Assembly (NCBI GenBank): GCA_003209425.1
Contig: QCRB01000007.1
Coordinates: forward strand, 1 to 56,910
Length of the DNA stretch: 56,910 nucleotides
Reading direction: 5' to 3'
Source of the DNA: Prochlorococcus sp. AG-459-E08
GTDB taxonomy: Bacteria; Cyanobacteriota; Cyanobacteriia; PCC-6307; Cyanobiaceae
Part shown: piece by piece, positions 1 through 56,910 of the stretch
Layout: each line of letters begins with the position of its first letter
How positions within the stretch are numbered: position 1 is the first letter of the stretch
Made by a program: the position numbers and the translations under genes
Notes under the pieces: model-generated
What the model was told of the DNA's origin: nothing
The model's database searches: none
The model's input: only the letters and a program-made list of their open reading frames with translations

Positions 1-12
1 GATTAGGAAATT

Positions 13-1548
13 TTATTGAGATTTACTTTTTTCTTTTAATAATTTATAAGCTATTTCCCTATCATCAAAATCAATAACTTTATCATTGAGAATTTGATAA
101 TCTTCATGACCTTTTCCTGCAATTAGAACAATATCTTCTTTATTAGCAAATTTGATAGATTCATTTATTGCTTTAAATCTATCAATCTCAATTGTTATTT
201 TGTCTCTTTTTTCTATACCCATCAAAATATCATTAACTATCTTTAGTGGTTCTTCTGATCTTGGATTATCAGATGTTAAAAACACGTGACAAGAAAACTC
301 TTCAGCTATTGATCCCATTAAAGGCCTTTTACCGCGATCTCGATCTCCTCCACAGCCAAAAACAGTAATAAGTTTCCCTTTACAAAGTTTTTTAATTGAT
401 TGCAAAACTTTTTTCAATCCATCAGGCGTATGGGCATAATCAATAATTACTGTAGGAAGTGATCTTGAAACGTCATCATTTTCAATTTCTATTTTCTCCA
501 TTCTCCCAGGAGGGCCAGGGAAAGATTGAATGAACTTTGATAAATCTTTTAAAGGGAAATTTAGTTTATACAAAATTGTTATTGCTTGAATCGCATTCAT
601 TAAATTAAATTCACCAACAAGTGGAACAAAAAGTTGAATTTTTTCCCTAGGTGTATGAAAAATACAGGTAGACCCACTTTCAGTAAATTTTTTATCTGTT
701 ACATAAAAAAAATCATCATTTTTAAATTCACTCTTAGTAACCTTTGTAGAGACCAATGAAGATCTTTTTTCAAGTTCAGATGATAATTTAGATATCCAAA
801 GATCATCATAATTTAATACAGAAATTCCATCTTTTTGTATTAAGTAAGGTGGAAAAAATAATTTTCTTTTTGTTTGAAAATATGATTCCATATCTGAGTG
901 ATAATCAAGATGATCTTGAGTTAAATTTGTAAAAATAGCCGCCTCAAATTCGCAACCTGATATCCTGTTTTGAGCAATAGAATGAGAACTTACTTCTAAT
1001 ATCGCGAATTCAGATTCTGCCTCAACAGCAGCATTTAATTTCTTTTGAAGTTTATCCGCGAAATCAGTTGTATGTGAAGCCACCTCAGAGAAGCCAGGCC
1101 ATCTATTGAACAAGGTCCCAAATAATGCAGTCTTTTTCCCTAAATTTTTTAAAAGATATTCCAATAAAAAAGTAATTGTCGTTTTTCCATTTGTACCCGT
1201 GACACCAATAAGTTTTAGTTTTCTTGATGGCCTATTCCAAAACTCAGCGACTATTTGACCAAAAATATAATCTAAATTATCCTCTATAACCAAAATCCTT
1301 TCTCGATCAATAGATCCAATTTTCTCTTTTGCGACAGACCCAATGATGGCAGCCTCCGCGCCCTTTTCAATGGCCTCAATACAATATTTTCCGCCATCAA
1401 CATTTAAACCCGGCATACCTAAAAATAAAGTTCCTTTTTGTACTTCTTTAGAGTTAAAAGAAATATTATTGATTTCATGATCGATTAAATCTAATGAAGG
1501 AATAATTCCTACCAAATCTAAAAGTTTATGTAATTTTATAGATCTCAT
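13..1548 (-). CDS. murE: UDP-N-acetylmuramoyl-tripeptide synthetase (meso-DAP ligase)
   Basis: Cytoplasmic Mur ligase that adds meso-diaminopimelate to UDP-MurNAc-L-Ala-D-Glu in peptidoglycan synthesis. The 511-residue length is normal for the family. The ATP P-loop GVTGTNGKTT is at residues 115-124. The DNPR motif at about 427-430, which in characterised MurE proteins reads the meso-DAP side chain, is intact, so a DAP rather than lysine substrate is expected. GKGHE lies near residue 478. The gene is followed on the window side by only 12 bases, so its downstream neighbour is unknown. It is the last of three closely spaced minus-strand genes (yidD, glutaredoxin-like, murE), with a 9-base gap to the gene before it. 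Confidence 0.96.
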   Translation of the reverse strand: MRSIKLHKLLDLVGIIPSLDLIDHEINNISFNSKEVQKGTLFLGMPGLNVDGGKYCIEAIEKGAEAAIIGSVAKEKIGSIDRERILVIEDNLDYIFGQIVAEFWNRPSRKLKLIGVTGTNGKTTITFLLEYLLKNLGKKTALFGTLFNRWPGFSEVASHTTDFADKLQKKLNAAVEAESEFAILEVSSHSIAQNRISGCEFEAAIFTNLTQDHLDYHSDMESYFQTKRKLFFPPYLIQKDGISVLNYDDLWISKLSSELEKRSSLVSTKVTKSEFKNDDFFYVTDKKFTESGSTCIFHTPREKIQLFVPLVGEFNLMNAIQAITILYKLNFPLKDLSKFIQSFPGPPGRMEKIEIENDDVSRSLPTVIIDYAHTPDGLKKVLQSIKKLCKGKLITVFGCGGDRDRGKRPLMGSIAEEFSCHVFLTSDNPRSEEPLKIVNDILMGIEKRDKITIEIDRFKAINESIKFANKEDIVLIAGKGHEDYQILNDKVIDFDDREIAYKLLKEKSKSQ

Positions 1549-1557
1549 ATAAAAAAA

Positions 1558-1860
1558 TTATTTCTCCAGAATGTTACTAATATTTTTTTGAAACCAATTC
1601 TTTAATTGATCATCTTTTAATCTTGGAGAAATGCGAGGCAATTCTATAATCTCCTCGGACCTAATTCCTTCAACAGCAATAACTGGTACTTCATAATCAT
1701 ATTTTTTATATTTATCTTTATATAAATCGACCCTATCAATATCAATTTCTTTAAGCTCTTCTAGATTAGGGAATAACTCATTAAGATTTATTTTTGCCAG
1801 TTTGTTTTTTAATGAATCACAAAGGCAACATCCCTGCCTAACAAAAATAAATATTTTCAT
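1558..1860 (-). CDS. glutaredoxin-like thiol protein
   Basis: A 100-residue protein beginning with a beta strand and then CCLC at residues 11-14, which gives the C-x-x-C redox pair (C11, C14) of the glutaredoxin/thioredoxin fold. A Val-Pro at the expected cis-proline position (YEVPVIAV) follows, as in glutaredoxins. This matches the glutaredoxin-like family (DUF836 type) rather than classical Grx, because the CPYC active site is absent. It probably reduces or senses disulfides in the cytoplasm; the partner is unknown. It sits 4 bases after yidD and 9 bases before murE, so the three are probably co-transcribed. Confidence 0.8.
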   Translation of the reverse strand: MKIFIFVRQGCCLCDSLKNKLAKINLNELFPNLEELKEIDIDRVDLYKDKYKKYDYEVPVIAVEGIRSEEIIELPRISPRLKDDQLKNWFQKNISNILEK

Positions 1861-1864
1861 TCAT

Positions 1865-2131
1865 TTAGTCAGGCACAGGATCACATCCACAGGGAGTTAA
1901 AGGATGACATCTGCTTAATCTTCTTAAAGTTAACCACCCTCCCTTCCAAGGACCGTGTCTAGTAATTGCCTCATATCCATAAGAGCTGCAACTTGGAATA
2001 AATCTGCATCTTGGTCCGAAAAAAGGAGAAAACCACTTTTGATAAAACGAAATCATAAAAAGAAGTATAGAAGTAATTGATTTATTAATAGTTTTGAACA
2101 CTTTAATGATGTAAAATAATATTTCTAGCAA
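1865..2131 (-). CDS. yidD: membrane protein insertion efficiency factor YidD
   Basis: Small membrane-associated protein that helps YidC-dependent insertion of inner-membrane proteins. The family signature is clear: YQKWFSP, then CRFIPSCSSYGYEAI with its conserved cysteines, then the GGWLTLRRLSRCHP segment. The 88 residues include about 25 N-terminal residues before the conserved core; an internal Met just before SFYQKWFSP is an alternative start. The N-terminal amphipathic segment fits a peripheral membrane location. It is first in the yidD, glutaredoxin-like, murE group and is divergent from rpsD, so a bidirectional promoter probably lies between 2132 and 2197. Confidence 0.93.
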   Translation of the reverse strand: MLEILFYIIKVFKTINKSITSILLFMISFYQKWFSPFFGPRCRFIPSCSSYGYEAITRHGPWKGGWLTLRRLSRCHPLTPCGCDPVPD

Positions 2132-2197
2132 TAATTTAGTTTAATTGAATTTAATCAATTATCCAATTTATTGCAAACTTCTATTTATTTTAAAATT

Positions 2198-2806
2198 ATG
2201 TCAAGATACCGCGGCCCCAGATTAAGGGTTACGCGTCGCTTGGGAGAACTACCAGGTCTCACCAGGAAAGCTTCAAAGAAGTCTAATCCTCCAGGTCAGC
2301 ACGGCCAAGCCCGTCGCAAGCGATCAGAATATGCAATTCGTCTAGAAGAAAAGCAGAAACTTAGGTTTAATTATGGAGTTTCTGAAAAACAATTAGTACG
2401 TTATGTAAAAAAAGCTAGAGCTCAAGAAGGATCTACAGGAACTAACCTACTAAGACTTTTAGAAAACAGACTTGATAATGTTTGTTTTAGATTAGGTTTT
2501 GGAGGTACCATTCCAGGCTCAAGACAATTAGTAAATCATGGCCATGTAACCGTTAATGGAAAGGTTCTTGATATTGCTGGTTATCAATGCAAATCAGGCG
2601 ATGTAATAGGAATTAAAGAAAACAAAGCAAGCAAAAAACTTGTAGAGGGTAATATAGAATTCCCTGGTTTAGCAAATGTCCCACCCCATCTTGATTTAGA
2701 TAAACCTAAATTAACGGGAAAAATAAATGGGAAATGCGATAGAGAGTGGGTGGCTCTTGAAATAAACGAACTACTAGTTGTTGAATATTATTCAAGAAAA
2801 GTTTAA
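2198..2806 (+). CDS. rpsD: 30S ribosomal protein S4
   Basis: Primary rRNA-binding protein of the small ribosomal subunit. The start ATG at 2198 gives [10 protein letters not shown], the usual N-terminus of cyanobacterial S4 and a 202-residue product. An in-frame TTG at 2171 would add nine unrelated residues and is not preferred. The S4 RNA-binding domain ([15 protein letters not shown], then [10 protein letters not shown]) occupies roughly residues 95-150. The [10 protein letters not shown] segment near residue 30 is typical of chloroplast and cyanobacterial S4. A strong inverted repeat follows the stop codon and probably ends the transcript. Confidence 0.98.
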
Positions 2807-2826
2807 TACTACTTTTCTTTGGATTA

Positions 2827-2859
2827 TTAAATCTCTCGTTTAAAAAATGAGAGATTTAA
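2827..2859 (+). terminator. rho-independent terminator of rpsD
   Basis: Perfect 11-bp inverted repeat (arms TTAAATCTCTC and GAGAGATTTAA, 2827-2837 and 2849-2859) with an 11-base loop, followed by a T-rich stretch. It lies 20 bases after the rpsD stop. The right arm covers an in-frame ATG (2847) upstream of the next gene, which argues that the next gene starts later, at 2883. Confidence 0.7.
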
Positions 2860-2882
2860 TTCAATTCTTATTTTTAAAAATA

Positions 2883-4046
2883 ATGGGAAATAAGGAAAAT
2901 AATATAAAAAAGCCAGGTTTTAAGACCTTATCTATTCACCATGGGGAAACATTTGCAGAAGAAACTGGATGCGTTATGCCTCCTATTTTTTCTACATCTA
3001 CTTTCAAACATGGAAATAAAGATAATTTCGACTACACCAGATCAGGCAATCCAAACTTTAAAATTCTAGAAAACATACTTAAATCAATAGAAGATTCCAA
3101 ATACTGTACAGTTTTTGGATCTGGAATTAGCGCGGTAACTGCAATTACATCAACACTAAAGTCAGACGACAAGATACTATGCGAGTCAAATCTTTATGGT
3201 TGTACAGTGAGGATGTTCGAAAAAGTTTTCAAGAAATTTGGGCTAGAAGTTTTATACACAGATTTTACAAACGAAAATAATATAAAAAAGATTTCACACT
3301 TCGAGCCAACCTTGATATGGCTAGAAAGTCCAACTAATCCACTTTTGAAAGTTCTTGATATTAAGGCGATTTGTGATGAAGCGAAAAAACTACGAATCCC
3401 AGTAGTTGTGGATAACACCTTTTCTACGGCACTTATTCAAAAACCATTGGACCTTGGCGCAACAGTATCACTCGTAAGCACAACAAAATTCATCAATGGA
3501 CATAGTGATGCACTTGGTGGAGCAGTACTGACTAATAATGAGGTATGGAATAGTAAGATGCTTTTCTCTCAAAAAGCTCTCGGCCTTCAACCATCTCCTT
3601 TTGATAGTTGGCTCATTACGAGAGGAGTAAAAACTCTTCCTTTAAGAATCGAACAACAAACGCAAAGTGCAAAATTAATTTCTGAAGAATTAGAGAATCA
3701 TAAAATAATTAGTAAAGTAATTTATCCTTTTAATCAAACACATCCGCAATTTAATTTAGCAAAATCGCAAATGAAATCTGGAGGTTCGATGATCACCCTA
3801 AAACTAAATTTAAATAAAGAGGATACTTTTAAATTTTGTAAATCTCTCAAATATTTCTCGCTAGCAGAAAGCCTGGGAGGAGTTGAAAGTTTAATTTGTC
3901 ACCCCGCAACAATGACTCATGCTTCTGTTGATGAAGAAACAAAAAATTTACTAGGGATAGATGATTCTCTTATCAGATTATCGATTGGATGTGAAGATAC
4001 AAACGATTTAATCTCGGATATCTTATTTGCTTTAAATAAATTCTGA
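2883..4046 (+). CDS. cystathionine gamma-synthase-type PLP enzyme
   Basis: PLP-dependent Cys/Met metabolism enzyme, probably cystathionine gamma-synthase (activated homoserine plus cysteine to cystathionine). The chosen start gives 387 residues, normal for the family; the upstream ATG at 2847 lies inside the rpsD terminator hairpin. The YTRSGNPN motif is near residue 51, WLESPTNP near residue 147, and the PLP lysine sits in STTKFINGHSDALGG (K202 in this numbering). The next gene is a divergent relative starting 4 bases later, and cysK follows it, so the run is a sulfur amino-acid cluster. Gamma-synthase cannot be told from beta- or gamma-lyase by eye; the gene is possibly metB. Confidence 0.82.
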   Translation: MGNKENNIKKPGFKTLSIHHGETFAEETGCVMPPIFSTSTFKHGNKDNFDYTRSGNPNFKILENILKSIEDSKYCTVFGSGISAVTAITSTLKSDDKILCESNLYGCTVRMFEKVFKKFGLEVLYTDFTNENNIKKISHFEPTLIWLESPTNPLLKVLDIKAICDEAKKLRIPVVVDNTFSTALIQKPLDLGATVSLVSTTKFINGHSDALGGAVLTNNEVWNSKMLFSQKALGLQPSPFDSWLITRGVKTLPLRIEQQTQSAKLISEELENHKIISKVIYPFNQTHPQFNLAKSQMKSGGSMITLKLNLNKEDTFKFCKSLKYFSLAESLGGVESLICHPATMTHASVDEETKNLLGIDDSLIRLSIGCEDTNDLISDILFALNKF

Positions 4047-4049
4047 AAA

Positions 4050-5519
4050 TTGAGAGATTTACTTAAAAACCCTATATGGAAAAATTTAGAGTTGGGATAT
4101 GCAATTCCTGATAGTATGCATGCCGTTTCTGTAGCATTACCAACTTGGAATGATGTCATAAATTATGAGGAAAAAAATCAAGAATGCATGAAATTATTGA
4201 AGTCAATTTACCCAAGGTTCGGGCTAAACCCCATAGTGAAAAGATTATGTGAAAAGGTAAAAAAGGAAAATTACTTCAACAAAAAAAGTATCTGGCCCTA
4301 TCCGAATGAAAGCATAGCTTTTAAAGCTAAAAAATACATTGATAGAAATACTTCTGAACAATTCTCATTAATAGAAAAAAAAGATAATTTAGCTTATTTA
4401 ATTACTGAAAAAGAAGGAAGTATTTATGCAAAATATTTTTGGCAACATACTGGTCTTGGTATATCTTCAAGAGCTTCTGCTATAGAACTAGGTCTTGAAG
4501 ATTGCCCTCCAAAATCTTATGTAAATGAATGTTCTCAAAGAATAAAAAATAGAATTTCTAATGCTACAAAAATTAACTCTAATGATATTCACTTAACTTC
4601 ATCTGGAATGTCTGCATTGCATACATCATTAGAAATAATATATAAATTATTTCCAGCTAAACCAACACTCCAAATTGGTTTTCCATATGTAGATGTACTT
4701 AAATTACCAATGAATATCTTTCATGGAGCCAAGTTAATTACAGAAGAAAATTGTGCGGATATTGAATTAGAAATCAAAAGAATAAATCCATCAGCATTAA
4801 TTATTGAACTACCAAGTAATCCAATGCTCAAATGTGTAAACATTAAAAAAATTTCAAAAATAGCAAAAAAGTTAAATATTCCCTTAATTGTTGACGATAC
4901 AATTGGTTCGAATTTAAATATAAATTCAGTAGAACATGCAGATATAGTTTTTACTTCACTTACAAAAATTTTTTCAGGCAGCGGTGATATTCTTGCAGGA
5001 TCATTAATATTAAATCCAAAAAGTAAATGGATTGATCAGTTTAGAAATGCATTAAGGGAGACTGATCTTCCAATACTTTCCGATGGAGATACAGTTTATC
5101 TAGAGAAAGTAAGTAGAGATGTAAATCAAAGAGTTTTTGAACAAAATAAAGCATGTTTAGAATTAAAAAAAAGATTAGAAACCCATAGCAAGATTAAAAA
5201 TATTTTCCATCCTGAAAATTGTCCAAATTTTAATTCTTTACTTACATCTGATGGAGGATACGGCTGTTTATTATCGTTTGAATTAAATGGAGGATTAAAC
5301 AAAGCTAAAAAATTTTATGATTCTCTACAAGTATCTAAAGGACCTAGTTTAGGTACAAAATTTACTCTAGTTTGTCCTTATGTTCTACTAGCTCATTATG
5401 ACGAGTTGGATTGGGCTGAAAGTTTTGGTATACCCTCGCACCTAATTAGAGTATCAGTTGGATTAGAAGACCGAGATCAATTATGGAAAACCTTTTCTGA
5501 AGCACTAAATAATTTCTAA
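4050..5519 (+). CDS. second trans-sulfuration PLP enzyme with long N-terminal extension
   Basis: 489-residue relative of the preceding enzyme, starting at a TTG 4 bases after its stop; the next in-frame ATG (residue 23) is the alternative. The C-terminal two-thirds keep the fold: TSSGMSAL at about 183-190, ELPSNPML near 253, the aspartate of VDDTIG and the PLP lysine in SLTKIFSGSGD (K306). The end (HLIRVSVGLEDRDQLW) is also typical. About 110-130 N-terminal residues have no counterpart in the neighbour and include FWQHTGLGISSRA. Probably a cystathionine synthase or lyase, or another sulfur-amino-acid enzyme; the substrate cannot be assigned by reading. Tight spacing suggests co-translation with the gene before it. 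Confidence 0.78.
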   Translation: MRDLLKNPIWKNLELGYAIPDSMHAVSVALPTWNDVINYEEKNQECMKLLKSIYPRFGLNPIVKRLCEKVKKENYFNKKSIWPYPNESIAFKAKKYIDRNTSEQFSLIEKKDNLAYLITEKEGSIYAKYFWQHTGLGISSRASAIELGLEDCPPKSYVNECSQRIKNRISNATKINSNDIHLTSSGMSALHTSLEIIYKLFPAKPTLQIGFPYVDVLKLPMNIFHGAKLITEENCADIELEIKRINPSALIIELPSNPMLKCVNIKKISKIAKKLNIPLIVDDTIGSNLNINSVEHADIVFTSLTKIFSGSGDILAGSLILNPKSKWIDQFRNALRETDLPILSDGDTVYLEKVSRDVNQRVFEQNKACLELKKRLETHSKIKNIFHPENCPNFNSLLTSDGGYGCLLSFELNGGLNKAKKFYDSLQVSKGPSLGTKFTLVCPYVLLAHYDELDWAESFGIPSHLIRVSVGLEDRDQLWKTFSEALNNF

Positions 5520-5604
5520 ATTCCTAGTATTTACCGTATAGAAACTTATATACTATTTTTGTGAATAATAGTTAGTATTAGATTATATTTTCTCAATATT
5601 TAAG

Positions 5605-6591
5605 ATGGCAAAAATTTATGAGGACAATAGTTTTGCTATTGGAAACACTCCATTAGTAAAATTAAAATCAGTTACTAAAAACGCGAAAGCTACAGTACTT
5701 GCAAAAATTGAAGGTAGAAACCCCGCTTATAGCGTTAAATGTAGGATTGGCGCAAACATGATCTGGGATGCAGAAAAAAGTGGGAAGCTTACAAAAGACA
5801 AAACTATTGTTGAGCCAACTTCTGGAAATACAGGAATTGCTTTAGCTTTTACTGCTTCAGCAAGAGGTTATAAACTGATCCTTACAATGCCAGAATCCAT
5901 GTCAATTGAAAGAAGAAGGGTTATGGCAGTGTTGGGTGCTGAAATTGTTTTAACAGAGGCATCTAAAGGTATGCCTGGAGCAATAGCTAAGGCTAAAGAA
6001 ATTGCAGAAAGTAATCCTAATCAATATTTCATGCCAGGTCAATTTGATAATCCAGCAAACCCTGAAATACATTTCAAAACTACTGGACCAGAAATCTGGG
6101 ATGATTGCGATGGTGAAATTGATGTCCTAGTTGCAGGGGTTGGAACTGGCGGCACAATTACAGGAGTTTCAAGATATATTAAGCAAGAGAAGGGTAAGAA
6201 TATTACTTCTGTAGCTGTAGAACCATCACACAGTCCTGTTATTACACAGACAATGAATGGAGAAGAGGTTAAATCCGGACCACATAAAATCCAAGGAATT
6301 GGAGCAGGATTTATTCCTAAGAACCTTGACTTATCAATTGTTGATAAGGTCGAACAAGTCACAAATGACGAATCAATTGAGATGGCTCTTAGGTTAGCTA
6401 AAGAGGAAGGTCTATTAGTAGGAATATCTTGTGGGGCTGCCGCTGCTGCTGCTGTTAGATTAGCTGAACAAGATGAATATGCTGGGAAGACAATTGTAGT
6501 TGTTCTGCCTGATTTAGCAGAGAGGTATTTATCATCAATTATGTTTACTGAAGTTCCAAGCGGAATCATTCAAGAACCAGTCAAAGCCTAA
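5605..6591 (+). CDS. cysK: cysteine synthase (O-acetylserine sulfhydrylase)
   Basis: Makes cysteine from O-acetylserine and sulfide in the cytoplasm. The PLP lysine is K45 in [11 protein letters not shown] (YSVKCR where many family members have SSVKDR). The TSGNTG phosphate/substrate loop is at 72-77, and the glycine-rich GVGTGGT loop, which binds the PLP phosphate, is near residue 180. The 328-residue length is normal. An 85-base spacer separates it from the trans-sulfuration genes, so it may have its own promoter, but it belongs to the same pathway group. It is convergent with queA, only 2 bases away. Confidence 0.95.
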
Positions 6592-6593
6592 AT

Positions 6594-7718
6594 CTATTTT
6601 TTCTCCAGTAGTGAATCTGGTGAAATATACATAGCATCGCCATAAGAGAAGAATCTAAATTTTTCTTTTATGGCTTTTTTATAGAGATCTAATAATCTTT
6701 CTCTACCAATCATTGCACTTACTAAAAGTAATAATGAACTTTTAGGGAGATGAAAATTTGTTAATAATCCATCAACTACCTTAAATTTATAACCTGGCTT
6801 AATTACTAAATCTACGTATTTAGCTATGGGAATAAAGTCATTAATTTCGTGAGAATAACAACTTTCAAGAGCTCTTACGCTAGTTGTACCAATAGCAATT
6901 ATTTTTCTATCTGTTTTCTTTATTCTTTTTATTTCCTTCACCACTTCGTTATTAACACTTACCCATTCTTTGTGAAGTTTTAAGTTACTTAAATCTTCTT
7001 GATCAATTGGTTTGAATGTTCCATAACCCACGTGCAAAGTTATCGGTAAGATTATTACGCCTTTTTTTTTTAGATTGGAAATAAGACTTTTGCTTAGGTG
7101 TAAACCAGCTGTTGGTGCAGCAACTGCCCCCGGATTTGTAGCATACTCAGTTTGATAACTTTTCTCATGAAAAGATTCTTCTTCGGAATTTTTTATATAA
7201 GGAGGAAGAGGGATTTCCCCGTATTTATCAAGAAGTTCATTCATTGAATTTAGACAAGTTATATTTTCCGGAAATTTAATAAATCTCCCTCCAGTTTCTT
7301 CATCAACTCCATCAACAATCAAATTAATATCTTGTGCTAATGGAGATTTTAATTTTAATTTTCTATTTATTTTTAACTTTTTTGCTGGCTTTGCCAAACA
7401 TAACCAAACACATTCATGGGATCTTTCTAAAACTAATAATTCGATTAATATCTTATTTTCTAATTCAACCTTTAACCTAGCTTTCATAACTTTAGTATTA
7501 TTTACAATTACAAGATCCCCTTCTCTAAATTCATCTAAAAGATTCTTGGTAAATTTATTAGTTAAACAGTCTTCTTCTAAAAAACTATTTCTAACTATCA
7601 TCAATCTTGATTCATGCCTAATTGCAGAAGGTTTACTAGCAATTAATGAAGGATCAAGTAAATAATCATAAGCTTCAAGCTTATAATCTCTTTCTTCATT
7701 ATTAATTTGAGAACTCAA
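6594..7718 (-). CDS. queA: S-adenosylmethionine:tRNA ribosyltransferase-isomerase
   Basis: Transfers the ribosyl moiety of SAM to preQ1 at the wobble position of GUN tRNAs, the penultimate part of queuosine synthesis. Family motifs are present: SRLMIV, the GDLVIVNNTKVMKARL strand, YQTEYA..PGAVAAPTAGLHLS, LHVGYGTFKPI, GTTSVRALES, and the C-terminal LTNFHLPKSSLL. The length of 374 residues fits the cyanobacterial form. It starts 6 bases after the pdhC stop on the same strand and is therefore likely to be transcribed with it. Confidence 0.95.
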   Translation of the reverse strand: MSSQINNEERDYKLEAYDYLLDPSLIASKPSAIRHESRLMIVRNSFLEEDCLTNKFTKNLLDEFREGDLVIVNNTKVMKARLKVELENKILIELLVLERSHECVWLCLAKPAKKLKINRKLKLKSPLAQDINLIVDGVDEETGGRFIKFPENITCLNSMNELLDKYGEIPLPPYIKNSEEESFHEKSYQTEYATNPGAVAAPTAGLHLSKSLISNLKKKGVIILPITLHVGYGTFKPIDQEDLSNLKLHKEWVSVNNEVVKEIKRIKKTDRKIIAIGTTSVRALESCYSHEINDFIPIAKYVDLVIKPGYKFKVVDGLLTNFHLPKSSLLLLVSAMIGRERLLDLYKKAIKEKFRFFSYGDAMYISPDSLLEKK

Positions 7719-7724
7719 TTAAAT

Positions 7725-9092
7725 TTAGGAGACAAGAGTCTCTGGCTCATCTTCAATTAGGGAAGCCAAGTCTTTTAAGAATGAAGCTCCATCAGCTCCA
7801 TAGATCACTCTATGATCAGCTGTTAGATTTACTTGCATTATTTTTTTAACAGATATTGAACCATCACTATTAGCAACAACGGTTGGTTTAGATGATGCTA
7901 TGGCTAAAATAGCACCGGTACCTGGAGGAAGAATTGCGTCAAATCTATCAACTCCAAACATCCCAAGGTTAGATAAAGTGAAGGTTCCCGTTGAGTATTC
8001 ATCAGGTTCTAATTGTTTTGATCTTGATCTTTTTACGAGATCTTTCCATTCCCTAGACAATTCAAATAAATCAGTATTGCATGGTTCTTTTAAAACTGGA
8101 GTTATTAGTCCACCATCTTCCATCGCAACAGCAACAGCAATATTTATATTTTCTGGATAAGAAATTCCATTCTCTGAAAAACTTGAGTTAACTTGAGGAT
8201 GTTTCTTTAGTGTCTTTGCAACTGCCTTTACTAGTAAAGCAGTCATAGTAACTCCGTTCTGTTTTACTTTTTTGTAGAAATTATCTAATTTATCTGTGTT
8301 AATGGAATAACCCACCCTAAAACATGGCACATCTAAACTAGATTCCATATTTTTATTTACCGCTTTCTGAAGAGTATTAAATTGAACTGTTTCTCCAGGA
8401 TTACCAAAACTATTTCCTGAAGTTTCTGGTTTACTTTCAACTCCCAAATTTGCACCAGGTATACTTGCAGGAGAACCACCTTCACCTATCCATGGTATAG
8501 AGACTGGTTGGCCATTAGCTTTTAAAATATCATCGGCTTGAATCCTTCCGTGAGGTCCGGATCCATGAACCTTTGCTAAATCAACGCCCATTTGAGAGGC
8601 AAGTTTTTTAGCTCTTGGAGATGCAATTACCCTCGAAGAAACATTTCTCGTAGCAGCATTTATTTGATCACTATTAAAAGATGAGGCTGCCTTTTCGCTC
8701 ATTAATACGACTTCTTTTTCTTGTTTTTCAACAATTTCACTTTGAATCACAGGTTTTTCTTCAGTTTTATTGCTTACCAATTCAAGTTGATCCGAACTAG
8801 AAACTTCGGATTCTTTTCCTTTATTTTGTTCTTGAACAGAAGCTATCTCATCTTCATTTTCTACAATAAGACCGATAGTCTCTCCTACTGGTGCAGTGCT
8901 GCCAGCAGGCATTAAAACAGCCGCAAGATATCCATCTTGAAACGATTCAACATCCATATCTGCCTTGTCAGATTCAACAACCAAAACAGATTCACCTCTT
9001 TCAACTTTATCTCCTGGATTTTTCAACCATTCCACAATCTTGCCCTCTGTCATAGTAGAACTCAAGGCAGGCATGAATATTTCGTGAGACAT
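7725..9092 (-). CDS. pdhC: pyruvate dehydrogenase E2, dihydrolipoamide acetyltransferase
   Basis: E2 core of the pyruvate dehydrogenase complex, which passes acetyl groups from E1 to CoA. The N-terminal lipoyl domain carries the lipoylated lysine in ESDKADMDVE (K43). A Ser/Glu/Lys-rich linker follows (about 80-150). The peripheral subunit-binding domain is at about 155-190 (ASPRAKKLASQMGVDL..GSGPHGRI). The acyltransferase domain ends with the catalytic H-x3-[YD]G-type motif HRVIYGADG (H427, D434). The 455-residue length and single lipoyl domain are usual in cyanobacteria. LipB, encoded downstream in this window, starts lipoylation. A 218-base spacer upstream (9093-9310) has no gene and probably holds the promoter. 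Confidence 0.94.
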   Translation of the reverse strand: MSHEIFMPALSSTMTEGKIVEWLKNPGDKVERGESVLVVESDKADMDVESFQDGYLAAVLMPAGSTAPVGETIGLIVENEDEIASVQEQNKGKESEVSSSDQLELVSNKTEEKPVIQSEIVEKQEKEVVLMSEKAASSFNSDQINAATRNVSSRVIASPRAKKLASQMGVDLAKVHGSGPHGRIQADDILKANGQPVSIPWIGEGGSPASIPGANLGVESKPETSGNSFGNPGETVQFNTLQKAVNKNMESSLDVPCFRVGYSINTDKLDNFYKKVKQNGVTMTALLVKAVAKTLKKHPQVNSSFSENGISYPENINIAVAVAMEDGGLITPVLKEPCNTDLFELSREWKDLVKRSRSKQLEPDEYSTGTFTLSNLGMFGVDRFDAILPPGTGAILAIASSKPTVVANSDGSISVKKIMQVNLTADHRVIYGADGASFLKDLASLIEDEPETLVS

Positions 9093-9310
9093 AAGAAAAT
9101 TGTTATTGCATAAGTTTCAAGGGATTTCTACCAAACTTCCTAAAGTTTTTATGGTTAAGAACCCTTTAAACTCTTGTTTTAATTATACGAAATCATCTTC
9201 ACAGTGGGAACTCTTAAAACTTAAGAAAGTAATAATTTAGATCGATTAGAATTTAAAACTTTTCGAAATTAAGATTTACTTATATTTATCAAAAATACTA
9301 AATCCTCTCT

Positions 9311-9754
9311 TTAATTATTATCTATAGATTGAATAACTCCATCCTTAACCGTAATCGATACTTGCATTTTTTCAATAAGATTATCTCCCACAGTGACATC
9401 ACAGAAACTATCCACTTGCCCTTGATCAACAATTTCGTCCATTTTTAATTCGCGAACTTGACTCTGTTGTTGAAGAAGATTTCTTTTTTGTTCTTCAATT
9501 TCATTTCGTTTTGCTGCGACTTGTTGTTGCACCTGACTAACCTGTTCTTGAACTCTTGGATCTAGGGGATTAACCGATTGTGATCTAATATTATTTACTA
9601 TTTGCTGCCCCTCTTGCTCCAGTTGCGATAATTGCTGATCAATGTTTGAAATTGCTTTACTTAATTCTTTTTCAGCATCTTCCTTCCAAGTTGGTGTAAC
9701 TACAGCTTTAATAGCTATTGAGCGCTTTATAGATATTGAGTTTTTTGTTTCCAT
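9311..9754 (-). CDS. YlqD-like coiled-coil protein
   Basis: 147-residue protein with an N-terminal basic segment (SIKRSIAIKAVVTPTW), a long Gln/Glu-rich coiled coil at roughly 27-105 and a C-terminal beta-rich part (VDSFCDVTVGDNLIEKMQVSITV). This architecture fits the YlqD family found in Firmicutes and cyanobacteria, whose function is not settled. There is no signal peptide or membrane segment. It lies between the acyl-CoA synthetase gene upstream (38-base gap) and pdhC, on the same strand as both. Confidence 0.65.
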   Translation of the reverse strand: METKNSISIKRSIAIKAVVTPTWKEDAEKELSKAISNIDQQLSQLEQEGQQIVNNIRSQSVNPLDPRVQEQVSQVQQQVAAKRNEIEEQKRNLLQQQSQVRELKMDEIVDQGQVDSFCDVTVGDNLIEKMQVSITVKDGVIQSIDNN

Positions 9755-9792
9755 AAAAAATTAAATTACCTTTTTAATATAGATAGAACAAA

Positions 9793-11736
9793 TCAAATTT
9801 TCTTACTAAATTTGTTTTCATACATATTTTCTATTTGTAATGAATACTTTTTTTCTATTTCTTTTCTTTTTTGTTTAAGAGTTTGTGTTAATAACCCGTT
9901 TTCTAAAGTAAAGGCATCAACAAAATAACAATCTAATATTTGTTCTTCTGATCTTGCTCCTAATCGACTTTTAAGCAAATTATTAATTTGTGATTTGAAA
10001 AATGTACCAATTTTCTTATTCAGGTTTAATTTTGAAAGGTCTTCTTCCAAAAACTTGCTTTTAACCAATTCGACATTAGCAACTACGAGAGCTGTTAAAC
10101 ATTTCTTATCTTGTCCTACTAATTGAATCTGATTAATAAATTCAGAACTAAGAATTTCAGTCTCTAGGGGATTCGGTTCTATATTTTCACCACTTGATAG
10201 CACTATTGTATCCTTGGCTCTTCCTGTTATAAAGAGAGAACCATTTGGTATTAGAAAACCTAAATCACCAGTATCAAACCAACCATCCTTGGATAAAACA
10301 TCATTTGTAGCTATTTCATTATTAAGATAACCTTTCATAACTTGCGGCCCCCTAACAAGAATTTTCCCGACTTCTCTGAACTTCAGAATCTTTTTTTTAT
10401 CATCATTCACTATTTTGATTTCAGTAAATGAAAGAGGCTGCCCAGATGATCCTCTAACATTTAATTCTCTTCTCCTACAAGTTAATACTGGACTAGTTTC
10501 TGTGAGTCCATATCCCACCAAAACATCTACACCTAAAGATTCAAAAAAAAGATCTACATGTTCTGGCAATGCACCTCCACCATTAATAGGAAATTTCAGT
10601 TTTTCTCCGCATAGTTGTCTAAGAATATTCGGCCATAAAAAAATAGTAGACAATTTATGTAAAGGGTATCGGCTAATAACAGAACCCAGTAAGGGGATTT
10701 TTGATTTAAAAGTTATTCGATTTAAATCTATATTTCTTATCTTTCTAAGACTTTTTTTAAAAACCGAACTATTACTTATCAAAAACTTAATAAGTTTTTG
10801 CTTTTTGGAAGGCATTTTTTTCAAAGCCTGAAAAAAACCATCATGTATTGCTTCCCATAGTCTCGGTACAGTAGCCATGACAACAGGTTTTATTTGTGTA
10901 ATATCATCCTTAAGAAATTTTGGAATTGTATAGTATTGAGAACAACCGCATGAAAAAAAGAAGTATTCAGCACTTCTCTCATAAGAATGCCAGATAGGCA
11001 AAACGCTTAATACAGAGGTCCCTGGTTCTGGATCAGCGATATAGGCTAAATTGATTATTTGATGTAAAAAATTTGCATGAGTCAAAGGCACACCTTTAGG
11101 TTTTCCGGTTGTCCCAGAAGTGTAAAGAATAGTAGCGACGTCATCAATTTCTGGATTAAATTTTTCAAGATTATTATTTTGTAAATTTTCTTTTTCTACT
11201 GAACTTATTAATGTACTCCAACTTATTAAACTTTCAAATTGTTCATCTTCTAAATTGATTATAAATTTGAGTCTTTTTTTTAATTCTTCTTTGTTGTTTA
11301 ACTTTAGCCAAATTTCCTTAGATTGAACTATTAGTCCTACTGAATTAGAGTGCCCAATAATATATTCTAATTCTACTGAAGGAGAATTAATACCTCTCAC
11401 TGCATTTATAGCTCCTAAACGCATTAAGCCTTGATCTACTGCTAGCCATCTTGGAGAATTTTCAGATATTACAGTAACTACATCCCCCTTTTTTAAGCCA
11501 TAATTTTCGAAAGAAAAAGAGACTTTTGTTATTAAATCAGCTAGCTCAGAATAAGAAAATTTTTCTTTGTATTTCCCTCTTAAATCGCAAACAGCTAAAG
11601 TATCACCACATTTAAATTTTAATTTTTCCCAAATTTGATCTATATGATCAAGATTCTTAATAAAATCTCTATTTTTGGCAAATGTATTTTTTTTAGAAAG
11701 AGGTTTGGCTGCAGGCCAATACGCTAAATCACCCAT
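9793..11736 (-). CDS. long-chain acyl-CoA / acyl-ACP synthetase (AMP-binding)
   Basis: Adenylate-forming enzyme that activates fatty acids. The phosphate-binding motif is TILYTSGTTGKPKGVPLTH at about residues 203-221. Other family motifs are GYGLTETSP (adenine site), GWFDTGDLG and, near the C-terminus, a GRAKDTIVLSSGENIEPNPLE hinge. The 647-residue length is that of the long-chain class. In cyanobacteria the single enzyme of this class generally acts as an acyl-ACP synthetase (Aas) that recycles free fatty acids released from membrane lipids, and that is the most likely role here. lipB, just upstream with a 27-base gap, also handles acyl chains. The acyl carrier cannot be read from the sequence. 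Confidence 0.9.
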   Translation of the reverse strand: MGDLAYWPAAKPLSKKNTFAKNRDFIKNLDHIDQIWEKLKFKCGDTLAVCDLRGKYKEKFSYSELADLITKVSFSFENYGLKKGDVVTVISENSPRWLAVDQGLMRLGAINAVRGINSPSVELEYIIGHSNSVGLIVQSKEIWLKLNNKEELKKRLKFIINLEDEQFESLISWSTLISSVEKENLQNNNLEKFNPEIDDVATILYTSGTTGKPKGVPLTHANFLHQIINLAYIADPEPGTSVLSVLPIWHSYERSAEYFFFSCGCSQYYTIPKFLKDDITQIKPVVMATVPRLWEAIHDGFFQALKKMPSKKQKLIKFLISNSSVFKKSLRKIRNIDLNRITFKSKIPLLGSVISRYPLHKLSTIFLWPNILRQLCGEKLKFPINGGGALPEHVDLFFESLGVDVLVGYGLTETSPVLTCRRRELNVRGSSGQPLSFTEIKIVNDDKKKILKFREVGKILVRGPQVMKGYLNNEIATNDVLSKDGWFDTGDLGFLIPNGSLFITGRAKDTIVLSSGENIEPNPLETEILSSEFINQIQLVGQDKKCLTALVVANVELVKSKFLEEDLSKLNLNKKIGTFFKSQINNLLKSRLGARSEEQILDCYFVDAFTLENGLLTQTLKQKRKEIEKKYSLQIENMYENKFSKKI

Positions 11737-11763
11737 ATTAAATTGATTTTGAAATTTTAATTT

Positions 11764-12414
11764 CTATTTTGATATAAAATCAAAATTAAATTCTTCCTCG
11801 ATGGTTTTTTTAACAATTCTCTTGACTTCTTGAATATTTAAATTTTTGTTGTAATCAATCATATTTGCCATAAGACAATTTTCTATTCCGCAAGGAACAA
11901 TCTTATTAAAGTTTTCTAATTCGCAGTCAATATTGATTGAAAATCCATTTATCGTAATCCATCTTTTACACCCAATTCCAATTGATGCGATTTTCTTATT
12001 TCCTATCCAAACACCAGTAAACCCTTTTCTAGAGTGACACTCTATATTAAAAGCTCCAAGGATTTTTATAATAATTTCTTCAATTTTTCTTAAGTACCAA
12101 TTTAAATCTTTATTAAAATTTTTCAAATCTAAAACCAAATACGTTACTAATTGTCCTGGCATATGACAAGTTACCTCACCACCTCTATCAATCTTAAAAA
12201 CATCATATTCAGCATCATTTAGAGAAAATAGTAAATTATCGTAATTAGATCCTCTCCCCAATGTATAACAGAGTTGATGCTCTCCTATCCAAATAAAATC
12301 AGGATTAGAATTATCTAAAATCAATGCCTCCTGATATTCTTTTTGTAATTTATAAACATCATTAAAAGAAGAAATATTATCAGGTTGTTTAATTATTGCT
12401 GTTCTATTATCCAT
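11764..12414 (-). CDS. lipB: octanoyltransferase (lipoate-protein ligase B)
   Basis: Moves octanoyl from acyl carrier protein to lipoyl domains, the first step of lipoate assembly. [16 protein letters not shown] (about 77-92) is the family's substrate-binding signature. The catalytic pair is visible: lysine K141 in KKIASIG and cysteine C175 in VPCGIENC. The length of 216 residues is normal. It is divergent from hpf, with 44 bases between the two starts. The E2 subunit encoded at 7725-9092 is a natural acceptor of this modification. Confidence 0.94.
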
Positions 12415-12458
12415 ATTTAAGTAGATTTAGAAAGTAAGTAAATATTTTTAGATTTGTT

Positions 12459-13043
12459 ATGAAAATTTTAATCCATGGAAAGAATCTTGAGCTCACTGGA
12501 GCATTAAAAGAATATACTGAGGCAAAGATAGAAAAAGCAACACATCACTATAAGGATATCGTTAAAGAAGCTGACATACACCTTTCAATTGAAAAGAATC
12601 CAAGAGTCTCGTTCCAAACTGCAGAAGTTACTATTTTTGCAAATGGTACCGTAATTAGAGCTGAAGAAAAAACTGAAAATCTATACTCAAGCATTGATTT
12701 AGTTTCAAATAAACTTTGTAGAAAATTACGCAAATACAAAGAAAGAAACAATAAAACAATTCATAATAAACAATTTAAAAATAAAGATTCTTTACCAATT
12801 GAAAGTATGGAATCAAATTTTTTAGATAAAGCTTTTTTTAAAGAAGGAACTGAAGCAAGTCTGCCTGAGCCATCTATAAAAAATAAATACTTTGAAATGA
12901 CTCCAATTTCATCAGACGAAGCAAGAAAACAATTAGATCTAATTGATCATGATTTTTATGTTTTTCGAAACAAGAAAAATAATGAACTTCAAGTTATATA
13001 TAAAAGGAATCATGGAGGTTATGGATTGATTCAATCTAAATAA
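12459..13043 (+). CDS. hpf: long-form ribosome hibernation promoting factor (LrtA/HPF)
   Basis: Binds the 30S decoding region and, through its C-terminal domain, dimerises 70S ribosomes in resting or dark cells. The N-terminal S30AE/YfiA domain covers about residues 1-100 (MKILIHGKNLELTGALKEY, then VSFQTAEVTIFANG). A charged linker follows, and the C-terminal dimerisation domain ends in FYVFRNKKNNELQVIYKRN..YGLIQ. At 194 residues it is the long form; the cyanobacterial relative is LrtA, a light-repressed transcript. It starts a plus-strand run with deoC (7-base gap) and recO. Confidence 0.93.
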   Translation: MKILIHGKNLELTGALKEYTEAKIEKATHHYKDIVKEADIHLSIEKNPRVSFQTAEVTIFANGTVIRAEEKTENLYSSIDLVSNKLCRKLRKYKERNNKTIHNKQFKNKDSLPIESMESNFLDKAFFKEGTEASLPEPSIKNKYFEMTPISSDEARKQLDLIDHDFYVFRNKKNNELQVIYKRNHGGYGLIQSK

Positions 13044-13050
13044 GTTTTAA

Positions 13051-13707
13051 ATGCCCAATATTGAATATGAATTAAACGAGAAAATTCATGCGATTATTAT
13101 TAACCCTTATTTATCATGGGAAGATTTCTGTGTGAATTGCGATTTAATAAGAAAATACAATATCAAAAATATTTCTACTTCACTAAATTATTTAACTGAT
13201 CTTAAAAACTGTTTGGGTAATTACAGTGCGGATATAAACGCACTTATTTCTTACCCTTTAGCAGATTTACCAGTTTCATTTATTGAAGAACTAGTTTGTT
13301 TTGCAAAAGATAAGGGTGCAAAAGGAATTGAATATATCCCAAACTTTATCAATTTATCCAAAAGAAATTTAGAAACTTTCGCTGCTGAAATTGAGCAAGT
13401 TAAATTATCTGGATTACCAGTTTCAATAATCATAAATAAATCAAAACTACAAGAAGAAGTTTTTATTAATGCGATAGAAATATGTTTGGAATTAGGAATA
13501 AAAAATTTTCAATTCGGGGACGGGTTTGGATCTCCTCTTACATCTAATGATGTCCCCGAAATACTAAAAATAACAGGCTCTCAAAATCAAATAAAAGTTG
13601 TAGGTGGTATAAAAACACTGACACAAGTTATCGATTTGTTTGATAGTGGAATTAGTAGCGTTGGAACTTCTAATTTTTGTGAGATTTTCCAAGAAGTTAA
13701 TTTTTAA
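13051..13707 (+). CDS. deoC: deoxyribose-phosphate aldolase
   Basis: Class I aldolase splitting 2-deoxyribose-5-phosphate into glyceraldehyde-3-phosphate and acetaldehyde. At 218 residues it has the TIM-barrel pattern of DeoC, with the Schiff-base lysine in the strand KVVGGIKTLTQ (near residue 190) and the sugar-phosphate-binding end FQFGDGFGSPLT. The first strand is degenerate compared with the Escherichia coli enzyme, which is usual in picocyanobacteria. The stop codon (13705-13707) is directly followed by the recO ATG, so coupled translation is likely. Confidence 0.86.
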   Translation: MPNIEYELNEKIHAIIINPYLSWEDFCVNCDLIRKYNIKNISTSLNYLTDLKNCLGNYSADINALISYPLADLPVSFIEELVCFAKDKGAKGIEYIPNFINLSKRNLETFAAEIEQVKLSGLPVSIIINKSKLQEEVFINAIEICLELGIKNFQFGDGFGSPLTSNDVPEILKITGSQNQIKVVGGIKTLTQVIDLFDSGISSVGTSNFCEIFQEVNF

Positions 13708-14493
13708 ATGTCTGGTTCTGGTGAGTGCAGATTAGAGGGTCTCTGTATTAAAGCTTCTCCATTAGGCGAGAATGATAGATTAATAACTATTCTTACTGAT
13801 GAGCAGGGGATTGTTCGATTAGCGGTACCTGGTGCTAGACGTCCTAAAAGTAGTCTTGCCGCAGCTACTCCATTAACATATTTAAGTCTGCAAATTTTTG
13901 GGAAAAGAAATCTTAAATCTGTACGTCAAATTAAAATATTAAAAAGCTATTCTGGTCTAGGGAAAAATATTGAATGTCTTGCAGCCGCGCAAGCAATAAC
14001 TGAATTAACTTTTTTATTAGTAGGTAATAATGATAAGCAACAAAACTATTTAACTTGTGTTCTTGCACATCTAGATAGGATTTATTTGTATGAAGAATCT
14101 AAAGAAGAAGATATTAAAATGCTCTCAATGAGTATTCAATCTTTAATCCATCTATTAGCCATTGGAGGTATAAATTTACCAATTCATCATTGCTGTAAAA
14201 CTGGAGAACCTATTATTCCGCCTTTAGGAAATTGGGAATGGAGTTGTTATTATTTGCCAAGTGAAGGGTTTTCGTCAATTGAAGATCCTCAAAGTAATCT
14301 AAAAATAAATGCATCTGAAGTTGCTCTTTTACAGAGACTTTTATTCCCAGAATTACCAATAAAATCTAATGGGGAGTTGTTGGGTCCCAAAAAAGTCTGG
14401 CTTAAAATATTATTCATTATTGAGCAATGGATCTCTACTCAATTAGAGAAGGAGCTATCTTCACTAAAAATGTTGAGAGAAATATATAGTTAG
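13708..14493 (+). CDS. recO: DNA repair protein RecO
   Basis: Helps load RecA on single-stranded DNA coated with SSB (RecFOR pathway). It has an N-terminal OB-fold (LEGLCIKASPLGENDRLITILTDEQGIVRLAVPGARRPKSSL) followed by an alpha-helical domain. The segment HHCCKTGEPIIPP near residue 155 corresponds to the zinc-finger region of the family but keeps only part of the cysteine set. Its 261 residues are normal. It begins on the base after the deoC stop. Confidence 0.9.
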   Translation: MSGSGECRLEGLCIKASPLGENDRLITILTDEQGIVRLAVPGARRPKSSLAAATPLTYLSLQIFGKRNLKSVRQIKILKSYSGLGKNIECLAAAQAITELTFLLVGNNDKQQNYLTCVLAHLDRIYLYEESKEEDIKMLSMSIQSLIHLLAIGGINLPIHHCCKTGEPIIPPLGNWEWSCYYLPSEGFSSIEDPQSNLKINASEVALLQRLLFPELPIKSNGELLGPKKVWLKILFIIEQWISTQLEKELSSLKMLREIYS

Positions 14494-14578
14494 CATTTTC
14501 ATGAAGCATTAAAAAATTTAAAGAATATGATCATGGCGCCTTTGCCTGTTAACTTAATAAATAGTTAATTCAATTAAT

Positions 14579-15733
14579 GTGGTCCATATTGCCTGGTTGG
14601 GGAAAAAATCCCCTTTTTGTGGAAATGTAACTTACGGTAATTCAACTACGCAGGAATTAAAAGCCAGAGGGCATAAAATTAGTTTTATTCATTTCGACAA
14701 TCCCTCTAGTTCAAATTCTTCAAACCCATTATTTCTTGCAAATGATCCTGATGTAAGTCTCCCATATTTAATTAAATCTCAAGTTTATACAATACCCTCA
14801 CCAAGGGCAGAAAAAGAGCTAAGGCTATCATTGGAAAGATTAAAACCTGACATAGTACATGCAAGCCTAACTTTATCTCCTTTAGACTTTAGACTTCCAG
14901 AACTTTGTAATGAAATTAATGTTCCTCTTATAGGAACATTTCATCCACCATTTGATGCAAAAAATAGAAATCTAACTGCGAGCACTCAACAATTAACATA
15001 TCAACTTTATGCTCCCTCTTTAGCAAAGTTCGATAAAATAATTATTTTTTCTGAAACTCAAAAAAATGTTCTTGAGAAATTAGGAGTACCTAAAGAAAAA
15101 CAAATAATTATTCCAAACGGTGTTGACGAAAATATGTGGAGACCTTTTTGCAAAAAAAGTAAAAAATATGAACAGGTAGAAAACAAACTTGGAAATGAAA
15201 GAATCTTCTTATATATGGGAAGGATTGCAAATGAGAAAAATATCGAGGCACTTTTACGTTCTTGGCGCCAAACAAAAACTCAAAATTGCAAATTAGTTAT
15301 TGTTGGGGATGGACCAATGAAGCCAACACTTGAAAATAGTTTTTCTAACCTTAGTAAAAAGAAATTAATTTGGTGGGGTGCCGAATTAGATTTAGAAACT
15401 AGGATAGCAATAATGCAAATAGCAGAAGTATTTTTCTTACCAAGCTTAGTAGAAGGTTTATCGTTATCACTTTTAGAGGCAATGTCTTCTGGTACTGCTT
15501 GTGTAGCTACAGATGCCGGAGCGGATGGTGAAGTTTTAGATAAAGGAGCAGGAATAGTAATTTCAACTGATAATGTGGCTGCACAATTGAAAACTATAAT
15601 CCCAATTCTTGTGGAACATCCTTCATTTACAAAAAATCTTGGGGAAAAAGCTAGAGATCGAGTACTTGAGAGATATACAATTAAGAAAAATATAAATTTG
15701 CTTGAAAAAGTATATATAGATTTAATAAGGTAA
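14579..15733 (+). CDS. dgdA: GT4 glycosyltransferase, likely digalactosyldiacylglycerol synthase
   Basis: GT-B fold glycosyltransferase of 384 residues starting at a GTG (VHIAWLGKKSPFCGNVTYG). An overlapping ATG at 14577 is in another frame. The C-terminal donor-binding half has RIANEKNIEALLRSW, the GDGP loop and the E-x7-E signature in EGLSLSLLEAMSSGTACV. The N-terminal pattern (GKKSPFCGNVTY, VHASLTLSPLDF, YQLYAPSLAKFD) matches, from memory, the cyanobacterial DgdA family (slr1508 type), which adds galactose to MGDG to make the thylakoid lipid DGDG. The symbol rests on that recollection; another GT4 lipid glycosyltransferase is the main alternative. The 85-base spacer upstream separates it from recO. 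Confidence 0.62.
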   Translation: MVHIAWLGKKSPFCGNVTYGNSTTQELKARGHKISFIHFDNPSSSNSSNPLFLANDPDVSLPYLIKSQVYTIPSPRAEKELRLSLERLKPDIVHASLTLSPLDFRLPELCNEINVPLIGTFHPPFDAKNRNLTASTQQLTYQLYAPSLAKFDKIIIFSETQKNVLEKLGVPKEKQIIIPNGVDENMWRPFCKKSKKYEQVENKLGNERIFLYMGRIANEKNIEALLRSWRQTKTQNCKLVIVGDGPMKPTLENSFSNLSKKKLIWWGAELDLETRIAIMQIAEVFFLPSLVEGLSLSLLEAMSSGTACVATDAGADGEVLDKGAGIVISTDNVAAQLKTIIPILVEHPSFTKNLGEKARDRVLERYTIKKNINLLEKVYIDLIR

Positions 15734-15741
15734 TTTCAAAA

Positions 15742-16554
15742 CTAACGAAACTCTTTACTTCGGTTACTAGCAGAAACTATTGATTCAATTAAAGCTGACC
15801 TTATGCTTTTTTTTTCTAAAACTCTCAAAGCAGAAATAGTTGTTCCACCTGGAGAGGTTACTAAATTTTTAAGTTCAGAAGTAGTAAGTTTATTTTGCTT
15901 AATTAAAGTAATAGTTCCTAGTATCATCTCCATAACAAGTTCTTCTGAAAGTTTTTTTGGTAATCCACCGCTCAACCCACCGTCACTTAGTGCTTCGATA
16001 ATTAAAGCAATAATTGCAGGCCCTGATGAAGTTAAGGCTAAAAATATATCAAGGTAATCTTCAGTAAATTCATAAATCCTACTAGTATTTTCAAATAATT
16101 TTTTTGTAAATTCTTTCTGATCTTGATTAAGATCTCCACCCCAGGCAATTCCTGTCAAACCATTTCCAACGGTTATTGGAATATTTGTAACAACTCTCAC
16201 ACATTTATGATCAGGAAATTTTTGAGTAAGTCTATCTATAGAAACTCCCGCAAGAATTGAAACTAATAACTTATTATTTATTTTTATATTTTCAACCTCA
16301 ACTATATCTTTAAGATGCTGAGGTTTTACCGATAGAAGTTTAATTGGACAATCCCAAATAATTTTTGAGGCTTTTGAACTTGATTTATAGATATTTATAC
16401 TATGTTTATAGTGTTTATTTATGTTTTGATAACTTTTTTCTGAATTTACTACACAATAAACATTTTCTGGGTTAATTAATTTTTTATCTAATAGAGGGGT
16501 TATTATAGCTTTTGCAATATTTCCAAAACCAATAATTGCAATTTGATCAGTCAC
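15742..16554 (-). CDS. proC: pyrroline-5-carboxylate reductase
   Basis: Last step of proline synthesis: reduces pyrroline-5-carboxylate with NAD(P)H. The Rossmann motif IAIIGFGNIAKAI is at the N-terminus. VRVVTNIP stands where the family has its MPN(T/L)P substrate motif, and the C-terminal substrate-binding helix bundle reads LVTSPGGTTISALRVLE, where the family consensus is VTSPGGTT. The 270-residue length is normal. It begins 7 bases after the sepF stop, the same order as in many bacteria where proC follows the pipY/sepF genes. Confidence 0.95.
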   Translation of the reverse strand: MTDQIAIIGFGNIAKAIITPLLDKKLINPENVYCVVNSEKSYQNINKHYKHSINIYKSSSKASKIIWDCPIKLLSVKPQHLKDIVEVENIKINNKLLVSILAGVSIDRLTQKFPDHKCVRVVTNIPITVGNGLTGIAWGGDLNQDQKEFTKKLFENTSRIYEFTEDYLDIFLALTSSGPAIIALIIEALSDGGLSGGLPKKLSEELVMEMILGTITLIKQNKLTTSELKNLVTSPGGTTISALRVLEKKSIRSALIESIVSASNRSKEFR

Positions 16555-16561
16555 AGATTAA

Positions 16562-17128
16562 TCATGAATAAGCACTTAATTTAGAATTACCCCATGCTGG
16601 TTCTGGAGCAGTAATATTTCCCAAACTATTTTGTGATGTATTATTTGAAGTCATATTTGAAGGAGAAGCCTCTTCTGGCGAAGAACTTGTTACATTTACA
16701 CAACTTGGAGCAAAAAGAAAAATACTTTCACCCACTCTCTCTTGATGTCCATCTATTGCATATGTTCCCCCAGCAACAAAATCAACCGCTCTTTGAGCCT
16801 GATCAGGATCCATCATGGTTAAATTAAGAATCACAGTTTTCCTCTCTCTTAAAGCTTGAATAGCTTGAGGCATCTCATCAAAACTTTTTGGCTCCATTAA
16901 GCTTACTTCTGAGGATGAATTTGCAATCCCAGGCATTCCAACAACTTTTGATGATCTATTATTATTCATAAAATCAAATGGGTTTGAGTTCGCAAGGGCA
17001 TTTGAGCTATTTTGATTTTGTTTAAAATCATTTAATTCTTCATCTGATTCATAATCCAAATCATCAAAATCATCATCGAGATACTCATCCCCTGCAACAA
17101 CCGCCTTTAATCTAGAAATAAGTGACAC
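16562..17128 (-). CDS. sepF: cell division protein SepF (Cdv2)
   Basis: Membrane-anchored FtsZ partner that supports Z-ring assembly in cyanobacteria and Gram-positive bacteria. The N-terminal amphipathic helix ([13 protein letters not shown]) is the expected membrane anchor. A long acidic, Asn/Ser-rich linker (about 14-70) leads to the SepF core: [26 protein letters not shown], then [17 protein letters not shown] and the [10 protein letters not shown] end. An unusual Ser/Asn-rich tail of about 40 residues follows. The 188-residue length is typical. It lies between pipY and proC. Confidence 0.93.
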
Positions 17129-17277
17129 CTTTTAAATCCTCATGAAATTGATTACTAAGGCATAAAAACCTTGAGTAATAAATTCATTTTTTAAATGAAT
17201 AAACTACCTATACTTAAATAACGTTACTTATACTTTACTGCAAGTTTATAGAAAGGATTTTTATAAAAAATAACTTA

Positions 17278-17913
17278 TTAAGACCTATCTCCAAAAATTA
17301 ATGAGCCTAATCTTAACCATGTTGATCCGGCGTCAATAGCTTCCTCCCAATCTCCAGACATCCCCATTGAACAATCTGGAAGTTGAAGGGAATCAGCTAG
17401 TGAGCGGCATTTTTTAAACAAATCATAATTTTCTTTGGAACTAAGCCCTTTTGGATTAATAGTCATCAAACCAGTTAATCTGATATTTTTCAATTCTTTA
17501 ATTTCTCTCCATTTCAATATTAAAAGTTCAGGATTAAAACCTCCTTTAGTAGGATCATCACTCAACTTAACCTGCAACATAATCAATGGATTTTTCATCT
17601 CTTGGCATGAAATATTAGAAATCTTTTGCAACTTTTCAAATGAATCTACCGAATGAATATATTTAAAATTTTGCACTATCTTCCTTATTTTATTACTTTG
17701 TATACGTCCAATAAAGTGCCATTTTATTTGATTACAGTCTTTCAAGATCAATTGCTTCTCAAATGCCTCTTGAAATTTACTCTCACCAAAATCATTCTGA
17801 CCTAAATTTTGAATAATCTTGATTTCTTGACTTTTAAAACCTTTACTTACAGCAAGAATGTTTACATTTAATGGGATTTTATTTTTTATTTCTAAATAGT
17901 TTGAGGAATTCAC
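17278..17913 (-). CDS. pipY: PLP homeostasis protein PipY (YggS/PLPBP family)
   Basis: PLP-binding protein with no known catalytic activity, needed for vitamin B6 and amino/keto acid balance. The PLP lysine is K24 in NILAVSKGF. Other family marks are the DFGESKFQEA segment, WHFIGRIQSNKIR and the C-terminal GSTWLRLGSLIFGDR. Its 211 residues make it slightly short at the N-terminus. It follows pipX by 3 bases, the conserved cyanobacterial pipX-pipY operon. A 149-base spacer with an AT-only inverted repeat (17182-17200) separates it from sepF. Confidence 0.95.
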   Translation of the reverse strand: MNSSNYLEIKNKIPLNVNILAVSKGFKSQEIKIIQNLGQNDFGESKFQEAFEKQLILKDCNQIKWHFIGRIQSNKIRKIVQNFKYIHSVDSFEKLQKISNISCQEMKNPLIMLQVKLSDDPTKGGFNPELLILKWREIKELKNIRLTGLMTINPKGLSSKENYDLFKKCRSLADSLQLPDCSMGMSGDWEEAIDAGSTWLRLGSLIFGDRS

Positions 17914-17916
17914 CTT

Positions 17917-18183
17917 TTATAAAAAAGTTTGAGTGAATAAATTCTCCCATTTGGATAGCTCTTCAGATCCTTTTCTTCTAGCTTTTTGAAGATTTAATTC
18001 GGCCTGATTACGGGCATCAAGATAAGGTATAACTTCAAAAAAAACTTCTCTTTGCCTAACTTCTACCAAAAAAAACATTTTTTGAGCATATAAAGTCGCA
18101 TAAATATCTCTTCCATCATTTCCAGGAGAAACTTGGTACAACATCCCAAATGTTGGATGGTTTAAATAACGCTCAGAACTCAA
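17917..18183 (-). CDS. pipX: PipX, NtcA coactivator and PII partner
   Basis: 88-residue regulator that bridges nitrogen sensing and transcription: it binds the PII protein (GlnB) or, under nitrogen shortage, activates NtcA. It has the N-terminal Tudor-like beta domain with the family's E4 and Y32, two positions known from Synechococcus elongatus PipX to matter for partner binding. Two C-terminal helices (AELNLQKARRKGSEELSKWENLF) follow. It is upstream of pipY. The EcfT-like gene ends 18 bases before it on the same strand, so readthrough is possible. Confidence 0.95.
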   Translation of the reverse strand: MSSERYLNHPTFGMLYQVSPGNDGRDIYATLYAQKMFFLVEVRQREVFFEVIPYLDARNQAELNLQKARRKGSEELSKWENLFTQTFL

Positions 18184-18201
18184 ATTTAAATATTGTGTTA
18201 T

Positions 18202-19116
18202 TTATAATGCACCATACAGTTTTCTAAGAAAAATTGCTATGCAAATAAAACAAATCGAAATTGTATTAACAATTACATTGAGAGGTTTCGAAGGATGAAG
18301 ACTTCTAAATCTATTTGTATTTATAATTATTTTTTTCTTTGCAAGCAATGATTCTGCTCCTTGATCAATTCTCAGAAAGATATTTTGAAATAACCTTTCA
18401 ACTAAAACTAATAAAACACTAAAGGATTTCTTGAAGCCTAAATTTCGAAAATTTATTGATCTAATTGACACCGATTTAATTATATTTTGAAATTCTTCCT
18501 GTACTAAAGGAATAAAACGTAAGGCAATTAATAACTGAAAAAGCCACTTGCTAATTGGTAAACCAATTTTTCTTAATGGATAGAGAAACCAACTTAATCC
18601 CCATACAATGTCCTCTTGTAATGTAGTTAAAAGCATTAAATTAACACTTTGAATAACTGTAAATATTAGGGTCGAGGTTTTTATCCCTAGTTCAAAGGCT
18701 TTTCTTGATAAGTTATAAGGGCCAAAATTTAAAAACCATATCTTTTGGGAAGGAATTTGCAAAATATTCCATTCTTTTTGGCTTTCCAGTACTACTTGTA
18801 ACTCATTGGGATTTCTTAAGTAGCTATCGATAGATTGTATATCAGAAGAAGCAAATATAGATATACATCCAATTAATAACGATAAACATAATAGAAAAAA
18901 TAATGATCGCCACCATACTCTAGATGGCAATAAACTTAAAAAAGTAATTAATAATAAACAACCCACTAAACTCAACCTCCATATTGGACCTGCCCAAATT
19001 GGAGTGATTAAAAATATCATTACGATAATTATTTTTAATCTACTATCTATAATTCTTAGCCAACTTCTATTACCATGAACGTATTGACCAACAGAAAATT
19101 TGGTTAGCAAATTCAT
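18202..19116 (-). CDS. EcfT/CbiQ-type energy-coupling transporter membrane subunit
   Basis: 304-residue integral membrane protein with an N-terminal cluster of hydrophobic segments (about 25-100) and further ones near 150-200 and 280-300. The cytoplasmic helices end in short Ala-Arg-Gly-like and Gly-rich turns (SVSIRSINFRNLGF, then LRIDQGAESLLAKK), the region that contacts the ATPase subunits in ECF vitamin and metal transporters. No S-component or ATPase gene is adjacent, as is common for group II ECF systems. Its start overlaps the der stop by one base. The substrate (cobalt or a vitamin) cannot be inferred here. Confidence 0.8.
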   Translation of the reverse strand: MNLLTKFSVGQYVHGNRSWLRIIDSRLKIIIVMIFLITPIWAGPIWRLSLVGCLLLITFLSLLPSRVWWRSLFFLLCLSLLIGCISIFASSDIQSIDSYLRNPNELQVVLESQKEWNILQIPSQKIWFLNFGPYNLSRKAFELGIKTSTLIFTVIQSVNLMLLTTLQEDIVWGLSWFLYPLRKIGLPISKWLFQLLIALRFIPLVQEEFQNIIKSVSIRSINFRNLGFKKSFSVLLVLVERLFQNIFLRIDQGAESLLAKKKIIINTNRFRSLHPSKPLNVIVNTISICFICIAIFLRKLYGAL

Positions 19117-20489
19117 TAATCTTTTTGAATTAACTCAATATTTTCTTTTTCTACTTCTTTATTTAAAGCTCTTTGCTGTTTTCCTCTCCAAAGTAAAATG
19201 AGGGGCGTTCCTTCAAAACCTAAATTTACTCTAATTTGTTTTTCAATATATCTTCTATATGTTATTCCGAATAATTTAGGGTCATTTACAAAAAGAGTAA
19301 ATGTGGGAGGTTTATTCTTTACTTGAGTACCGTAATAAAGCCTCCCTTGCTTGCCACTTCTCTTAGTTGGAGGACTTTTCCAACTGATTGATTCTTTAAG
19401 TACTTCATTAACTATAGATGTTGTGACTCTTCTTCTATGTTGATTTACAGCATTCAGAGCATGCTCAAAAATATTATCAACTCTTTGACCAGTCAGGGCA
19501 GATATAAAAATCATTTTTGACCAGTGTAAAAAATAAAGTTTAGATCTAAGTTCTTTTTCTACTTGATAAATTGTTGAACTATTTTTTTCTACAAGATCCC
19601 ATTTATTAACAACAATTATACATGCTCTGCCTTGTTCTTCTATGCGCCCAGCCAGCTTCTGGTCTTGATCAGTTACTCCATCTAAAGCATCTATAACTAA
19701 AACACAAACATCACTTCTATCTATAGATTTAAAAGCCCTATTAATACCAAAGAATTCGGTGCCATATTTAACATTTTTCTTTCTTCTAATCCCCGCAGTA
19801 TCAATAATTTTCCAATAATTATCACCTCTTTTAATAAGCGTATCTATTGAATCAGTTGTGGTACCACTAATATCACTAACTATTGCTCTTTTTTCTCCAC
19901 AGATTGAATTTAACAAACTGGATTTGCCAACATTTGGCCTACCAATAATTGACATCATTATCTTTTCTTCTTTATCCAGAATATTATTCTCAGGAAGTTC
20001 ACCAATAACGAGATCTAAAAGATCTCCAGTACCTGAACCATGAATAGCCGAAACAGGGTTAGGTTCGCCCAATCCTAATTTCCAGAATTCTGAAGCTAGT
20101 GATATTCCTAGAGTAGTAGATTCGCATTTATTAACCGCAACAATTGTTTTACAGTTTGAGTTTCTTAACCATTTTGCTATAGATAAATCACCATCAGTAA
20201 CGCCTTGATTACCATCTACCACCAGTAACGCAATTGAAGCTTCTTCTAGAGCCAAGAAAACTTGTGTCCTTATCTCTGGGAGAAATTCACTATCATCATC
20301 AAAAACTAAACCTCCAGTATCAACTATTTGAAATTCTTTGCCTCCCCATGAAGTATTTTGATAAGTTCTATCTCTTGTAACACCAGGCTTATCAAATACT
20401 ATTGCATCATTACTTTGGCAAAGACGATTAACTAAGGTAGATTTCCCAACGTTCGGTCTTCCGATAATTGCTATTGTAGGAAGAATCAA
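19116..20489 (-). CDS. der: ribosome assembly GTPase Der (EngA)
   Basis: Double-GTPase needed for maturation of the 50S subunit. Two G domains are in tandem, with P-loops [11 protein letters not shown] near residue 9 and [11 protein letters not shown] near residue 182. Each has DTGG or DTAG G3 and NKCE or NKWD G4 motifs. A C-terminal KH-like domain follows (about 355-440, ending [21 protein letters not shown] and [11 protein letters not shown]). The length of 457 residues is normal. The ecfT-like gene overlaps its stop by one base. Confidence 0.97.
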
Positions 20490-20559
20490 TTCTTCTCTCC
20501 AAAGTAGTATCCATTACAACTATACCTTTAATAGAATCATTTACCTTATTCAAAAAAAC

Positions 20560-21045
20560 TTATTTAATTTCTGGATCACCTAAATGTCCTATTGCTGGAT
20601 TAAGAGGAGGGGGACTAGGAATTGGCATTAATCCATTATCTTTTGAAAAACAACCATTTTCAATCGCCCAATAAATCAACCAATTTACTGCAGTCGCTCT
20701 CCTAGTTCTTCTTGGATAGAGTTCATTAATCTTATAACCTTTAAAATATAGAAAATTTTTCAATCCCTGTTTATAGTTTTTTGGAATTGATCGAGTCAAA
20801 TGTACTGAGGCTTGTCGCTCTGAAATGATTTGAGGAGCTTTTTCAAATTTTTCTAACCAATAAGAAGGAGTTAATGCGCTAAAGGTCCAATCATTTATAG
20901 ATAGTTCCTTAGTATAAAAAAGTCTTTCCCAAACTAATTCACAAACAAATACATCACTAACCTTATCTTCGAGAATAAGAAATAATAGTTTTTTACATAT
21001 TGGCCATGTAAATTGATTCTCAATGAATTTTTCTTTTTTATGCAT
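20560..21045 (-). CDS. conserved cyanobacterial protein, DUF1823-like
   Basis: 161-residue soluble protein with no catalytic motif I can name. It has an N-terminal helical region (TWPICKKLLFLILEDKVSDVFVCELVWERLFY) followed by PSYWLEKFEKAPQIISERQASVHLTRSIPKNYKQ and a Pro-rich tail (PIPSPPPLNP). From memory this is the DUF1823 family, which is restricted to cyanobacteria and plastids. Its start codon overlaps the cobI stop, so the two are translationally coupled. A link to corrinoid metabolism is possible but unproven. Confidence 0.6.
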   Translation of the reverse strand: MHKKEKFIENQFTWPICKKLLFLILEDKVSDVFVCELVWERLFYTKELSINDWTFSALTPSYWLEKFEKAPQIISERQASVHLTRSIPKNYKQGLKNFLYFKGYKINELYPRRTRRATAVNWLIYWAIENGCFSKDNGLMPIPSPPPLNPAIGHLGDPEIK

Positions 21046-21800
21046 TAATCGAACCTTATCAAAATCAAAGAAAAATAAGGCATAACGTCTTTATTATATT
21101 GAGATGCATATTGAATAATTTGATCAGGCGTACCAACACTTAAAGCAATTAATGATTTTTTGATAATATCCTCTTTTTTTAAAGTTTCCCTAACTAATTT
21201 CCATCGTTTTCCAATTTTCATAATGGCCAAGACCGTTTTATTTTCTCTACTTTCCTTTATTAGGGATGTTAATTCTGAATTGGAAGAGGGGCACTCTTTA
21301 ATTATTAAAGTCTCACCTTTTTTAACTAAATCAAAATCATTCAAAGCTGCTGTTGCAGATAGAGAAGAAATACCTGGTATGGTTTTGGTAATGATTTCTG
21401 GATAATTATGCTTTATTATCCTCAAAATATTAGAAGAACTTGCAAATATTGAGGTATCTCCTAGGCAAAGTAAAACAACTGATTCACCGTTTTTTATAAA
21501 TTTCACAATTTTTTCTACTGCGTTAGACCATATTTCATCAGGATCAAAATCCTTCCTAGCCATTGGGAAAATGATAGGTATATTTTTTTTAAATTTGGTG
21601 TATTTCTTAACTATTTCGGCAGCGAAACTCTTTTTATTATCATCTGATATTGGAAAAACTATAACTTTCGCTTTTTTGATTGCATCTACAGCAGCAATTG
21701 TTAAAAGCGATGGATCTCCTGGACCAACACCAACGATGGTCAATGATGTTGAATCACTTTTATAACCTGAAAATACTGTTAAAATTTTTTTTATTAACAT
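21045..21800 (-). CDS. cobI: precorrin-2 C20-methyltransferase
   Basis: SAM-dependent methyltransferase of the corrin ring, acting on precorrin-2 (or its cobalt form) during B12 synthesis. The tetrapyrrole methylase fold is evident: VGVGPGDPSLLTIAAVDAI at the start (about 22-40), LLCLGDTSIFASS near 110 and PGISSLSATAALND near 145. The 251-residue length is usual. The gene overlaps the DUF1823-like gene after it and starts 17 bases after the miaE-like stop. Marine picocyanobacteria make pseudocobalamin, which fits. Confidence 0.92.
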   Translation of the reverse strand: MLIKKILTVFSGYKSDSTSLTIVGVGPGDPSLLTIAAVDAIKKAKVIVFPISDDNKKSFAAEIVKKYTKFKKNIPIIFPMARKDFDPDEIWSNAVEKIVKFIKNGESVVLLCLGDTSIFASSSNILRIIKHNYPEIITKTIPGISSLSATAALNDFDLVKKGETLIIKECPSSNSELTSLIKESRENKTVLAIMKIGKRWKLVRETLKKEDIIKKSLIALSVGTPDQIIQYASQYNKDVMPYFSLILIRFD

Positions 21801-21817
21801 TCTTAATTTAATTATTT

Positions 21818-22426
21818 CTAGCTATGGACCCTTGGCATCATACATGTCTCAGCAAGGATTTCTGACTCAATCTTAGACAATTCCTCTAGCCTTTTGAAAG
21901 TTTGATTTTTAGAGAATTTAGTTTGCGCTAGTCTCCAATAAACACCAAAATGTCTTGCCTCACTCTCAAGCAGAGAATCATAAAGATCTTTAAACGAATT
22001 ATCTTCAGAATTCAAAGCAAGCAAACTCAATCTTTCATGACTTCTTGCTTCAATCAGTCCTGCGATTAAAAAACTATCAAGCATTCTATTGGGCTCCTCC
22101 TTTCTTATATTCTTGGATAATTCAGCTCCATATGGAGGCGGTTTTAAGGATTCAAGAGAATATCCAAGATCCTTCAAAAAATAAAGTATTTTTTCAAAAT
22201 GCTCTAATTCCTCTCTCGCTATTGGACTTAGCACTTCTGCCAGATTAGATTCTGATGGATATCTAAACATCAATTGAATAGCTACTCCTGCTGCTTTTCT
22301 TTCACAATGAGCATGGTCAATAAGCATATCTATTGGATTAGATAATGCGAGCTCAATCCACTTATCAGAGGTTAATGACGATAAATATTTAATATGAGAA
22401 GAAGGCCTTTTAAAATCAACTAGCAT
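21818..22426 (-). CDS. MiaE-like tRNA hydroxylase, ferritin-like di-iron protein
   Basis: 202-residue four-helix-bundle protein of the tRNA-(ms2io6A) hydroxylase family. The di-iron ligands are recognisable: HCERKAAG near 42, EELEHFEK near 75, EARSHERLS near 128 and ESEARHFGVYW near 160. In bacteria that have MiaE, it hydroxylates the isopentenyl group of ms2i6A37 in tRNA. Its start is one base from the aroQ stop. A role on another substrate is possible in cyanobacteria. Confidence 0.83.
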   Translation of the reverse strand: MLVDFKRPSSHIKYLSSLTSDKWIELALSNPIDMLIDHAHCERKAAGVAIQLMFRYPSESNLAEVLSPIAREELEHFEKILYFLKDLGYSLESLKPPPYGAELSKNIRKEEPNRMLDSFLIAGLIEARSHERLSLLALNSEDNSFKDLYDSLLESEARHFGVYWRLAQTKFSKNQTFKRLEELSKIESEILAETCMMPRVHS

Positions 22427-22873
22427 TTAATTTTTATTACTTAAATATCCAATGATTCCCTCAAGAGCTAAGGAATAACTTGATATGCCAAATCCACTAA
22501 TTATTCCTATAGCTTTATCTGTAAGAAAAGATTCTTTACGAAAATCTTCTCTACTAAAAATATTTGAAATATGTAACTCTACAAATGGAATTTTTGATCC
22601 AATTAAAGCATCTCGAATGGAAATCGAGGTATGAGTAAAAGCGCCGGCATTTATAAGAATACCTTGGATACTTTTTACAGACTCCTGAATTTTATCTACT
22701 ATTTCACCTTCATGATTACTTTGAAAACATTCAAGTTTGGTTCCCTTATTTTTTGCAGATTGCATTAAGTCTTGTTCAATATCACTCAATGTTTTATGAC
22801 CATATATTTCAGGTTCTCTAGTACCCAAAAGATTTAGATTTGGCCCATTAATCAATAAGATATTCATCGTCAA
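22427..22873 (-). CDS. aroQ: type II 3-dehydroquinate dehydratase
   Basis: Shikimate pathway enzyme converting 3-dehydroquinate to 3-dehydroshikimate. The type II signature [21 protein letters not shown] is at residues 5-25, with the catalytic tyrosine at Y24. The [10 protein letters not shown] loop and the ELHISN motif with the catalytic histidine follow. The 148-residue length is normal; an internal Met at residue 3 is an equally good start. It heads the aroQ, miaE-like, cobI, DUF1823-like group, which begins about 100 bases from the tRNA-Tyr gene on the other strand. Confidence 0.96.
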
Positions 22874-22969
22874 TTAAACCTTTTCTTTACAAATGCTATC
22901 TAGAAAGAAACAAAAAAACCAAAACATTTTAACAAAAAGTGTCCATTAACTGATAAGTTCGAATAGTGG

Positions 22970-23051
22970 GGGTCGGTGCCCGAGTGGTTAAAGGGGGCGG
23001 ACTGTAAATCCGCTGGCTCTGCCTACGTTGGTTCAAATCCAACCCGGCCCA
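22970..23051 (+). tRNA. tRNA-Tyr (GTA)
   Basis: 82-base class II tRNA with a long variable arm. The acceptor stem GGGTCGG pairs with CCGGCCC (one T-G pair). The anticodon stem-loop is GCGGA-CTGTAAA-TCCGC, anticodon GTA. The T arm is GTTGG-TTCAAAT-CCAAC and the discriminator base is A. CCA is not encoded. The Thr tRNA follows after 9 bases. Confidence 0.96.
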
Positions 23052-23060
23052 CTTTAAATT

Positions 23061-23132
<72 letters not shown>

Positions 23133-23195
23133 TGGCACTCGCGGGATAGCTTGGTATCAGTGAAATTACCACTATCGCACAAAGAATTTATTCAG

Positions 23196-23232
23196 AAGTG
23201 GACGTCCATTTTCGGGTCCACTTTTCTGTTTT
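23196..23232 (+). terminator. rho-independent terminator of the tRNA transcript
   Basis: 8-bp perfect stem AAGTGGAC / GTCCACTT (23196-23203 and 23216-23223), followed by TTCTGTTTT. It lies 64 bases after tRNA-Thr. The 120 bases after it hold no gene. Confidence 0.75.
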
Positions 23233-23353
23233 AAAGGGAAATATCTGGAGGTGCATCACACAAAAACTAAGATCTCAGAGGTCAGCATTTTGCCCTAAAT
23301 TTATATATATTTAACAGAGATTGTCTTCAGTAATGCCACTATCGTCATACCGT

Positions 23354-23524
23354 ATGCACAGAATTTATCTTGCAGCGACCATGAATTATGGTCTTGGTTC
23401 TAGTGAACCTGAAGAGTTAGCCTACTACAACAAAATCAAAAAAGAGATGGATGATATGAAAAAGGACTCAGTTAAAAAAGGGATACCCCTAAATTGGGAT
23501 ACCCCAGAAGTAATAGATAAATGA
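23354..23524 (+). CDS. small MNYGLG-family protein, copy 1
   Basis: About 56-residue hydrophilic protein of unknown function. Its core MNYGLGSSEPEELAYYNK is shared almost base for base with a second gene at 33095-33232. The start is uncertain: ATG at 23354 includes the RIYLAAT stretch whose counterpart is also seen in copy 2, while ATG at 23381 begins at MNYGLG. The C-terminal half is highly charged (KKEMDDMKKDSVKK) and probably helical. Its stop overlaps the next ATG (ATGA), which couples it to a micro-membrane protein. Confidence 0.65.
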   Translation: MHRIYLAATMNYGLGSSEPEELAYYNKIKKEMDDMKKDSVKKGIPLNWDTPEVIDK

Positions 23525-23616
23525 ATCTGAATACTTTTTTATTAATTGATGGGAGTCTGATGCTTATTGGTCTGCCCTTGCTGATGATCCTAAAGGGCAA
23601 AAAGAAGACTCCCTAA
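23521..23616 (+). CDS. 31-residue membrane peptide coupled to the gene before it
   Basis: Starts at the ATG of an ATGA overlap with the preceding stop. It has a single hydrophobic segment (FLLIDGSLMLIGLPLLMIL) and a basic tail KGKKKTP. It resembles the 29-residue peptide at 27181-27270 (similar MN-x-x-x-FL start and MIxKGKK end), so this is probably a real family of micro-membrane proteins. The function is unknown. It ends 1 base before the convergent SIMPL gene. Confidence 0.55.
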   Translation: MNLNTFLLIDGSLMLIGLPLLMILKGKKKTP

Positions 23617-23617
23617 G

Positions 23618-24403
23618 TTACTTCTTAACAGCGAAAGTTACTCCCATAACCGCAGTGATGTCTTTCTTGATAGTGGTGGTGTCATAAGATCCCCAACTAC
23701 TTACCTTGGTGGAATTCGGAACAGTTATCTGGAAAACTCCAGTATTCACTCTCTTTAAACCACCTACTTCAGAGCCTGCCTGAAGAGCGATAGCTTCAGC
23801 TCTGATTCGAGCATCCTTTGCTGCCTTTGCGAGCATATCAACGCGTTTATCAGCAAGCTTGGAATAGGTGAATTCAGGACGGCTTGGTTTCACCCTTACT
23901 CCTTTTCCTAGCAATTCTGTTATCTGACTATGAGTCTTCTGGATGTTATAAACATCCCTACTTTCAATCTCAATATTCTGATATGTAATCCACTCAGTTC
24001 TAATGATTTCATTAGTCTTAGGATGCTTAGTTTTATATTCACTGATGCTCGCAGGCCCAAGATAAACATCCTGCTTTACACTGTCCTCAATTCCATTAGC
24101 ATTCAGAAATTCCATTGTCTTATTAATTGACTGCTTGTGCTTGGTGAATGAGTCAATCTGAGTTTTACCTGAGGTCTTTACCTGGACAGACCATTTTGCT
24201 ATATCACTCTCAAAACTCTCTGTACTAGCACCAGTAACAGTGATCGTATTCTCAACTGTTCTGAACCCTCTCACTAGGACCGTTGAGGCCCCTATAAATC
24301 CTCCGAGAGATAAGACAGCCATTGCGAAAACAAGTGGCGGGGTGCGGCGTATGATGCCCAGAGAATCGCTTGGCAGCGACCTGAGTTTCTTAATAATTTT
24401 CAT
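23618..24403 (-). CDS. SIMPL-domain (DUF541) membrane-anchored protein
   Basis: 261 residues. A transmembrane anchor lies at about 24-46 (PPLVFAMAVLSLGGFIGASTVLV), then an extracytoplasmic SIMPL domain: ITVTGASTESFESDIAKWSVQV, KTMEFLNANGIEDSV, YQNIEIESRDV..ITELLGKGV, and the C-terminal KAAKDARIRAEAIALQAGSEVGGL with a final beta strand. SIMPL proteins (Escherichia coli YggE, BP26) are periplasmic and linked to stress tolerance, with no defined biochemistry. A C-x-x-C motif is absent. Local GC looks higher than in the neighbours, which fits an acquired gene. The 190 bases upstream (24404-24596) hold no gene. Confidence 0.85.
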   Translation of the reverse strand: MKIIKKLRSLPSDSLGIIRRTPPLVFAMAVLSLGGFIGASTVLVRGFRTVENTITVTGASTESFESDIAKWSVQVKTSGKTQIDSFTKHKQSINKTMEFLNANGIEDSVKQDVYLGPASISEYKTKHPKTNEIIRTEWITYQNIEIESRDVYNIQKTHSQITELLGKGVRVKPSRPEFTYSKLADKRVDMLAKAAKDARIRAEAIALQAGSEVGGLKRVNTGVFQITVPNSTKVSSWGSYDTTTIKKDITAVMGVTFAVKK

Positions 24404-24596
24404 TGCTAATCAGTATGTGTGTAGGAGCTTTTTAACAGCTGAACCGAAAGAAAATATTAGAAAAATCCCTGACTTTTATTCCTTCAGTTCTATCTGGCCA
24501 TTAAGGGTAACATCTAAGTTAGATGTGCCAATTATGGAGTCGGTTACTAATATTGCCAAATGAAATAACGGTCCGCAAGAAGTATTTTTGTATTAT

Positions 24597-25019
24597 TCAA
24601 TTCGACTGAAGTCCAGGATAAATTCCACTCCGTTCGGCGGCATCAGGTGTTGGAACAATACACAAGGAAATACCTGATATTTTCCCTTTATCTAAAGAAG
24701 CATAAGCAACTCCAAGAAGATTAGACTTATCGCCTTGTGCCATGATGAGGCAATCTGTATGACCATAGGCTGGGCAGACACCTAATTCAGCATAAACAGA
24801 ACTGTTAGTTTTTTTTATTGTTTCAAGTTTCGGTCTGATGTATTCAATGAATTCATCTTTTGAATTCATATCGGTCAATACTTTTTGTGAAGAGTATGAA
24901 AAATCTTCTGACAAAAACGATTCAAACTCAGATGAATCAAGAGTATGCATCATTGTCGCATAGATACTCAAAGCGTCCTTTTCTGTAAGTTGATAATTTT
25001 TTTCTTCCAAGGGTTTCAT
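24597..25019 (-). CDS. hypothetical protein, possible NTF2-like fold
   Basis: 140-residue soluble protein. The pattern of an N-terminal helix pair (LTEKDALSIYATMMHTLDSSEFESFLSEDFSYSS) followed by curved beta strands (GHTDCLIMAQGDKSNLLGVAYASLDKGKISGISLCIV) resembles SnoaL/NTF2-like proteins. No active-site residues are assigned. It overlaps the preceding gene by the four bases ATGA, so it is the last member of the operon 26251 to 24597. Confidence 0.6.
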   Translation of the reverse strand: MKPLEEKNYQLTEKDALSIYATMMHTLDSSEFESFLSEDFSYSSQKVLTDMNSKDEFIEYIRPKLETIKKTNSSVYAELGVCPAYGHTDCLIMAQGDKSNLLGVAYASLDKGKISGISLCIVPTPDAAERSGIYPGLQSN

Positions 25020-25519
25020 TTTTTGTACTTACTCATATGCTCGAACATACTTAAATATTGCAGAGGAAATACACTGGTTAAATCCTCTATTCTCTCTTCA
25101 TCTAATACAACACCCTCCGGCAATTTCTTGATTAACTTTGGGATAGCTTTTTTTGTCTCTTCTCTGCAGAAGTTAATTCTATAAGTTGCCTCTTTTTTTA
25201 TATTTTTTTTAATTAATCCATCTTTTTGAAGCATTGATTTTAAATCAAGATTATTTCCTTTTAGAAGAGCAATTAAAACAGTATCTGCAATTTTTAAAGC
25301 TTCGCTAGTTTCTTTATCTTTATTTATTCCAAATATCCAGGTACAGGCACCGACACCTAGTGCTCTTGCAATACAATCATCATTTCCAATTTCATCGCAG
25401 GGTAATCTAAAAGACTCTTCAATTTTTTTCAGATCATATCCATTTTCACCTTCTGGAAAACCTGCGTGAGCGGAAAAAGGAAATAAAAATAATATTGCAG
25501 CAAGAATTAGGCGTTTCAA
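25016..25519 (-). CDS. secreted protein of unknown function
   Basis: 167 residues with a clear signal peptide (MKRLILAAILFLFPFSAHAG, cleavage likely after AHA). The mature part has four cysteines (PCDEIGNDDC, GACTW, FCREE), perhaps two disulfides, and ends in a charged helix. No family is recognised. It starts 2 bases after the DUF3764 stop and overlaps the next gene by ATGA, so it is in one operon with both. Its product should act in the periplasm or outside the cell. Confidence 0.7.
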   Translation of the reverse strand: MKRLILAAILFLFPFSAHAGFPEGENGYDLKKIEESFRLPCDEIGNDDCIARALGVGACTWIFGINKDKETSEALKIADTVLIALLKGNNLDLKSMLQKDGLIKKNIKKEATYRINFCREETKKAIPKLIKKLPEGVVLDEERIEDLTSVFPLQYLSMFEHMSKYKK

Positions 25520-25521
25520 AA

Positions 25522-25806
25522 TTATTCAGAAATCCAGCGGTTAATTATTGTCCCGTCATAAATGTGACCAGACGCCTCGACTATTGGTTTAGTTTCCGGG
25601 TTAACAAAGATGTCGTAACAAGTATTTACTGGTCCTTGAAACATAACGGTTGCTCTTTTGGGGTCTTCAAGTGATTTACCAATATAAAAGGTTTTCACTC
25701 CCATCTCTTTAAACATGGCCTGTTGTTCAGGAGCATTCATATGAGCCTCATATTCCTCAAAAGTATTGCTTAATTTAAAATCTAAAACAGTTGTTTCAAT
25801 TGACAT
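25522..25806 (-). CDS. DUF3764 family protein, copy 1
   Basis: 94 residues of the picocyanobacterial DUF3764 family. It shares with the copy at 35170-35448 the start MS(I/L)ETTV..FK, a central FEE(Y/W) and the end SAGHIYD-type motif (ASGHIYDGTIINRW here). The size and alternation of strands and helices suggest a ferredoxin-like alpha+beta fold similar to the ABM-type protein encoded upstream. The function is unknown. The repeated leader hairpin (25807-25852) abuts its ATG. Confidence 0.75.
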   Translation of the reverse strand: MSIETTVLDFKLSNTFEEYEAHMNAPEQQAMFKEMGVKTFYIGKSLEDPKRATVMFQGPVNTCYDIFVNPETKPIVEASGHIYDGTIINRWISE

Positions 25807-25852
25807 AAAAAAAAAGGAGCTGAATGCCCCTTATTCTAGATCGACTGTCAAA
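25807..25852 (-). promoter_or_regulatory. leader hairpin element, copy A
   Basis: Read on the minus strand: TTGACAGTCGATCTAGAAT, then a stem AAGGGGC / GCTCCTT with a short loop, then nine T directly against the ATG of the DUF3764 gene. Closely similar sequences stand before the DUF3764 copy 2 (35449-35490) and, less exactly, the ABM-like gene (26293-26335). A hairpin plus T run in a 5' leader could be a terminator of the gene upstream or an attenuator of the gene downstream. Confidence 0.55.
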
Positions 25853-25861
25853 CATATTTCA

Positions 25862-26251
25862 TTAGAGTCTGCTATAACCTAATTTTGACTGAAAAACCTT
25901 AAAGGGAACACCAGTCCCTTTCATTACTTCGAGACACTTATCCCCAACTGTTCCATATACTTCAACAGTAAAATCATCCGCAAGTTTTGGATGCTCTTGT
26001 AAATATTCACCAATTGCTGGATTAGCCAAGTGAGCGATAAATGCTTCATCGTTTTTATAAGCCTCAGACCACACAAAGATCAGAGGATTTTCTGGATCCT
26101 GATCAAAAGTATGATGTAGCATTCCTGGCTCAGCAGCCTCAACGGCTTTATCTGTTTTATCCGCAAGTTCTAAATACTCAGAAACTTTATCTTCTTTTAA
26201 AGTGATTTTCGCTAAAAGAATAAAAGGAGTATCTGCTCCAAAATTTGTCAT
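25862..26251 (-). CDS. ABM-type (antibiotic biosynthesis monooxygenase-like) small protein
   Basis: 129 residues with the dimeric alpha+beta barrel pattern of ABM/YgiN proteins: FILLAKITLKEDKVSEYLELADKTDKAVEAAEPGMLHHTFDQDPENPLIFVWSEAYKNDEAFIAHLANP. These proteins act as quinol or heme monooxygenases or have no known reaction. The C-terminal 30 residues (GVPFKVFQSKLGYSRL) are distinctive and recur in a decayed copy at 34433-34554. It is first in an operon with DUF3764, the secreted protein and the NTF2-like gene. Confidence 0.75.
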   Translation of the reverse strand: MTNFGADTPFILLAKITLKEDKVSEYLELADKTDKAVEAAEPGMLHHTFDQDPENPLIFVWSEAYKNDEAFIAHLANPAIGEYLQEHPKLADDFTVEVYGTVGDKCLEVMKGTGVPFKVFQSKLGYSRL

Positions 26252-26292
26252 AAATAAAAAGTAATCTCAATATATTTTATTTGTATTTTACG

Positions 26293-26335
26293 AAAAAAGG
26301 AGCTTTGAAAGTCCCTTTATCGATCGACTTTCAAT
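26293..26335 (-). promoter_or_regulatory. leader hairpin element, copy C (divergent)
   Basis: On the minus strand it reads TTGAAAGTCGATCGAT, AAAGGGAC, loop, GCTCCTTTTTT, and is the third and most diverged copy of the element. It lies about 42 bases before the ATG of the ABM-like gene. It keeps the AAAAAAGGAGCT edge and the ATCGA-x-(T)xTCAA edge but its stem is imperfect. Confidence 0.45.
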
Positions 26336-26441
26336 TTAAGAAAACTAATCCCTATTTGTTACGTATATGTATCATTATTGCTTTAAAAGTACCGAATTAA
26401 ACATATTTTTAACCTTTTTCTTTACATTAGTTAATAAGAAT

Positions 26442-26459
26442 GTTACGTTTGTTAACAAT
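26442..26459 (+). promoter_or_regulatory. possible HLR1-like (RpaB) site before the hli operon
   Basis: GTTACGTT-TG-TTAACAAT has the two-repeat layout of the cyanobacterial HLR1 element (two KTTACAWW copies two bases apart), with one mismatch in each repeat. A further TTTACATT lies 20 bases upstream. RpaB binding here would explain light-stress control of the hli genes that start 16 bases later. In such AT-rich DNA a chance match is possible. Confidence 0.35.
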
Positions 26460-26474
26460 TAAATTATTTAACTA

Positions 26475-26684
26475 ATGACTAATTCTTCATACATAACTAC
26501 AGAATCAGGCGGAAGACAAAATATTTTCCCAGCTGAGCCTCGTCCTTATGTTGATCAATCTGTTTCTTATGATGGATATCCTCAAAACGCAGAAAAAGTT
26601 AATGGTCGTTGGGCAATGATCGGTTTAGTTGCACTTTTGGGAGCTTATGTAACTACAGGTCAAATAATTCCAGGTATTTTTTAA
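26475..26684 (+). CDS. hli: high-light-inducible protein (phage-type HLIP), first of pair
   Basis: 69-residue one-helix chlorophyll-binding protein of the thylakoid that protects against excess light. The chlorophyll-binding motif is EKVNGRWAMIGL, followed by the helix and the ending TTGQIIPGIF. That ending is typical of the multicopy hli group shared by Prochlorococcus and cyanophages. The N-terminal 40 residues are polar and Tyr/Pro-rich. Its stop TAA overlaps the next ATG by one base (TAATG), so the second hli gene is translationally coupled. Confidence 0.93.
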   Translation: MTNSSYITTESGGRQNIFPAEPRPYVDQSVSYDGYPQNAEKVNGRWAMIGLVALLGAYVTTGQIIPGIF

Positions 26685-26944
26685 TGTCTCCTCTTTCAGG
26701 CTTTTTAGTTGTAATCGTATCCTTAACAGCTATCCTCGTTGCTTATCTAACCAAGCAATTTCAAAACGAAAATTTAAACTATCTAACTTCAAATCCAATG
26801 ACAAATTCAAACCCTAAAGTAAAAACAATCGAAAAAGAAAAAGTTGTTGCAGAAACTCTTAATGGCAGATTCGCTATGCTTGGATTAATTGCTGCTGTTG
26901 GAGCTTACTTAACAACAGGCCAAATAATTCCAGGTTTCGTTTAA
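26684..26944 (+). CDS. hli: high-light-inducible protein, second of pair
   Basis: 86-residue HLIP with an extra N-terminal membrane segment (GFLVVIVSLTAILVAYL) before the chlorophyll-binding helix (ETLNGRFAMLGLIAAVGAYLTTGQIIPGF). The start at 26684 is chosen because it overlaps the upstream stop; an in-frame ATG at 26609 lies inside the first hli gene and would add out-of-frame sequence. The last 27 residues are strongly similar to those of the first hli, pointing to tandem duplication. The stop is directly followed by the next ATG. Confidence 0.92.
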   Translation: MSPLSGFLVVIVSLTAILVAYLTKQFQNENLNYLTSNPMTNSNPKVKTIEKEKVVAETLNGRFAMLGLIAAVGAYLTTGQIIPGFV

Positions 26945-27172
26945 ATGCCTTTACTCTCTGTACCATTCTACGATTTCCCATCTTCACCCATACTCATAAT
27001 TGGCGCGATAGGGATTGTTGTAGCACTGGCTGTATTTTTTCTAGCTTACAAAAAGTACTTCAATTCTCCATTTAACAAAGAACTTCAGTTAAAGAAAAAA
27101 GCTCTATTGAAGGAGAAAACAGAACTAAACAAAAAACTCGAGAAAATAGAGCAAGATTTAAAAAATTTATAG
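26945..27172 (+). CDS. small membrane protein with coiled coil, hli operon
   Basis: 75 residues: one transmembrane helix (ILIIGAIGIVVALAVFFLAY, about 17-36) followed by a highly charged coiled coil (LQLKKKALLKEKTELNKKLEKIEQDL). The ATG follows the stop of the second hli gene without a gap, so it is in the same operon. The function is unknown; a scaffold or assembly role for the HLIPs is conceivable. Confidence 0.7.
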   Translation: MPLLSVPFYDFPSSPILIIGAIGIVVALAVFFLAYKKYFNSPFNKELQLKKKALLKEKTELNKKLEKIEQDLKNL

Positions 27173-27180
27173 TAAAAACC

Positions 27181-27270
27181 ATGAACATCGACATTTTCTT
27201 AATCTCTTTCTTCACCTATCTCTTAGTACCAGTAGTGATGATTGCTAAGGGGAAAAAAGCAACTAACTAA
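27181..27270 (+). CDS. 29-residue membrane peptide at end of hli operon
   Basis: Single hydrophobic segment (IFLISFFTYLLVPVVMIA) with a KGKKATN tail. It starts 8 bases after the preceding stop. The same layout and tail (MIxKGKK) occur in the peptide at 23521-23616. It is too short for standard gene finders. The terminator at 27302-27339 follows it, which supports its place as the last gene of the hli transcript. Confidence 0.5.
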   Translation: MNIDIFLISFFTYLLVPVVMIAKGKKATN

Positions 27271-27301
27271 AAAAGATTTAGACTTCCAAAAATAAGAATT
27301 T

Positions 27302-27339
27302 AAACTCTATTCAATACTTACAAATTCGTTATAGAGTTT
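27302..27339 (+). terminator. terminator of the hli operon
   Basis: Perfect 9-bp inverted repeat AAACTCTAT / ATAGAGTTT (27302-27310 and 27331-27339) with a 20-base loop, followed by T-rich sequence. It stands between the hli operon and the next small gene. Confidence 0.5.
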
Positions 27340-27366
27340 TCATATAATTTTAAGGAGGGTAATCTT

Positions 27367-27525
27367 ATGACCAACCTCGCTATCGAACTATTTGTATTGA
27401 CTGTAGTTTTAGTAAATTTTGGAGCAATCCTTACAGCTAATATCTACTCAAGCTCAGTAGAAGAATTTAAACGCAATAGATTATTTTGCAGTAAGTCTTT
27501 CAGCAATCCCTATTGCATTATCTGA
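27367..27525 (+). CDS. 52-residue membrane protein
   Basis: Starts at an ATG with a strong Shine-Dalgarno AAGGAGG (27352-27358), which is rare in this AT-rich window and supports translation. There is an N-terminal membrane helix (LAIELFVLTVVLVNFGAILTA) followed by a polar tail with three cysteines at the end (RLFCSKSFSNPYCII has two of them close together). No family is recognised. The 130 bases after it hold no gene. Confidence 0.5.
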   Translation: MTNLAIELFVLTVVLVNFGAILTANIYSSSVEEFKRNRLFCSKSFSNPYCII

Positions 27526-27655
27526 GCAAAATTTTGCTCTTAAATGTAATAAATTTTTATCTATCGATATAAAACGAGAATTTGCAAAACTTTGGCAACT
27601 TCGGCGAAGTGTTTCACTTTTCATTTCCTAAAAATTTGGCAAAAATAATTAAAGC

Positions 27656-28342
27656 TTAAGCAACCCTAAATTCCCTTTTCATATTCATTTCCGGCAAGTC
27701 ATTCATTGAGTCTCTCCATTCCTGGGCCCATTCACTTTGACTATGTCTATAAATTCTAATTAGTTCATCTACAGACGAATCATGATAATCAACCCTCAGA
27801 TCTAAAAGAGGAAAGCCTAATTCTCCACTTACCTTTAGGGCACTTGAGGTTGAACGGGGGCTTCTTCTATCTCCACCTATATTTTCTCCTGCATTAAGAG
27901 CATCAAGCAGTCTTTTCCCTAATTTAATATTTGGATCACTTTGTTTAAAGACATCAGCCATCACCTCAAGAACTTCAATATTCTCTAGAAAATTTCCAGC
28001 TACAGAAAAGTTTTCTCCACTTATATGTCCGCTTGTCTGAAAACATTCTTGACCTGTCCAACATGCGCTTCTCCCATACTTATCAATTAAGTGAACCTGT
28101 CTTTTTTCCCTACCAAAATCTTCCTTAATTAAATCTTCTAAAACAATTTTCGAATCAGAGCAGGATTGGAGTGACTCAAGACTTCTTAATCCTAAATAGG
28201 GATTAGTTTGCCCTTGAGTTGCAACAGCACCAACCTGTGATCTAACGAATGAAACTGTTGAGCCAACAGCTATATGGCAAGAAGAAACTGCAACACCAAA
28301 TCTATTTTTTAAAGGATCAAAACCAATAATTGAAAATGTCAT
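27656..28342 (-). CDS. DUF1028 family protein (Ntn-hydrolase-like)
   Basis: 228 residues of the DUF1028 family. The N-terminus MTFSIIGFDPLKNRFGVAVSSCHIAVGSTVSFVRSQVGAVATQGQTNP is its signature, and KYGRSACWTGQECF and FSVAGNFLEN follow. The family has an Ntn-hydrolase-type fold and no proven reaction; it is often found beside peptidases or amidohydrolases. The gene begins at the base next to the M20 hydrolase stop, so the two are tightly coupled. It is the last gene of the four-gene operon that starts at 32843. Confidence 0.85.
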   Translation of the reverse strand: MTFSIIGFDPLKNRFGVAVSSCHIAVGSTVSFVRSQVGAVATQGQTNPYLGLRSLESLQSCSDSKIVLEDLIKEDFGREKRQVHLIDKYGRSACWTGQECFQTSGHISGENFSVAGNFLENIEVLEVMADVFKQSDPNIKLGKRLLDALNAGENIGGDRRSPRSTSSALKVSGELGFPLLDLRVDYHDSSVDELIRIYRHSQSEWAQEWRDSMNDLPEMNMKREFRVA

Positions 28343-29620
28343 TTATATCATTAGAGGCTTGTCAAAAAAATTTTTATCGATTGAAAATATTGTATTTAAT
28401 AAAACTTCTATACCTTTAGCACATTGATCAAGAGAAGTATATTCCTTGTAGGAATGACTCAGACCATTCCTGCTTGGGACAAAGATCATAACCATAGGAC
28501 AGATCCTTCCTATTTCTTGTGAGTCATGACTTGCTTTGCTTGGTAATATACCAGTTTTAAATCCCAACTTTTCAGATTCATGAAATGAAGAACTCACTAA
28601 TTTAGCGCATGACTTAGTGGGAATCACTTCAAATTGAGGTTCTGTCTGTACTACGCAGCCAGTAACTTCTTGAATTTCTGAGCATAGATTCTCAATTCTT
28701 AAACTCATTTCCCCAATTACGTCTTCATCCAAATCTCTCATATCTACAGTGAATACTGCCTCTCCTGGAATAACATTTGCCGCATTGGGATGTAATTTCA
28801 ATTTACCAACTGTTGCGACTGCACTTTCAGAAGTAGTTTTAGCTATCTGTTCAATGCCAACAATAATTTTAGAGGCGGCCAAAAGTGCGTCATTTCTATT
28901 TGACATCGGTGTAGTTCCTGCATGATTTGCCTGACCTGTAACCTTAACGGTTATTCTTTTTTGACCTACTATTCCATTAACAATTCCGATATCCAAACCA
29001 CCATCTTCAAGGACCTTTCCCTGTTCAACATGTAATTCAAGAAAAGCGAATATATCTTTTTTACTTCTTGTCGCACTTTTAATTTCAAGCCAATTTCCAC
29101 CAATCCGAGAAAGATTATCAATTATTGAACAGGAATTACTGGTAATAAAATCTTCTTCGTTTGCAGGTAAATTACCTGTAAAGCCTTTACAGCCAATCAT
29201 TGTCGATTCTTCATCAGCAAAGACAATTATTTCAAAGGGTCTATTTAATTTAATGTCATTTTCCTGAAGGAAAAAAGCAATTTCAATTCCTGCAATCACT
29301 CCTAAAGTACCGTCGTACTTACCTCCCTTTGGAACAGTGTCGAGGTGCGATCCAGTAACAATGGGAGGCAAATTATTATCATGCCCATCTAATCTTGCAA
29401 TAATATTTCCTGCAGTATCTATTCTTATATTTAAACCTAATTCCTTAAGAGTTTTCATAAAAAAATTTCTTGCATATATGTCTTCATCAGAAAAACCTCT
29501 TCTTGAAACAGAACCATTCTCAGAAGCTCCTATTGAAGAAAAAGAATTTATCAAGTCTTGGATTCTCTCCCTATTTATTACCTGTGGCTCTATGATATTT
29601 AACCCAGCGCTATAACTCAT
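28343..29620 (-). CDS. M20-family hydantoinase/carbamoylase-type amidohydrolase
   Basis: 425 residues of the Zn-dependent M20 group containing N-carbamoyl-amino-acid hydrolases, beta-ureidopropionases and allantoate amidohydrolases. Metal ligands are visible: GSHLDTVPKGGKYDGTLG (H92, D103), DEES (E137/E138) and HVEQG near 198; the final histidine lies in the GLSHSYKEYT segment. NHAGTTPM belongs to the lid/dimer domain. It would remove a carbamoyl or ureido group, releasing NH3 and CO2 from an N-carbamoyl compound. It sits 93 bases after the AsnB-like gene and directly before the DUF1028 gene. The exact substrate is not readable. Confidence 0.85.
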   Translation of the reverse strand: MSYSAGLNIIEPQVINRERIQDLINSFSSIGASENGSVSRRGFSDEDIYARNFFMKTLKELGLNIRIDTAGNIIARLDGHDNNLPPIVTGSHLDTVPKGGKYDGTLGVIAGIEIAFFLQENDIKLNRPFEIIVFADEESTMIGCKGFTGNLPANEEDFITSNSCSIIDNLSRIGGNWLEIKSATRSKKDIFAFLELHVEQGKVLEDGGLDIGIVNGIVGQKRITVKVTGQANHAGTTPMSNRNDALLAASKIIVGIEQIAKTTSESAVATVGKLKLHPNAANVIPGEAVFTVDMRDLDEDVIGEMSLRIENLCSEIQEVTGCVVQTEPQFEVIPTKSCAKLVSSSFHESEKLGFKTGILPSKASHDSQEIGRICPMVMIFVPSRNGLSHSYKEYTSLDQCAKGIEVLLNTIFSIDKNFFDKPLMI

Positions 29621-29713
29621 ACTTCAATTACTTAAACCTAATTAAATTCTCTTATTTTTAAAATAAAACCTGTATTGGTTTACACCTTTTCAGAAATTAA
29701 TTTAAAAACGAAT

Positions 29714-31726
29714 TCAAACTTTCCAGCCCAAATTATCAGCCATCTTTTGAGCCTTATCCGGTATATCCTCAATTATAAAAATCTTATATAAAATCTGAAC
29801 GCTTAAAAGATGATTGATTATTGCATCCAGCTGTACTATTTCTGAGGCATCAAGCTCTGAACTAAAAAATTTATTCAGCAAATTATTTACTTCTATTTCA
29901 TCCAAGATTCCAAATTCTCTTATCCTCTCAGGACTTAAGAATTCATTCACTATTTCCTGCATAGAACTTAAATTATCTTTATCTGCATGGGATGGGGGAG
30001 CCATGAAAGGAAATTTTTCACGTTTATATAATGATTCAGGCAGTAATCCTGACATGGCTTCTCTTAAAACATACTTCTCGACATTGTCTTTAATTCTTAA
30101 TTCAGGGGGAACAGCAACGGCAGCTTCAGCTAGGTGATGATCTAAAAATGCAGGTCTGGCTTCCATTGAATTTGACATATCAACTCTATCTCCGCCCCAT
30201 GTGAGAATTTGTCCCTCAAGCATAGTCTTCATCCAAATATACTGAGCCTGATCAATTGCGTATCTATCTTCCAACTGTTCAATATCAAGTTCTCCAAAAA
30301 TTGCCTCTCCAGGATCATAATCTTCCGTTATCTCTTTATATTTACTTGAGACTAGACTTTTTGCATAAGTTTCACAGGCAAGCCAAGGTTGAAGGCAACT
30401 TGGCGTAAATCCTAAATATTCCTTGAAAGATTGATTACTTATCTCTTCATTAGCTAACATCGCGCCCTTGAAGATATCATTCGAATTTTCCAGATTTTCT
30501 TTAAGATTCTCAGATTCTGAATTAGAAATTCCGACCCCATAGGTATACATATCTTTTCTAAAAGCCGGATAGCCACCAAATAATTCATCTGAACCCTCTC
30601 CTGTCATAACAACCTTATAATCGAGCTCATTAACTCTTTTACTCATAAGGTATTTGGCAATTGCAAGTGTGTTATAAATAGATCTTTCAGTAAACCATAA
30701 AACCTTTTCAAAATTCCCATACAGATCATCTCCATTTATTTTTAAAATCTCATGGTCTGCATTTGTGGCGACAGCCATCTCTTTTGCTATCGAAGTTTCA
30801 TCATATCTTTCATCACTGAAACCAATCGTGAATGCCTTTACTGATTTTTGACTTATGGCAGAAGCCAATCCCAAAATTGAGCAACTATCAATTCCGCCGG
30901 ACAAATAACAGCCGACAGGAACATCAGCGACCATTCTTAATTCAACTGCTCTCAACAATTCTTTTCTAATATTTTCAATAAAATATTTTTCACTTTTATG
31001 TCTTTCATAAGTGTTTTTCTTAGGGAAATTTATATCCCAGAATTTTTCCTCTGTTATCTGAAATTTATTATTTACTCTTTTGACCTTAAGGATATATCCT
31101 GGCTTAACTTGTTTAACACCGGCGAATGCAGTAGAGCCAGGTACCATTACTTGCATAAGTTGATGAACCAGTCCTTCACCCGTAAATTTTCGTTCAACTG
31201 ATGGATGGGCGAATAATACTTTTAATTCAGAGCCAAATATTAAGGAATCTTCAGTTTCAATCCAGTATTGAGGTTTAATCCCAAAGCGATCTCTTACAAG
31301 ATAAAGACAATCCTGTTCTGAATCAAACAATGAAAAGGCAAATTCTCCTCGCAGATAAGATAATGATTCATCAATGCCATATTTCTCATAAAGCCTAAGC
31401 AATATTTCCGAATCACTTTTTGAAGAAAAGCTTACGCCCTGTGCAACAAGATCAGCCCTGATTCTCTGAAAGTCATAAAATTCACCATTATGCGCCATCA
31501 GAATATGATTTTCGGCACCTCCGACAAAAGGCTGCTTGGCTCGATGTTCATTTAAATCTATTATTGATAATCTCGCATGACAGAATCCTACAGAAGCATC
31601 ATCTGATAATTTATATCCAAAACCGTCCGGTCCACGATGGCTTTGAATAGCCGCCATATTTACAAGAATCTGAGGCTCAACAGATTTATCTTCTGATTTA
31701 TTAAAAACCCCGCCTATTCCACACAT
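29714..31726 (-). CDS. asparagine synthetase-like glutamine amidotransferase
   Basis: 670 residues. The N-terminal Ntn glutaminase domain begins with the catalytic Cys2 (MCGIGGVF) and has NGEFYDF and GEFAFSLFD. The C-terminal synthetase domain has the PP-loop YLSGGIDSCSILG near residue 270 and the GEGSDELFGGYPAF motif near 375. It amidates a carboxylate with glutamine nitrogen via an adenylate. Aspartate to asparagine is the default reaction, but AsnB relatives in gene clusters often amidate other acids. It starts 4 bases after the carbamoyltransferase-like stop and is about 40 residues longer than the usual AsnB. Confidence 0.87.
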   Translation of the reverse strand: MCGIGGVFNKSEDKSVEPQILVNMAAIQSHRGPDGFGYKLSDDASVGFCHARLSIIDLNEHRAKQPFVGGAENHILMAHNGEFYDFQRIRADLVAQGVSFSSKSDSEILLRLYEKYGIDESLSYLRGEFAFSLFDSEQDCLYLVRDRFGIKPQYWIETEDSLIFGSELKVLFAHPSVERKFTGEGLVHQLMQVMVPGSTAFAGVKQVKPGYILKVKRVNNKFQITEEKFWDINFPKKNTYERHKSEKYFIENIRKELLRAVELRMVADVPVGCYLSGGIDSCSILGLASAISQKSVKAFTIGFSDERYDETSIAKEMAVATNADHEILKINGDDLYGNFEKVLWFTERSIYNTLAIAKYLMSKRVNELDYKVVMTGEGSDELFGGYPAFRKDMYTYGVGISNSESENLKENLENSNDIFKGAMLANEEISNQSFKEYLGFTPSCLQPWLACETYAKSLVSSKYKEITEDYDPGEAIFGELDIEQLEDRYAIDQAQYIWMKTMLEGQILTWGGDRVDMSNSMEARPAFLDHHLAEAAVAVPPELRIKDNVEKYVLREAMSGLLPESLYKREKFPFMAPPSHADKDNLSSMQEIVNEFLSPERIREFGILDEIEVNNLLNKFFSSELDASEIVQLDAIINHLLSVQILYKIFIIEDIPDKAQKMADNLGWKV

Positions 31727-31730
31727 CTAG

Positions 31731-32843
31731 TTAAACGACATCCATCACTCTTGTTGTTCTATCCATAAGACAGGTAAGTAATGCCATTCTTACAAATACC
31801 GCTCCTCTTGACTGAGCAAAATACCAATTTTTTGAGGTCTGATCCAATGATGTTGACAATTCTGGTCCACGAGCAAGTGGATGCAATATTATGGAATCTT
31901 TTTTAAATGGCAACTCACTGTGCAATTTAAATGAACTTCCATGAACCTCATAATTTTCTCCCACCCATGCAATTGCATTTATATAGGTAACGTCAAGGGA
32001 GGGCAATACTTTTTGCATATCCGTCTCCAGCTCAATCTTTAGATCAGATTCAATAAGTTGTTCAAGCTGGCCTTCATCAAATAAATTGTTCTGATGAATG
32101 GATTTGGCATCGTAAATGACAATAATTTTTTTTATGAAATATGGAAACTTACAGAATAATTTTAGAAGAGATCTGACTGTTCTCATACGTGATGGGACTC
32201 CGATGATACCAATGGTTATTTTTTCACTATCATTAATTGATTTGTTAACCAGATGCGGTCTCCATTTAAAAATCGTATAAAGATCAGACATCGCCTGAGT
32301 GGGATGTTCATCGATTCCGTTACCGGCATTGATTATTGGAATTCTCAATGATTTTGTCATTTCAAAGATCGCCTCATTGTCACTTTCTCTAAGAACAACG
32401 CAGTCACCGTAATTATTAAACATATGAGCAATATCAAGATGGGTTTCTCCCTTGGCAATTCCAGTGGAACTTTTATCGGTGATATTTATTGAATCGCCAC
32501 CTAGCCTGTGCCATGCGCTGTCAAACGATAACCTTGTTCTGGTGCTTGGTTCATAGAAGGCATTTATGAGTATCTTTCCCTTGAGGGGACTGTTATGGGA
32601 AATATATCTATTTGGGTTACTTTCGAATTTTGCCGCCAGCCTGAAAAGTTGTAGAAGACAATCTTTACTAAAGGGGTCTATGGAAATTACGTGCCTGTCC
32701 AATAACTCATAAAGAAATTCCGCTCTTTCCTTTATTTCAGATAATAAATTCTGAGGATGAGTGGAGCCGTAAATATCAGGTCCGATTCTTGAAAAAGAAA
32801 ATGATTTTTCCTTATGTAAGTTTTCTACTTTATATGATCCCAA
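31731..32843 (-). CDS. aspartate carbamoyltransferase-like enzyme, altered amine site
   Basis: 370 residues with an N-terminal extension of about 50. Carbamoyl-phosphate motifs are intact: FYEPSTRTRLSF (STRTR 100-104), AKGETHLD (K131), an LRES arginine (R152), HPTQ (180-183) and HPLARG (321-326). The stretch corresponding to the aspartate-binding R-x-Q loop of Escherichia coli ATCase (YMTRVQKER) here reads YINAIAWVGE, lacking both residues, and HPLPRVDE has become HPLARGPE. So it probably carbamoylates another amine. It is first in the four-gene operon, and the region looks richer in GC than the core genes. Confidence 0.85.
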   Translation of the reverse strand: MGSYKVENLHKEKSFSFSRIGPDIYGSTHPQNLLSEIKERAEFLYELLDRHVISIDPFSKDCLLQLFRLAAKFESNPNRYISHNSPLKGKILINAFYEPSTRTRLSFDSAWHRLGGDSINITDKSSTGIAKGETHLDIAHMFNNYGDCVVLRESDNEAIFEMTKSLRIPIINAGNGIDEHPTQAMSDLYTIFKWRPHLVNKSINDSEKITIGIIGVPSRMRTVRSLLKLFCKFPYFIKKIIVIYDAKSIHQNNLFDEGQLEQLIESDLKIELETDMQKVLPSLDVTYINAIAWVGENYEVHGSSFKLHSELPFKKDSIILHPLARGPELSTSLDQTSKNWYFAQSRGAVFVRMALLTCLMDRTTRVMDVV

Positions 32844-32956
32844 AATATTAAAGTTCCAAAATTTGTACCGATAACTACATTTTTATAAACAAAAGTCAAT
32901 AAATACAAGTAATTTCAAAGAAAAATTTCAGAAAAAGTCTAAACAATATCATTTTC

Positions 32957-32975
32957 TGTATAGAACTAATACAGG
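32957..32975. promoter_or_regulatory. palindrome CTGTAT-N7-ATACAG before the carbamoyltransferase operon
   Basis: Perfect 6-bp inverted repeat separated by seven bases, 114 bases upstream of the 32843 start and before the plus-strand small gene at 33095. Its GTA and TAC are nine bases apart, one more than the NtcA consensus GTA-N8-TAC, so NtcA control is doubtful. It is similar to the palindrome at 52770-52789 (CTGTA...TACAG). Confidence 0.4.
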
Positions 32976-33094
32976 AAATTATTAATTCAGCTCAGAATTT
33001 AACAGCATGAAAAATCACTTTCAGATTCAGGATGAGAAGATTCCAAAGCATATGCAATATATCTGAACATGTCTACCATATACCCCGGAGGACA

Positions 33095-33232
33095 TTGAAT
33101 TACATTGCAGCAATAATGAATTATGGTCTTGGTTTAGATGATCCAGAAGAGTTAGCTTACTACAACAAAATCAGAAATGAGATGGATGATATGAAAAAAG
33201 AACCAGTAAAAAAAGGAGTATCCTGTAATTGA
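33095..33232 (+). CDS. small MNYGLG-family protein, copy 2
   Basis: Paralog of the gene at 23354-23524. The core MNYGLGLDDPEELAYYNK and the following KIRNEMDDMKK match it at protein level and almost at base level. The start is uncertain: a TTG at 33095 preceded by GGAGG gives MNYIAAIMNYGLG, ATG at 33116 begins at MNYGLG, and an ATG at 33032 adds residues without similarity to copy 1. It ends at KKGVSCN and lacks the WDTPEVIDK tail of copy 1. No micro-membrane gene follows it. The function is unknown. Confidence 0.6.
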   Translation: MNYIAAIMNYGLGLDDPEELAYYNKIRNEMDDMKKEPVKKGVSCN

Positions 33233-33395
33233 AAATATCTACGAGGTAGTATTTAGAATTTCCAAACATTTTACCCATATTCAAATTGAATTGTTGATCC
33301 TTTATCCGTATTTGGGAGTACCTTAAACCGTACATATTTTTTGGTCGGAAAGCTTGTCTGACTAGTTAGAACATATTTGTAGTCGTCATGAGCAA

Positions 33396-33533
33396 ATGCC
33401 TACTAAATCCACACTTAAAGATCATCATAAATCTGAAATTGAAGAAAGATCAGAAGAAGATCTTCTTGAGGAAGAAATCAGGAATCAGCAAACATTGGAT
33501 AGCTTTGTTGAATCTGACAAGAACTGGAGCTGA
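33396..33533 (+). CDS. 45-residue acidic protein
   Basis: Very acidic, probably helical and disordered (EIEERSEEDLLEEEIRN), ending in LDSFVESDKNWS. It starts at ATG 33396. An alternative ATG at 33388 in another frame encodes a basic 58-residue peptide, and the acidic frame is preferred because of its more natural composition. No family is recognised. Confidence 0.45.
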   Translation: MPTKSTLKDHHKSEIEERSEEDLLEEEIRNQQTLDSFVESDKNWS

Positions 33534-33560
33534 TCAAAACTTATCTATTAGGAGAAAATT

Positions 33561-33746
33561 ATGAACTTAAAAAGATCACCATTCTCAATCTTGAATAAAG
33601 AGAGAAGAGAAATTGACTATATTAAAGGAGTTTACAAGAGAAAAATTCAAGCTGAAATTGAATCATACAAAGATCCCGAAGTTGAAGATAAGAAAAACAC
33701 AATCCATGCTCAAGATGTATTGATGCTTGATAGGATCTCAATCTAG
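33561..33746 (+). CDS. 61-residue charged protein
   Basis: Preceded by AGGAG eight bases before the ATG. It is hydrophilic with a helical centre (KERREIDYIKGVYKRKIQAEIESYKD) and ends in HAQDVLMLDRISI. It overlaps the convergent gene at 33743 by four bases. No family is recognised. Confidence 0.55.
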   Translation: MNLKRSPFSILNKERREIDYIKGVYKRKIQAEIESYKDPEVEDKKNTIHAQDVLMLDRISI

Positions 33747-34051
33747 TTATTCTTTTTTTTCTTCTTATTTTTTTTCTTCTTATTTTTTTTCTTTACCTTT
33801 TCATAAACCTCATCAGCCTTCTGTTCAATAATATCCAACTTATTTGATAGTTCCTTTATATCTTCTGCTTTTACTTCTTTAAATACTTTATCTTTTGCCT
33901 CAATAATTTTAACTGGCTCTTCATTAAATACATTATCTTTGGCTTCTTCGATTTCAATTCCAAACTTACCTTTAATAAAATTGGCAATAAAAATAAGAAC
34001 AGGTACATGGGCTAGACCACCTATTACTATTCTTGTTTCTGAATAAGCCAT
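33743..34051 (-). CDS. membrane-anchored protein with internal repeat and poly-Lys tail
   Basis: 102 residues. An N-terminal hydrophobic segment (IVIGGLAHVPVLIFIANFI) precedes two imperfect copies of E-A-K-D-(N/K)-V-F-(N/K)-E (near 36 and 51), a coiled coil (IKELSNKLDIIEQKADEVYEKV) and a tail made almost only of Lys and Asn. The tail is coded by A-rich repeats (read as T runs on the plus strand), a likely site of replication slippage. Lys-rich tails can bind nucleic acids or anionic lipids. The function is unknown. Confidence 0.6.
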   Translation of the reverse strand: MAYSETRIVIGGLAHVPVLIFIANFIKGKFGIEIEEAKDNVFNEEPVKIIEAKDKVFKEVKAEDIKELSNKLDIIEQKADEVYEKVKKKNKKKKNKKKKKNN

Positions 34052-34191
34052 TTAATAGTAAAAAGAACTGAGATATTTAAGCATAACTTTAATTTTTAAA
34101 TTCCTTTTATTAAGCCAATAAACATTAGTAATCATTTCTTGATTCACGAATCAATAATCTTGCTTTTGATTAGTAGCGACTTTTTTATTAA

Positions 34192-34257
34192 ATGCTATTA
34201 GACGCATTTTTAATGAATATATGTGTTGTAGTTATAGCGTTGCTTATCAGAAGATAA
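34192..34257 (+). CDS. possible 21-residue membrane peptide
   Basis: ATG followed by a hydrophobic stretch (LLDAFLMNICVVVIALLI) and RR stop. It lies 27 bases before another micro-membrane gene. It is very short and may be chance. Confidence 0.25.
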   Translation: MLLDAFLMNICVVVIALLIRR

Positions 34258-34284
34258 ATCAAACTTAAGAAGGCGAGATAAATT

Positions 34285-34404
34285 ATGAAAACACAAATTT
34301 TAAAAGAGCATTACATTCCAAATATCCATGCTATTACTCTTTTACTAATGCTTCTTCTATGTCTGTGGTTACCAATTGCTCTCAGATTCTTATTAATATT
34401 TTAG
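34285..34404 (+). CDS. 39-residue membrane peptide
   Basis: A single hydrophobic helix (AITLLLMLLLCLWLPIALRFLLIF) fills the C-terminal half after a polar start (MKTQILKEHYIPNIH). A purine-rich AAGGCGAG lies nine bases before the ATG. No family is recognised. Confidence 0.45.
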   Translation: MKTQILKEHYIPNIHAITLLLMLLLCLWLPIALRFLLIF

Positions 34405-34432
34405 TCTAACTAATTAGTTAATACTCTAATCC

Positions 34433-34554
34433 TTAAACTCTGCTATATCCTAGTTTTGTCTTAAAGATCTTATATGGAACACCTATCACGTTCATGACTT
34501 CAATAACTTTATCTCCCAAATTTACGTGAATTTCAGCAGAAAAAATTTCAGGAG
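34433..34554 (-). pseudogene. decayed C-terminal fragment of an ABM-like gene
   Basis: Reading the minus strand gives about 38 codons ending GDKVIEVMNVIGVPYKIFKTKLGYSRV, then stop. This aligns without gaps to the end of the ABM-like protein at 25862-26251 (GDKCLEVMKGTGVPFKVFQSKLGYSRL). An in-frame TAG lies just upstream (near 34558) and the N-terminal two-thirds are gone, replaced by the DUF1651 gene. It is a remnant of a second ABM copy in the small-protein cluster. Confidence 0.8.
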
Positions 34555-34561
34555 CAAAGAC

Positions 34562-34819
34562 CTAAATCTCTTTTTTAGGCCAAACCTCCTCAGTTTTCCT
34601 CCAACCTTGAGAGATTAACCTTCTATAAATTTCTCTAGCTAAATCTAAATCTACAGAAACTGTTGTTGTCATTACAGGAGGTTCTTTTCCTAAAATACCA
34701 ACTATTTTTCCAGTATCTACAAACATATACTCAAAAACACCATCTATGCTCTTATCGTTTTTTATAAACCTTTTTACTTCTGTTCTTTTTGGGTTAATCA
34801 ACCAATGAGATTTAGCCAT
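34562..34819 (-). CDS. DUF1651 family protein, copy 1
   Basis: 85 residues from the Met of MAKSHWLINPKRTEV; an upstream Met at 34837 adds six residues. It shares with the protein at 44586-44834 the WLI(N/D) start, F(E)YMF, G(I/H)xG(K/E)xPP and the end L(I/N)xxGWxKT. DUF1651 is a family I know from marine picocyanobacteria; its function is unknown. It lies between the DUF3303 gene and the ABM remnant on the same strand. Confidence 0.7.
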   Translation of the reverse strand: MAKSHWLINPKRTEVKRFIKNDKSIDGVFEYMFVDTGKIVGILGKEPPVMTTTVSVDLDLAREIYRRLISQGWRKTEEVWPKKEI

Positions 34820-34846
34820 TAATTGAAAAAAATACAACGCGTTTGA

Positions 34847-35134
34847 TTAACAATATAGAGCTACTGTTTGATCTAAATCTGCACATGGTTCAATCGTAAA
34901 CTCCAATAATTCTCTCCAAGATTGCCACTGTTGCCAAATAGTTTCTAAAGAATCAGCATCTACAACAGAGTAACCATTTCCATTTTGAGGTAAGAAAATC
35001 CAAGATTTAACATCGTAACCCTCTGGTCTATTTTGTGGCCCTCCTTTGTCGTACCATTCTTTTAACATTTTAGATCCTTTGTCTTGGGCGTTTGCATCAT
35101 TAAATTTATAAGAGATAAGAAACAGCATAAGCAA
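34847..35134 (-). CDS. DUF3303-like protein, short copy
   Basis: 95 residues with the DUF3303 pattern: a first strand LMLFLISYKF, helix SKMLKEWYDKGGP, GYDVKSWIFLPQNGNGYSVVDADSLETIWQQWQSWRELLEFTIEPCADLDQ. It probably adopts an alpha+beta barrel like ABM proteins. It is related to the protein at 35500-35820, two genes upstream, which suggests local duplication. The function is unknown. Confidence 0.65.
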   Translation of the reverse strand: MLMLFLISYKFNDANAQDKGSKMLKEWYDKGGPQNRPEGYDVKSWIFLPQNGNGYSVVDADSLETIWQQWQSWRELLEFTIEPCADLDQTVALYC

Positions 35135-35169
35135 AAAAAGTAAGTATAAATTATTTTAGAAAAAATAAT

Positions 35170-35448
35170 TTAAAAGTAACTGGTAATAACGGTTGAATCA
35201 TAAATATGACCTGCACTCTCAATTAATGGTTTCACTGCTGGATCTTCAAACATAGCTATTGATTTACCTTCTTCACCCTGTTCAATAAGAATTACGCTGG
35301 TTGGATCATCTTTCTTTACCCCTTTATATAAGCAAACAATTCCACGTTCTTTATTCATTTGTATATTTTCTTGACTGTCATAAACTGCAGCCCATTCCTC
35401 AAAAGGGACGCTTATTTTGAATGTAAAAACAGTAGTTTCAAGAGACAT
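35170..35448 (-). CDS. DUF3764 family protein, copy 2
   Basis: 92 residues, homologous to the protein at 25522-25806 over its whole length (start MSLETTVFTFKISVPFEEW; end VKPLIESAGHIYDSTVI). Both copies have the same leader hairpin directly before the ATG. Here it is flanked by two DUF3303-type genes, whereas copy 1 follows an ABM-type gene. The function is unknown; the shared leader suggests shared control. Confidence 0.75.
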   Translation of the reverse strand: MSLETTVFTFKISVPFEEWAAVYDSQENIQMNKERGIVCLYKGVKKDDPTSVILIEQGEEGKSIAMFEDPAVKPLIESAGHIYDSTVITSYF

Positions 35449-35490
35449 AAAAAAGGAGCTAGTTGCTCCTTATTCTAGATCGAATGTCAA
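35449..35490 (-). promoter_or_regulatory. leader hairpin element, copy B
   Basis: On the minus strand TTGACATTCGATCTAGAAT is followed by a perfect 7-bp stem AAGGAGC / GCTCCTT (loop AACTA) and six T in all, running directly into the ATG of the DUF3764 gene. It is the cleanest of the three copies. The stem contains an AAGGAG sequence, so it could also hide or present a ribosome-binding site, although the distance to ATG (about 17 bases) is long. Confidence 0.6.
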
Positions 35491-35499
35491 TTAATTGAA

Positions 35500-35820
35500 T
35501 TATCCCATTGCAGCAACAGCATCAGCAACTTGTTTGTTTCTTTGAATAACTTCATCATCATTTAAAACAGCAGTGATATTCCAATCAAGACCAAATTTCG
35601 CTCTCCACACTCCAAAATGTTGAGATATTGCTAAGTGATTATCAGCCTTGAAAGTAACAAAAACCTCTCCTGTTTCAGGCGCATGGAATCTACTTACCAA
35701 TTCAAACCCATCAAAATTATCCATAGGTGCACCAGAAGCAATATACTGCTCAAACATCTTGTAACCTTCGGACTGAGAAATTCCGTCTGGAATAAGTCCA
35801 TGAACGTGATAGTAAGCCAT
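35500..35820 (-). CDS. DUF3303 family protein
   Basis: 106 residues: MAYYHVHGLIPDGISQSEGYKMFEQYIASGAPMDNFDGFELVSRFHAPETGEVFVTFKADNHLAISQHFGVWRAKFGLDWNITAVLND has the two strand-helix-strand halves and central W of DUF3303. It is a soluble small alpha+beta protein of unknown function and first of the minus-strand cluster 35820-34433. The 173 bases upstream (35821-35993) contain no gene. Confidence 0.7.
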   Translation of the reverse strand: MAYYHVHGLIPDGISQSEGYKMFEQYIASGAPMDNFDGFELVSRFHAPETGEVFVTFKADNHLAISQHFGVWRAKFGLDWNITAVLNDDEVIQRNKQVADAVAAMG

Positions 35821-35993
35821 AAATAAAAATCATTAATCTAATTTCAATTTAAAAACCATATTTTAAAAAGCATTTAAATTATCTTTAAATTTAGATTTTT
35901 AAGCCTTTTTCAATATGAATTCGCGAAAAAAAAGAATCTTTATTTGGTATCACATGTACCGTTTATGAATTTTTTGTTAGCTATTAATTGGTT

Positions 35994-36176
35994 ATGAGTT
36001 ATTTTGCTGGACCTAACCATATTGAATATGATGCATGGTTTGATGAAAATATCGACCCACAAGATCTTGTAAATTACTTTGATGAAAAGGAGTTCAGTGA
36101 TTCAGTACACTTTAAGTTCCATAAGATGTCCACTAGAAATTTAACAATTGGTTCTTCTGATAATTTTCACTGGTAA
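35994..36176 (+). CDS. 60-residue acidic protein
   Basis: Starts at ATG 35994 (a TTG two codons earlier is in frame). It is rich in Asp/Glu and aromatics (IEYDAWFDENIDPQDLVNYFDEKEF) and ends in SSDNFHW. No family is recognised, but the ordered composition suggests a real small protein. Confidence 0.5.
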   Translation: MSYFAGPNHIEYDAWFDENIDPQDLVNYFDEKEFSDSVHFKFHKMSTRNLTIGSSDNFHW

Positions 36177-36212
36177 TTAAAAGATTTTTCATTCCATAGG
36201 TATTTATGAATC

Positions 36213-36590
36213 TTAAGCAGAATATGTTCCATCACTTTCTCTTCTTACCTGAGCTAATACAATTTCTTCTACAACTTTTTTAATCATGAAAGCACTTTTT
36301 TTTCCATAACATTTTTCTTTTTTAATGCTCTCAAAATCATTGGGTATTAAATCATTATGTTCACAACAATCACATTTAATATCAATTTTCATACCTTTAT
36401 AAACCTCCAAGGCCCTAGAAAAAATCCATTGCTGAACTGAAATACTTTCCCAACTATCAAAATTAGACCACTCATCAAAATTCAAATTAAGAATGCCTTT
36501 TAATCCATCAACCTGATTAACACATACTAAGTGTGAATCTTTTCTTGATTGATCCTTAATACCAATTGTTTTGACAGAATTTTGATTCAT
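36213..36590 (-). CDS. hypothetical protein with CxCC motif
   Basis: 125 residues. The central CDCCEHND (near 85) and a later Cys may bind metal. N-terminal strands (HLVCVNQVDGLKGILNLNFDEWSNFDSW) lead to a helical C-terminal half (KKSAFMIKKVVEEIVLAQVRRE). No family is recognised. It is followed by plus-strand genes on one side and the cupin gene upstream on the same strand (70-base gap). Confidence 0.6.
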   Translation of the reverse strand: MNQNSVKTIGIKDQSRKDSHLVCVNQVDGLKGILNLNFDEWSNFDSWESISVQQWIFSRALEVYKGMKIDIKCDCCEHNDLIPNDFESIKKEKCYGKKSAFMIKKVVEEIVLAQVRRESDGTYSA

Positions 36591-36660
36591 TTCTTATGCA
36601 TTGATTAAATAGCCTTATAAATCTAGAGGATAATTTCAAAAATATAAATAAAAAAATGTC

Positions 36661-37128
36661 TTAAATAAGATCATTTATTGCTTTATCCAATTTAGAGATG
36701 TGATTTGTATTTCTGAGTAATTCAAAATCTTTAAAATCAAAGCCAGGAGCAACACAACAACTCACCAACGTAAATTCTCCTTTACTTTTTGCGGCTTGCC
36801 AATATCCAGATGGAATCATTTCTAATGGATTATTGGAATCTAAAATTAAATTTCTTAGTAAATTATTATCATTATCTATGCACCATAAATTCAGAGGATC
36901 ACCCCTAAGATAAATCCAAATTTCATCTGCATTTTTTACTCTATGCCACGCACTTTTTGCATCTCTCTCCAAAAGATAATAAATTCCCGTAATGAAATTT
37001 CTTCTTTGACCATCTTCTCTCGTTACAAAACTATTACTCCTTACGATCTCCTTAAACCATCCACCTTCAGGATGAGGAGATAAATTCAATTGTTTAATTA
37101 TTTCTAAACTTTTTTGATTAGGGTTCAC
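36661..37128 (-). CDS. cupin protein, DUF985 family
   Basis: 155 residues of the cupin_5/DUF985 family: LNLSPHPEGGWFKEIVRS, then ITGIYYLLERDAKSAWHRVKNADEIWIYLRGDPL, and the C-terminal GYWQAAKSKGEFTLVSCCVAPGFDFKDFEL. The HRVKNADEIW block contains the metal or sugar-nucleotide-contacting residues of the jelly roll. Members bind small molecules, often without a known reaction. It stands alone between small genes. Confidence 0.85.
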   Translation of the reverse strand: MNPNQKSLEIIKQLNLSPHPEGGWFKEIVRSNSFVTREDGQRRNFITGIYYLLERDAKSAWHRVKNADEIWIYLRGDPLNLWCIDNDNNLLRNLILDSNNPLEMIPSGYWQAAKSKGEFTLVSCCVAPGFDFKDFELLRNTNHISKLDKAINDLI

Positions 37129-37209
37129 TTTACAAAAAACATTTAAAAATCACTATTACGAGTAGTAGTAAAATGAAAACTATTTAACATTAAATTAAGT
37201 TTTTAAAAC

Positions 37210-37353
37210 TTAAGCGCAAATAACTGATAAGTCTACAAAATTTTTATTTTCATCTGCCAGTTCAGTAATGATTCTATTGAGCCATTCAGAGGTCGTTTCA
37301 CAATAGCCTACATTTAAAATAGTTTTTTGCTTTGCTGTTTCTTGTTTATTCAT
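37210..37353 (-). CDS. 47-residue hypothetical protein
   Basis: Complete small ORF with natural composition: TAKQKTILNVGYCETTSEWLN, then helix RIITELADENKNFVDLSVICA. It is too short for most gene finders. The 182 bases upstream (37354-37535) hold nothing recognisable. Confidence 0.45.
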   Translation of the reverse strand: MNKQETAKQKTILNVGYCETTSEWLNRIITELADENKNFVDLSVICA

Positions 37354-37535
37354 AGTTAAGGTATTTTTATATAAGTTAGTATTTAATTAAATCTATGTGA
37401 ATAAGTCTTAATTACTATCTATTTTAAAAAGTTGTATTTAATACATATCTAAGAACTGCTAGTAAACAAATAAAATTAAATCGTTGACAAGAAAATGTAT
37501 ACAAGTAAGAGTAGAAAAAATTTATTATTTAACCT

Positions 37536-37721
37536 ATGAATAACATCAAGATTGAGGAATTGATGAAAGTAAGGTTCGATGGTATTGCTAATAGAATTGG
37601 GCAATTAAGCAAAAGTGAAAGTGAGTCTTTATTACTTGAGCATCTTGAGTGGTTGGAGGGAGGATGGGAGACTGAAGAAATCTTATTTTTAAGAAAGCCT
37701 TACAGAAAATGGTGGTTCTAA
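37536..37721 (+). CDS. 61-residue hypothetical protein
   Basis: Hydrophilic helical protein (IKIEELMKVRFDGIANRIGQL, then LLLEHLEWLEGGWETEEILFLRK) ending in YRKWWF. No family is recognised. It is convergent with thiD, 18 bases away. Confidence 0.5.
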   Translation: MNNIKIEELMKVRFDGIANRIGQLSKSESESLLLEHLEWLEGGWETEEILFLRKPYRKWWF

Positions 37722-37739
37722 CTCCACTTCTATAAATAA

Positions 37740-38519
37740 TTAATGATGGCCTAAGGGACCAGGGCCAGAGCCTATTTTATAAGAGTTGTCTAAAGATTTC
37801 TCAACAAATAATTTGGCTTTTTGTATGGAATCAAATAGATCAAAACCTAAAGCCTTGTAACCACAAATAGCAGCACTCAAAGTACAGCCGCTACCATGGG
37901 TGTTTTTTGTATTTATAAAATTATTAAATAGCCACTCTTTTCTACCATTTAAGTCAAGGAAAAAATCCTTCCCTTTCATATCTTTTAAACCGCCACCTTT
38001 TATAAGTACCGCTTTAGCTCCAAGACCAATAATTTTTCTTGCTGAATTTTCGATATCTTCTTTACTCCTTATTTTTAAACCAGAAAGTAGATTCGCTTCA
38101 TAAATATTTGGAGTTACCAAATCAGCAATTGGTAATAAGAGTTTTTTATAAGCATTAATAGCAGAATCTTCCAGTAATTTAGAACCAGTTCTTGTAACCA
38201 TTACTGGGTCAATAATTTTGGTTATTTTGTATGTATTTAATTTTGAAGCAGTATCATTAATTATCCTTTCATTTAATAACATTCCAGTTTTTAAGGCATC
38301 AATACCAAAATCAGCAAATAAAGTATCTAATTGAGTTAATAAAGTATTTTTCTCTACTGCTTGAACGCATGTAACCTCTATACTATTTTGTGCGGTAATA
38401 CATGTAATAACAGAACATCCATGTACTTTAAGGGCCATGAAAGTTCTCAAGTCAGCCTGTATGCCTGCTCCACCCCCTGAGTCACTACCGCCGACTGAAA
38501 GTGCAATTTTAGAATACAT
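37740..38519 (-). CDS. thiD: hydroxymethylpyrimidine (phospho)kinase
   Basis: Phosphorylates HMP and HMP-P to HMP-PP for thiamin synthesis. Ribokinase fold with GGSDSGGGAGIQADLRTFMAL at residues 9-29, the DPVMVTRTGSKLL motif near 122 and the C-terminal anion hole and catalytic Asp in NTHGSGCTLSAAICG near 210. The 259-residue length is normal. It follows tenA on the same strand after 49 bases; together they salvage the pyrimidine moiety from degraded thiamin. Confidence 0.95.
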   Translation of the reverse strand: MYSKIALSVGGSDSGGGAGIQADLRTFMALKVHGCSVITCITAQNSIEVTCVQAVEKNTLLTQLDTLFADFGIDALKTGMLLNERIINDTASKLNTYKITKIIDPVMVTRTGSKLLEDSAINAYKKLLLPIADLVTPNIYEANLLSGLKIRSKEDIENSARKIIGLGAKAVLIKGGGLKDMKGKDFFLDLNGRKEWLFNNFINTKNTHGSGCTLSAAICGYKALGFDLFDSIQKAKLFVEKSLDNSYKIGSGPGPLGHH

Positions 38520-38568
38520 AATTTATTAACTCGTTTTTGAAAGTACTATAAATAAATTCTAATTTAAA

Positions 38569-39192
38569 TCAGAAATCTGAATATGCATTAAAAAAATCTA
38601 ACTCCAATTCCATAGCTCTCCTGTATAAATATTTGGCCTGATTAATATCATATGTTTCTTTATTAGTCTCAATAAGATTTTCAAGTGAATCTGCTAGGTT
38701 TTCAAAGCTCTCATCAGAATAAGTAATTATCCATTCTTTATATTTAATATCAAAATCCTCCTTATACAAACTTTTTCCTATCCAAGAATAAAGTCGCATA
38801 CATGGAGTCATTGCAAACATTATTTCAACGGAGCTAAGTCTTTTGGAAGTTTCATCAAGAAAATCTGTATAATTTTTAGTCGCTTTTTTTATATAGTTAT
38901 TAGACAAATCAATATCCCATTCTTTTGCATACGTTTCATGAAGTATTAACTCCTCTGAAACACCCATTAACAGTTCACTTAACTTCCTTATTGAATACTT
39001 ATCTTTTGATTTGGAAACAGCAAGACCATAAGCCTTAGCAAAAGTCTCTAAAAAGAAATAATCTTGAGCTAAATATTCTTGAAATATATTTTTAGGGAGA
39101 CTTCCATTCTTTAAACCCTGAACAAATTTTGTATTTAAACTAAGTAAAGCAATCTCATAATTATCCTCCCAAAGTTTTTTTGTTATTTGCAT
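38569..39192 (-). CDS. tenA: TenA-family thiaminase II / aminopyrimidine salvage enzyme
   Basis: 207-residue all-helical protein. The active-site Cys lies in FAMTPCMRLYSWIG (near 134), and LAQDYFFLETFAKAYG and the C-terminal EELILHETYA..RRAMELELDFF segments are family-typical. It hydrolyses formylaminopyrimidine-type thiamin breakdown products to HMP, which ThiD, encoded next, then phosphorylates. No TPP riboswitch can be seen in the 86 bases between it and the divergent photolyase gene. Confidence 0.88.
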   Translation of the reverse strand: MQITKKLWEDNYEIALLSLNTKFVQGLKNGSLPKNIFQEYLAQDYFFLETFAKAYGLAVSKSKDKYSIRKLSELLMGVSEELILHETYAKEWDIDLSNNYIKKATKNYTDFLDETSKRLSSVEIMFAMTPCMRLYSWIGKSLYKEDFDIKYKEWIITYSDESFENLADSLENLIETNKETYDINQAKYLYRRAMELELDFFNAYSDF

Positions 39193-39278
39193 TTTTTTGA
39201 TTTTTAGTTATTCTAAAATTTTTAATATTTTTTACCTACAAACTTAATCTTAGTTTTCTAGTATTAAAACAAAAAATT

Positions 39279-40769
39279 ATGAAAGAAATAAATATATTAT
39301 GGTTTAAGAAAGATTTAAGAATTTTTGATAACGAAGCTCTCTGTGAGGCTATAAAAGATAATGATATTTTACCTATTTATATTATTGAGTTAGATATTTG
39401 GAGCCAAAATACTCATTCAGATAGACAATGGCAATTTTGCAAAGAAAGTTTAATAGATTTAAGAAATGCACTTGCTGAGATTGGACAACCATTAATTATT
39501 AGGACTGGCAACGTTATTAATATTTTTGATGAAATTAGTACAAAATTTAAAATCAAAGGTATATATAGCCATCAAGAAACCGGAGATTGGCTTACTTATA
39601 AAAGAGATCAAAAAGTAAGAGAATGGGCTTTGAGCAAAAATATTATTTGGAAGGAATTTCTACAATTTTCAGTTTTTAGAGGAAATTTAGATAGGAATAA
39701 TTGGTCTAAAAAGTGGCAAGAAAATTCCGAAAAAAACTTACTTAAAGCTCCATTAAGAATTAATTCTATTAACTTTAATATTGGAGAAATACCCTCAGAC
39801 GTAATTTTTACCTTTAAAAAAGAAACTTGTCCAGGAAGAATGCAAGGTGGAAGAAAGAAAGGTTTAGAGAGAATGCAATACTTCTTTAGTAATAAATTAG
39901 ATTCTTATTCAAAAGATATATCTAGCCCAGAAAAATCATTTGATAGTTGTACAAGACTATCACCATACATTTGTTGGGGATGCATTTCATTAAAAGAAAT
40001 TTTTAAAAAGGCAAATATATCAAAAAACAATAATTCAAGGATGTTAAAAAGCAGATTAACTTGGCATTGTCATTTTATTCAGAAACTTGAAAGTGAACCA
40101 GAACTAGAGTTTAGGGAATACCATCCTTTTTTTAAAAATATTAGAAAACAAAATAATGAATTACTTTATTCATGGAGTTCAGGTAATACGGGCTTTCCTT
40201 TTGTAGATGCATGTATGCGTTCATTAAATTTCAATGGATGGATTAACTTCAGGATGAGAGCGATGTTAATGTCTTTTGCTAGCTATAATTTATGGCTACC
40301 ATGGCAAGATTCAGGTTCTGAATTAGCAAATAAATTTGTAGATTATGAGCCTGGAATACATTGGAACCAATGCCAAATGCAATCTGGAACTACTTCTATA
40401 AATACCAATAGAATTTATAATCCTATTAAGCAGGGAAAAGATCATGATCCTCAAGGGAAATTTATAAAAAAATGGATACCAGAATTAAAGGATATATCAC
40501 TTAATTTCATTCATGAACCATGGCTATTATCTAGATTTAATCAAGAAGAATATGAACAAATTAATTACATAAGACCAATAATTGACATCCCAAATAGCAC
40601 TAAAACTGCAAAGAAGAAAATCCAGGAAATCACTAAAAAGGATGGATATTGGGATATCTCAAAAGAAATTTATTTAAAGCATGGCTCTAGAAAAAGGCTT
40701 AGAAAAAATATAAATAATAAAAAAATAGTGTCTCAGGAACTACAATACGAACTGAAATTAGATTTCTGA
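39279..40769 (+). CDS. DNA photolyase / cryptochrome family protein
   Basis: 496 residues. The N-terminal alpha/beta antenna domain starts INILWFKKDLRIFDNEAL. The C-terminal FAD domain has LSPYICWGCIS, RLTWHCHFIQKLE, TGFPFVDACMRSLNFNGWINFRMRAMLMSF and NQCQMQSGTTSINTNRIYNP. These motifs place it in the class I photolyase/cryptochrome superfamily. CPD photolyase is one possibility and a cryptochrome or (6-4)-type relative another; a basic tail of about 25 residues is added at the C-terminus. Light repair fits a surface-ocean habitat. Confidence 0.88.
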   Translation: MKEINILWFKKDLRIFDNEALCEAIKDNDILPIYIIELDIWSQNTHSDRQWQFCKESLIDLRNALAEIGQPLIIRTGNVINIFDEISTKFKIKGIYSHQETGDWLTYKRDQKVREWALSKNIIWKEFLQFSVFRGNLDRNNWSKKWQENSEKNLLKAPLRINSINFNIGEIPSDVIFTFKKETCPGRMQGGRKKGLERMQYFFSNKLDSYSKDISSPEKSFDSCTRLSPYICWGCISLKEIFKKANISKNNNSRMLKSRLTWHCHFIQKLESEPELEFREYHPFFKNIRKQNNELLYSWSSGNTGFPFVDACMRSLNFNGWINFRMRAMLMSFASYNLWLPWQDSGSELANKFVDYEPGIHWNQCQMQSGTTSINTNRIYNPIKQGKDHDPQGKFIKKWIPELKDISLNFIHEPWLLSRFNQEEYEQINYIRPIIDIPNSTKTAKKKIQEITKKDGYWDISKEIYLKHGSRKRLRKNINNKKIVSQELQYELKLDF

Positions 40770-40896
40770 ATTTTATTGTCAGAAATTTCTAAATTCCTTT
40801 TAGCTCCTAGGAAAGCTTTTAAAATTTTGAAATTAAATATATCAATCCACGATGAACTAATGCAAGCTTTAATGTATTTATTAGATTTTATTAATT

Positions 40897-41070
40897 ATGT
40901 CTGAAAGATTTGAATGGGACGATACCAATAGTTCAGGTATATGGTGGAGTACTAATGTAAGTATTAGAGACGAGTGCATTTTGCTCAAAGAAGATACTAA
41001 ATGCGAAGATTCTGATATCGTCGAACTTCTTAGGAGTATTGCACAAAATATAGAAGATAATGGCCTTTAA
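40897..41070 (+). CDS. 57-residue acidic hypothetical protein
   Basis: Complete small ORF: MSERFEWDDTNSSGIWWSTN, then VSIRDECILLKEDTKCEDSDIVELLRSIAQNIE. Balanced composition and a helical C-terminal half argue that it is real. No family is recognised. It is convergent with pip after 23 bases. Confidence 0.5.
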   Translation: MSERFEWDDTNSSGIWWSTNVSIRDECILLKEDTKCEDSDIVELLRSIAQNIEDNGL

Positions 41071-41093
41071 TTTTTAAAGGAAAATTCTCTCTT

Positions 41094-42044
41094 TTAGAGA
41101 TTTTGAATTCCTTTTACAGCTTTTATTAGTTCGATAGTAATACCTTTTTCACTCATTGAATGACCAGCATCACCAACAATAATTAATTCAGAATTCTTTA
41201 ATTTTTTATTTAGATCCCAAGCACTCCTAACAGGACATACCACGTCATACCTGCCCTGAATTATTTTTGTTGGAATAGATTCTATTGTTTTTATATTTTT
41301 CAAAATAAAATCATCCTCTAAGAAGATTTTATTAATAAAATAATGACATTCGATCCTTGCAAAGGCATCTGAAAAAGAATTAACTTCAGACTTATCAAAA
41401 TCAAATTTATTATTTATTAAATGACTTGTTGAGAGTTCCCATTTTGTCCAAGCTGCTGCTGCTTTTGATCTAAGATTTGCATCTGATGATGTTAGATATT
41501 TATAAAAAGAACTTATTAAATCATTTCTTTCTTCTTTTGGTATTACAGAAATATATTCTTCAAATTCATCGGGGAATATCTCACTTGCACCATATTGATA
41601 GAACCACAATAATTCAAACTTTCTACATAAAAATATTCCTCGCAAAGTTAAGCTGATAACTCTTGAGGGATTTTTAATCGCGTATATAAGTGAAAGTGTT
41701 GAGCCCCAAGATCCACCAAACAAATGCCAAGTATCTATTTTTAAAAGGATCCTTAATTTCTCAATATCATCAACTAAATGATTGGTCGTATTTTCTTTTA
41801 ATTCGGAGAAAGGAGTTGAAGAACCGCAACCTCTTTGGTCAAATTGAATAATATCGAATTTATCTGGGTCAAAGTATCTTCTATATCTTGGTTGACTTCC
41901 TCCTCCTGGACCTCCATGAATAACAAGAATTTTTTTGCCTTTTGGATTGCCAGATCTTTCCCAATAAATAGTATGAATATCACTTACTTGTAAAAAACCC
42001 TTTTCACGTACTTCAATTTTCGGAAACAAGACTTGATCTTTCAT
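41094..42044 (-). CDS. pip: proline iminopeptidase (alpha/beta hydrolase, S33)
   Basis: Releases N-terminal proline from peptides. 316 residues with the alpha/beta-hydrolase marks of the S33 family: the oxyanion-hole segment VIHGGPGGGSQPRYRRYFDP, the QFDQRGCGSSTPF strand, the nucleophile Ser in GGSWGSTLSL (near 110), the Asp in IIQGRYDVVCPV and the His in VGDAGHSMSE. The length is normal. A terminator-like hairpin and a gene-poor stretch lie upstream (42119-42550). Confidence 0.93.
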   Translation of the reverse strand: MKDQVLFPKIEVREKGFLQVSDIHTIYWERSGNPKGKKILVIHGGPGGGSQPRYRRYFDPDKFDIIQFDQRGCGSSTPFSELKENTTNHLVDDIEKLRILLKIDTWHLFGGSWGSTLSLIYAIKNPSRVISLTLRGIFLCRKFELLWFYQYGASEIFPDEFEEYISVIPKEERNDLISSFYKYLTSSDANLRSKAAAAWTKWELSTSHLINNKFDFDKSEVNSFSDAFARIECHYFINKIFLEDDFILKNIKTIESIPTKIIQGRYDVVCPVRSAWDLNKKLKNSELIIVGDAGHSMSEKGITIELIKAVKGIQNL

Positions 42045-42118
42045 TTTGAAATATTTTTAATCACTTTATTTATCCATAGTATCCAAAAAGAAGTCTAGTT
42101 TAAAAGTAATTTGTTAAA

Positions 42119-42146
42119 AAAAAGGACTGGTGGTACAGTCCTTTTT
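42119..42146. terminator. isolated strong terminator hairpin
   Basis: Perfect 11-bp inverted repeat AAAAAGGACTG / CAGTCCTTTTT (42119-42129 and 42136-42146) with a 6-base loop. The A/T edges give a U run on either strand: T7-8 on the minus strand, T5 on the plus strand. No recognised gene ends next to it: pip starts 75 bases away on the minus strand and the nearest minus-strand gene end is 405 bases away. Confidence 0.7.
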
Positions 42147-42550
42147 GATATTTGATTTCCTTCTAACAGGATATAAAATTACATATTTTAAAGTCTATTT
42201 ACTCATAAACCTAGAATACGTGAATTCGGGGATTTCTCTCGATAATTTCAGTACCTGTTGTCGCTAGTAATTATAAAGCGAAGTCTTATCAGACTAATTG
42301 ATTGAACTTGAATTTTCGAATAATCCCATTCTCAGGAATACGCTTCCTATATTTTGGAATTTGCTAAATTTCAGGCGGACTATCAATCATTTAGATTGCC
42401 TCCGAACTCAACATTTATAAATTACTCCTTTTTATAATTTCAGTAAATCCGTAAATATGCTGATTTACTTTTTTCTTAATTTATAAGAGGATTTTAATGA
42501 TCCTTTGTTTTTTATAGATAAATTTAAAAATTAAAGTCTATAATCCTTAG
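42147..42550. other. gene-poor 404-base stretch, candidate small RNA locus
   Basis: No ORF of natural composition is seen on either strand. Base composition looks slightly less AT-rich than neighbouring spacers, and small stem-loops are visible (minus strand AGTCT-GATA-AGACT and GGAAGCGTATTCC). With the terminator at 42119-42146 it could be a minus-strand non-coding RNA or a long 3' UTR of the gene at 42551. No match to tmRNA, RNase P RNA or Yfr1 (ACTCCTCACAC) was found by eye. Confidence 0.35.
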
Positions 42551-42733
42551 TTATTCAGATTCATAGAGCAAAATAGATTCAATTATTCTTTTATCACTAT
42601 CAGAAAGTTTATAATCTTCCAATTTCCACTCAACAAACTGTACACACTCATCAATAGAAGGATTCTTATCCCGGCACTTACGCCACTCTCTAATCCAATC
42701 TGCCAAGGCAAAAGTTATTTTTGTAGTAAGCAT
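42551..42733 (-). CDS. 60-residue hypothetical protein
   Basis: Starts at the Met of MLTTKITFALADWIREWRKC, preferred because it begins 2 bases after the upstream stop. Helical and acidic at the C-terminus (VEWKLEDYKLSDSDKRIIESILLYESE). Two cysteines. No family is recognised. It forms a two-gene unit with 42736-42876. Confidence 0.55.
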   Translation of the reverse strand: MLTTKITFALADWIREWRKCRDKNPSIDECVQFVEWKLEDYKLSDSDKRIIESILLYESE

Positions 42734-42735
42734 AT

Positions 42736-42876
42736 TTACCAATTAGGGTAATTAAAATCTCTTCCAGTAGGTTCTTCATAAAATCCCCCCTCCTTTATAC
42801 CTTTATAATATTTTTTAATAATCTTTTTAGAAAAAGCTATTGAGGGAACTAAATCTCCTAAATATATTGGCTCCAT
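42736..42876 (-). CDS. 46-residue hypothetical protein
   Basis: Complete ORF reading MEPIYLGDLVPSIAFSKKII, then KKYYKGIKEGGFYEEPTGRDFNYPNW. The aromatic and Gly/Pro-rich C-terminus is unlike random AT-rich translation. A GGAGGGG sequence sits inside its coding region. Its stop lies 2 bases before the next start, suggesting co-translation. Confidence 0.5.
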   Translation of the reverse strand: MEPIYLGDLVPSIAFSKKIIKKYYKGIKEGGFYEEPTGRDFNYPNW

Positions 42877-42950
42877 CGTAATTGATATAATGATTTAAAT
42901 TATTTATTATTCTATATAAGAATTTAATAAATAGATTATTAATATTCATT

Positions 42951-43046
42951 ATGGATTTCATCAAAAAGAACAAGATCTTAACATTAATGGCGATAATTGC
43001 AGTTTTATCATTTGTATTAGAAAAAGCAGGCATAATAAACCCTTAA
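42951..43046 (+). CDS. 31-residue membrane peptide
   Basis: Basic start (MDFIKKNK) then one hydrophobic helix (ILTLMAIIAVLSFVLEKAGII). A typical micro-membrane protein of this window; no family is recognised. Confidence 0.4.
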   Translation: MDFIKKNKILTLMAIIAVLSFVLEKAGIINP

Positions 43047-43074
43047 ATTAGTTAAATTTTTTGATAAATACTTC

Positions 43075-43164
43075 CTAATGAAATAAGAAAACAGATACTA
43101 TTACTGCAAAAATAAGAAATGGAGATAATAATGTAAAAATGAAAGTTGAAAGATTAATAAGCAT
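43075..43164 (-). CDS. 29-residue hydrophobic peptide
   Basis: Nearly all hydrophobic (LINLSTFIFTLLSPFLIFAVIVSVFLFH). May be a real membrane peptide or a chance ORF; there is no supporting ribosome-binding site. Confidence 0.3.
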   Translation of the reverse strand: MLINLSTFIFTLLSPFLIFAVIVSVFLFH

Positions 43165-43254
43165 AAATTTAAAATAAATACACAAATTTAATAAACATCA
43201 CTTTTATGCATTTGCAATAAGTAAAATTAAAATTATTACGATATAAAAAAACAT

Positions 43255-43446
43255 TTGAATAAAGAGAGATATACAGAGGAATATGAAGAAGGCTCAGACT
43301 TACTTTGGCCTAGTGATAAAGAAGATAAAATAACTCGTCAATTTTATAAAGATTTATCTCATCTCTCAAAAAAAATAAATTATAGTAAGAAGAAAAAATT
43401 AAATCTTTTTGAACAAGTAGTTAGACTATTAAAAGGCAAAGGCTGA
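43255..43446 (+). CDS. 63-residue charged hypothetical protein
   Basis: TTG start, with no in-frame ATG near. The acidic N-terminus (ERYTEEYEEGSDLLWPSDKED) and basic C-terminus (KKINYSKKKKLNLFEQVVRLLKGKG) are of natural composition. It ends 23 bases before the CPBP gene. No family is recognised. Confidence 0.45.
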   Translation: MNKERYTEEYEEGSDLLWPSDKEDKITRQFYKDLSHLSKKINYSKKKKLNLFEQVVRLLKGKG

Positions 43447-43469
43447 GGTTAATTAATATTCAAACTAAA

Positions 43470-44330
43470 ATGAAAAATGTAATGATATTACTTAAAAGTT
43501 TTTTTCTTTTAAGACCAAGATTTTTATCCACTATATTTTTTATTCCAATTCTTTATGGCATTGGCTGGGCTTTATCTCAGCCACTTTTATTATTCAATTT
43601 TGAAAAAGAAAATTTATCCTTAGTTGGTACTATTATTACTTTCTTACTTTTTATCTTTTTACTACCATATTGGTTTTATATCAAACGAAATAAATCAAGT
43701 GCTTGGGTACTTCTTGGGATAAATAAAGACAAATTCTTAAAAAACTTTGTCAATTTTTCTCAAGGTATTTTATTTGCTTTAGTTTTAATAATTCTAATTT
43801 TAGTACCACTATTGCAAAAAGGTTATATTTCTTGGATAGGTGAATTCTCGCCTAGCATATTGTTAAATTCTATTTTACTGGGATTAGGTGTTGGATTCGC
43901 AGAGGAAATAATTTTTAGAGGCTGGTTACTAGAAGAATTAAAATTTGAATATGGTACAAAAATATCAATAGCTCTACAAGCTATAGTTTTTAGCTTCGTT
44001 CATAATTTATCAAATGAGAATTTTGGGAACATAATAGGATTACGTTTAGGATTTATTTTACTTGGGATATTTCTATCATTAGTAAGAATTAGAAATAAAG
44101 GTTCTTTATGGAATTGCATAGGAATTCATGGAGGACTTGTGGGTATTTGGTTTTTTACAAATAATGGATTAATAGAATTCAAAGAAAATACACCTTCTTT
44201 TTTATCAGGGCCTTTTACACAAAATATTCCCAACCCAATAGGAAGTTTTAGTGCAATTTTAATATTACTTTTGTTATGTGTTTTTTATGGCGTAAAATCA
44301 AAAAAGATTTCTCCTAGAAGTTTTAATTAG
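43470..44330 (+). CDS. CPBP family intramembrane glutamic protease
   Basis: 286-residue multi-pass membrane protein (about 7-8 hydrophobic segments). Catalytic motifs of the CPBP (Rce1-like) family are present: EEIIFRG (E145, E146, R150), FSFVHNLS near 182 and the third motif GIHGGLVGIW near 225. Such proteins cleave CAAX-like or bacteriocin-related substrates or act as immunity factors; in cyanobacteria the role is open. No peptide gene cluster is adjacent, although several micro-membrane genes are. Confidence 0.88.
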   Translation: MKNVMILLKSFFLLRPRFLSTIFFIPILYGIGWALSQPLLLFNFEKENLSLVGTIITFLLFIFLLPYWFYIKRNKSSAWVLLGINKDKFLKNFVNFSQGILFALVLIILILVPLLQKGYISWIGEFSPSILLNSILLGLGVGFAEEIIFRGWLLEELKFEYGTKISIALQAIVFSFVHNLSNENFGNIIGLRLGFILLGIFLSLVRIRNKGSLWNCIGIHGGLVGIWFFTNNGLIEFKENTPSFLSGPFTQNIPNPIGSFSAILILLLLCVFYGVKSKKISPRSFN

Positions 44331-44392
44331 ATATAAATACTGATTGATTATTGATTAATAATTGTCAGATTAGAATAAAGCTAAATACTCAT

Positions 44393-44557
44393 ATGAACTT
44401 TGAGGCAGGAATAAGATTTATTATCTTTTTAGTAATTTTTGGAGTTACAAACTATCTAATGATGTTGAGAAGATATGAAAACGACATCAAAAAAAAGAGA
44501 TTTTTAAAACATAAAAAAATTTCCAGGCTATATCCTAAAGGTTCATTTATTTTCTGA
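44393..44557 (+). CDS. 54-residue membrane protein
   Basis: The start ATG at 44393 begins a hydrophobic segment (FEAGIRFIIFLVIFGVTNYLMML). The upstream in-frame start at 44351 adds residues that look like spacer sequence. The C-terminus is strongly basic (DIKKKRFLKHKKISRLYPKG). No family is recognised. Confidence 0.5.
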   Translation: MNFEAGIRFIIFLVIFGVTNYLMMLRRYENDIKKKRFLKHKKISRLYPKGSFIF

Positions 44558-44585
44558 AATTAAAAAAATTTATTTTTGAATTTCC

Positions 44586-44834
44586 TCACCATTTTTTACT
44601 AGTTTTTTGCCAACCTTCATTTAATAATTTTTGCCATAATAATCTTGCTTCTTGGGTAACAATTTTTTTTCTAGTTTTCATTAATGGAGGATTTTCTCCA
44701 TGAATTCCCATAATAATTCCTTCTTCAATAAACATATAATCAATAGATTTATCAGAATGATCTTTATCTTTGTAGAAACGCATCACCCCTACAAAATTGG
44801 AGTCAATTAACCAGAAATCATTAGTTGAATTCAA
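44586..44834 (-). CDS. DUF1651 family protein, copy 2
   Basis: 82 residues: DFWLIDSNFVGVMRFYKDKDHSDKSIDYMFIEEGIIMGIHGENPPLMKTR and the end LLWQKLLNEGWQKTSKKW match the protein at 34562-34819 in order. The family's function is unknown. It stands alone, unlike copy 1. Confidence 0.72.
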   Translation of the reverse strand: MNSTNDFWLIDSNFVGVMRFYKDKDHSDKSIDYMFIEEGIIMGIHGENPPLMKTRKKIVTQEARLLWQKLLNEGWQKTSKKW

Positions 44835-44906
44835 TAAACCAAAATAAAGTTAAATTTATCACATGCTTTGATTGCAATCTGCAAGGAAAATATTTATTTA
44901 ATTTAT

Positions 44907-45335
44907 TTATATTTGATATGTTTTTTCTTTTTGTCTACTTTTTTTCAATTCGCCACGCTTTTTCTTAAACTCAACTCTTTTCTTTTTTGATGCTTTGGTA
45001 GGTTGTGTAGATTTTCTTAATTTAAATGGTTTATTTAAAGCATCTTTTATGATTGAACCAAATTTTATTAAAGCTAGATGCCTATTTAAAAATTGATTTC
45101 TGTGTTCTTGAACCGCTAAACGTAAGCTATTATTGACTAATTTGTTTTTCAAGTTTCTCTTAAGAATTACTTTCTGATAATCATTTAATACTTTTGAATC
45201 TTCTAAATTAAAAATAATCTCTACTCTGCTTTCAATTTTATTTACATTTTGCCCTCCAGGACCAGAGGATCTGGAAAATCGCCACTTAATTTCGTTGGAT
45301 GGGATTACTAATGTTTTAGTAATTTTTAAATCCAT
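44907..45335 (-). CDS. arfB: peptidyl-tRNA hydrolase ArfB (YaeJ), ribosome rescue
   Basis: 142 residues. The RF-1-type catalytic GGQ lies in SSGPGGQNVNKIESRVE (G27, G28, Q29). A disordered basic C-terminal tail (RKSTQPTKASKKKRVEFKKKRGELKKSRQKEK) is the part that enters the mRNA channel of stalled ribosomes. It rescues ribosomes on truncated mRNAs as backup to tmRNA. The length fits ArfB and is too short for a release factor. Confidence 0.92.
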   Translation of the reverse strand: MDLKITKTLVIPSNEIKWRFSRSSGPGGQNVNKIESRVEIIFNLEDSKVLNDYQKVILKRNLKNKLVNNSLRLAVQEHRNQFLNRHLALIKFGSIIKDALNKPFKLRKSTQPTKASKKKRVEFKKKRGELKKSRQKEKTYQI

Positions 45336-45539
45336 TTTTAGTTCTTCTTGTTTTAGTTTTTTAAAATAAACTCACTAATACTTTAGAACATACCTTAAAA
45401 TTCGATCGGTAAATACTGGGCGGTTATGTTAGGTAAACCGAAATTCGGTGTATTTGCCGTATCAATATCTTCGGTATTTATCCTTTCAAAATTCAAAAAA
45501 TTATCAGATATTGAATTTGTACTAATTCAAAGGTCACTT

Positions 45540-45776
45540 ATGTATTCAATGTTTGATCTTCTTTTTGAAACACCTTCATATCACCCAGTCTATGTTATTT
45601 CTGATAGTGAAATGAAGGAGTTAAAGAAAAACCAACATCAAGAAGAGCTTGATGAAATTACAGCACAAAAAGTAAGACTTGAAGATGCTTTTAAAGCTCA
45701 ACTAAAACATCTTGAAGAGAGAGAAAAAGAAGTAAAGAAAGAACTTAAAGTACTCTCAGCCTCAAAAAATAAATAA
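45540..45776 (+). CDS. 78-residue coiled-coil protein
   Basis: The start at 45540 is chosen because AAAGG stands six bases upstream and because MYSMFDLLFETPSYHPVYVIS has the look of a conserved N-terminus; an earlier in-frame ATG (45426) adds a hydrophobic leader of less natural composition. The rest is a long charged coiled coil (EMKELKKNQHQEELDEITAQKVRLEDAFKAQLKHLEEREKEVKKELK). The function is unknown. A clear terminator follows. Confidence 0.6.
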   Translation: MYSMFDLLFETPSYHPVYVISDSEMKELKKNQHQEELDEITAQKVRLEDAFKAQLKHLEEREKEVKKELKVLSASKNK

Positions 45777-45803
45777 TTTATTTTTAGAGAAATTACTTCT
45801 TTC

Positions 45804-45829
45804 AAAGACGGTTTTGAACCGTCTTTTTT
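45804..45829 (+). terminator. rho-independent terminator
   Basis: Hairpin AAAGACGGTT-TTG-AACCGTCTTT followed by further T; a perfect stem of about 10 bp, 28 bases after the coiled-coil gene. Confidence 0.8.
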
Positions 45830-45853
45830 AATTCTTCTAGTTTTAAGGTATCC

Positions 45854-46000
45854 ATGAAATCCACAGATTTTAAAAATATTTTCCATAATAAAAAAATGAA
45901 TAATAATAAAGAAAAAATAAGAATGTTTTTACCCTTTAGCTGGGTAATTTGTGCAGCAATATCTTTTGCTTATATAAATTCACATTTAATAAATACCTAA
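45854..46000 (+). CDS. 48-residue membrane protein
   Basis: Polar Lys/Asn-rich start (an internal Met at 45896 is an alternative) and one hydrophobic helix (MFLPFSWVICAAISFAYI). Its stop lies 5 bases before the next gene, suggesting a pair with it. Confidence 0.4.
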   Translation: MKSTDFKNIFHNKKMNNNKEKIRMFLPFSWVICAAISFAYINSHLINT

Positions 46001-46005
46001 CATAA

Positions 46006-46350
46006 ATGTCTTATCCCTCAAGAGACGACATACTTGCATCTTCAAAAGGGTGGGTAGCATCTTTTCTAAATTTTCTTCCTGGTTTAGGATCGGGTTACTT
46101 ATATCAAAGAAGATGGAAACCCTATTTTTTTACCATCACTGCTAGTACTGCATGGTTCGCTTTAGGTATATTTTTACAAGGTGATTCAGAGCCTTCTCAA
46201 AATGAACAAATAATTGGAATTTCTGGTCTTTTTTTCATATCAATAGTTACAGTCATAGAAGCCAACTTAGCTTTCAAAAAAGCAAGTAATAAAACAAAAG
46301 CTGAAAAAGAGAAAATAATATCCACTACCAAAAAAGGATGGTTTAAATAA
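46006..46350 (+). CDS. conserved membrane protein with TM2-like segment
   Basis: 114 residues. The segment SSKGWVASFLNFLPGLGSGYLYQRRWKPYFFT resembles the start of TM2-type membrane proteins (Gly-rich turn, first helix). Two or three hydrophobic segments follow (ITASTAWFALGIFL; IIGISGLFFISIVTVIEANLAF) and then a basic tail. The function is unknown. Confidence 0.6.
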   Translation: MSYPSRDDILASSKGWVASFLNFLPGLGSGYLYQRRWKPYFFTITASTAWFALGIFLQGDSEPSQNEQIIGISGLFFISIVTVIEANLAFKKASNKTKAEKEKIISTTKKGWFK

Positions 46351-46449
46351 TTCAAAAAATTAGATCAAAAAATATTTTATTAGTTCTAAGTTTTTTAATT
46401 TAAGTAAAAAATTCCCATATATAATTTTCAAGATAATTTAAAAATTTTT

Positions 46450-46722
46450 TTAGTTATAAAAAAATAAAATTTCCTTTTCTTTAAGACCTTCCCATCCCGA
46501 GTCTATTAATAATTGATTCAATGTTTCTTTATCAAAATGCTTAGAACCCGTTTTGACGCATCTATTTCTCATTGATTTTTTAACCCCACTCCTTTGTCTT
46601 TTATTCTCCTCATCCATAATTCTATTGTATAGATCTAGCATTTTTTGAGGGATTGGAGTACCGTCAAGATCCACTCCATTTTGAATAGCAAGATCAACAG
46701 CCTGCATTCCCATTTTCTCCAT
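46450..46722 (-). CDS. 90-residue hypothetical protein
   Basis: MEKMGMQAVDLAIQNGVDLDGTPIPQ begins an ordered protein with helix MLDLYNRIMDEENKRQRSG, a basic region with two Cys (MRNRCVKTG) and the end LLIDSGWEGLKEKEILFFYN. No named family; it looks like a picocyanobacterial conserved protein. Confidence 0.55.
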   Translation of the reverse strand: MEKMGMQAVDLAIQNGVDLDGTPIPQKMLDLYNRIMDEENKRQRSGVKKSMRNRCVKTGSKHFDKETLNQLLIDSGWEGLKEKEILFFYN

Positions 46723-46789
46723 ATATTAAAAAAAAGCTGAAACTATAATAAAACAAAACTTATTAATCTAAAATTCTTTGAATAATAAT

Positions 46790-47239
46790 TTATTGATTTT
46801 GAATTTCCTTAAGTACTCTAATAGCCTCTTTAATGTGTTCAGGACCATTCAATAAATCTCTAAAAATATGCCTAACTGTCCCTTTGCGATCAATAACGTA
46901 AGTTACCCTACCATCCATAAAACCTAATACTTTTGGAACTTTAAAAGTTTTCCTAAGAGAGTCATTCTTATCACAAAGTAATGGATATTGTAATTTATTT
47001 TTATTAGCGAATGCCAAATGACTTGAGGAACTTCCATTACTTACTCCCCAAACTTGTGCACCTAATACTTTAAATAAGTCATATTTATCTCTAAATCCGC
47101 AAACTTCTATAGTGCAACCCGGCGTATCATCTTTTGGATAAAAAAACAAAACAAGGGGATTTTTTAAACCTTTATTTGATCTTTTAACTCCATTTTGATC
47201 CAGTAAAGAAAATTCTGGAATTTTATCTCCAATCTGCAC
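46790..47239 (-). CDS. bcp: peroxiredoxin Q / BCP thioredoxin-dependent peroxidase
   Basis: 149-residue thiol peroxidase. The peroxidatic cysteine C42 lies in PKDDTPGCTIEVCGFRDKY with the resolving C47 five residues later, the PrxQ pattern. VTYVIDRKGTVRHIFRDL near the end is typical. It reduces hydrogen and alkyl peroxides with thioredoxin. It stands alone with a 164-base spacer upstream (47240-47403). Confidence 0.94.
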   Translation of the reverse strand: MQIGDKIPEFSLLDQNGVKRSNKGLKNPLVLFFYPKDDTPGCTIEVCGFRDKYDLFKVLGAQVWGVSNGSSSSHLAFANKNKLQYPLLCDKNDSLRKTFKVPKVLGFMDGRVTYVIDRKGTVRHIFRDLLNGPEHIKEAIRVLKEIQNQ

Positions 47240-47403
47240 GATGATTCTTATAAAGTTCCATATTAGAGGTTAATATGTTTTTTTTGTGGCCTTAAAGTAA
47301 ATAACTGATATTAAAGTCAGTTTTTTTGTTTTATAAGATACTAAAAAATTATTGAAATAAACTAGGGTGAATTTAACTATGGTAAATTTATTAATTCAAT
47401 AAT

Positions 47404-47538
47404 ATGGAATTAATAATTTATATTTTTTTATTTCTTATTCTTTTTTTGGGAGTTATTTTTAATTTAAAAATAACTAATTTTAAAAAAGTTAAAGAAATAA
47501 GAAACAAAGCTAAAGATTATTCAAAAAAGAATAATTAA
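47404..47538 (+). CDS. 44-residue membrane protein
   Basis: N-terminal hydrophobic helix (LIIYIFLFLILFLGVIFNL) and a basic tail (KKVKEIRNKAKDYSKKNN). Possibly real; it has the inside-positive layout of single-pass proteins. No family is recognised. Confidence 0.4.
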   Translation: MELIIYIFLFLILFLGVIFNLKITNFKKVKEIRNKAKDYSKKNN

Positions 47539-47554
47539 ATATATAGTGCTAAAA

Positions 47555-47794
47555 TTAAAATTCAATTTTTTCATTTGGAGTAAATACTGAGCAATATTTT
47601 TTCACTAGGTCCTTTGGCTGACTAGTTGAAGAATTCGTTAATTTTAATTTTAGTTTTTCTATAGCCTCATTAGCATTAATCTCACCGAGTCGATATCTTG
47701 CACACGTATCCAATACTTTAAACATTTTTGTGGTAACGGCTTCAGCTGGATAAATTAGAAAAAATAGGTAAAAAACAACAAATAAGTACTTCAT
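47555..47794 (-). CDS. small secreted protein
   Basis: 79 residues with a signal peptide (MKYLFVVFYLFFLIYPAEA) and a mature domain with two cysteines (DTCARYRLGEINANEAIEKLKLKL, KKYCSVFTP), probably forming a disulfide in the periplasm. No family is recognised. The 178 bases upstream (47795-47972) hold nothing recognisable. Confidence 0.55.
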   Translation of the reverse strand: MKYLFVVFYLFFLIYPAEAVTTKMFKVLDTCARYRLGEINANEAIEKLKLKLTNSSTSQPKDLVKKYCSVFTPNEKIEF

Positions 47795-47972
47795 TTTTTG
47801 TAAGATAATAGATACCTAGCGAACAGTTTCAATGATTTAGAAAAAAATTAATTTAGAAAAAATTAAATTTTAATAGAATAATCAAATTTGAGTTGAATCT
47901 ATGATTTCTATAAAATAATAATAAAAGAAATTAAGATAAAATAAGTGATAGTAATAAATAATCTTTGTGAAA

Positions 47973-48110
47973 ATGAGAAAATTAATAGATAAACATAAAA
48001 CTCTTATAAATTGGTACCAAAAAAAATTCAAATTGAGTGATTATCAATTACTTTGGTTAGTTTTCTTTAAAGGAGTATTAATAACAATAATATTTTTCAA
48101 AATTTTTTAA
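47973..48110 (+). CDS. 45-residue membrane protein
   Basis: Basic N-terminus (MRKLIDKHKTLINWYQKKFKL) and one hydrophobic segment (LLWLVFFKGVLITIIFFKIF). Reasonable composition; no family is recognised. Confidence 0.4.
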   Translation: MRKLIDKHKTLINWYQKKFKLSDYQLLWLVFFKGVLITIIFFKIF

Positions 48111-48200
48111 TATTAATAAAGCTGTTCCGAGAATGAAATTTTCAAATGATTTGACTATATTTAATAGTAGATTTTCTAATTAGTTAAATAATTATCAGCT

Positions 48201-48467
48201 ATGAATATTTTTGGTGTAGGTTTGCCTGAAGTTACTGTAATACTTATCTTGGCTCTTTTAATTTTTGGTCCAAAAAAGCTTCCAGAATTAGGAAAACAGC
48301 TTGGTAAAACTTTGAAAAGTCTTAAAAAAGCGTCGAATGAATTTCAAAATGAAATCGATCAAGTTATGAACGAGGAAGATAAAGATGAATCTCCTAAATC
48401 TTTAGAAAGCAATCAAAAAAATGAAATTAATCAAGAAAAAATAGATTCAGAAAACAGCAACAACTAA
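48201..48467 (+). CDS. tatA: Sec-independent (Tat) translocase TatA/E-type subunit
   Basis: 88 residues. A short N-terminal membrane helix (LPEVTVILILALLIFGPKKLPELGKQLG) with the FGPKKLPELG hinge, an amphipathic helix (LKSLKKASNEFQNEIDQV) and an acidic tail, which is the TatA/Hcf106 layout. It forms the protein-conducting pore for folded twin-arginine substrates in thylakoid and plasma membranes. The TatA versus TatB role cannot be split by sequence here. A TTG-start gene follows after 4 bases. Confidence 0.9.
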   Translation: MNIFGVGLPEVTVILILALLIFGPKKLPELGKQLGKTLKSLKKASNEFQNEIDQVMNEEDKDESPKSLESNQKNEINQEKIDSENSNN

Positions 48468-48471
48468 TATC

Positions 48472-48864
48472 TTGGATAGGCCCATAACCCCTGTAGACGA
48501 ATTTGAAAGAGCATTAGATAAAGCAGCTCTTACTAAAGAAGAATATGAATTGATAGACTACATCCGCTATACAAGTGTTTTTACACAGCCAAGTCTTATT
48601 AAGGATTTAAAAAGGCCATCAAAACCTCCTCTTTTGTCAGTTCTATGCCAAATTTGCAGAAAAATTGGTTCGGAGATGCCAGATCATTTCAAAAAAGTAA
48701 TTGAGTGGTCAATTCAAATTAGTGATGACGATACAAAATGGGATGCTCATTTAATTTGCGCAGAAGCATTTAATATAGACAAGATTCCATTAAGTCCTAT
48801 TCATGGGACAACTCTATTTGATGTTCTTGTTGTACACAAAGAATTATTTCTTGGATTTGATTAA
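48472..48864 (+). CDS. conserved cyanobacterial hypothetical protein
   Basis: 130-residue soluble, mainly helical protein with TTG start (MDRPITPVDEFERALDKAALTKEEYEL). Ordered motifs such as SVLCQICRKIGSEMPDHFKKV and WDAHLICAEAFN suggest conservation. It is probably co-transcribed with tatA. The function is unknown. Confidence 0.65.
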   Translation: MDRPITPVDEFERALDKAALTKEEYELIDYIRYTSVFTQPSLIKDLKRPSKPPLLSVLCQICRKIGSEMPDHFKKVIEWSIQISDDDTKWDAHLICAEAFNIDKIPLSPIHGTTLFDVLVVHKELFLGFD

Positions 48865-48870
48865 ATTAAA

Positions 48871-49188
48871 TTAATCATCTAAAGAAACGAAATCAGTATC
48901 TATTACTTCCGAATCATCATAATTATTTATTTTATTTTCTATCCAGTTATTTATATAACTAACTAAAGGCAATGAACCTCTAAAAATAAAAATAGACGTA
49001 GGCAAAGCGCTTAATAAACCGACTAAAGGACTTTTAAAAAGTAATCTTCCGGCTTTTACATTAAATAAAATAATAAGCGCTGAGGGAACTATAACTTTAA
49101 TTACTGTTTTGAGCGCCTCAAGCCATCCGACACGATATGTCCACCATATTAAAATTATGCCAACTATATAGAGGAATAAGTAAGTCAT
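48871..49188 (-). CDS. membrane protein of unknown function
   Basis: 105 residues with two or three hydrophobic segments (YLFLYIVGIILIWWTYRVGW, VIVPSALIILF, VGLLSALPTSIFIF) and an acidic cytoplasmic tail. No family is recognised. Convergent with the preceding gene, 6 bases apart. Confidence 0.55.
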   Translation of the reverse strand: MTYLFLYIVGIILIWWTYRVGWLEALKTVIKVIVPSALIILFNVKAGRLLFKSPLVGLLSALPTSIFIFRGSLPLVSYINNWIENKINNYDDSEVIDTDFVSLDD

Positions 49189-49279
49189 AAAAATAGTATA
49201 ATGATTATCTATTTATCTTGTTCTTGCTAAGAAAAAGATTTTATAAATTTCTTTAACATCAATCAATCAAATTCTAGTA

Positions 49280-49495
49280 ATGAGTTTTTCTGAAATAAGA
49301 AAATTTTTAATTAAGATGCAATCTGATGAAGACTTAAAAAAGCAGGTTACTACATCCTCTACAGCAGATGATGTAGCCCTAATAGGTCAACACTTAGGTT
49401 ATGACTTTTCAGGAGATGATCTCTTAAGATTTAATGGACAAAAAGTTGATAAAGTTACCGTAAGAAAGGTAGATCATCCAGGAGAATACCACTAA
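49280..49495 (+). CDS. Nif11-like domain protein
   Basis: 71 residues: MSFSEIRKFLIKMQSDEDLKKQVTTSSTADDVALIGQHLGYDFSGDDLL is the Nif11 leader-like helix pair, followed by a short tail (RKVDHPGEYH) without cysteines or a GG cleavage site. Nif11 domains serve as leaders of marine cyanobacterial lanthipeptides, but this one lacks a core peptide. The function is unknown. Confidence 0.78.
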   Translation: MSFSEIRKFLIKMQSDEDLKKQVTTSSTADDVALIGQHLGYDFSGDDLLRFNGQKVDKVTVRKVDHPGEYH

Positions 49496-49496
49496 A

Positions 49497-49982
49497 TTAA
49501 GACTTAACCCATATTGCAAGCCCTCCGCCCCTGCCTCGAGCACATAACCAATTATCTTTAGTGTTAATTCCCACAAGTGAGAAAAAAGGCATTTTTTTAT
49601 CTTCTGGTTTTTTTAATTCCTTATTAAATATAGGAAAACTACTAATACTAATTTTCAATTCTTCAAAATAGAAAGCCAATAAAGGTCTAAACCCTTTTAA
49701 TTCTGCGCTGCCTATAAAAGTAATATTTAATAATCCGAAATTAATTGAATTTTTTATTTCATAGTTTATTTGATCCTCTTTATTTTTACTTTTTAATTCG
49801 AGTCTTGCCGACAATACTTGGAGAATCGAACTGGGTATATTTTTGATTTCATCTGACTTCTTTCCCCATACATACTTGAATTTCCATATTCCTAACAATT
49901 CCTCATGTACAATTCCGCTACCATTTTTTTGAGAATTTTTTTCTAATAGCTTTATCTCATTAATATCAGGAAAGTTTTTCAT
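49497..49982 (-). CDS. conserved hypothetical protein, weakly fibrillin-like
   Basis: 161 residues. LLGIWKFKYVWGKKS and the final LCARGRGGGLAIW, with beta strands between, faintly recall the PAP/fibrillin lipocalin-like proteins of plastids and cyanobacteria, but this is only a resemblance. The protein is soluble without a signal peptide. It ends 1 base after the Nif11-like gene on the opposite strand. Confidence 0.5.
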   Translation of the reverse strand: MKNFPDINEIKLLEKNSQKNGSGIVHEELLGIWKFKYVWGKKSDEIKNIPSSILQVLSARLELKSKNKEDQINYEIKNSINFGLLNITFIGSAELKGFRPLLAFYFEELKISISSFPIFNKELKKPEDKKMPFFSLVGINTKDNWLCARGRGGGLAIWVKS

Positions 49983-50154
49983 AATAGATTTAATCTAAGA
50001 ATCAAATACTAAGATAACTACTCAAAAAATGTTCCTTGTTAAAAAATCTCTCCAAAAAGATTTCTTTGTTTCAATATATTTCCAAGAAAATAATTTTTTG
50101 GCACACATAAGGAACAAGAACTCGTTATTATATTTACATAAAGTAATCAAATCA

Positions 50155-50265
50155 ATGGATTTTATTTCTAAAAGTCAAGGATACATACCTCTAAAAGCGG
50201 TTCCTTACATATTTTTCCTAGCTGTTGTACTAAGTATTACAACTTCAACTAATACATTTGTCTAA
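50155..50265 (+). CDS. 36-residue membrane peptide
   Basis: From ATG 50155: MDFISKSQGYIPLKAVPYIF, then a hydrophobic segment ending in STNTFV. A longer in-frame reading from 50029 exists but its N-terminal part looks like translated spacer. It lies 38 bases before the CrtI-like gene. Confidence 0.35.
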   Translation: MDFISKSQGYIPLKAVPYIFFLAVVLSITTSTNTFV

Positions 50266-50303
50266 AACAAATTAGTTTTCTAGAAGAGTAAAGTAAATAT
50301 TTA

Positions 50304-51833
50304 ATGGATAAGTATGATGTTGTAATAGTTGGAAGTGGAATAGGGGGGCTATGTTGCGGTTCGATTCTCGCTTTATCCGGTAAAAAGGTACTTATATGTG
50401 AAGCTCATAACCAACCGGGAGGTGTTGCTCACAGTTTCAAAAGAAAAGGTTACACTTTCGAATCAGGTCCTTCATTGTGGAGTGGAATAGGTAAATGGCC
50501 AACAACTAATCCCTTAGGGCAAATTCTTAAATTACTTGATGAAGAAGTTGAACTATCTCAATACAAAGGTTGGCAAGTAATTGTCCCAGAGGGCAATTTT
50601 AATCTTGATGTGGGGGAAGAACCTTTTAAACAAACAATTAAAGCTTTAAGAGGTGAGAAATCTGTTAAAGAATGGGAATCATTTATTTCCGAAATAAAGC
50701 CTCTTAGCCAAATAATAAATGAAATACCTTTACTCTCATTTTCTCCCGAATCAATAAATTTCTTAGATCTAATAAATTTAACCTCAAAATTTTTACCTAA
50801 TATCAATCAAATACCAAAAATTAATAAAGGCTTCGGGAATTTAGTAAATAATCATCTAGAGGATCCTTTTCTCAGAAATTGGGTTGATTTATTGAGCTTT
50901 TTGATAAGTGGTATGTCAATGCATGATACAAATACAGCTGCGATGGCTACTTTATTTAACGAATGGTTTGAACCAAATTCATACCTTGAATACCCCAAAG
51001 GAGGTAGTGAATCTATCGTAAAAGCCTTAATTAATGGATTTAAAAAAAATGGAGGAGAATTAATTCTTTCTTCCAGAGTAAAGACAATTAACTTCAATAA
51101 AAATTTAGCCACAGGTATAACTCTTAATAATGGTTCTAGTTATAGTTGTGAATCTGTTGTCACGAATACTGATGTTTGGAATTTAAAGAAGTTGATTCCA
51201 AATGAAATTTCAAAAAAATGGAATACAAAAGTTTTGAACCCTAATAAATGTGATTCTTTCCTTCATATACATCTAGGTTTTGATGCTGATGGTCTTGAAA
51301 ATTTGCCAATACATGCGATACATGTCGATGAGTGGGGAAAAGGTATAACCGCAGAAAGAAATATAGCTGTTTTTTCAATCCCATCTGTTTTAGATAAAAA
51401 TATGGCCCCTGAAGGAAAACATGTTCTTCATGGATATACTCCCGCAAATGAACCTTGGGAAATTTGGGAAAACTTAAATCCAAAGGAACTAGAATATAGA
51501 AATTTGAAAGAAGAAAGATGTTCAATATTCCTTAATGTAGTGCGAAAATTCATCCCTGATATAGATGAAAGGATTGATTTAAAGATGCTAGGAACCCCAA
51601 TCACTCATAAAAAATTCACCAATACCTATTGCGGTAGTTACGGCCCTGCATTATCTGCAGCAAAAGGTCTTTTCCCAGGCTGCAAAACTCCAGTGAAAAA
51701 TTTATTTACTTGCGGTGCAAGTACATTTCCAGGTATTGGAATTCCTGCTGTTTCAGCAAGTGGCGCTTACGCAGCTGAAAAAATTATTGGTAAAAAAGAA
51801 TTCAAAACTCTTCTTAAGAAAATAAATTTATGA
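50304..51833 (+). CDS. CrtI/CrtISO-family FAD-dependent oxidoreductase
   Basis: 509 residues. The N-terminal dinucleotide-binding motif DVVIVGSGIGGLCCGSIL is followed by the E-A-H-x-x-PGG FAD-ribose motif and GYTFESGPSLW, as in phytoene desaturase and carotenoid isomerase relatives. The C-terminal FAD motif is NLFTCGASTFPGIGIPAVSASGAYAAEKI. It is closer in pattern to the CrtISO-like branch than to bacterial CrtI, but the substrate (a carotenoid or another polyene) is not certain. Probably membrane-associated. Confidence 0.82.
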   Translation: MDKYDVVIVGSGIGGLCCGSILALSGKKVLICEAHNQPGGVAHSFKRKGYTFESGPSLWSGIGKWPTTNPLGQILKLLDEEVELSQYKGWQVIVPEGNFNLDVGEEPFKQTIKALRGEKSVKEWESFISEIKPLSQIINEIPLLSFSPESINFLDLINLTSKFLPNINQIPKINKGFGNLVNNHLEDPFLRNWVDLLSFLISGMSMHDTNTAAMATLFNEWFEPNSYLEYPKGGSESIVKALINGFKKNGGELILSSRVKTINFNKNLATGITLNNGSSYSCESVVTNTDVWNLKKLIPNEISKKWNTKVLNPNKCDSFLHIHLGFDADGLENLPIHAIHVDEWGKGITAERNIAVFSIPSVLDKNMAPEGKHVLHGYTPANEPWEIWENLNPKELEYRNLKEERCSIFLNVVRKFIPDIDERIDLKMLGTPITHKKFTNTYCGSYGPALSAAKGLFPGCKTPVKNLFTCGASTFPGIGIPAVSASGAYAAEKIIGKKEFKTLLKKINL

Positions 51834-51950
51834 ATCAAGTTCTTTTTTATAACTCCACAAATACTTAGTTAAGAAATAAGAATAAAGAAAGCAAAAACGT
51901 TCAATAATGATAATCTTTATCTGAACATAAACTTAACTTATAACTCTTAT

Positions 51951-52154
51951 ATGTTTTTCTTATCAATTCCTCAAGCCTGGCATTTAGTTGGCACTTGGTC
52001 AGAACAACTTCCAAACGAGTCAAATCTTATAGGAATGGGCCAAACAGAATTAATGATGACTTTACATTCAATATTCGTTCCTCTCCTACTTGTGATTTCA
52101 TATTACCTATTCAATAGACTTAATAAAAACGAATCAAAGAAAATTAAAGGATGA
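51951..52154 (+). CDS. 67-residue membrane protein
   Basis: Polar N-terminal part (AWHLVGTWSEQLPNESNLIGMGQTE) and one strong hydrophobic helix (LHSIFVPLLLVISYYLF) with a basic end. Ordered and likely real; no family is recognised. Confidence 0.5.
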   Translation: MFFLSIPQAWHLVGTWSEQLPNESNLIGMGQTELMMTLHSIFVPLLLVISYYLFNRLNKNESKKIKG

Positions 52155-52166
52155 TCGTTTTAAAGT

Positions 52167-52457
52167 TTATTTAGCTGAACTTCTTCTAACTACTTTTCTG
52201 CCTGTAGAAGTATCAAGTCCGCTTGAATCTTTGGTTTGCGAATTAGCTTCAACATTATTAACTTCACTCTTATCCATTTCTGCGCAAACACCAACTACCA
52301 TGGCAGCCTGCATTTGATCTGGCAAATCTCCAATAGTTAATAAGGCCTTTAAAACTAATTGAAGTCGAGTTTGCCGATCAATTTCTGGTCTTAGTTTTTT
52401 TACAGTATTCCAAAGTTCCTGGGTAACTTCTTTTAAAAGTTCTCGATCTACAGCCAA
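52167..52457 (-). CDS. conserved cyanobacterial helical protein
   Basis: 96 residues. The helical N-terminal two-thirds (LLKEVTQELWNTVKKLRPEIDRQTRLQLVLKALLTIGDLPDQMQAAMVVGV) look conserved; the tail is Ser/Asn-rich and ends RKVVRRSSAK. No signal peptide. The function is unknown. Confidence 0.6.
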   Translation of the reverse strand: MAVDRELLKEVTQELWNTVKKLRPEIDRQTRLQLVLKALLTIGDLPDQMQAAMVVGVCAEMDKSEVNNVEANSQTKDSSGLDTSTGRKVVRRSSAK

Positions 52458-52547
52458 ATTAAATCCTTATTGTATTTCTACTAATCTAACAAAAAATTGG
52501 ATCCCGTAAAATAATATTCAATAAAAAGATTGTTAGTCGATATTTTT

Positions 52548-52754
52548 CTATCCGAATACAAGTTGCATTTGTTGATGCAATTCATTCTTCTCTTGCAAAA
52601 ATTCATCTTTGTTAATCTTTTTTAGAGTAAAAGTTCTATAAAATTTTTTTTGAATCTTTATTGGAGTATTTTCAAACTTTGCATTTTTGCTTATTAGAGA
52701 ATTCCACTCTTTTGAATTAAAAGGGGCATAAGGAGAAGATGAAATCACTTTCAT
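52548..52754 (-). CDS. 68-residue hypothetical protein
   Basis: Basic, partly helical (KVISSSPYAPFNSKEWNSLISKN, FYRTFTLKKINKDEFLQEKNELHQQMQLVF). A 20-base palindrome lies 15 bases before its start and may control it. No family is recognised. Confidence 0.5.
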   Translation of the reverse strand: MKVISSSPYAPFNSKEWNSLISKNAKFENTPIKIQKKFYRTFTLKKINKDEFLQEKNELHQQMQLVFG

Positions 52755-52769
52755 ATCTTAATAATACAT

Positions 52770-52789
52770 CTGTACTAATAATAGTACAG
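52770..52789. promoter_or_regulatory. palindromic operator-like site
   Basis: Perfect 7-bp inverted repeat CTGTACT-AATAAT-AGTACAG directly upstream of the minus-strand gene at 52754. AGTAC half-sites are also the core of the cyanobacterial LexA box, but the spacing is different. It resembles the palindrome at 32957-32975. Confidence 0.45.
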
Positions 52790-53042
52790 ATTTACTATAG
52801 TGCAACAAGCTAGATCGCTTTTCTTTAAGAGTCTTTGAGAGTGAATTGATTATCTAATTTTTATAAATTTAATAGTTTCATAAATGAATCAACGTACCAT
52901 AAATAACTTCTTGATCCCTTTTTTAGTGTTTCAAAACTCTTCTAGCTAAAAACCCTTTTAAAATAGTGAATTTGTTGAAATTAACATAGACGAGATATTT
53001 TTAATAATCCTTACTATAAAAAGACTAATGAATTGATAAAAA

Positions 53043-53351
53043 ATGCTTCTTAGTAATCAAAAAAGGCTAAAGATCCAGGGAATAATTAAAAGAATTGCTC
53101 AAGATAAATCGATTACATTAGAAGAAAGGATATATGTTGAGAAATTTGCACACCATAATTCTACAATTTCTCTTTGGCTGAAAAAAGCTAACAGCTTCAG
53201 AAGGAATGGTACAAAAAATGATGGGGGAATTGATAACCTCTTACAATTATTTGGGATAGACGGATTAGATAAAGAAAATCATTTCAACCCAAATGAAGAT
53301 GATATATCAGATTGGTTTGGCGGTGCTCCTGGTTGGCTAAGAAGAAGTTAG
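53043..53351 (+). CDS. conserved hypothetical protein
   Basis: 102 residues, basic helical N-terminus (NQKRLKIQGIIKRIAQDKSITLEERIYVEKFAHHNSTISLWLKKA) and an acidic, Gly/Trp-rich C-terminus (DDISDWFGGAPGWLRRS). The ending looks like a conserved motif. The function is unknown. The 253 bases before it (52790-53042) hold no gene. Confidence 0.6.
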   Translation: MLLSNQKRLKIQGIIKRIAQDKSITLEERIYVEKFAHHNSTISLWLKKANSFRRNGTKNDGGIDNLLQLFGIDGLDKENHFNPNEDDISDWFGGAPGWLRRS

Positions 53352-53625
53352 ATGAATTAATTATTCAATTTACCCATGCTGTCTTACACAAATATATACT
53401 CATAAAAGATATTAATACCCAAAAAAACCATGGTATAAATTTAATAGGAACTAAATATTTTTTTGAAAATGTTTTCATATGGATTTTTTTTCTAGATTAT
53501 TTCTTCCTTACCGTTTTTGAGAATAGGTTTAATTGCTCTATTTATAGATTAAAGAATATTTGAATAGTCAAAGATATTAAATCACTTTAAGTAGATAAAA
53601 GTTAATTAGCTTTAATCATCAATGT

Positions 53626-53766
53626 CTAAGCAACTTTATTTTCAGTATTCATTGTAAAATTTAATATTTTTTCCTCATCATGGTCTGAAACATTCCAATA
53701 TTTTATAAGTCTTTCTAGTTCATCAATCCTCTTTTTGGCATTTGCAATTTTTTCAGTAGTTGTCAT
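53626..53766 (-). CDS. 46-residue helical protein
   Basis: MTTTEKIANAKKRIDELERL, then IKYWNVSDHDEEKILNFTMN; one amphipathic helix pair of natural composition. Too short for most gene finders; no family is recognised. Confidence 0.45.
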   Translation of the reverse strand: MTTTEKIANAKKRIDELERLIKYWNVSDHDEEKILNFTMNTENKVA

Positions 53767-53920
53767 ATAAAATTTTAATCTATCCAATTAATACATGAAA
53801 AAAAAATATTTCAATGGACAACAAATTTTTTGATCATAAATATTAATTTTTAGTTAATTATTTAAATACATTATAGACCTCGAACATCTAAGTAATTATA
53901 CTTAAAGAAAAACTAAATTT

Positions 53921-54430
53921 ATGAAGAAATTAAATTCTTTGATTTTGAATAGTACCGTCAACTTCTTAGACTTCATATACTCTGGCAGATCTTTACAAAG
54001 ATTTTGGGTTCTAGAAGTAATAGCTAGATCACCTTATTTTGCATTCCTTTCAGTTCTTCATTTTAAAGAATCCCTAGGAATTAAAAATGAAACAACAATG
54101 ATATTAATGAAAGAACATTTTTATCAAGCTATTAACGAAACTGAGCACCTTAAAGAAATGGAGAAAAGAGGGGGAGATAGATTCTGGATTGATAGATTTT
54201 TTGCGAGACACCTTGTGCTTGTTTATTATTGGATCATGGTTTTTTATTATTTCCTCTCTCCAGCTAATGCTTATGACGTCAACATAAAAATTGAAGAACA
54301 TGCATTTGAAACTTATTCTAAATATTTAATAGATAATCCAAATGACCAAAAAATAAAAGAAATCGCTCAAGATGAATTAAATCATGTCAAAGAACTTAAC
54401 CAAGCTTTGTCAATGCTTAATACAGTTTAG
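53921..54430 (+). CDS. plastid-type terminal oxidase (PTOX / alternative oxidase family)
   Basis: 169-residue di-iron quinol oxidase that passes electrons from plastoquinol to oxygen, a safety valve for the photosynthetic chain. The six iron ligands are all visible: E32 (LEVIARSPYF), E73 and H76 (NETEHLKEM), E125 or E126 (EEHAFETY), E152 and H155 (DELNHV). It is shorter than plant PTOX because the targeting peptide and plant insertions are absent. Its end overlaps the convergent NdhF-like gene by four bases. PTOX genes are known from surface-ocean picocyanobacteria and phages. Confidence 0.93.
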   Translation: MKKLNSLILNSTVNFLDFIYSGRSLQRFWVLEVIARSPYFAFLSVLHFKESLGIKNETTMILMKEHFYQAINETEHLKEMEKRGGDRFWIDRFFARHLVLVYYWIMVFYYFLSPANAYDVNIKIEEHAFETYSKYLIDNPNDQKIKEIAQDELNHVKELNQALSMLNTV

Positions 54431-54861
54431 ATTAGCGCTGAAAAATCTATAAGCAATATTGAAATCATTAAAGAAGAAGATATAAATCCTAGGCCAATCA
54501 TCAATGCGACATAACCTTTTTTTCTAGGTAATCTATAAAAAGATATTCCAATTATTAACATCATTATTAATGAGAAAAAAATTATAATTTTTTCATTTAT
54601 TAAATTAAGATGTATAACTAAATTTGTTTCTTCAAAAAATTTAAGGAATTCAGATAAAACTAATTCTTTTTCTATTTTCTTGAAATAGTCAAATGAGCTT
54701 ATCAAAGCAGAACTTAATAAAGATAATGCAAAAAGCGCAGTAACTGGTTTTGTTAGCCTGTTAAGTGTTCTGTTAAAACTTACCAATAAAATAAAAATTG
54801 ATAGAGTAGTAACTAGAGGTATTAAAGGTATAAGAATTGTTGAATTTATGAAATTCCCCAC
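54427..54861 (-). CDS. stand-alone protein resembling the N-terminus of NdhF
   Basis: 144-residue membrane protein with four hydrophobic segments. LIPLIPLVTTLSIFILLVSFNRTLNRLTKPVTALFALSLLSSALIS, then HLNLINEKIIIFFSLIMMLIIGISFYRLPRKKGYVALMIGLGFISSSLM, follow the order of the first four helices of cyanobacterial NDH-1 subunit NdhF (IPL-x-PL, SFNRTMNRLTKPV, LHLDFITDKIS, KKGYVRF-x3-LG-x2-SSSML, recalled from memory). The proton-channel domain is missing, and PTOX occupies the DNA downstream, so this is not a simple frameshift. It may be a decayed NdhF paralog or a small NDH-1-associated protein. Confidence 0.6.
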   Translation of the reverse strand: MGNFINSTILIPLIPLVTTLSIFILLVSFNRTLNRLTKPVTALFALSLLSSALISSFDYFKKIEKELVLSEFLKFFEETNLVIHLNLINEKIIIFFSLIMMLIIGISFYRLPRKKGYVALMIGLGFISSSLMISILLIDFSALI

Positions 54862-55007
54862 GAAAATAATATGTATCTAACTTAAAATTTTATATTATTT
54901 CGACGCTTTATTTTATTAAGTAAGTTTTTTAAAATCTTAAATGTAATTAGTACCTATTGCATTCTGTGTAAATTGATACCAAAATTAAATTAGTACTAAT
55001 AAATAAA

Positions 55008-55109
55008 ATGTTGGCCATTTCTGAAATTATTGTTGCAAGTGCTATCTTCTTAGGAATTGTATATTGGGAAGTTAAATTTCTATACACCAAAATCACTGTA
55101 GCAAAATAA
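55008..55109 (+). CDS. 33-residue membrane peptide
   Basis: MLAISEIIVASAIFLGIVYW followed by a basic end (EVKFLYTKITVAK): one membrane helix. The composition (Ser/Ala/Gly in the helix) is more natural than random AT-rich translation. No family is recognised. Confidence 0.45.
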   Translation: MLAISEIIVASAIFLGIVYWEVKFLYTKITVAK

Positions 55110-55224
55110 CTTCACTCAAAACAGGAAATTAAAAACGCAAAAAATTTAAATAAAATTTAAGAATCTAAGTTGACAAAAAAAGCTCTAAATATGAGAGAAT
55201 AAACACAAATTCAAAGTCCCTCTA

Positions 55225-55362
55225 ATGAGCGAAGCCCAAAATCCTAATACTAACTCAACTCAGCAGCAGCAACAGCAACAGCAACAATCCTATACAGACA
55301 GCAAAATTAATTCTGCTGAGAGTGAGAGGCTTTATCTTGAGATGAAAGAAGCTTGGCTTTAA
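55225..55362 (+). CDS. 45-residue protein with poly-glutamine run
   Basis: Reads MSEAQNPNTNST, nine Gln, then SYTDSKINSAESERLYLEMK and EAWL. The CAG/CAA repeat stands out in AT-rich DNA and may vary in length among strains. A TTGACA sequence (near 55171) about 55 bases upstream may be a -35 element. The C-terminal helix looks conserved; the function is unknown. Confidence 0.5.
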   Translation: MSEAQNPNTNSTQQQQQQQQQSYTDSKINSAESERLYLEMKEAWL

Positions 55363-55482
55363 TTTTAATTCGTGTTTGGAATAATATTTCTATAAATCTG
55401 TAATTTTTTTTAATTTTGATGCATTCAATACTTTTTTATTTTTTATTCCCTTTAAATTTTGTTTAATCGCAAAATTAATCTG

Positions 55483-55614
55483 TTGAGAAAACTAAAGAGG
55501 ATAGAGAAAATTAACGGAAGGCTTGCAATGGGAGGGTTGATATATTTAGTTTTTACAAAATTAGTTTCCAACCGTGCCGACATATTAGACCAGCTTAAAT
55601 CTTATTTAGTTTAA
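55483..55614 (+). CDS. minimal HLIP-like protein
   Basis: 43 residues from a TTG start (another in-frame TTG at 55459 adds eight). KRIEKINGRLAMGGLIYLVFTKL has the E-x-x-N-G-R-x-A-M-x-G chlorophyll-binding pattern of high-light-inducible proteins, but the helix is short and the TTGQIIPG end is absent. It may be a very short HLIP or a degenerate one. It stands alone. Confidence 0.55.
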   Translation: MRKLKRIEKINGRLAMGGLIYLVFTKLVSNRADILDQLKSYLV

Positions 55615-55630
55615 GAAATGAATTAAATCA

Positions 55631-55723
55631 TTAGCCAGGAATATTTCTTTCTATATAAGCGTCAGTTAAAGCTAAAATTAACCCCAATAATGTTGAAAAT
55701 ATAGCTATTTCAGTTGATTCCAT
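55631..55723 (-). CDS. 30-residue membrane peptide
   Basis: MESTEIAIFSTLLGLILALTDAYIERNIPG: one hydrophobic helix with acidic N-terminus. A small, well-formed ORF resembling cyanobacterial photosystem-associated micro-subunits in size, but with no recognised family. Confidence 0.4.
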   Translation of the reverse strand: MESTEIAIFSTLLGLILALTDAYIERNIPG

Positions 55724-55791
55724 TTTATTTTTGAATTACCCCTAGTTTGCTAAATAATTCAAAGTTCGGCAACAAAACCAATAACTTAATA

Positions 55792-55807
55792 TAGTACGTA
55801 TATACTA
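55792..55807. promoter_or_regulatory. short palindrome before DUF3104 gene
   Basis: TAGTA-CGTATA-TACTA lies 13 bases before the GTG start at 55821. It includes a TATACT that could simply be the -10 element. Confidence 0.3.
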
Positions 55808-55820
55808 TTAGCTATTTATT

Positions 55821-56069
55821 GTGAGTTCAGCAACTCCTGAGTTTCTTTTCGTTAGGGCTGGTGATTATGTCGCAATTAAAAAAGAAAATTGCGGAAATAC
55901 TAAGGAAGAGAATAAAAATTATTGGGTCGGTCAAGTTATCGACTGTATAGGAGGAGCTAGAAATCCAAATTCATGGACCTTGTTTCAAGTTGCCAATATT
56001 GATAATGGAGAGATCACTATAATCAACGCAGATATTGTAGAAAAAATTTTGAAGCCTTCTGAAAGTTAA
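55821..56069 (+). CDS. DUF3104 family protein
   Basis: 82 residues from a GTG start. FVRAGDYVAIKKENCGNTKEENKNYWVGQVIDCIGGARNPNSWTLFQVANIDNGEITIINADIVEKIL matches the DUF3104 family as I recall it (picocyanobacteria), with the WxGxVIxCxGGAR core. A small beta-barrel (SH3-like) is likely. The function is unknown. Confidence 0.78.
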   Translation: MSSATPEFLFVRAGDYVAIKKENCGNTKEENKNYWVGQVIDCIGGARNPNSWTLFQVANIDNGEITIINADIVEKILKPSES

Positions 56070-56141
56070 GCCTATGAATAATCGAACAAACTTCCTTAAG
56101 TATTACAAAAACAAAAGGCAAAATGCACGCTTTAAAGGGAA

Positions 56142-56910
56142 TCACCCCAGTTCCAAGCAGGCAAGTCCGTATACTTGATTCATTGGGCAGGGAGGTTGAA
56201 TGCCTTTATACATTCTGTAAGTTTTTGATATTTCCTCAAATCCCAAACTTGATAAAAGATAATTTGCATAAGGATTCAGATTAGAGCAATCCAATAAGAT
56301 TTGGGCATCTAAATCACCAACTAACTCCCTTATCAATAGTTCAGCAAGTGGTGGGGTATCCGCTAAAAGAGGTCCGATTCTCCAGCCTTGCTCATTATCA
56401 TCCAATACACAAGGTCTTATCCTGCCAAATCCATGGCACATCCCATTAGTATCGACAATTGCACTGACATTACCATGAGAATTTTTCAACCAGTCATTTA
56501 GAAAATGCGGTCTGGGACTAGGTTCTCTTTGATCATCATAAATTAGGACCGCTTCTGAGGAAATTTTATTGCCTGGAACAACTTTAAAAGAATGAAATTG
56601 ATCTTTATAGAAATTTCTCAATGGCAAATCTTGAGACCCATTTAATTTCCATCGATTTGTAATGGAAGATTTTCTAAACCCCCACTTTGCGTAATCATTC
56701 AATCTATCTGGGGCAGCCTCAAGACCAATACAATCAACATTTTTTAAATATTCGAGGGCATGTTTCCATAATCTCACTCCATATCCATTATTTCGGAATT
56801 CTTTTTTAACGATAAATAAACCTATAAAACCATAGGAGGAATTATATTTTATACACGCAATAGAACCGATAGGATTATCGTCGAGACAAGCTACCCATAC
56901 CCCTTGTTTA
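56142..56910 (-). CDS. GNAT family acetyltransferase (5' end outside the window)
   Basis: The reading frame is open to the window edge, so at least 255 residues are present and the N-terminus is missing. The acetyl-CoA-binding motif A is at the upstream end: GFIGLFIVKKEFRNNGYGVRLWKHAL (R-x-x-G-x-G variant). A GTG at 56775-56777 is inside this motif and is not the real start. The C-terminal domain (SSEAVLIYDDQREPSPRPHFLNDWL, GFGRIRPCVLDDNEQGWRIGPLLADTPPLAELLIREL) is like YitH/HolE-type two-domain acetyltransferases. The substrate is unknown. Confidence 0.82.
   Translation of the reverse strand, partial: KQGVWVACLDDNPIGSIACIKYNSSYGFIGLFIVKKEFRNNGYGVRLWKHALEYLKNVDCIGLEAAPDRLNDYAKWGFRKSSITNRWKLNGSQDLPLRNFYKDQFHSFKVVPGNKISSEAVLIYDDQREPSPRPHFLNDWLKNSHGNVSAIVDTNGMCHGFGRIRPCVLDDNEQGWRIGPLLADTPPLAELLIRELVGDLDAQILLDCSNLNPYANYLLSSLGFEEISKTYRMYKGIQPPCPMNQVYGLACLELG

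Follow-up and report, generated by a model that had tools for sequence, protein, structure and literature searches.

Truncated pseudogenes left behind by deletion are a known kind of feature in streamlined bacterial genomes. Proteins of the ABM family (PF03992) are LsrG-like dimeric alpha+beta barrels. Among short conserved units holding a tiny frame, Yfr6 is given, in the available text of its descriptions, as a 244-nt RNA with a 33-residue frame (PMC1242208, PMC2518516).

In the window, as we call the whole stretch of 56,910 nucleotides that was analysed (GC, 31%), the minus strand from 34561 to 34433 reads VFAPEIFSAEIHVNLGDKVIEVMNVIGVPYKIFKTKLGYSRV and then a stop codon, with 42 codons open after a TAG. 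The last 36 of these codons and their TAA (34433..34543, minus strand) appear to be the end of a lost ABM-type gene, which we refer to as ABM2. These 36 codons (34543-34436) matched residues 94-129 of the window's intact ABM-type protein, ABM1 (25862..26251, minus strand), without gaps. Identity was 19/36 (53%) with 29/36 positive residues. Searched against the window, the stump gave E=7e-10 for this match and E=1.6 for the next unrelated one, and the DNA was 73% identical over 116 bp (E=1.7e-12). This indicates that the stump is real and excludes a chance match. The first-pass annotation was therefore right that a fragment matching the C-terminal part of an ABM-like protein lies here. Its length of 38 codons agrees with neither the open stretch nor the matching part, and its description of the changes as only conservative does not hold, as seven of the 17 substitutions are non-conservative, against 10 conservative ones. 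The stop after which it had the fragment begin is the TAG of a DUF1651 gene, whose frame the stump happens to share in the window. It had also described a remnant of a second ABM-like gene without an N-terminal part; the PF03992 region is indeed absent, along with the rest of the first two thirds.

ABM1 matches PF03992 at residues 9-83 (E=2e-11). Its first 90 residues resembled the solved structures of a putative monooxygenase (3f44, E=5e-9) and of LsrG (3qmq, E=2e-4), and its single-sequence structure model, being poor (pLDDT 56), was set aside. With the ABM domain at residues 9-83 of the intact protein and its own counterpart at residues 94-129, the stump lies outside the domain. A Pfam search of 34436-34561 returned no family, PF03992 included.

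Our search with the 42 residues against 151 genomes of the genus, the window's own genome among them, gave matches in 69, and the best after the window itself were mostly full-length genes. The first-pass annotation had pointed to relatives for a complete ABM gene at this place, and such a gene was found. At 28 loci, a whole ABM2 adjoins the same conserved frame that follows the stump on the opposite strand in the window (sORF2, 34285..34404, plus strand). This frame encodes a 39-residue hydrophobic peptide and is convergent with the stump, with 28 bp between the two stop codons. The 28 intact genes, with open frames of 133-156 codons, share 64-75% identity with the stump, versus 50-53% for the window's own ABM1. 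An intact homologue thus stands at the corresponding locus in relatives, as is expected of a pseudogene. In four of the 28 (L014, L019, L025 and L034), DUF3764b, DUF3303b, DUF1651 and ABM2 follow one another, an order that the window shares as far as DUF1651. At 15 others the neighbours are DUF3764b and a relative of the window's 25.0 kb gene instead, and the remaining nine have part of that arrangement, other neighbours, or none in the stretch. Since intact ABM2 adjoins the same conserved frame in 28 genomes, the stump points to a resident paralogue lost by deletion here; a counterpoint to this reading is that the DUF1651 row accompanies intact ABM2 in only those four loci.

In a tree of 50 full-length proteins and the stump, ABM1 formed a clade of 11 rows with 100/100 support. 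The stump fell among the ABM2 rows, outside the ABM1 clade, with weak local support (91/44), as expected of a row with only 36 residues. The genomes with ABM1 are few and incomplete. Judged by identity and tree placement, the lost gene is ABM2, an old paralogue of ABM1 and not a copy of it. The first-pass annotation had read the stump as a decayed duplication of the 25.9 kb gene or of its whole cluster (24.6-26.3 kb). Even with the DNA identity to ABM1 and a leader sequence that the two clusters share, such an origin is scarcely credible, because ABM1 is not the closest relative of the stump by either measure and whole ABM2 genes stand beside the same frame elsewhere.

Upstream of the stump on the minus strand lie the genes for DUF1651 (34562..34819; PF07864, E=5.2e-15; ATG at 34819, with a TTG at 34837 that would add six residues), DUF3303 b (34847..35134; PF11746, E=2.9e-15), DUF3764 b (35170..35448; PF12594, E=1.3e-31) and DUF3303 c (35500..35820; PF11746, E=1.6e-10). 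The putative deletion junction (34544..34561, minus strand) separates the DUF1651 stop codon from the stump, and about 0.6 kb is missing here relative to the four intact loci of the DUF1651 row. In alignment to these four loci, the window keeps the end of DUF1651, then lacks about 605-640 bp, and resumes with the last 36 ABM2 codons; the missing part is the spacer after DUF1651 together with two thirds of ABM2, counted from its start. A junction of similar form, in which a tail of similar length comes directly after DUF1651, was found in L021, L022, L033 and L042 (genomes G004, G071, G116 and G120). This indicates that the junction was most likely inherited and is not an assembly fault of the window's genome, whose completeness is 69%. 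With an in-frame query, DUF1651 was found beside the stump in L003, L021, L022, L033, L042 and L060, and beside intact ABM2 in the four loci named above.

We then classed 121 loci by the state of ABM2; the classing was limited to loci with an sORF2 hit, plus five without any sORF hit. Besides the 28 loci with whole ABM2 adjoining sORF2, seven have an ABM gene that is whole but separated from sORF2 by another gene, and six have a near-full but damaged ABM2: stops interrupt it in L037, L039, L054 and L056, L112 has lost an internal part, and in L123 the gene is in pieces. Longer tails occur in six loci, namely the five that make up the window's class, where the tail stops at profile base 141-152, and L107, where it stops at profile base 213 in a different arrangement. 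One tail, in L060, ends at profile base 116, another single one at base 58, and 38 short ones at base 85-107. No tail was found at the threshold used in 29 loci, at least eight of which are second copies of the sORF pair located elsewhere, and two of the 29 (L106 and L109) showed sub-threshold likeness to base 58-62. Counting junctions and lesions together, at least six are distinct, which suggests that ABM2 was lost repeatedly. Across the genus, this one locus displays successive stages of loss, from the whole gene through stops and frameshifts to ever shorter tails and finally nothing. A third type of DUF3764 gene, about 49% identical to gene b, was seen beside the shorter ABM2 stump in 37 loci (L063-L102 and others), where it takes the place of the DUF3303b-DUF1651 row; 37 of the 38 short tails lie beside this type.

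Over the last 35 codons, pN/pS was 0.84 in the five remnants with the window's junction (10 pairs) versus 0.17 in the 28 intact genes. Little coding constraint is therefore left over this length, as in a pseudogene; for the last 15 codons alone the five remnants gave 0.59, the 37 shorter remnants 0.39 and the intact genes 0.26, so that the remnants come closer to intact genes there. Compared with the nearest intact gene, 17 of 108 bases of the stump differ, distributed as 4/6/7 over the three codon positions. The nine resulting residue changes compare with a drift expectation of 11.3 +/- 1.6 (P(<=9)=0.13). The frame stayed open in 49% of neutral simulations (P=0.49), so an open stump frame is expected by chance.

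These results bear on whether the stump might function as a micro-protein or extend DUF1651 by readthrough. Its frame has no stop and continues in frame after the DUF1651 stop in the window, L022 and L033, and in four of the five remnants one position holds a GTG or TTG that could serve as a start but is an ordinary valine in the intact protein. However, L021 and L042 do not keep the relation to the DUF1651 frame, the five remnants have no start codon in common (ATG occurs in two), and purifying selection was not seen over the 35 codons. We consider a functional product of this kind very improbable. The first-pass annotation had called the stump a pseudogene and had named a conserved micro-protein as the contrary case, and its choice is borne out by the pN/pS value, by the lack of a common start and by the varying frame.

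The end of the tail needs separate consideration. Diversity over the last 15 codons by codon position was 0.12/0.094/0.124 in 20 remnants of both types versus 0.022/0.019/0.09 in the intact genes, and weak constraint may act on the final 48 bases. These bases might be kept in the service of the convergent sORF pair, for instance as a transcript 3' end or a terminator. The terminal bases are alike in remnants of the two types, pN/pS is intermediate over the last 15 codons, and the 38 shortest, class-B tails all end in the 85-107 range of the profile. But the tails of the 37 remnants are no less diverse (0.145) than fourfold sites of the neighbouring DUF3764 gene (0.105, 29 sites). Moreover, several loci have the sORF pair without any tail (e.g. 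L103, L108, L113, L119 and L120), and where the pair stands apart from ABM2 the likeness mostly ends near 34417. We therefore regard such a role as unlikely, though less so than a micro-protein.

On all this evidence, which comes from sequence comparison, the stump is very probably a pseudogene left by deletion of the resident paralogue ABM2. The proposed course is as follows. ABM2, of about 129 residues with an N-terminal ABM-type barrel and a C-terminal extension, would have stood between DUF1651 and the tiny-peptide genes. Comparison of loci indicates that an ancestor shared with at least four other sampled genomes lost about 0.6 kb, comprising the DUF1651-ABM2 spacer and the first two thirds of ABM2 with the barrel, and that the C-terminal extension was left adjoining the DUF1651 stop codon. 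The statistics on the five sequences point to near-neutral drift of the stump since then, with no product kept by selection. That the stump can still be recognised would be due to a loss that is recent compared with drift, and to the sORF pair, which ends 28 bp beyond the stump; deletions at this end would stop before the conserved pair.

The first-pass annotation had further proposed that related gene sets lie behind the clusters at 24.6-26.3 and 34.4-35.8 kb. This is fair, but the stump is no evidence of a duplicated cluster. The DUF3764 pair it had reported is present: gene a (25522..25806, minus strand; E=4.7e-33), beside ABM1, matches PF12594 as gene b does. The two proteins are only 40% identical, which indicates that the DUF3764 paralogy is old too. 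The leader it had described as shared is also present, with 79% DNA identity between the two DUF3764 genes over 100 bp that span the leader and the first codons. This leader, TTGACA(G/T)TCGATCTAGAATAAGG, lies just before the DUF3764 starts on the minus strand (25807-25851 and 35449-35490) and contains a short hairpin and a T-run, with a weaker copy near 26334 before ABM1. From its sequence it looks like a terminator or an attenuator. The suggested reshuffling is supported as well, for other genomes combine the gene types of the clusters differently. The DUF3764a-ABM1 pair of G071 (L051) lies about 1.3 kb from the stump, and G034 (L056) has a single row of ABM2 in damaged form, the 25.0 kb gene, DUF3764a and ABM1 ahead of the 35.9 kb, 36.2 kb and cupin genes.

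The similarity of other loci to the window past the stump was high or rising downstream, with or without intact ABM2. The peptide pair was found because this DNA proved so strikingly conserved. In addition to sORF2, it comprises sORF1 (34192..34257, plus strand), normally of 29 residues (112/116 loci), which has 21 in the window, where it is cut by a TAA. For sORF2, pN/pS was 0.20 (117 loci) and the start is ATG in 117 of 118 loci, the exception being a TTG in L033. The diversity of sORF1 by codon position was 0.056/0.024/0.224, and the two frames are spaced by 3 bases in 111/116 loci. In L033 sORF1 is shifted and runs into sORF2, and in L125 it was not recognised. An internal stop in sORF2 was found in a second copy (L132) and in a copy in G119; the second pair in the window's own genome (C2, L131) is whole.

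sORF2 was found in 106 of the 151 genomes of the genus, in 39 of the 51 high-quality ones, and in a family-wide sample in 8/201 genomes, all of this genus (1/59 genera). The unit is thus confined to this genus in the samples examined, is present twice in some genomes and sometimes lies near Hli-like genes. Second copies near such genes were seen in L111, L115, L118, L122, L126, L127, L129 and L130; we take these genes to be Hli-like from their resemblance to the window's 26.5-26.9 kb frames, whose Pfam score is just under the PF00504 cut-off. Neither sORF1 nor sORF2 matched a Pfam or NCBIfam family at the limits used, and a single sub-threshold Pfam hit of sORF1 (E=0.076) was taken as chance.

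The region 5' of sORF2 was considered as a structured RNA leader. The consensus fold was weak (-2.97; z -4.6, from 33 dereplicated of the 116 loci and 40 column shuffles that keep neither relatedness nor dinucleotides), and the period-3 pattern in the presumed leader revealed a second reading frame, sORF1. Rfam gave no match at the sORF region at the gathering score. The region may have an RNA role besides coding. A Yfr8 sRNA match was also seen in the window (42187-42412, plus strand, 251 bits); together with the GC content and the genome sizes, it suggests a high-light Prochlorococcus. Identity of the sORF unit with Yfr6 was rejected, as only short chance alignments were obtained with the Yfr6 interval as published in the available text. 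We read this interval from genome G015, which we took to be MED4.

A phage origin was likewise rejected, as neither sORF2 (E up to 0.1) nor ABM1 (E up to 1e-5) had a match among 50,697 phage records. In marine cyanobacteria, DUF1651 genes are among those that the host induces when infected by phage, according to the available part of PMC5490813. The neighbourhood of the stump may thus bear on phage response, which is a lead and not a result.

Our analysis suggests that the locus is probably anchored by a two-gene membrane-peptide unit (29 + 39 residues, usually 3 bp apart), up to whose edge accessory genes like ABM2 are repeatedly deleted. As a guess, the pair might have an accessory role in the response to stress or phage, or form a type-I-toxin-like module. 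The peptides are short enough to be missed by gene callers with a size cut-off. The stump itself is ordinary gene decay, and the peptide pair is the more interesting feature.

Compared with the ABM family, intact ABM1 is like known members in matching PF03992, 3f44 and LsrG, whereas the stump is unlike them, being a C-terminal extension alone. The sORF unit is similar to Yfr6, as far as that RNA's available descriptions go, in being a short conserved unit that holds a tiny frame. The stump resembles the truncated pseudogenes of streamlined genomes in its deletion junction, its relaxed constraint and the graded lesions in relatives. It differs from them in the conserved peptide pair at its edge and is otherwise in no way unusual.
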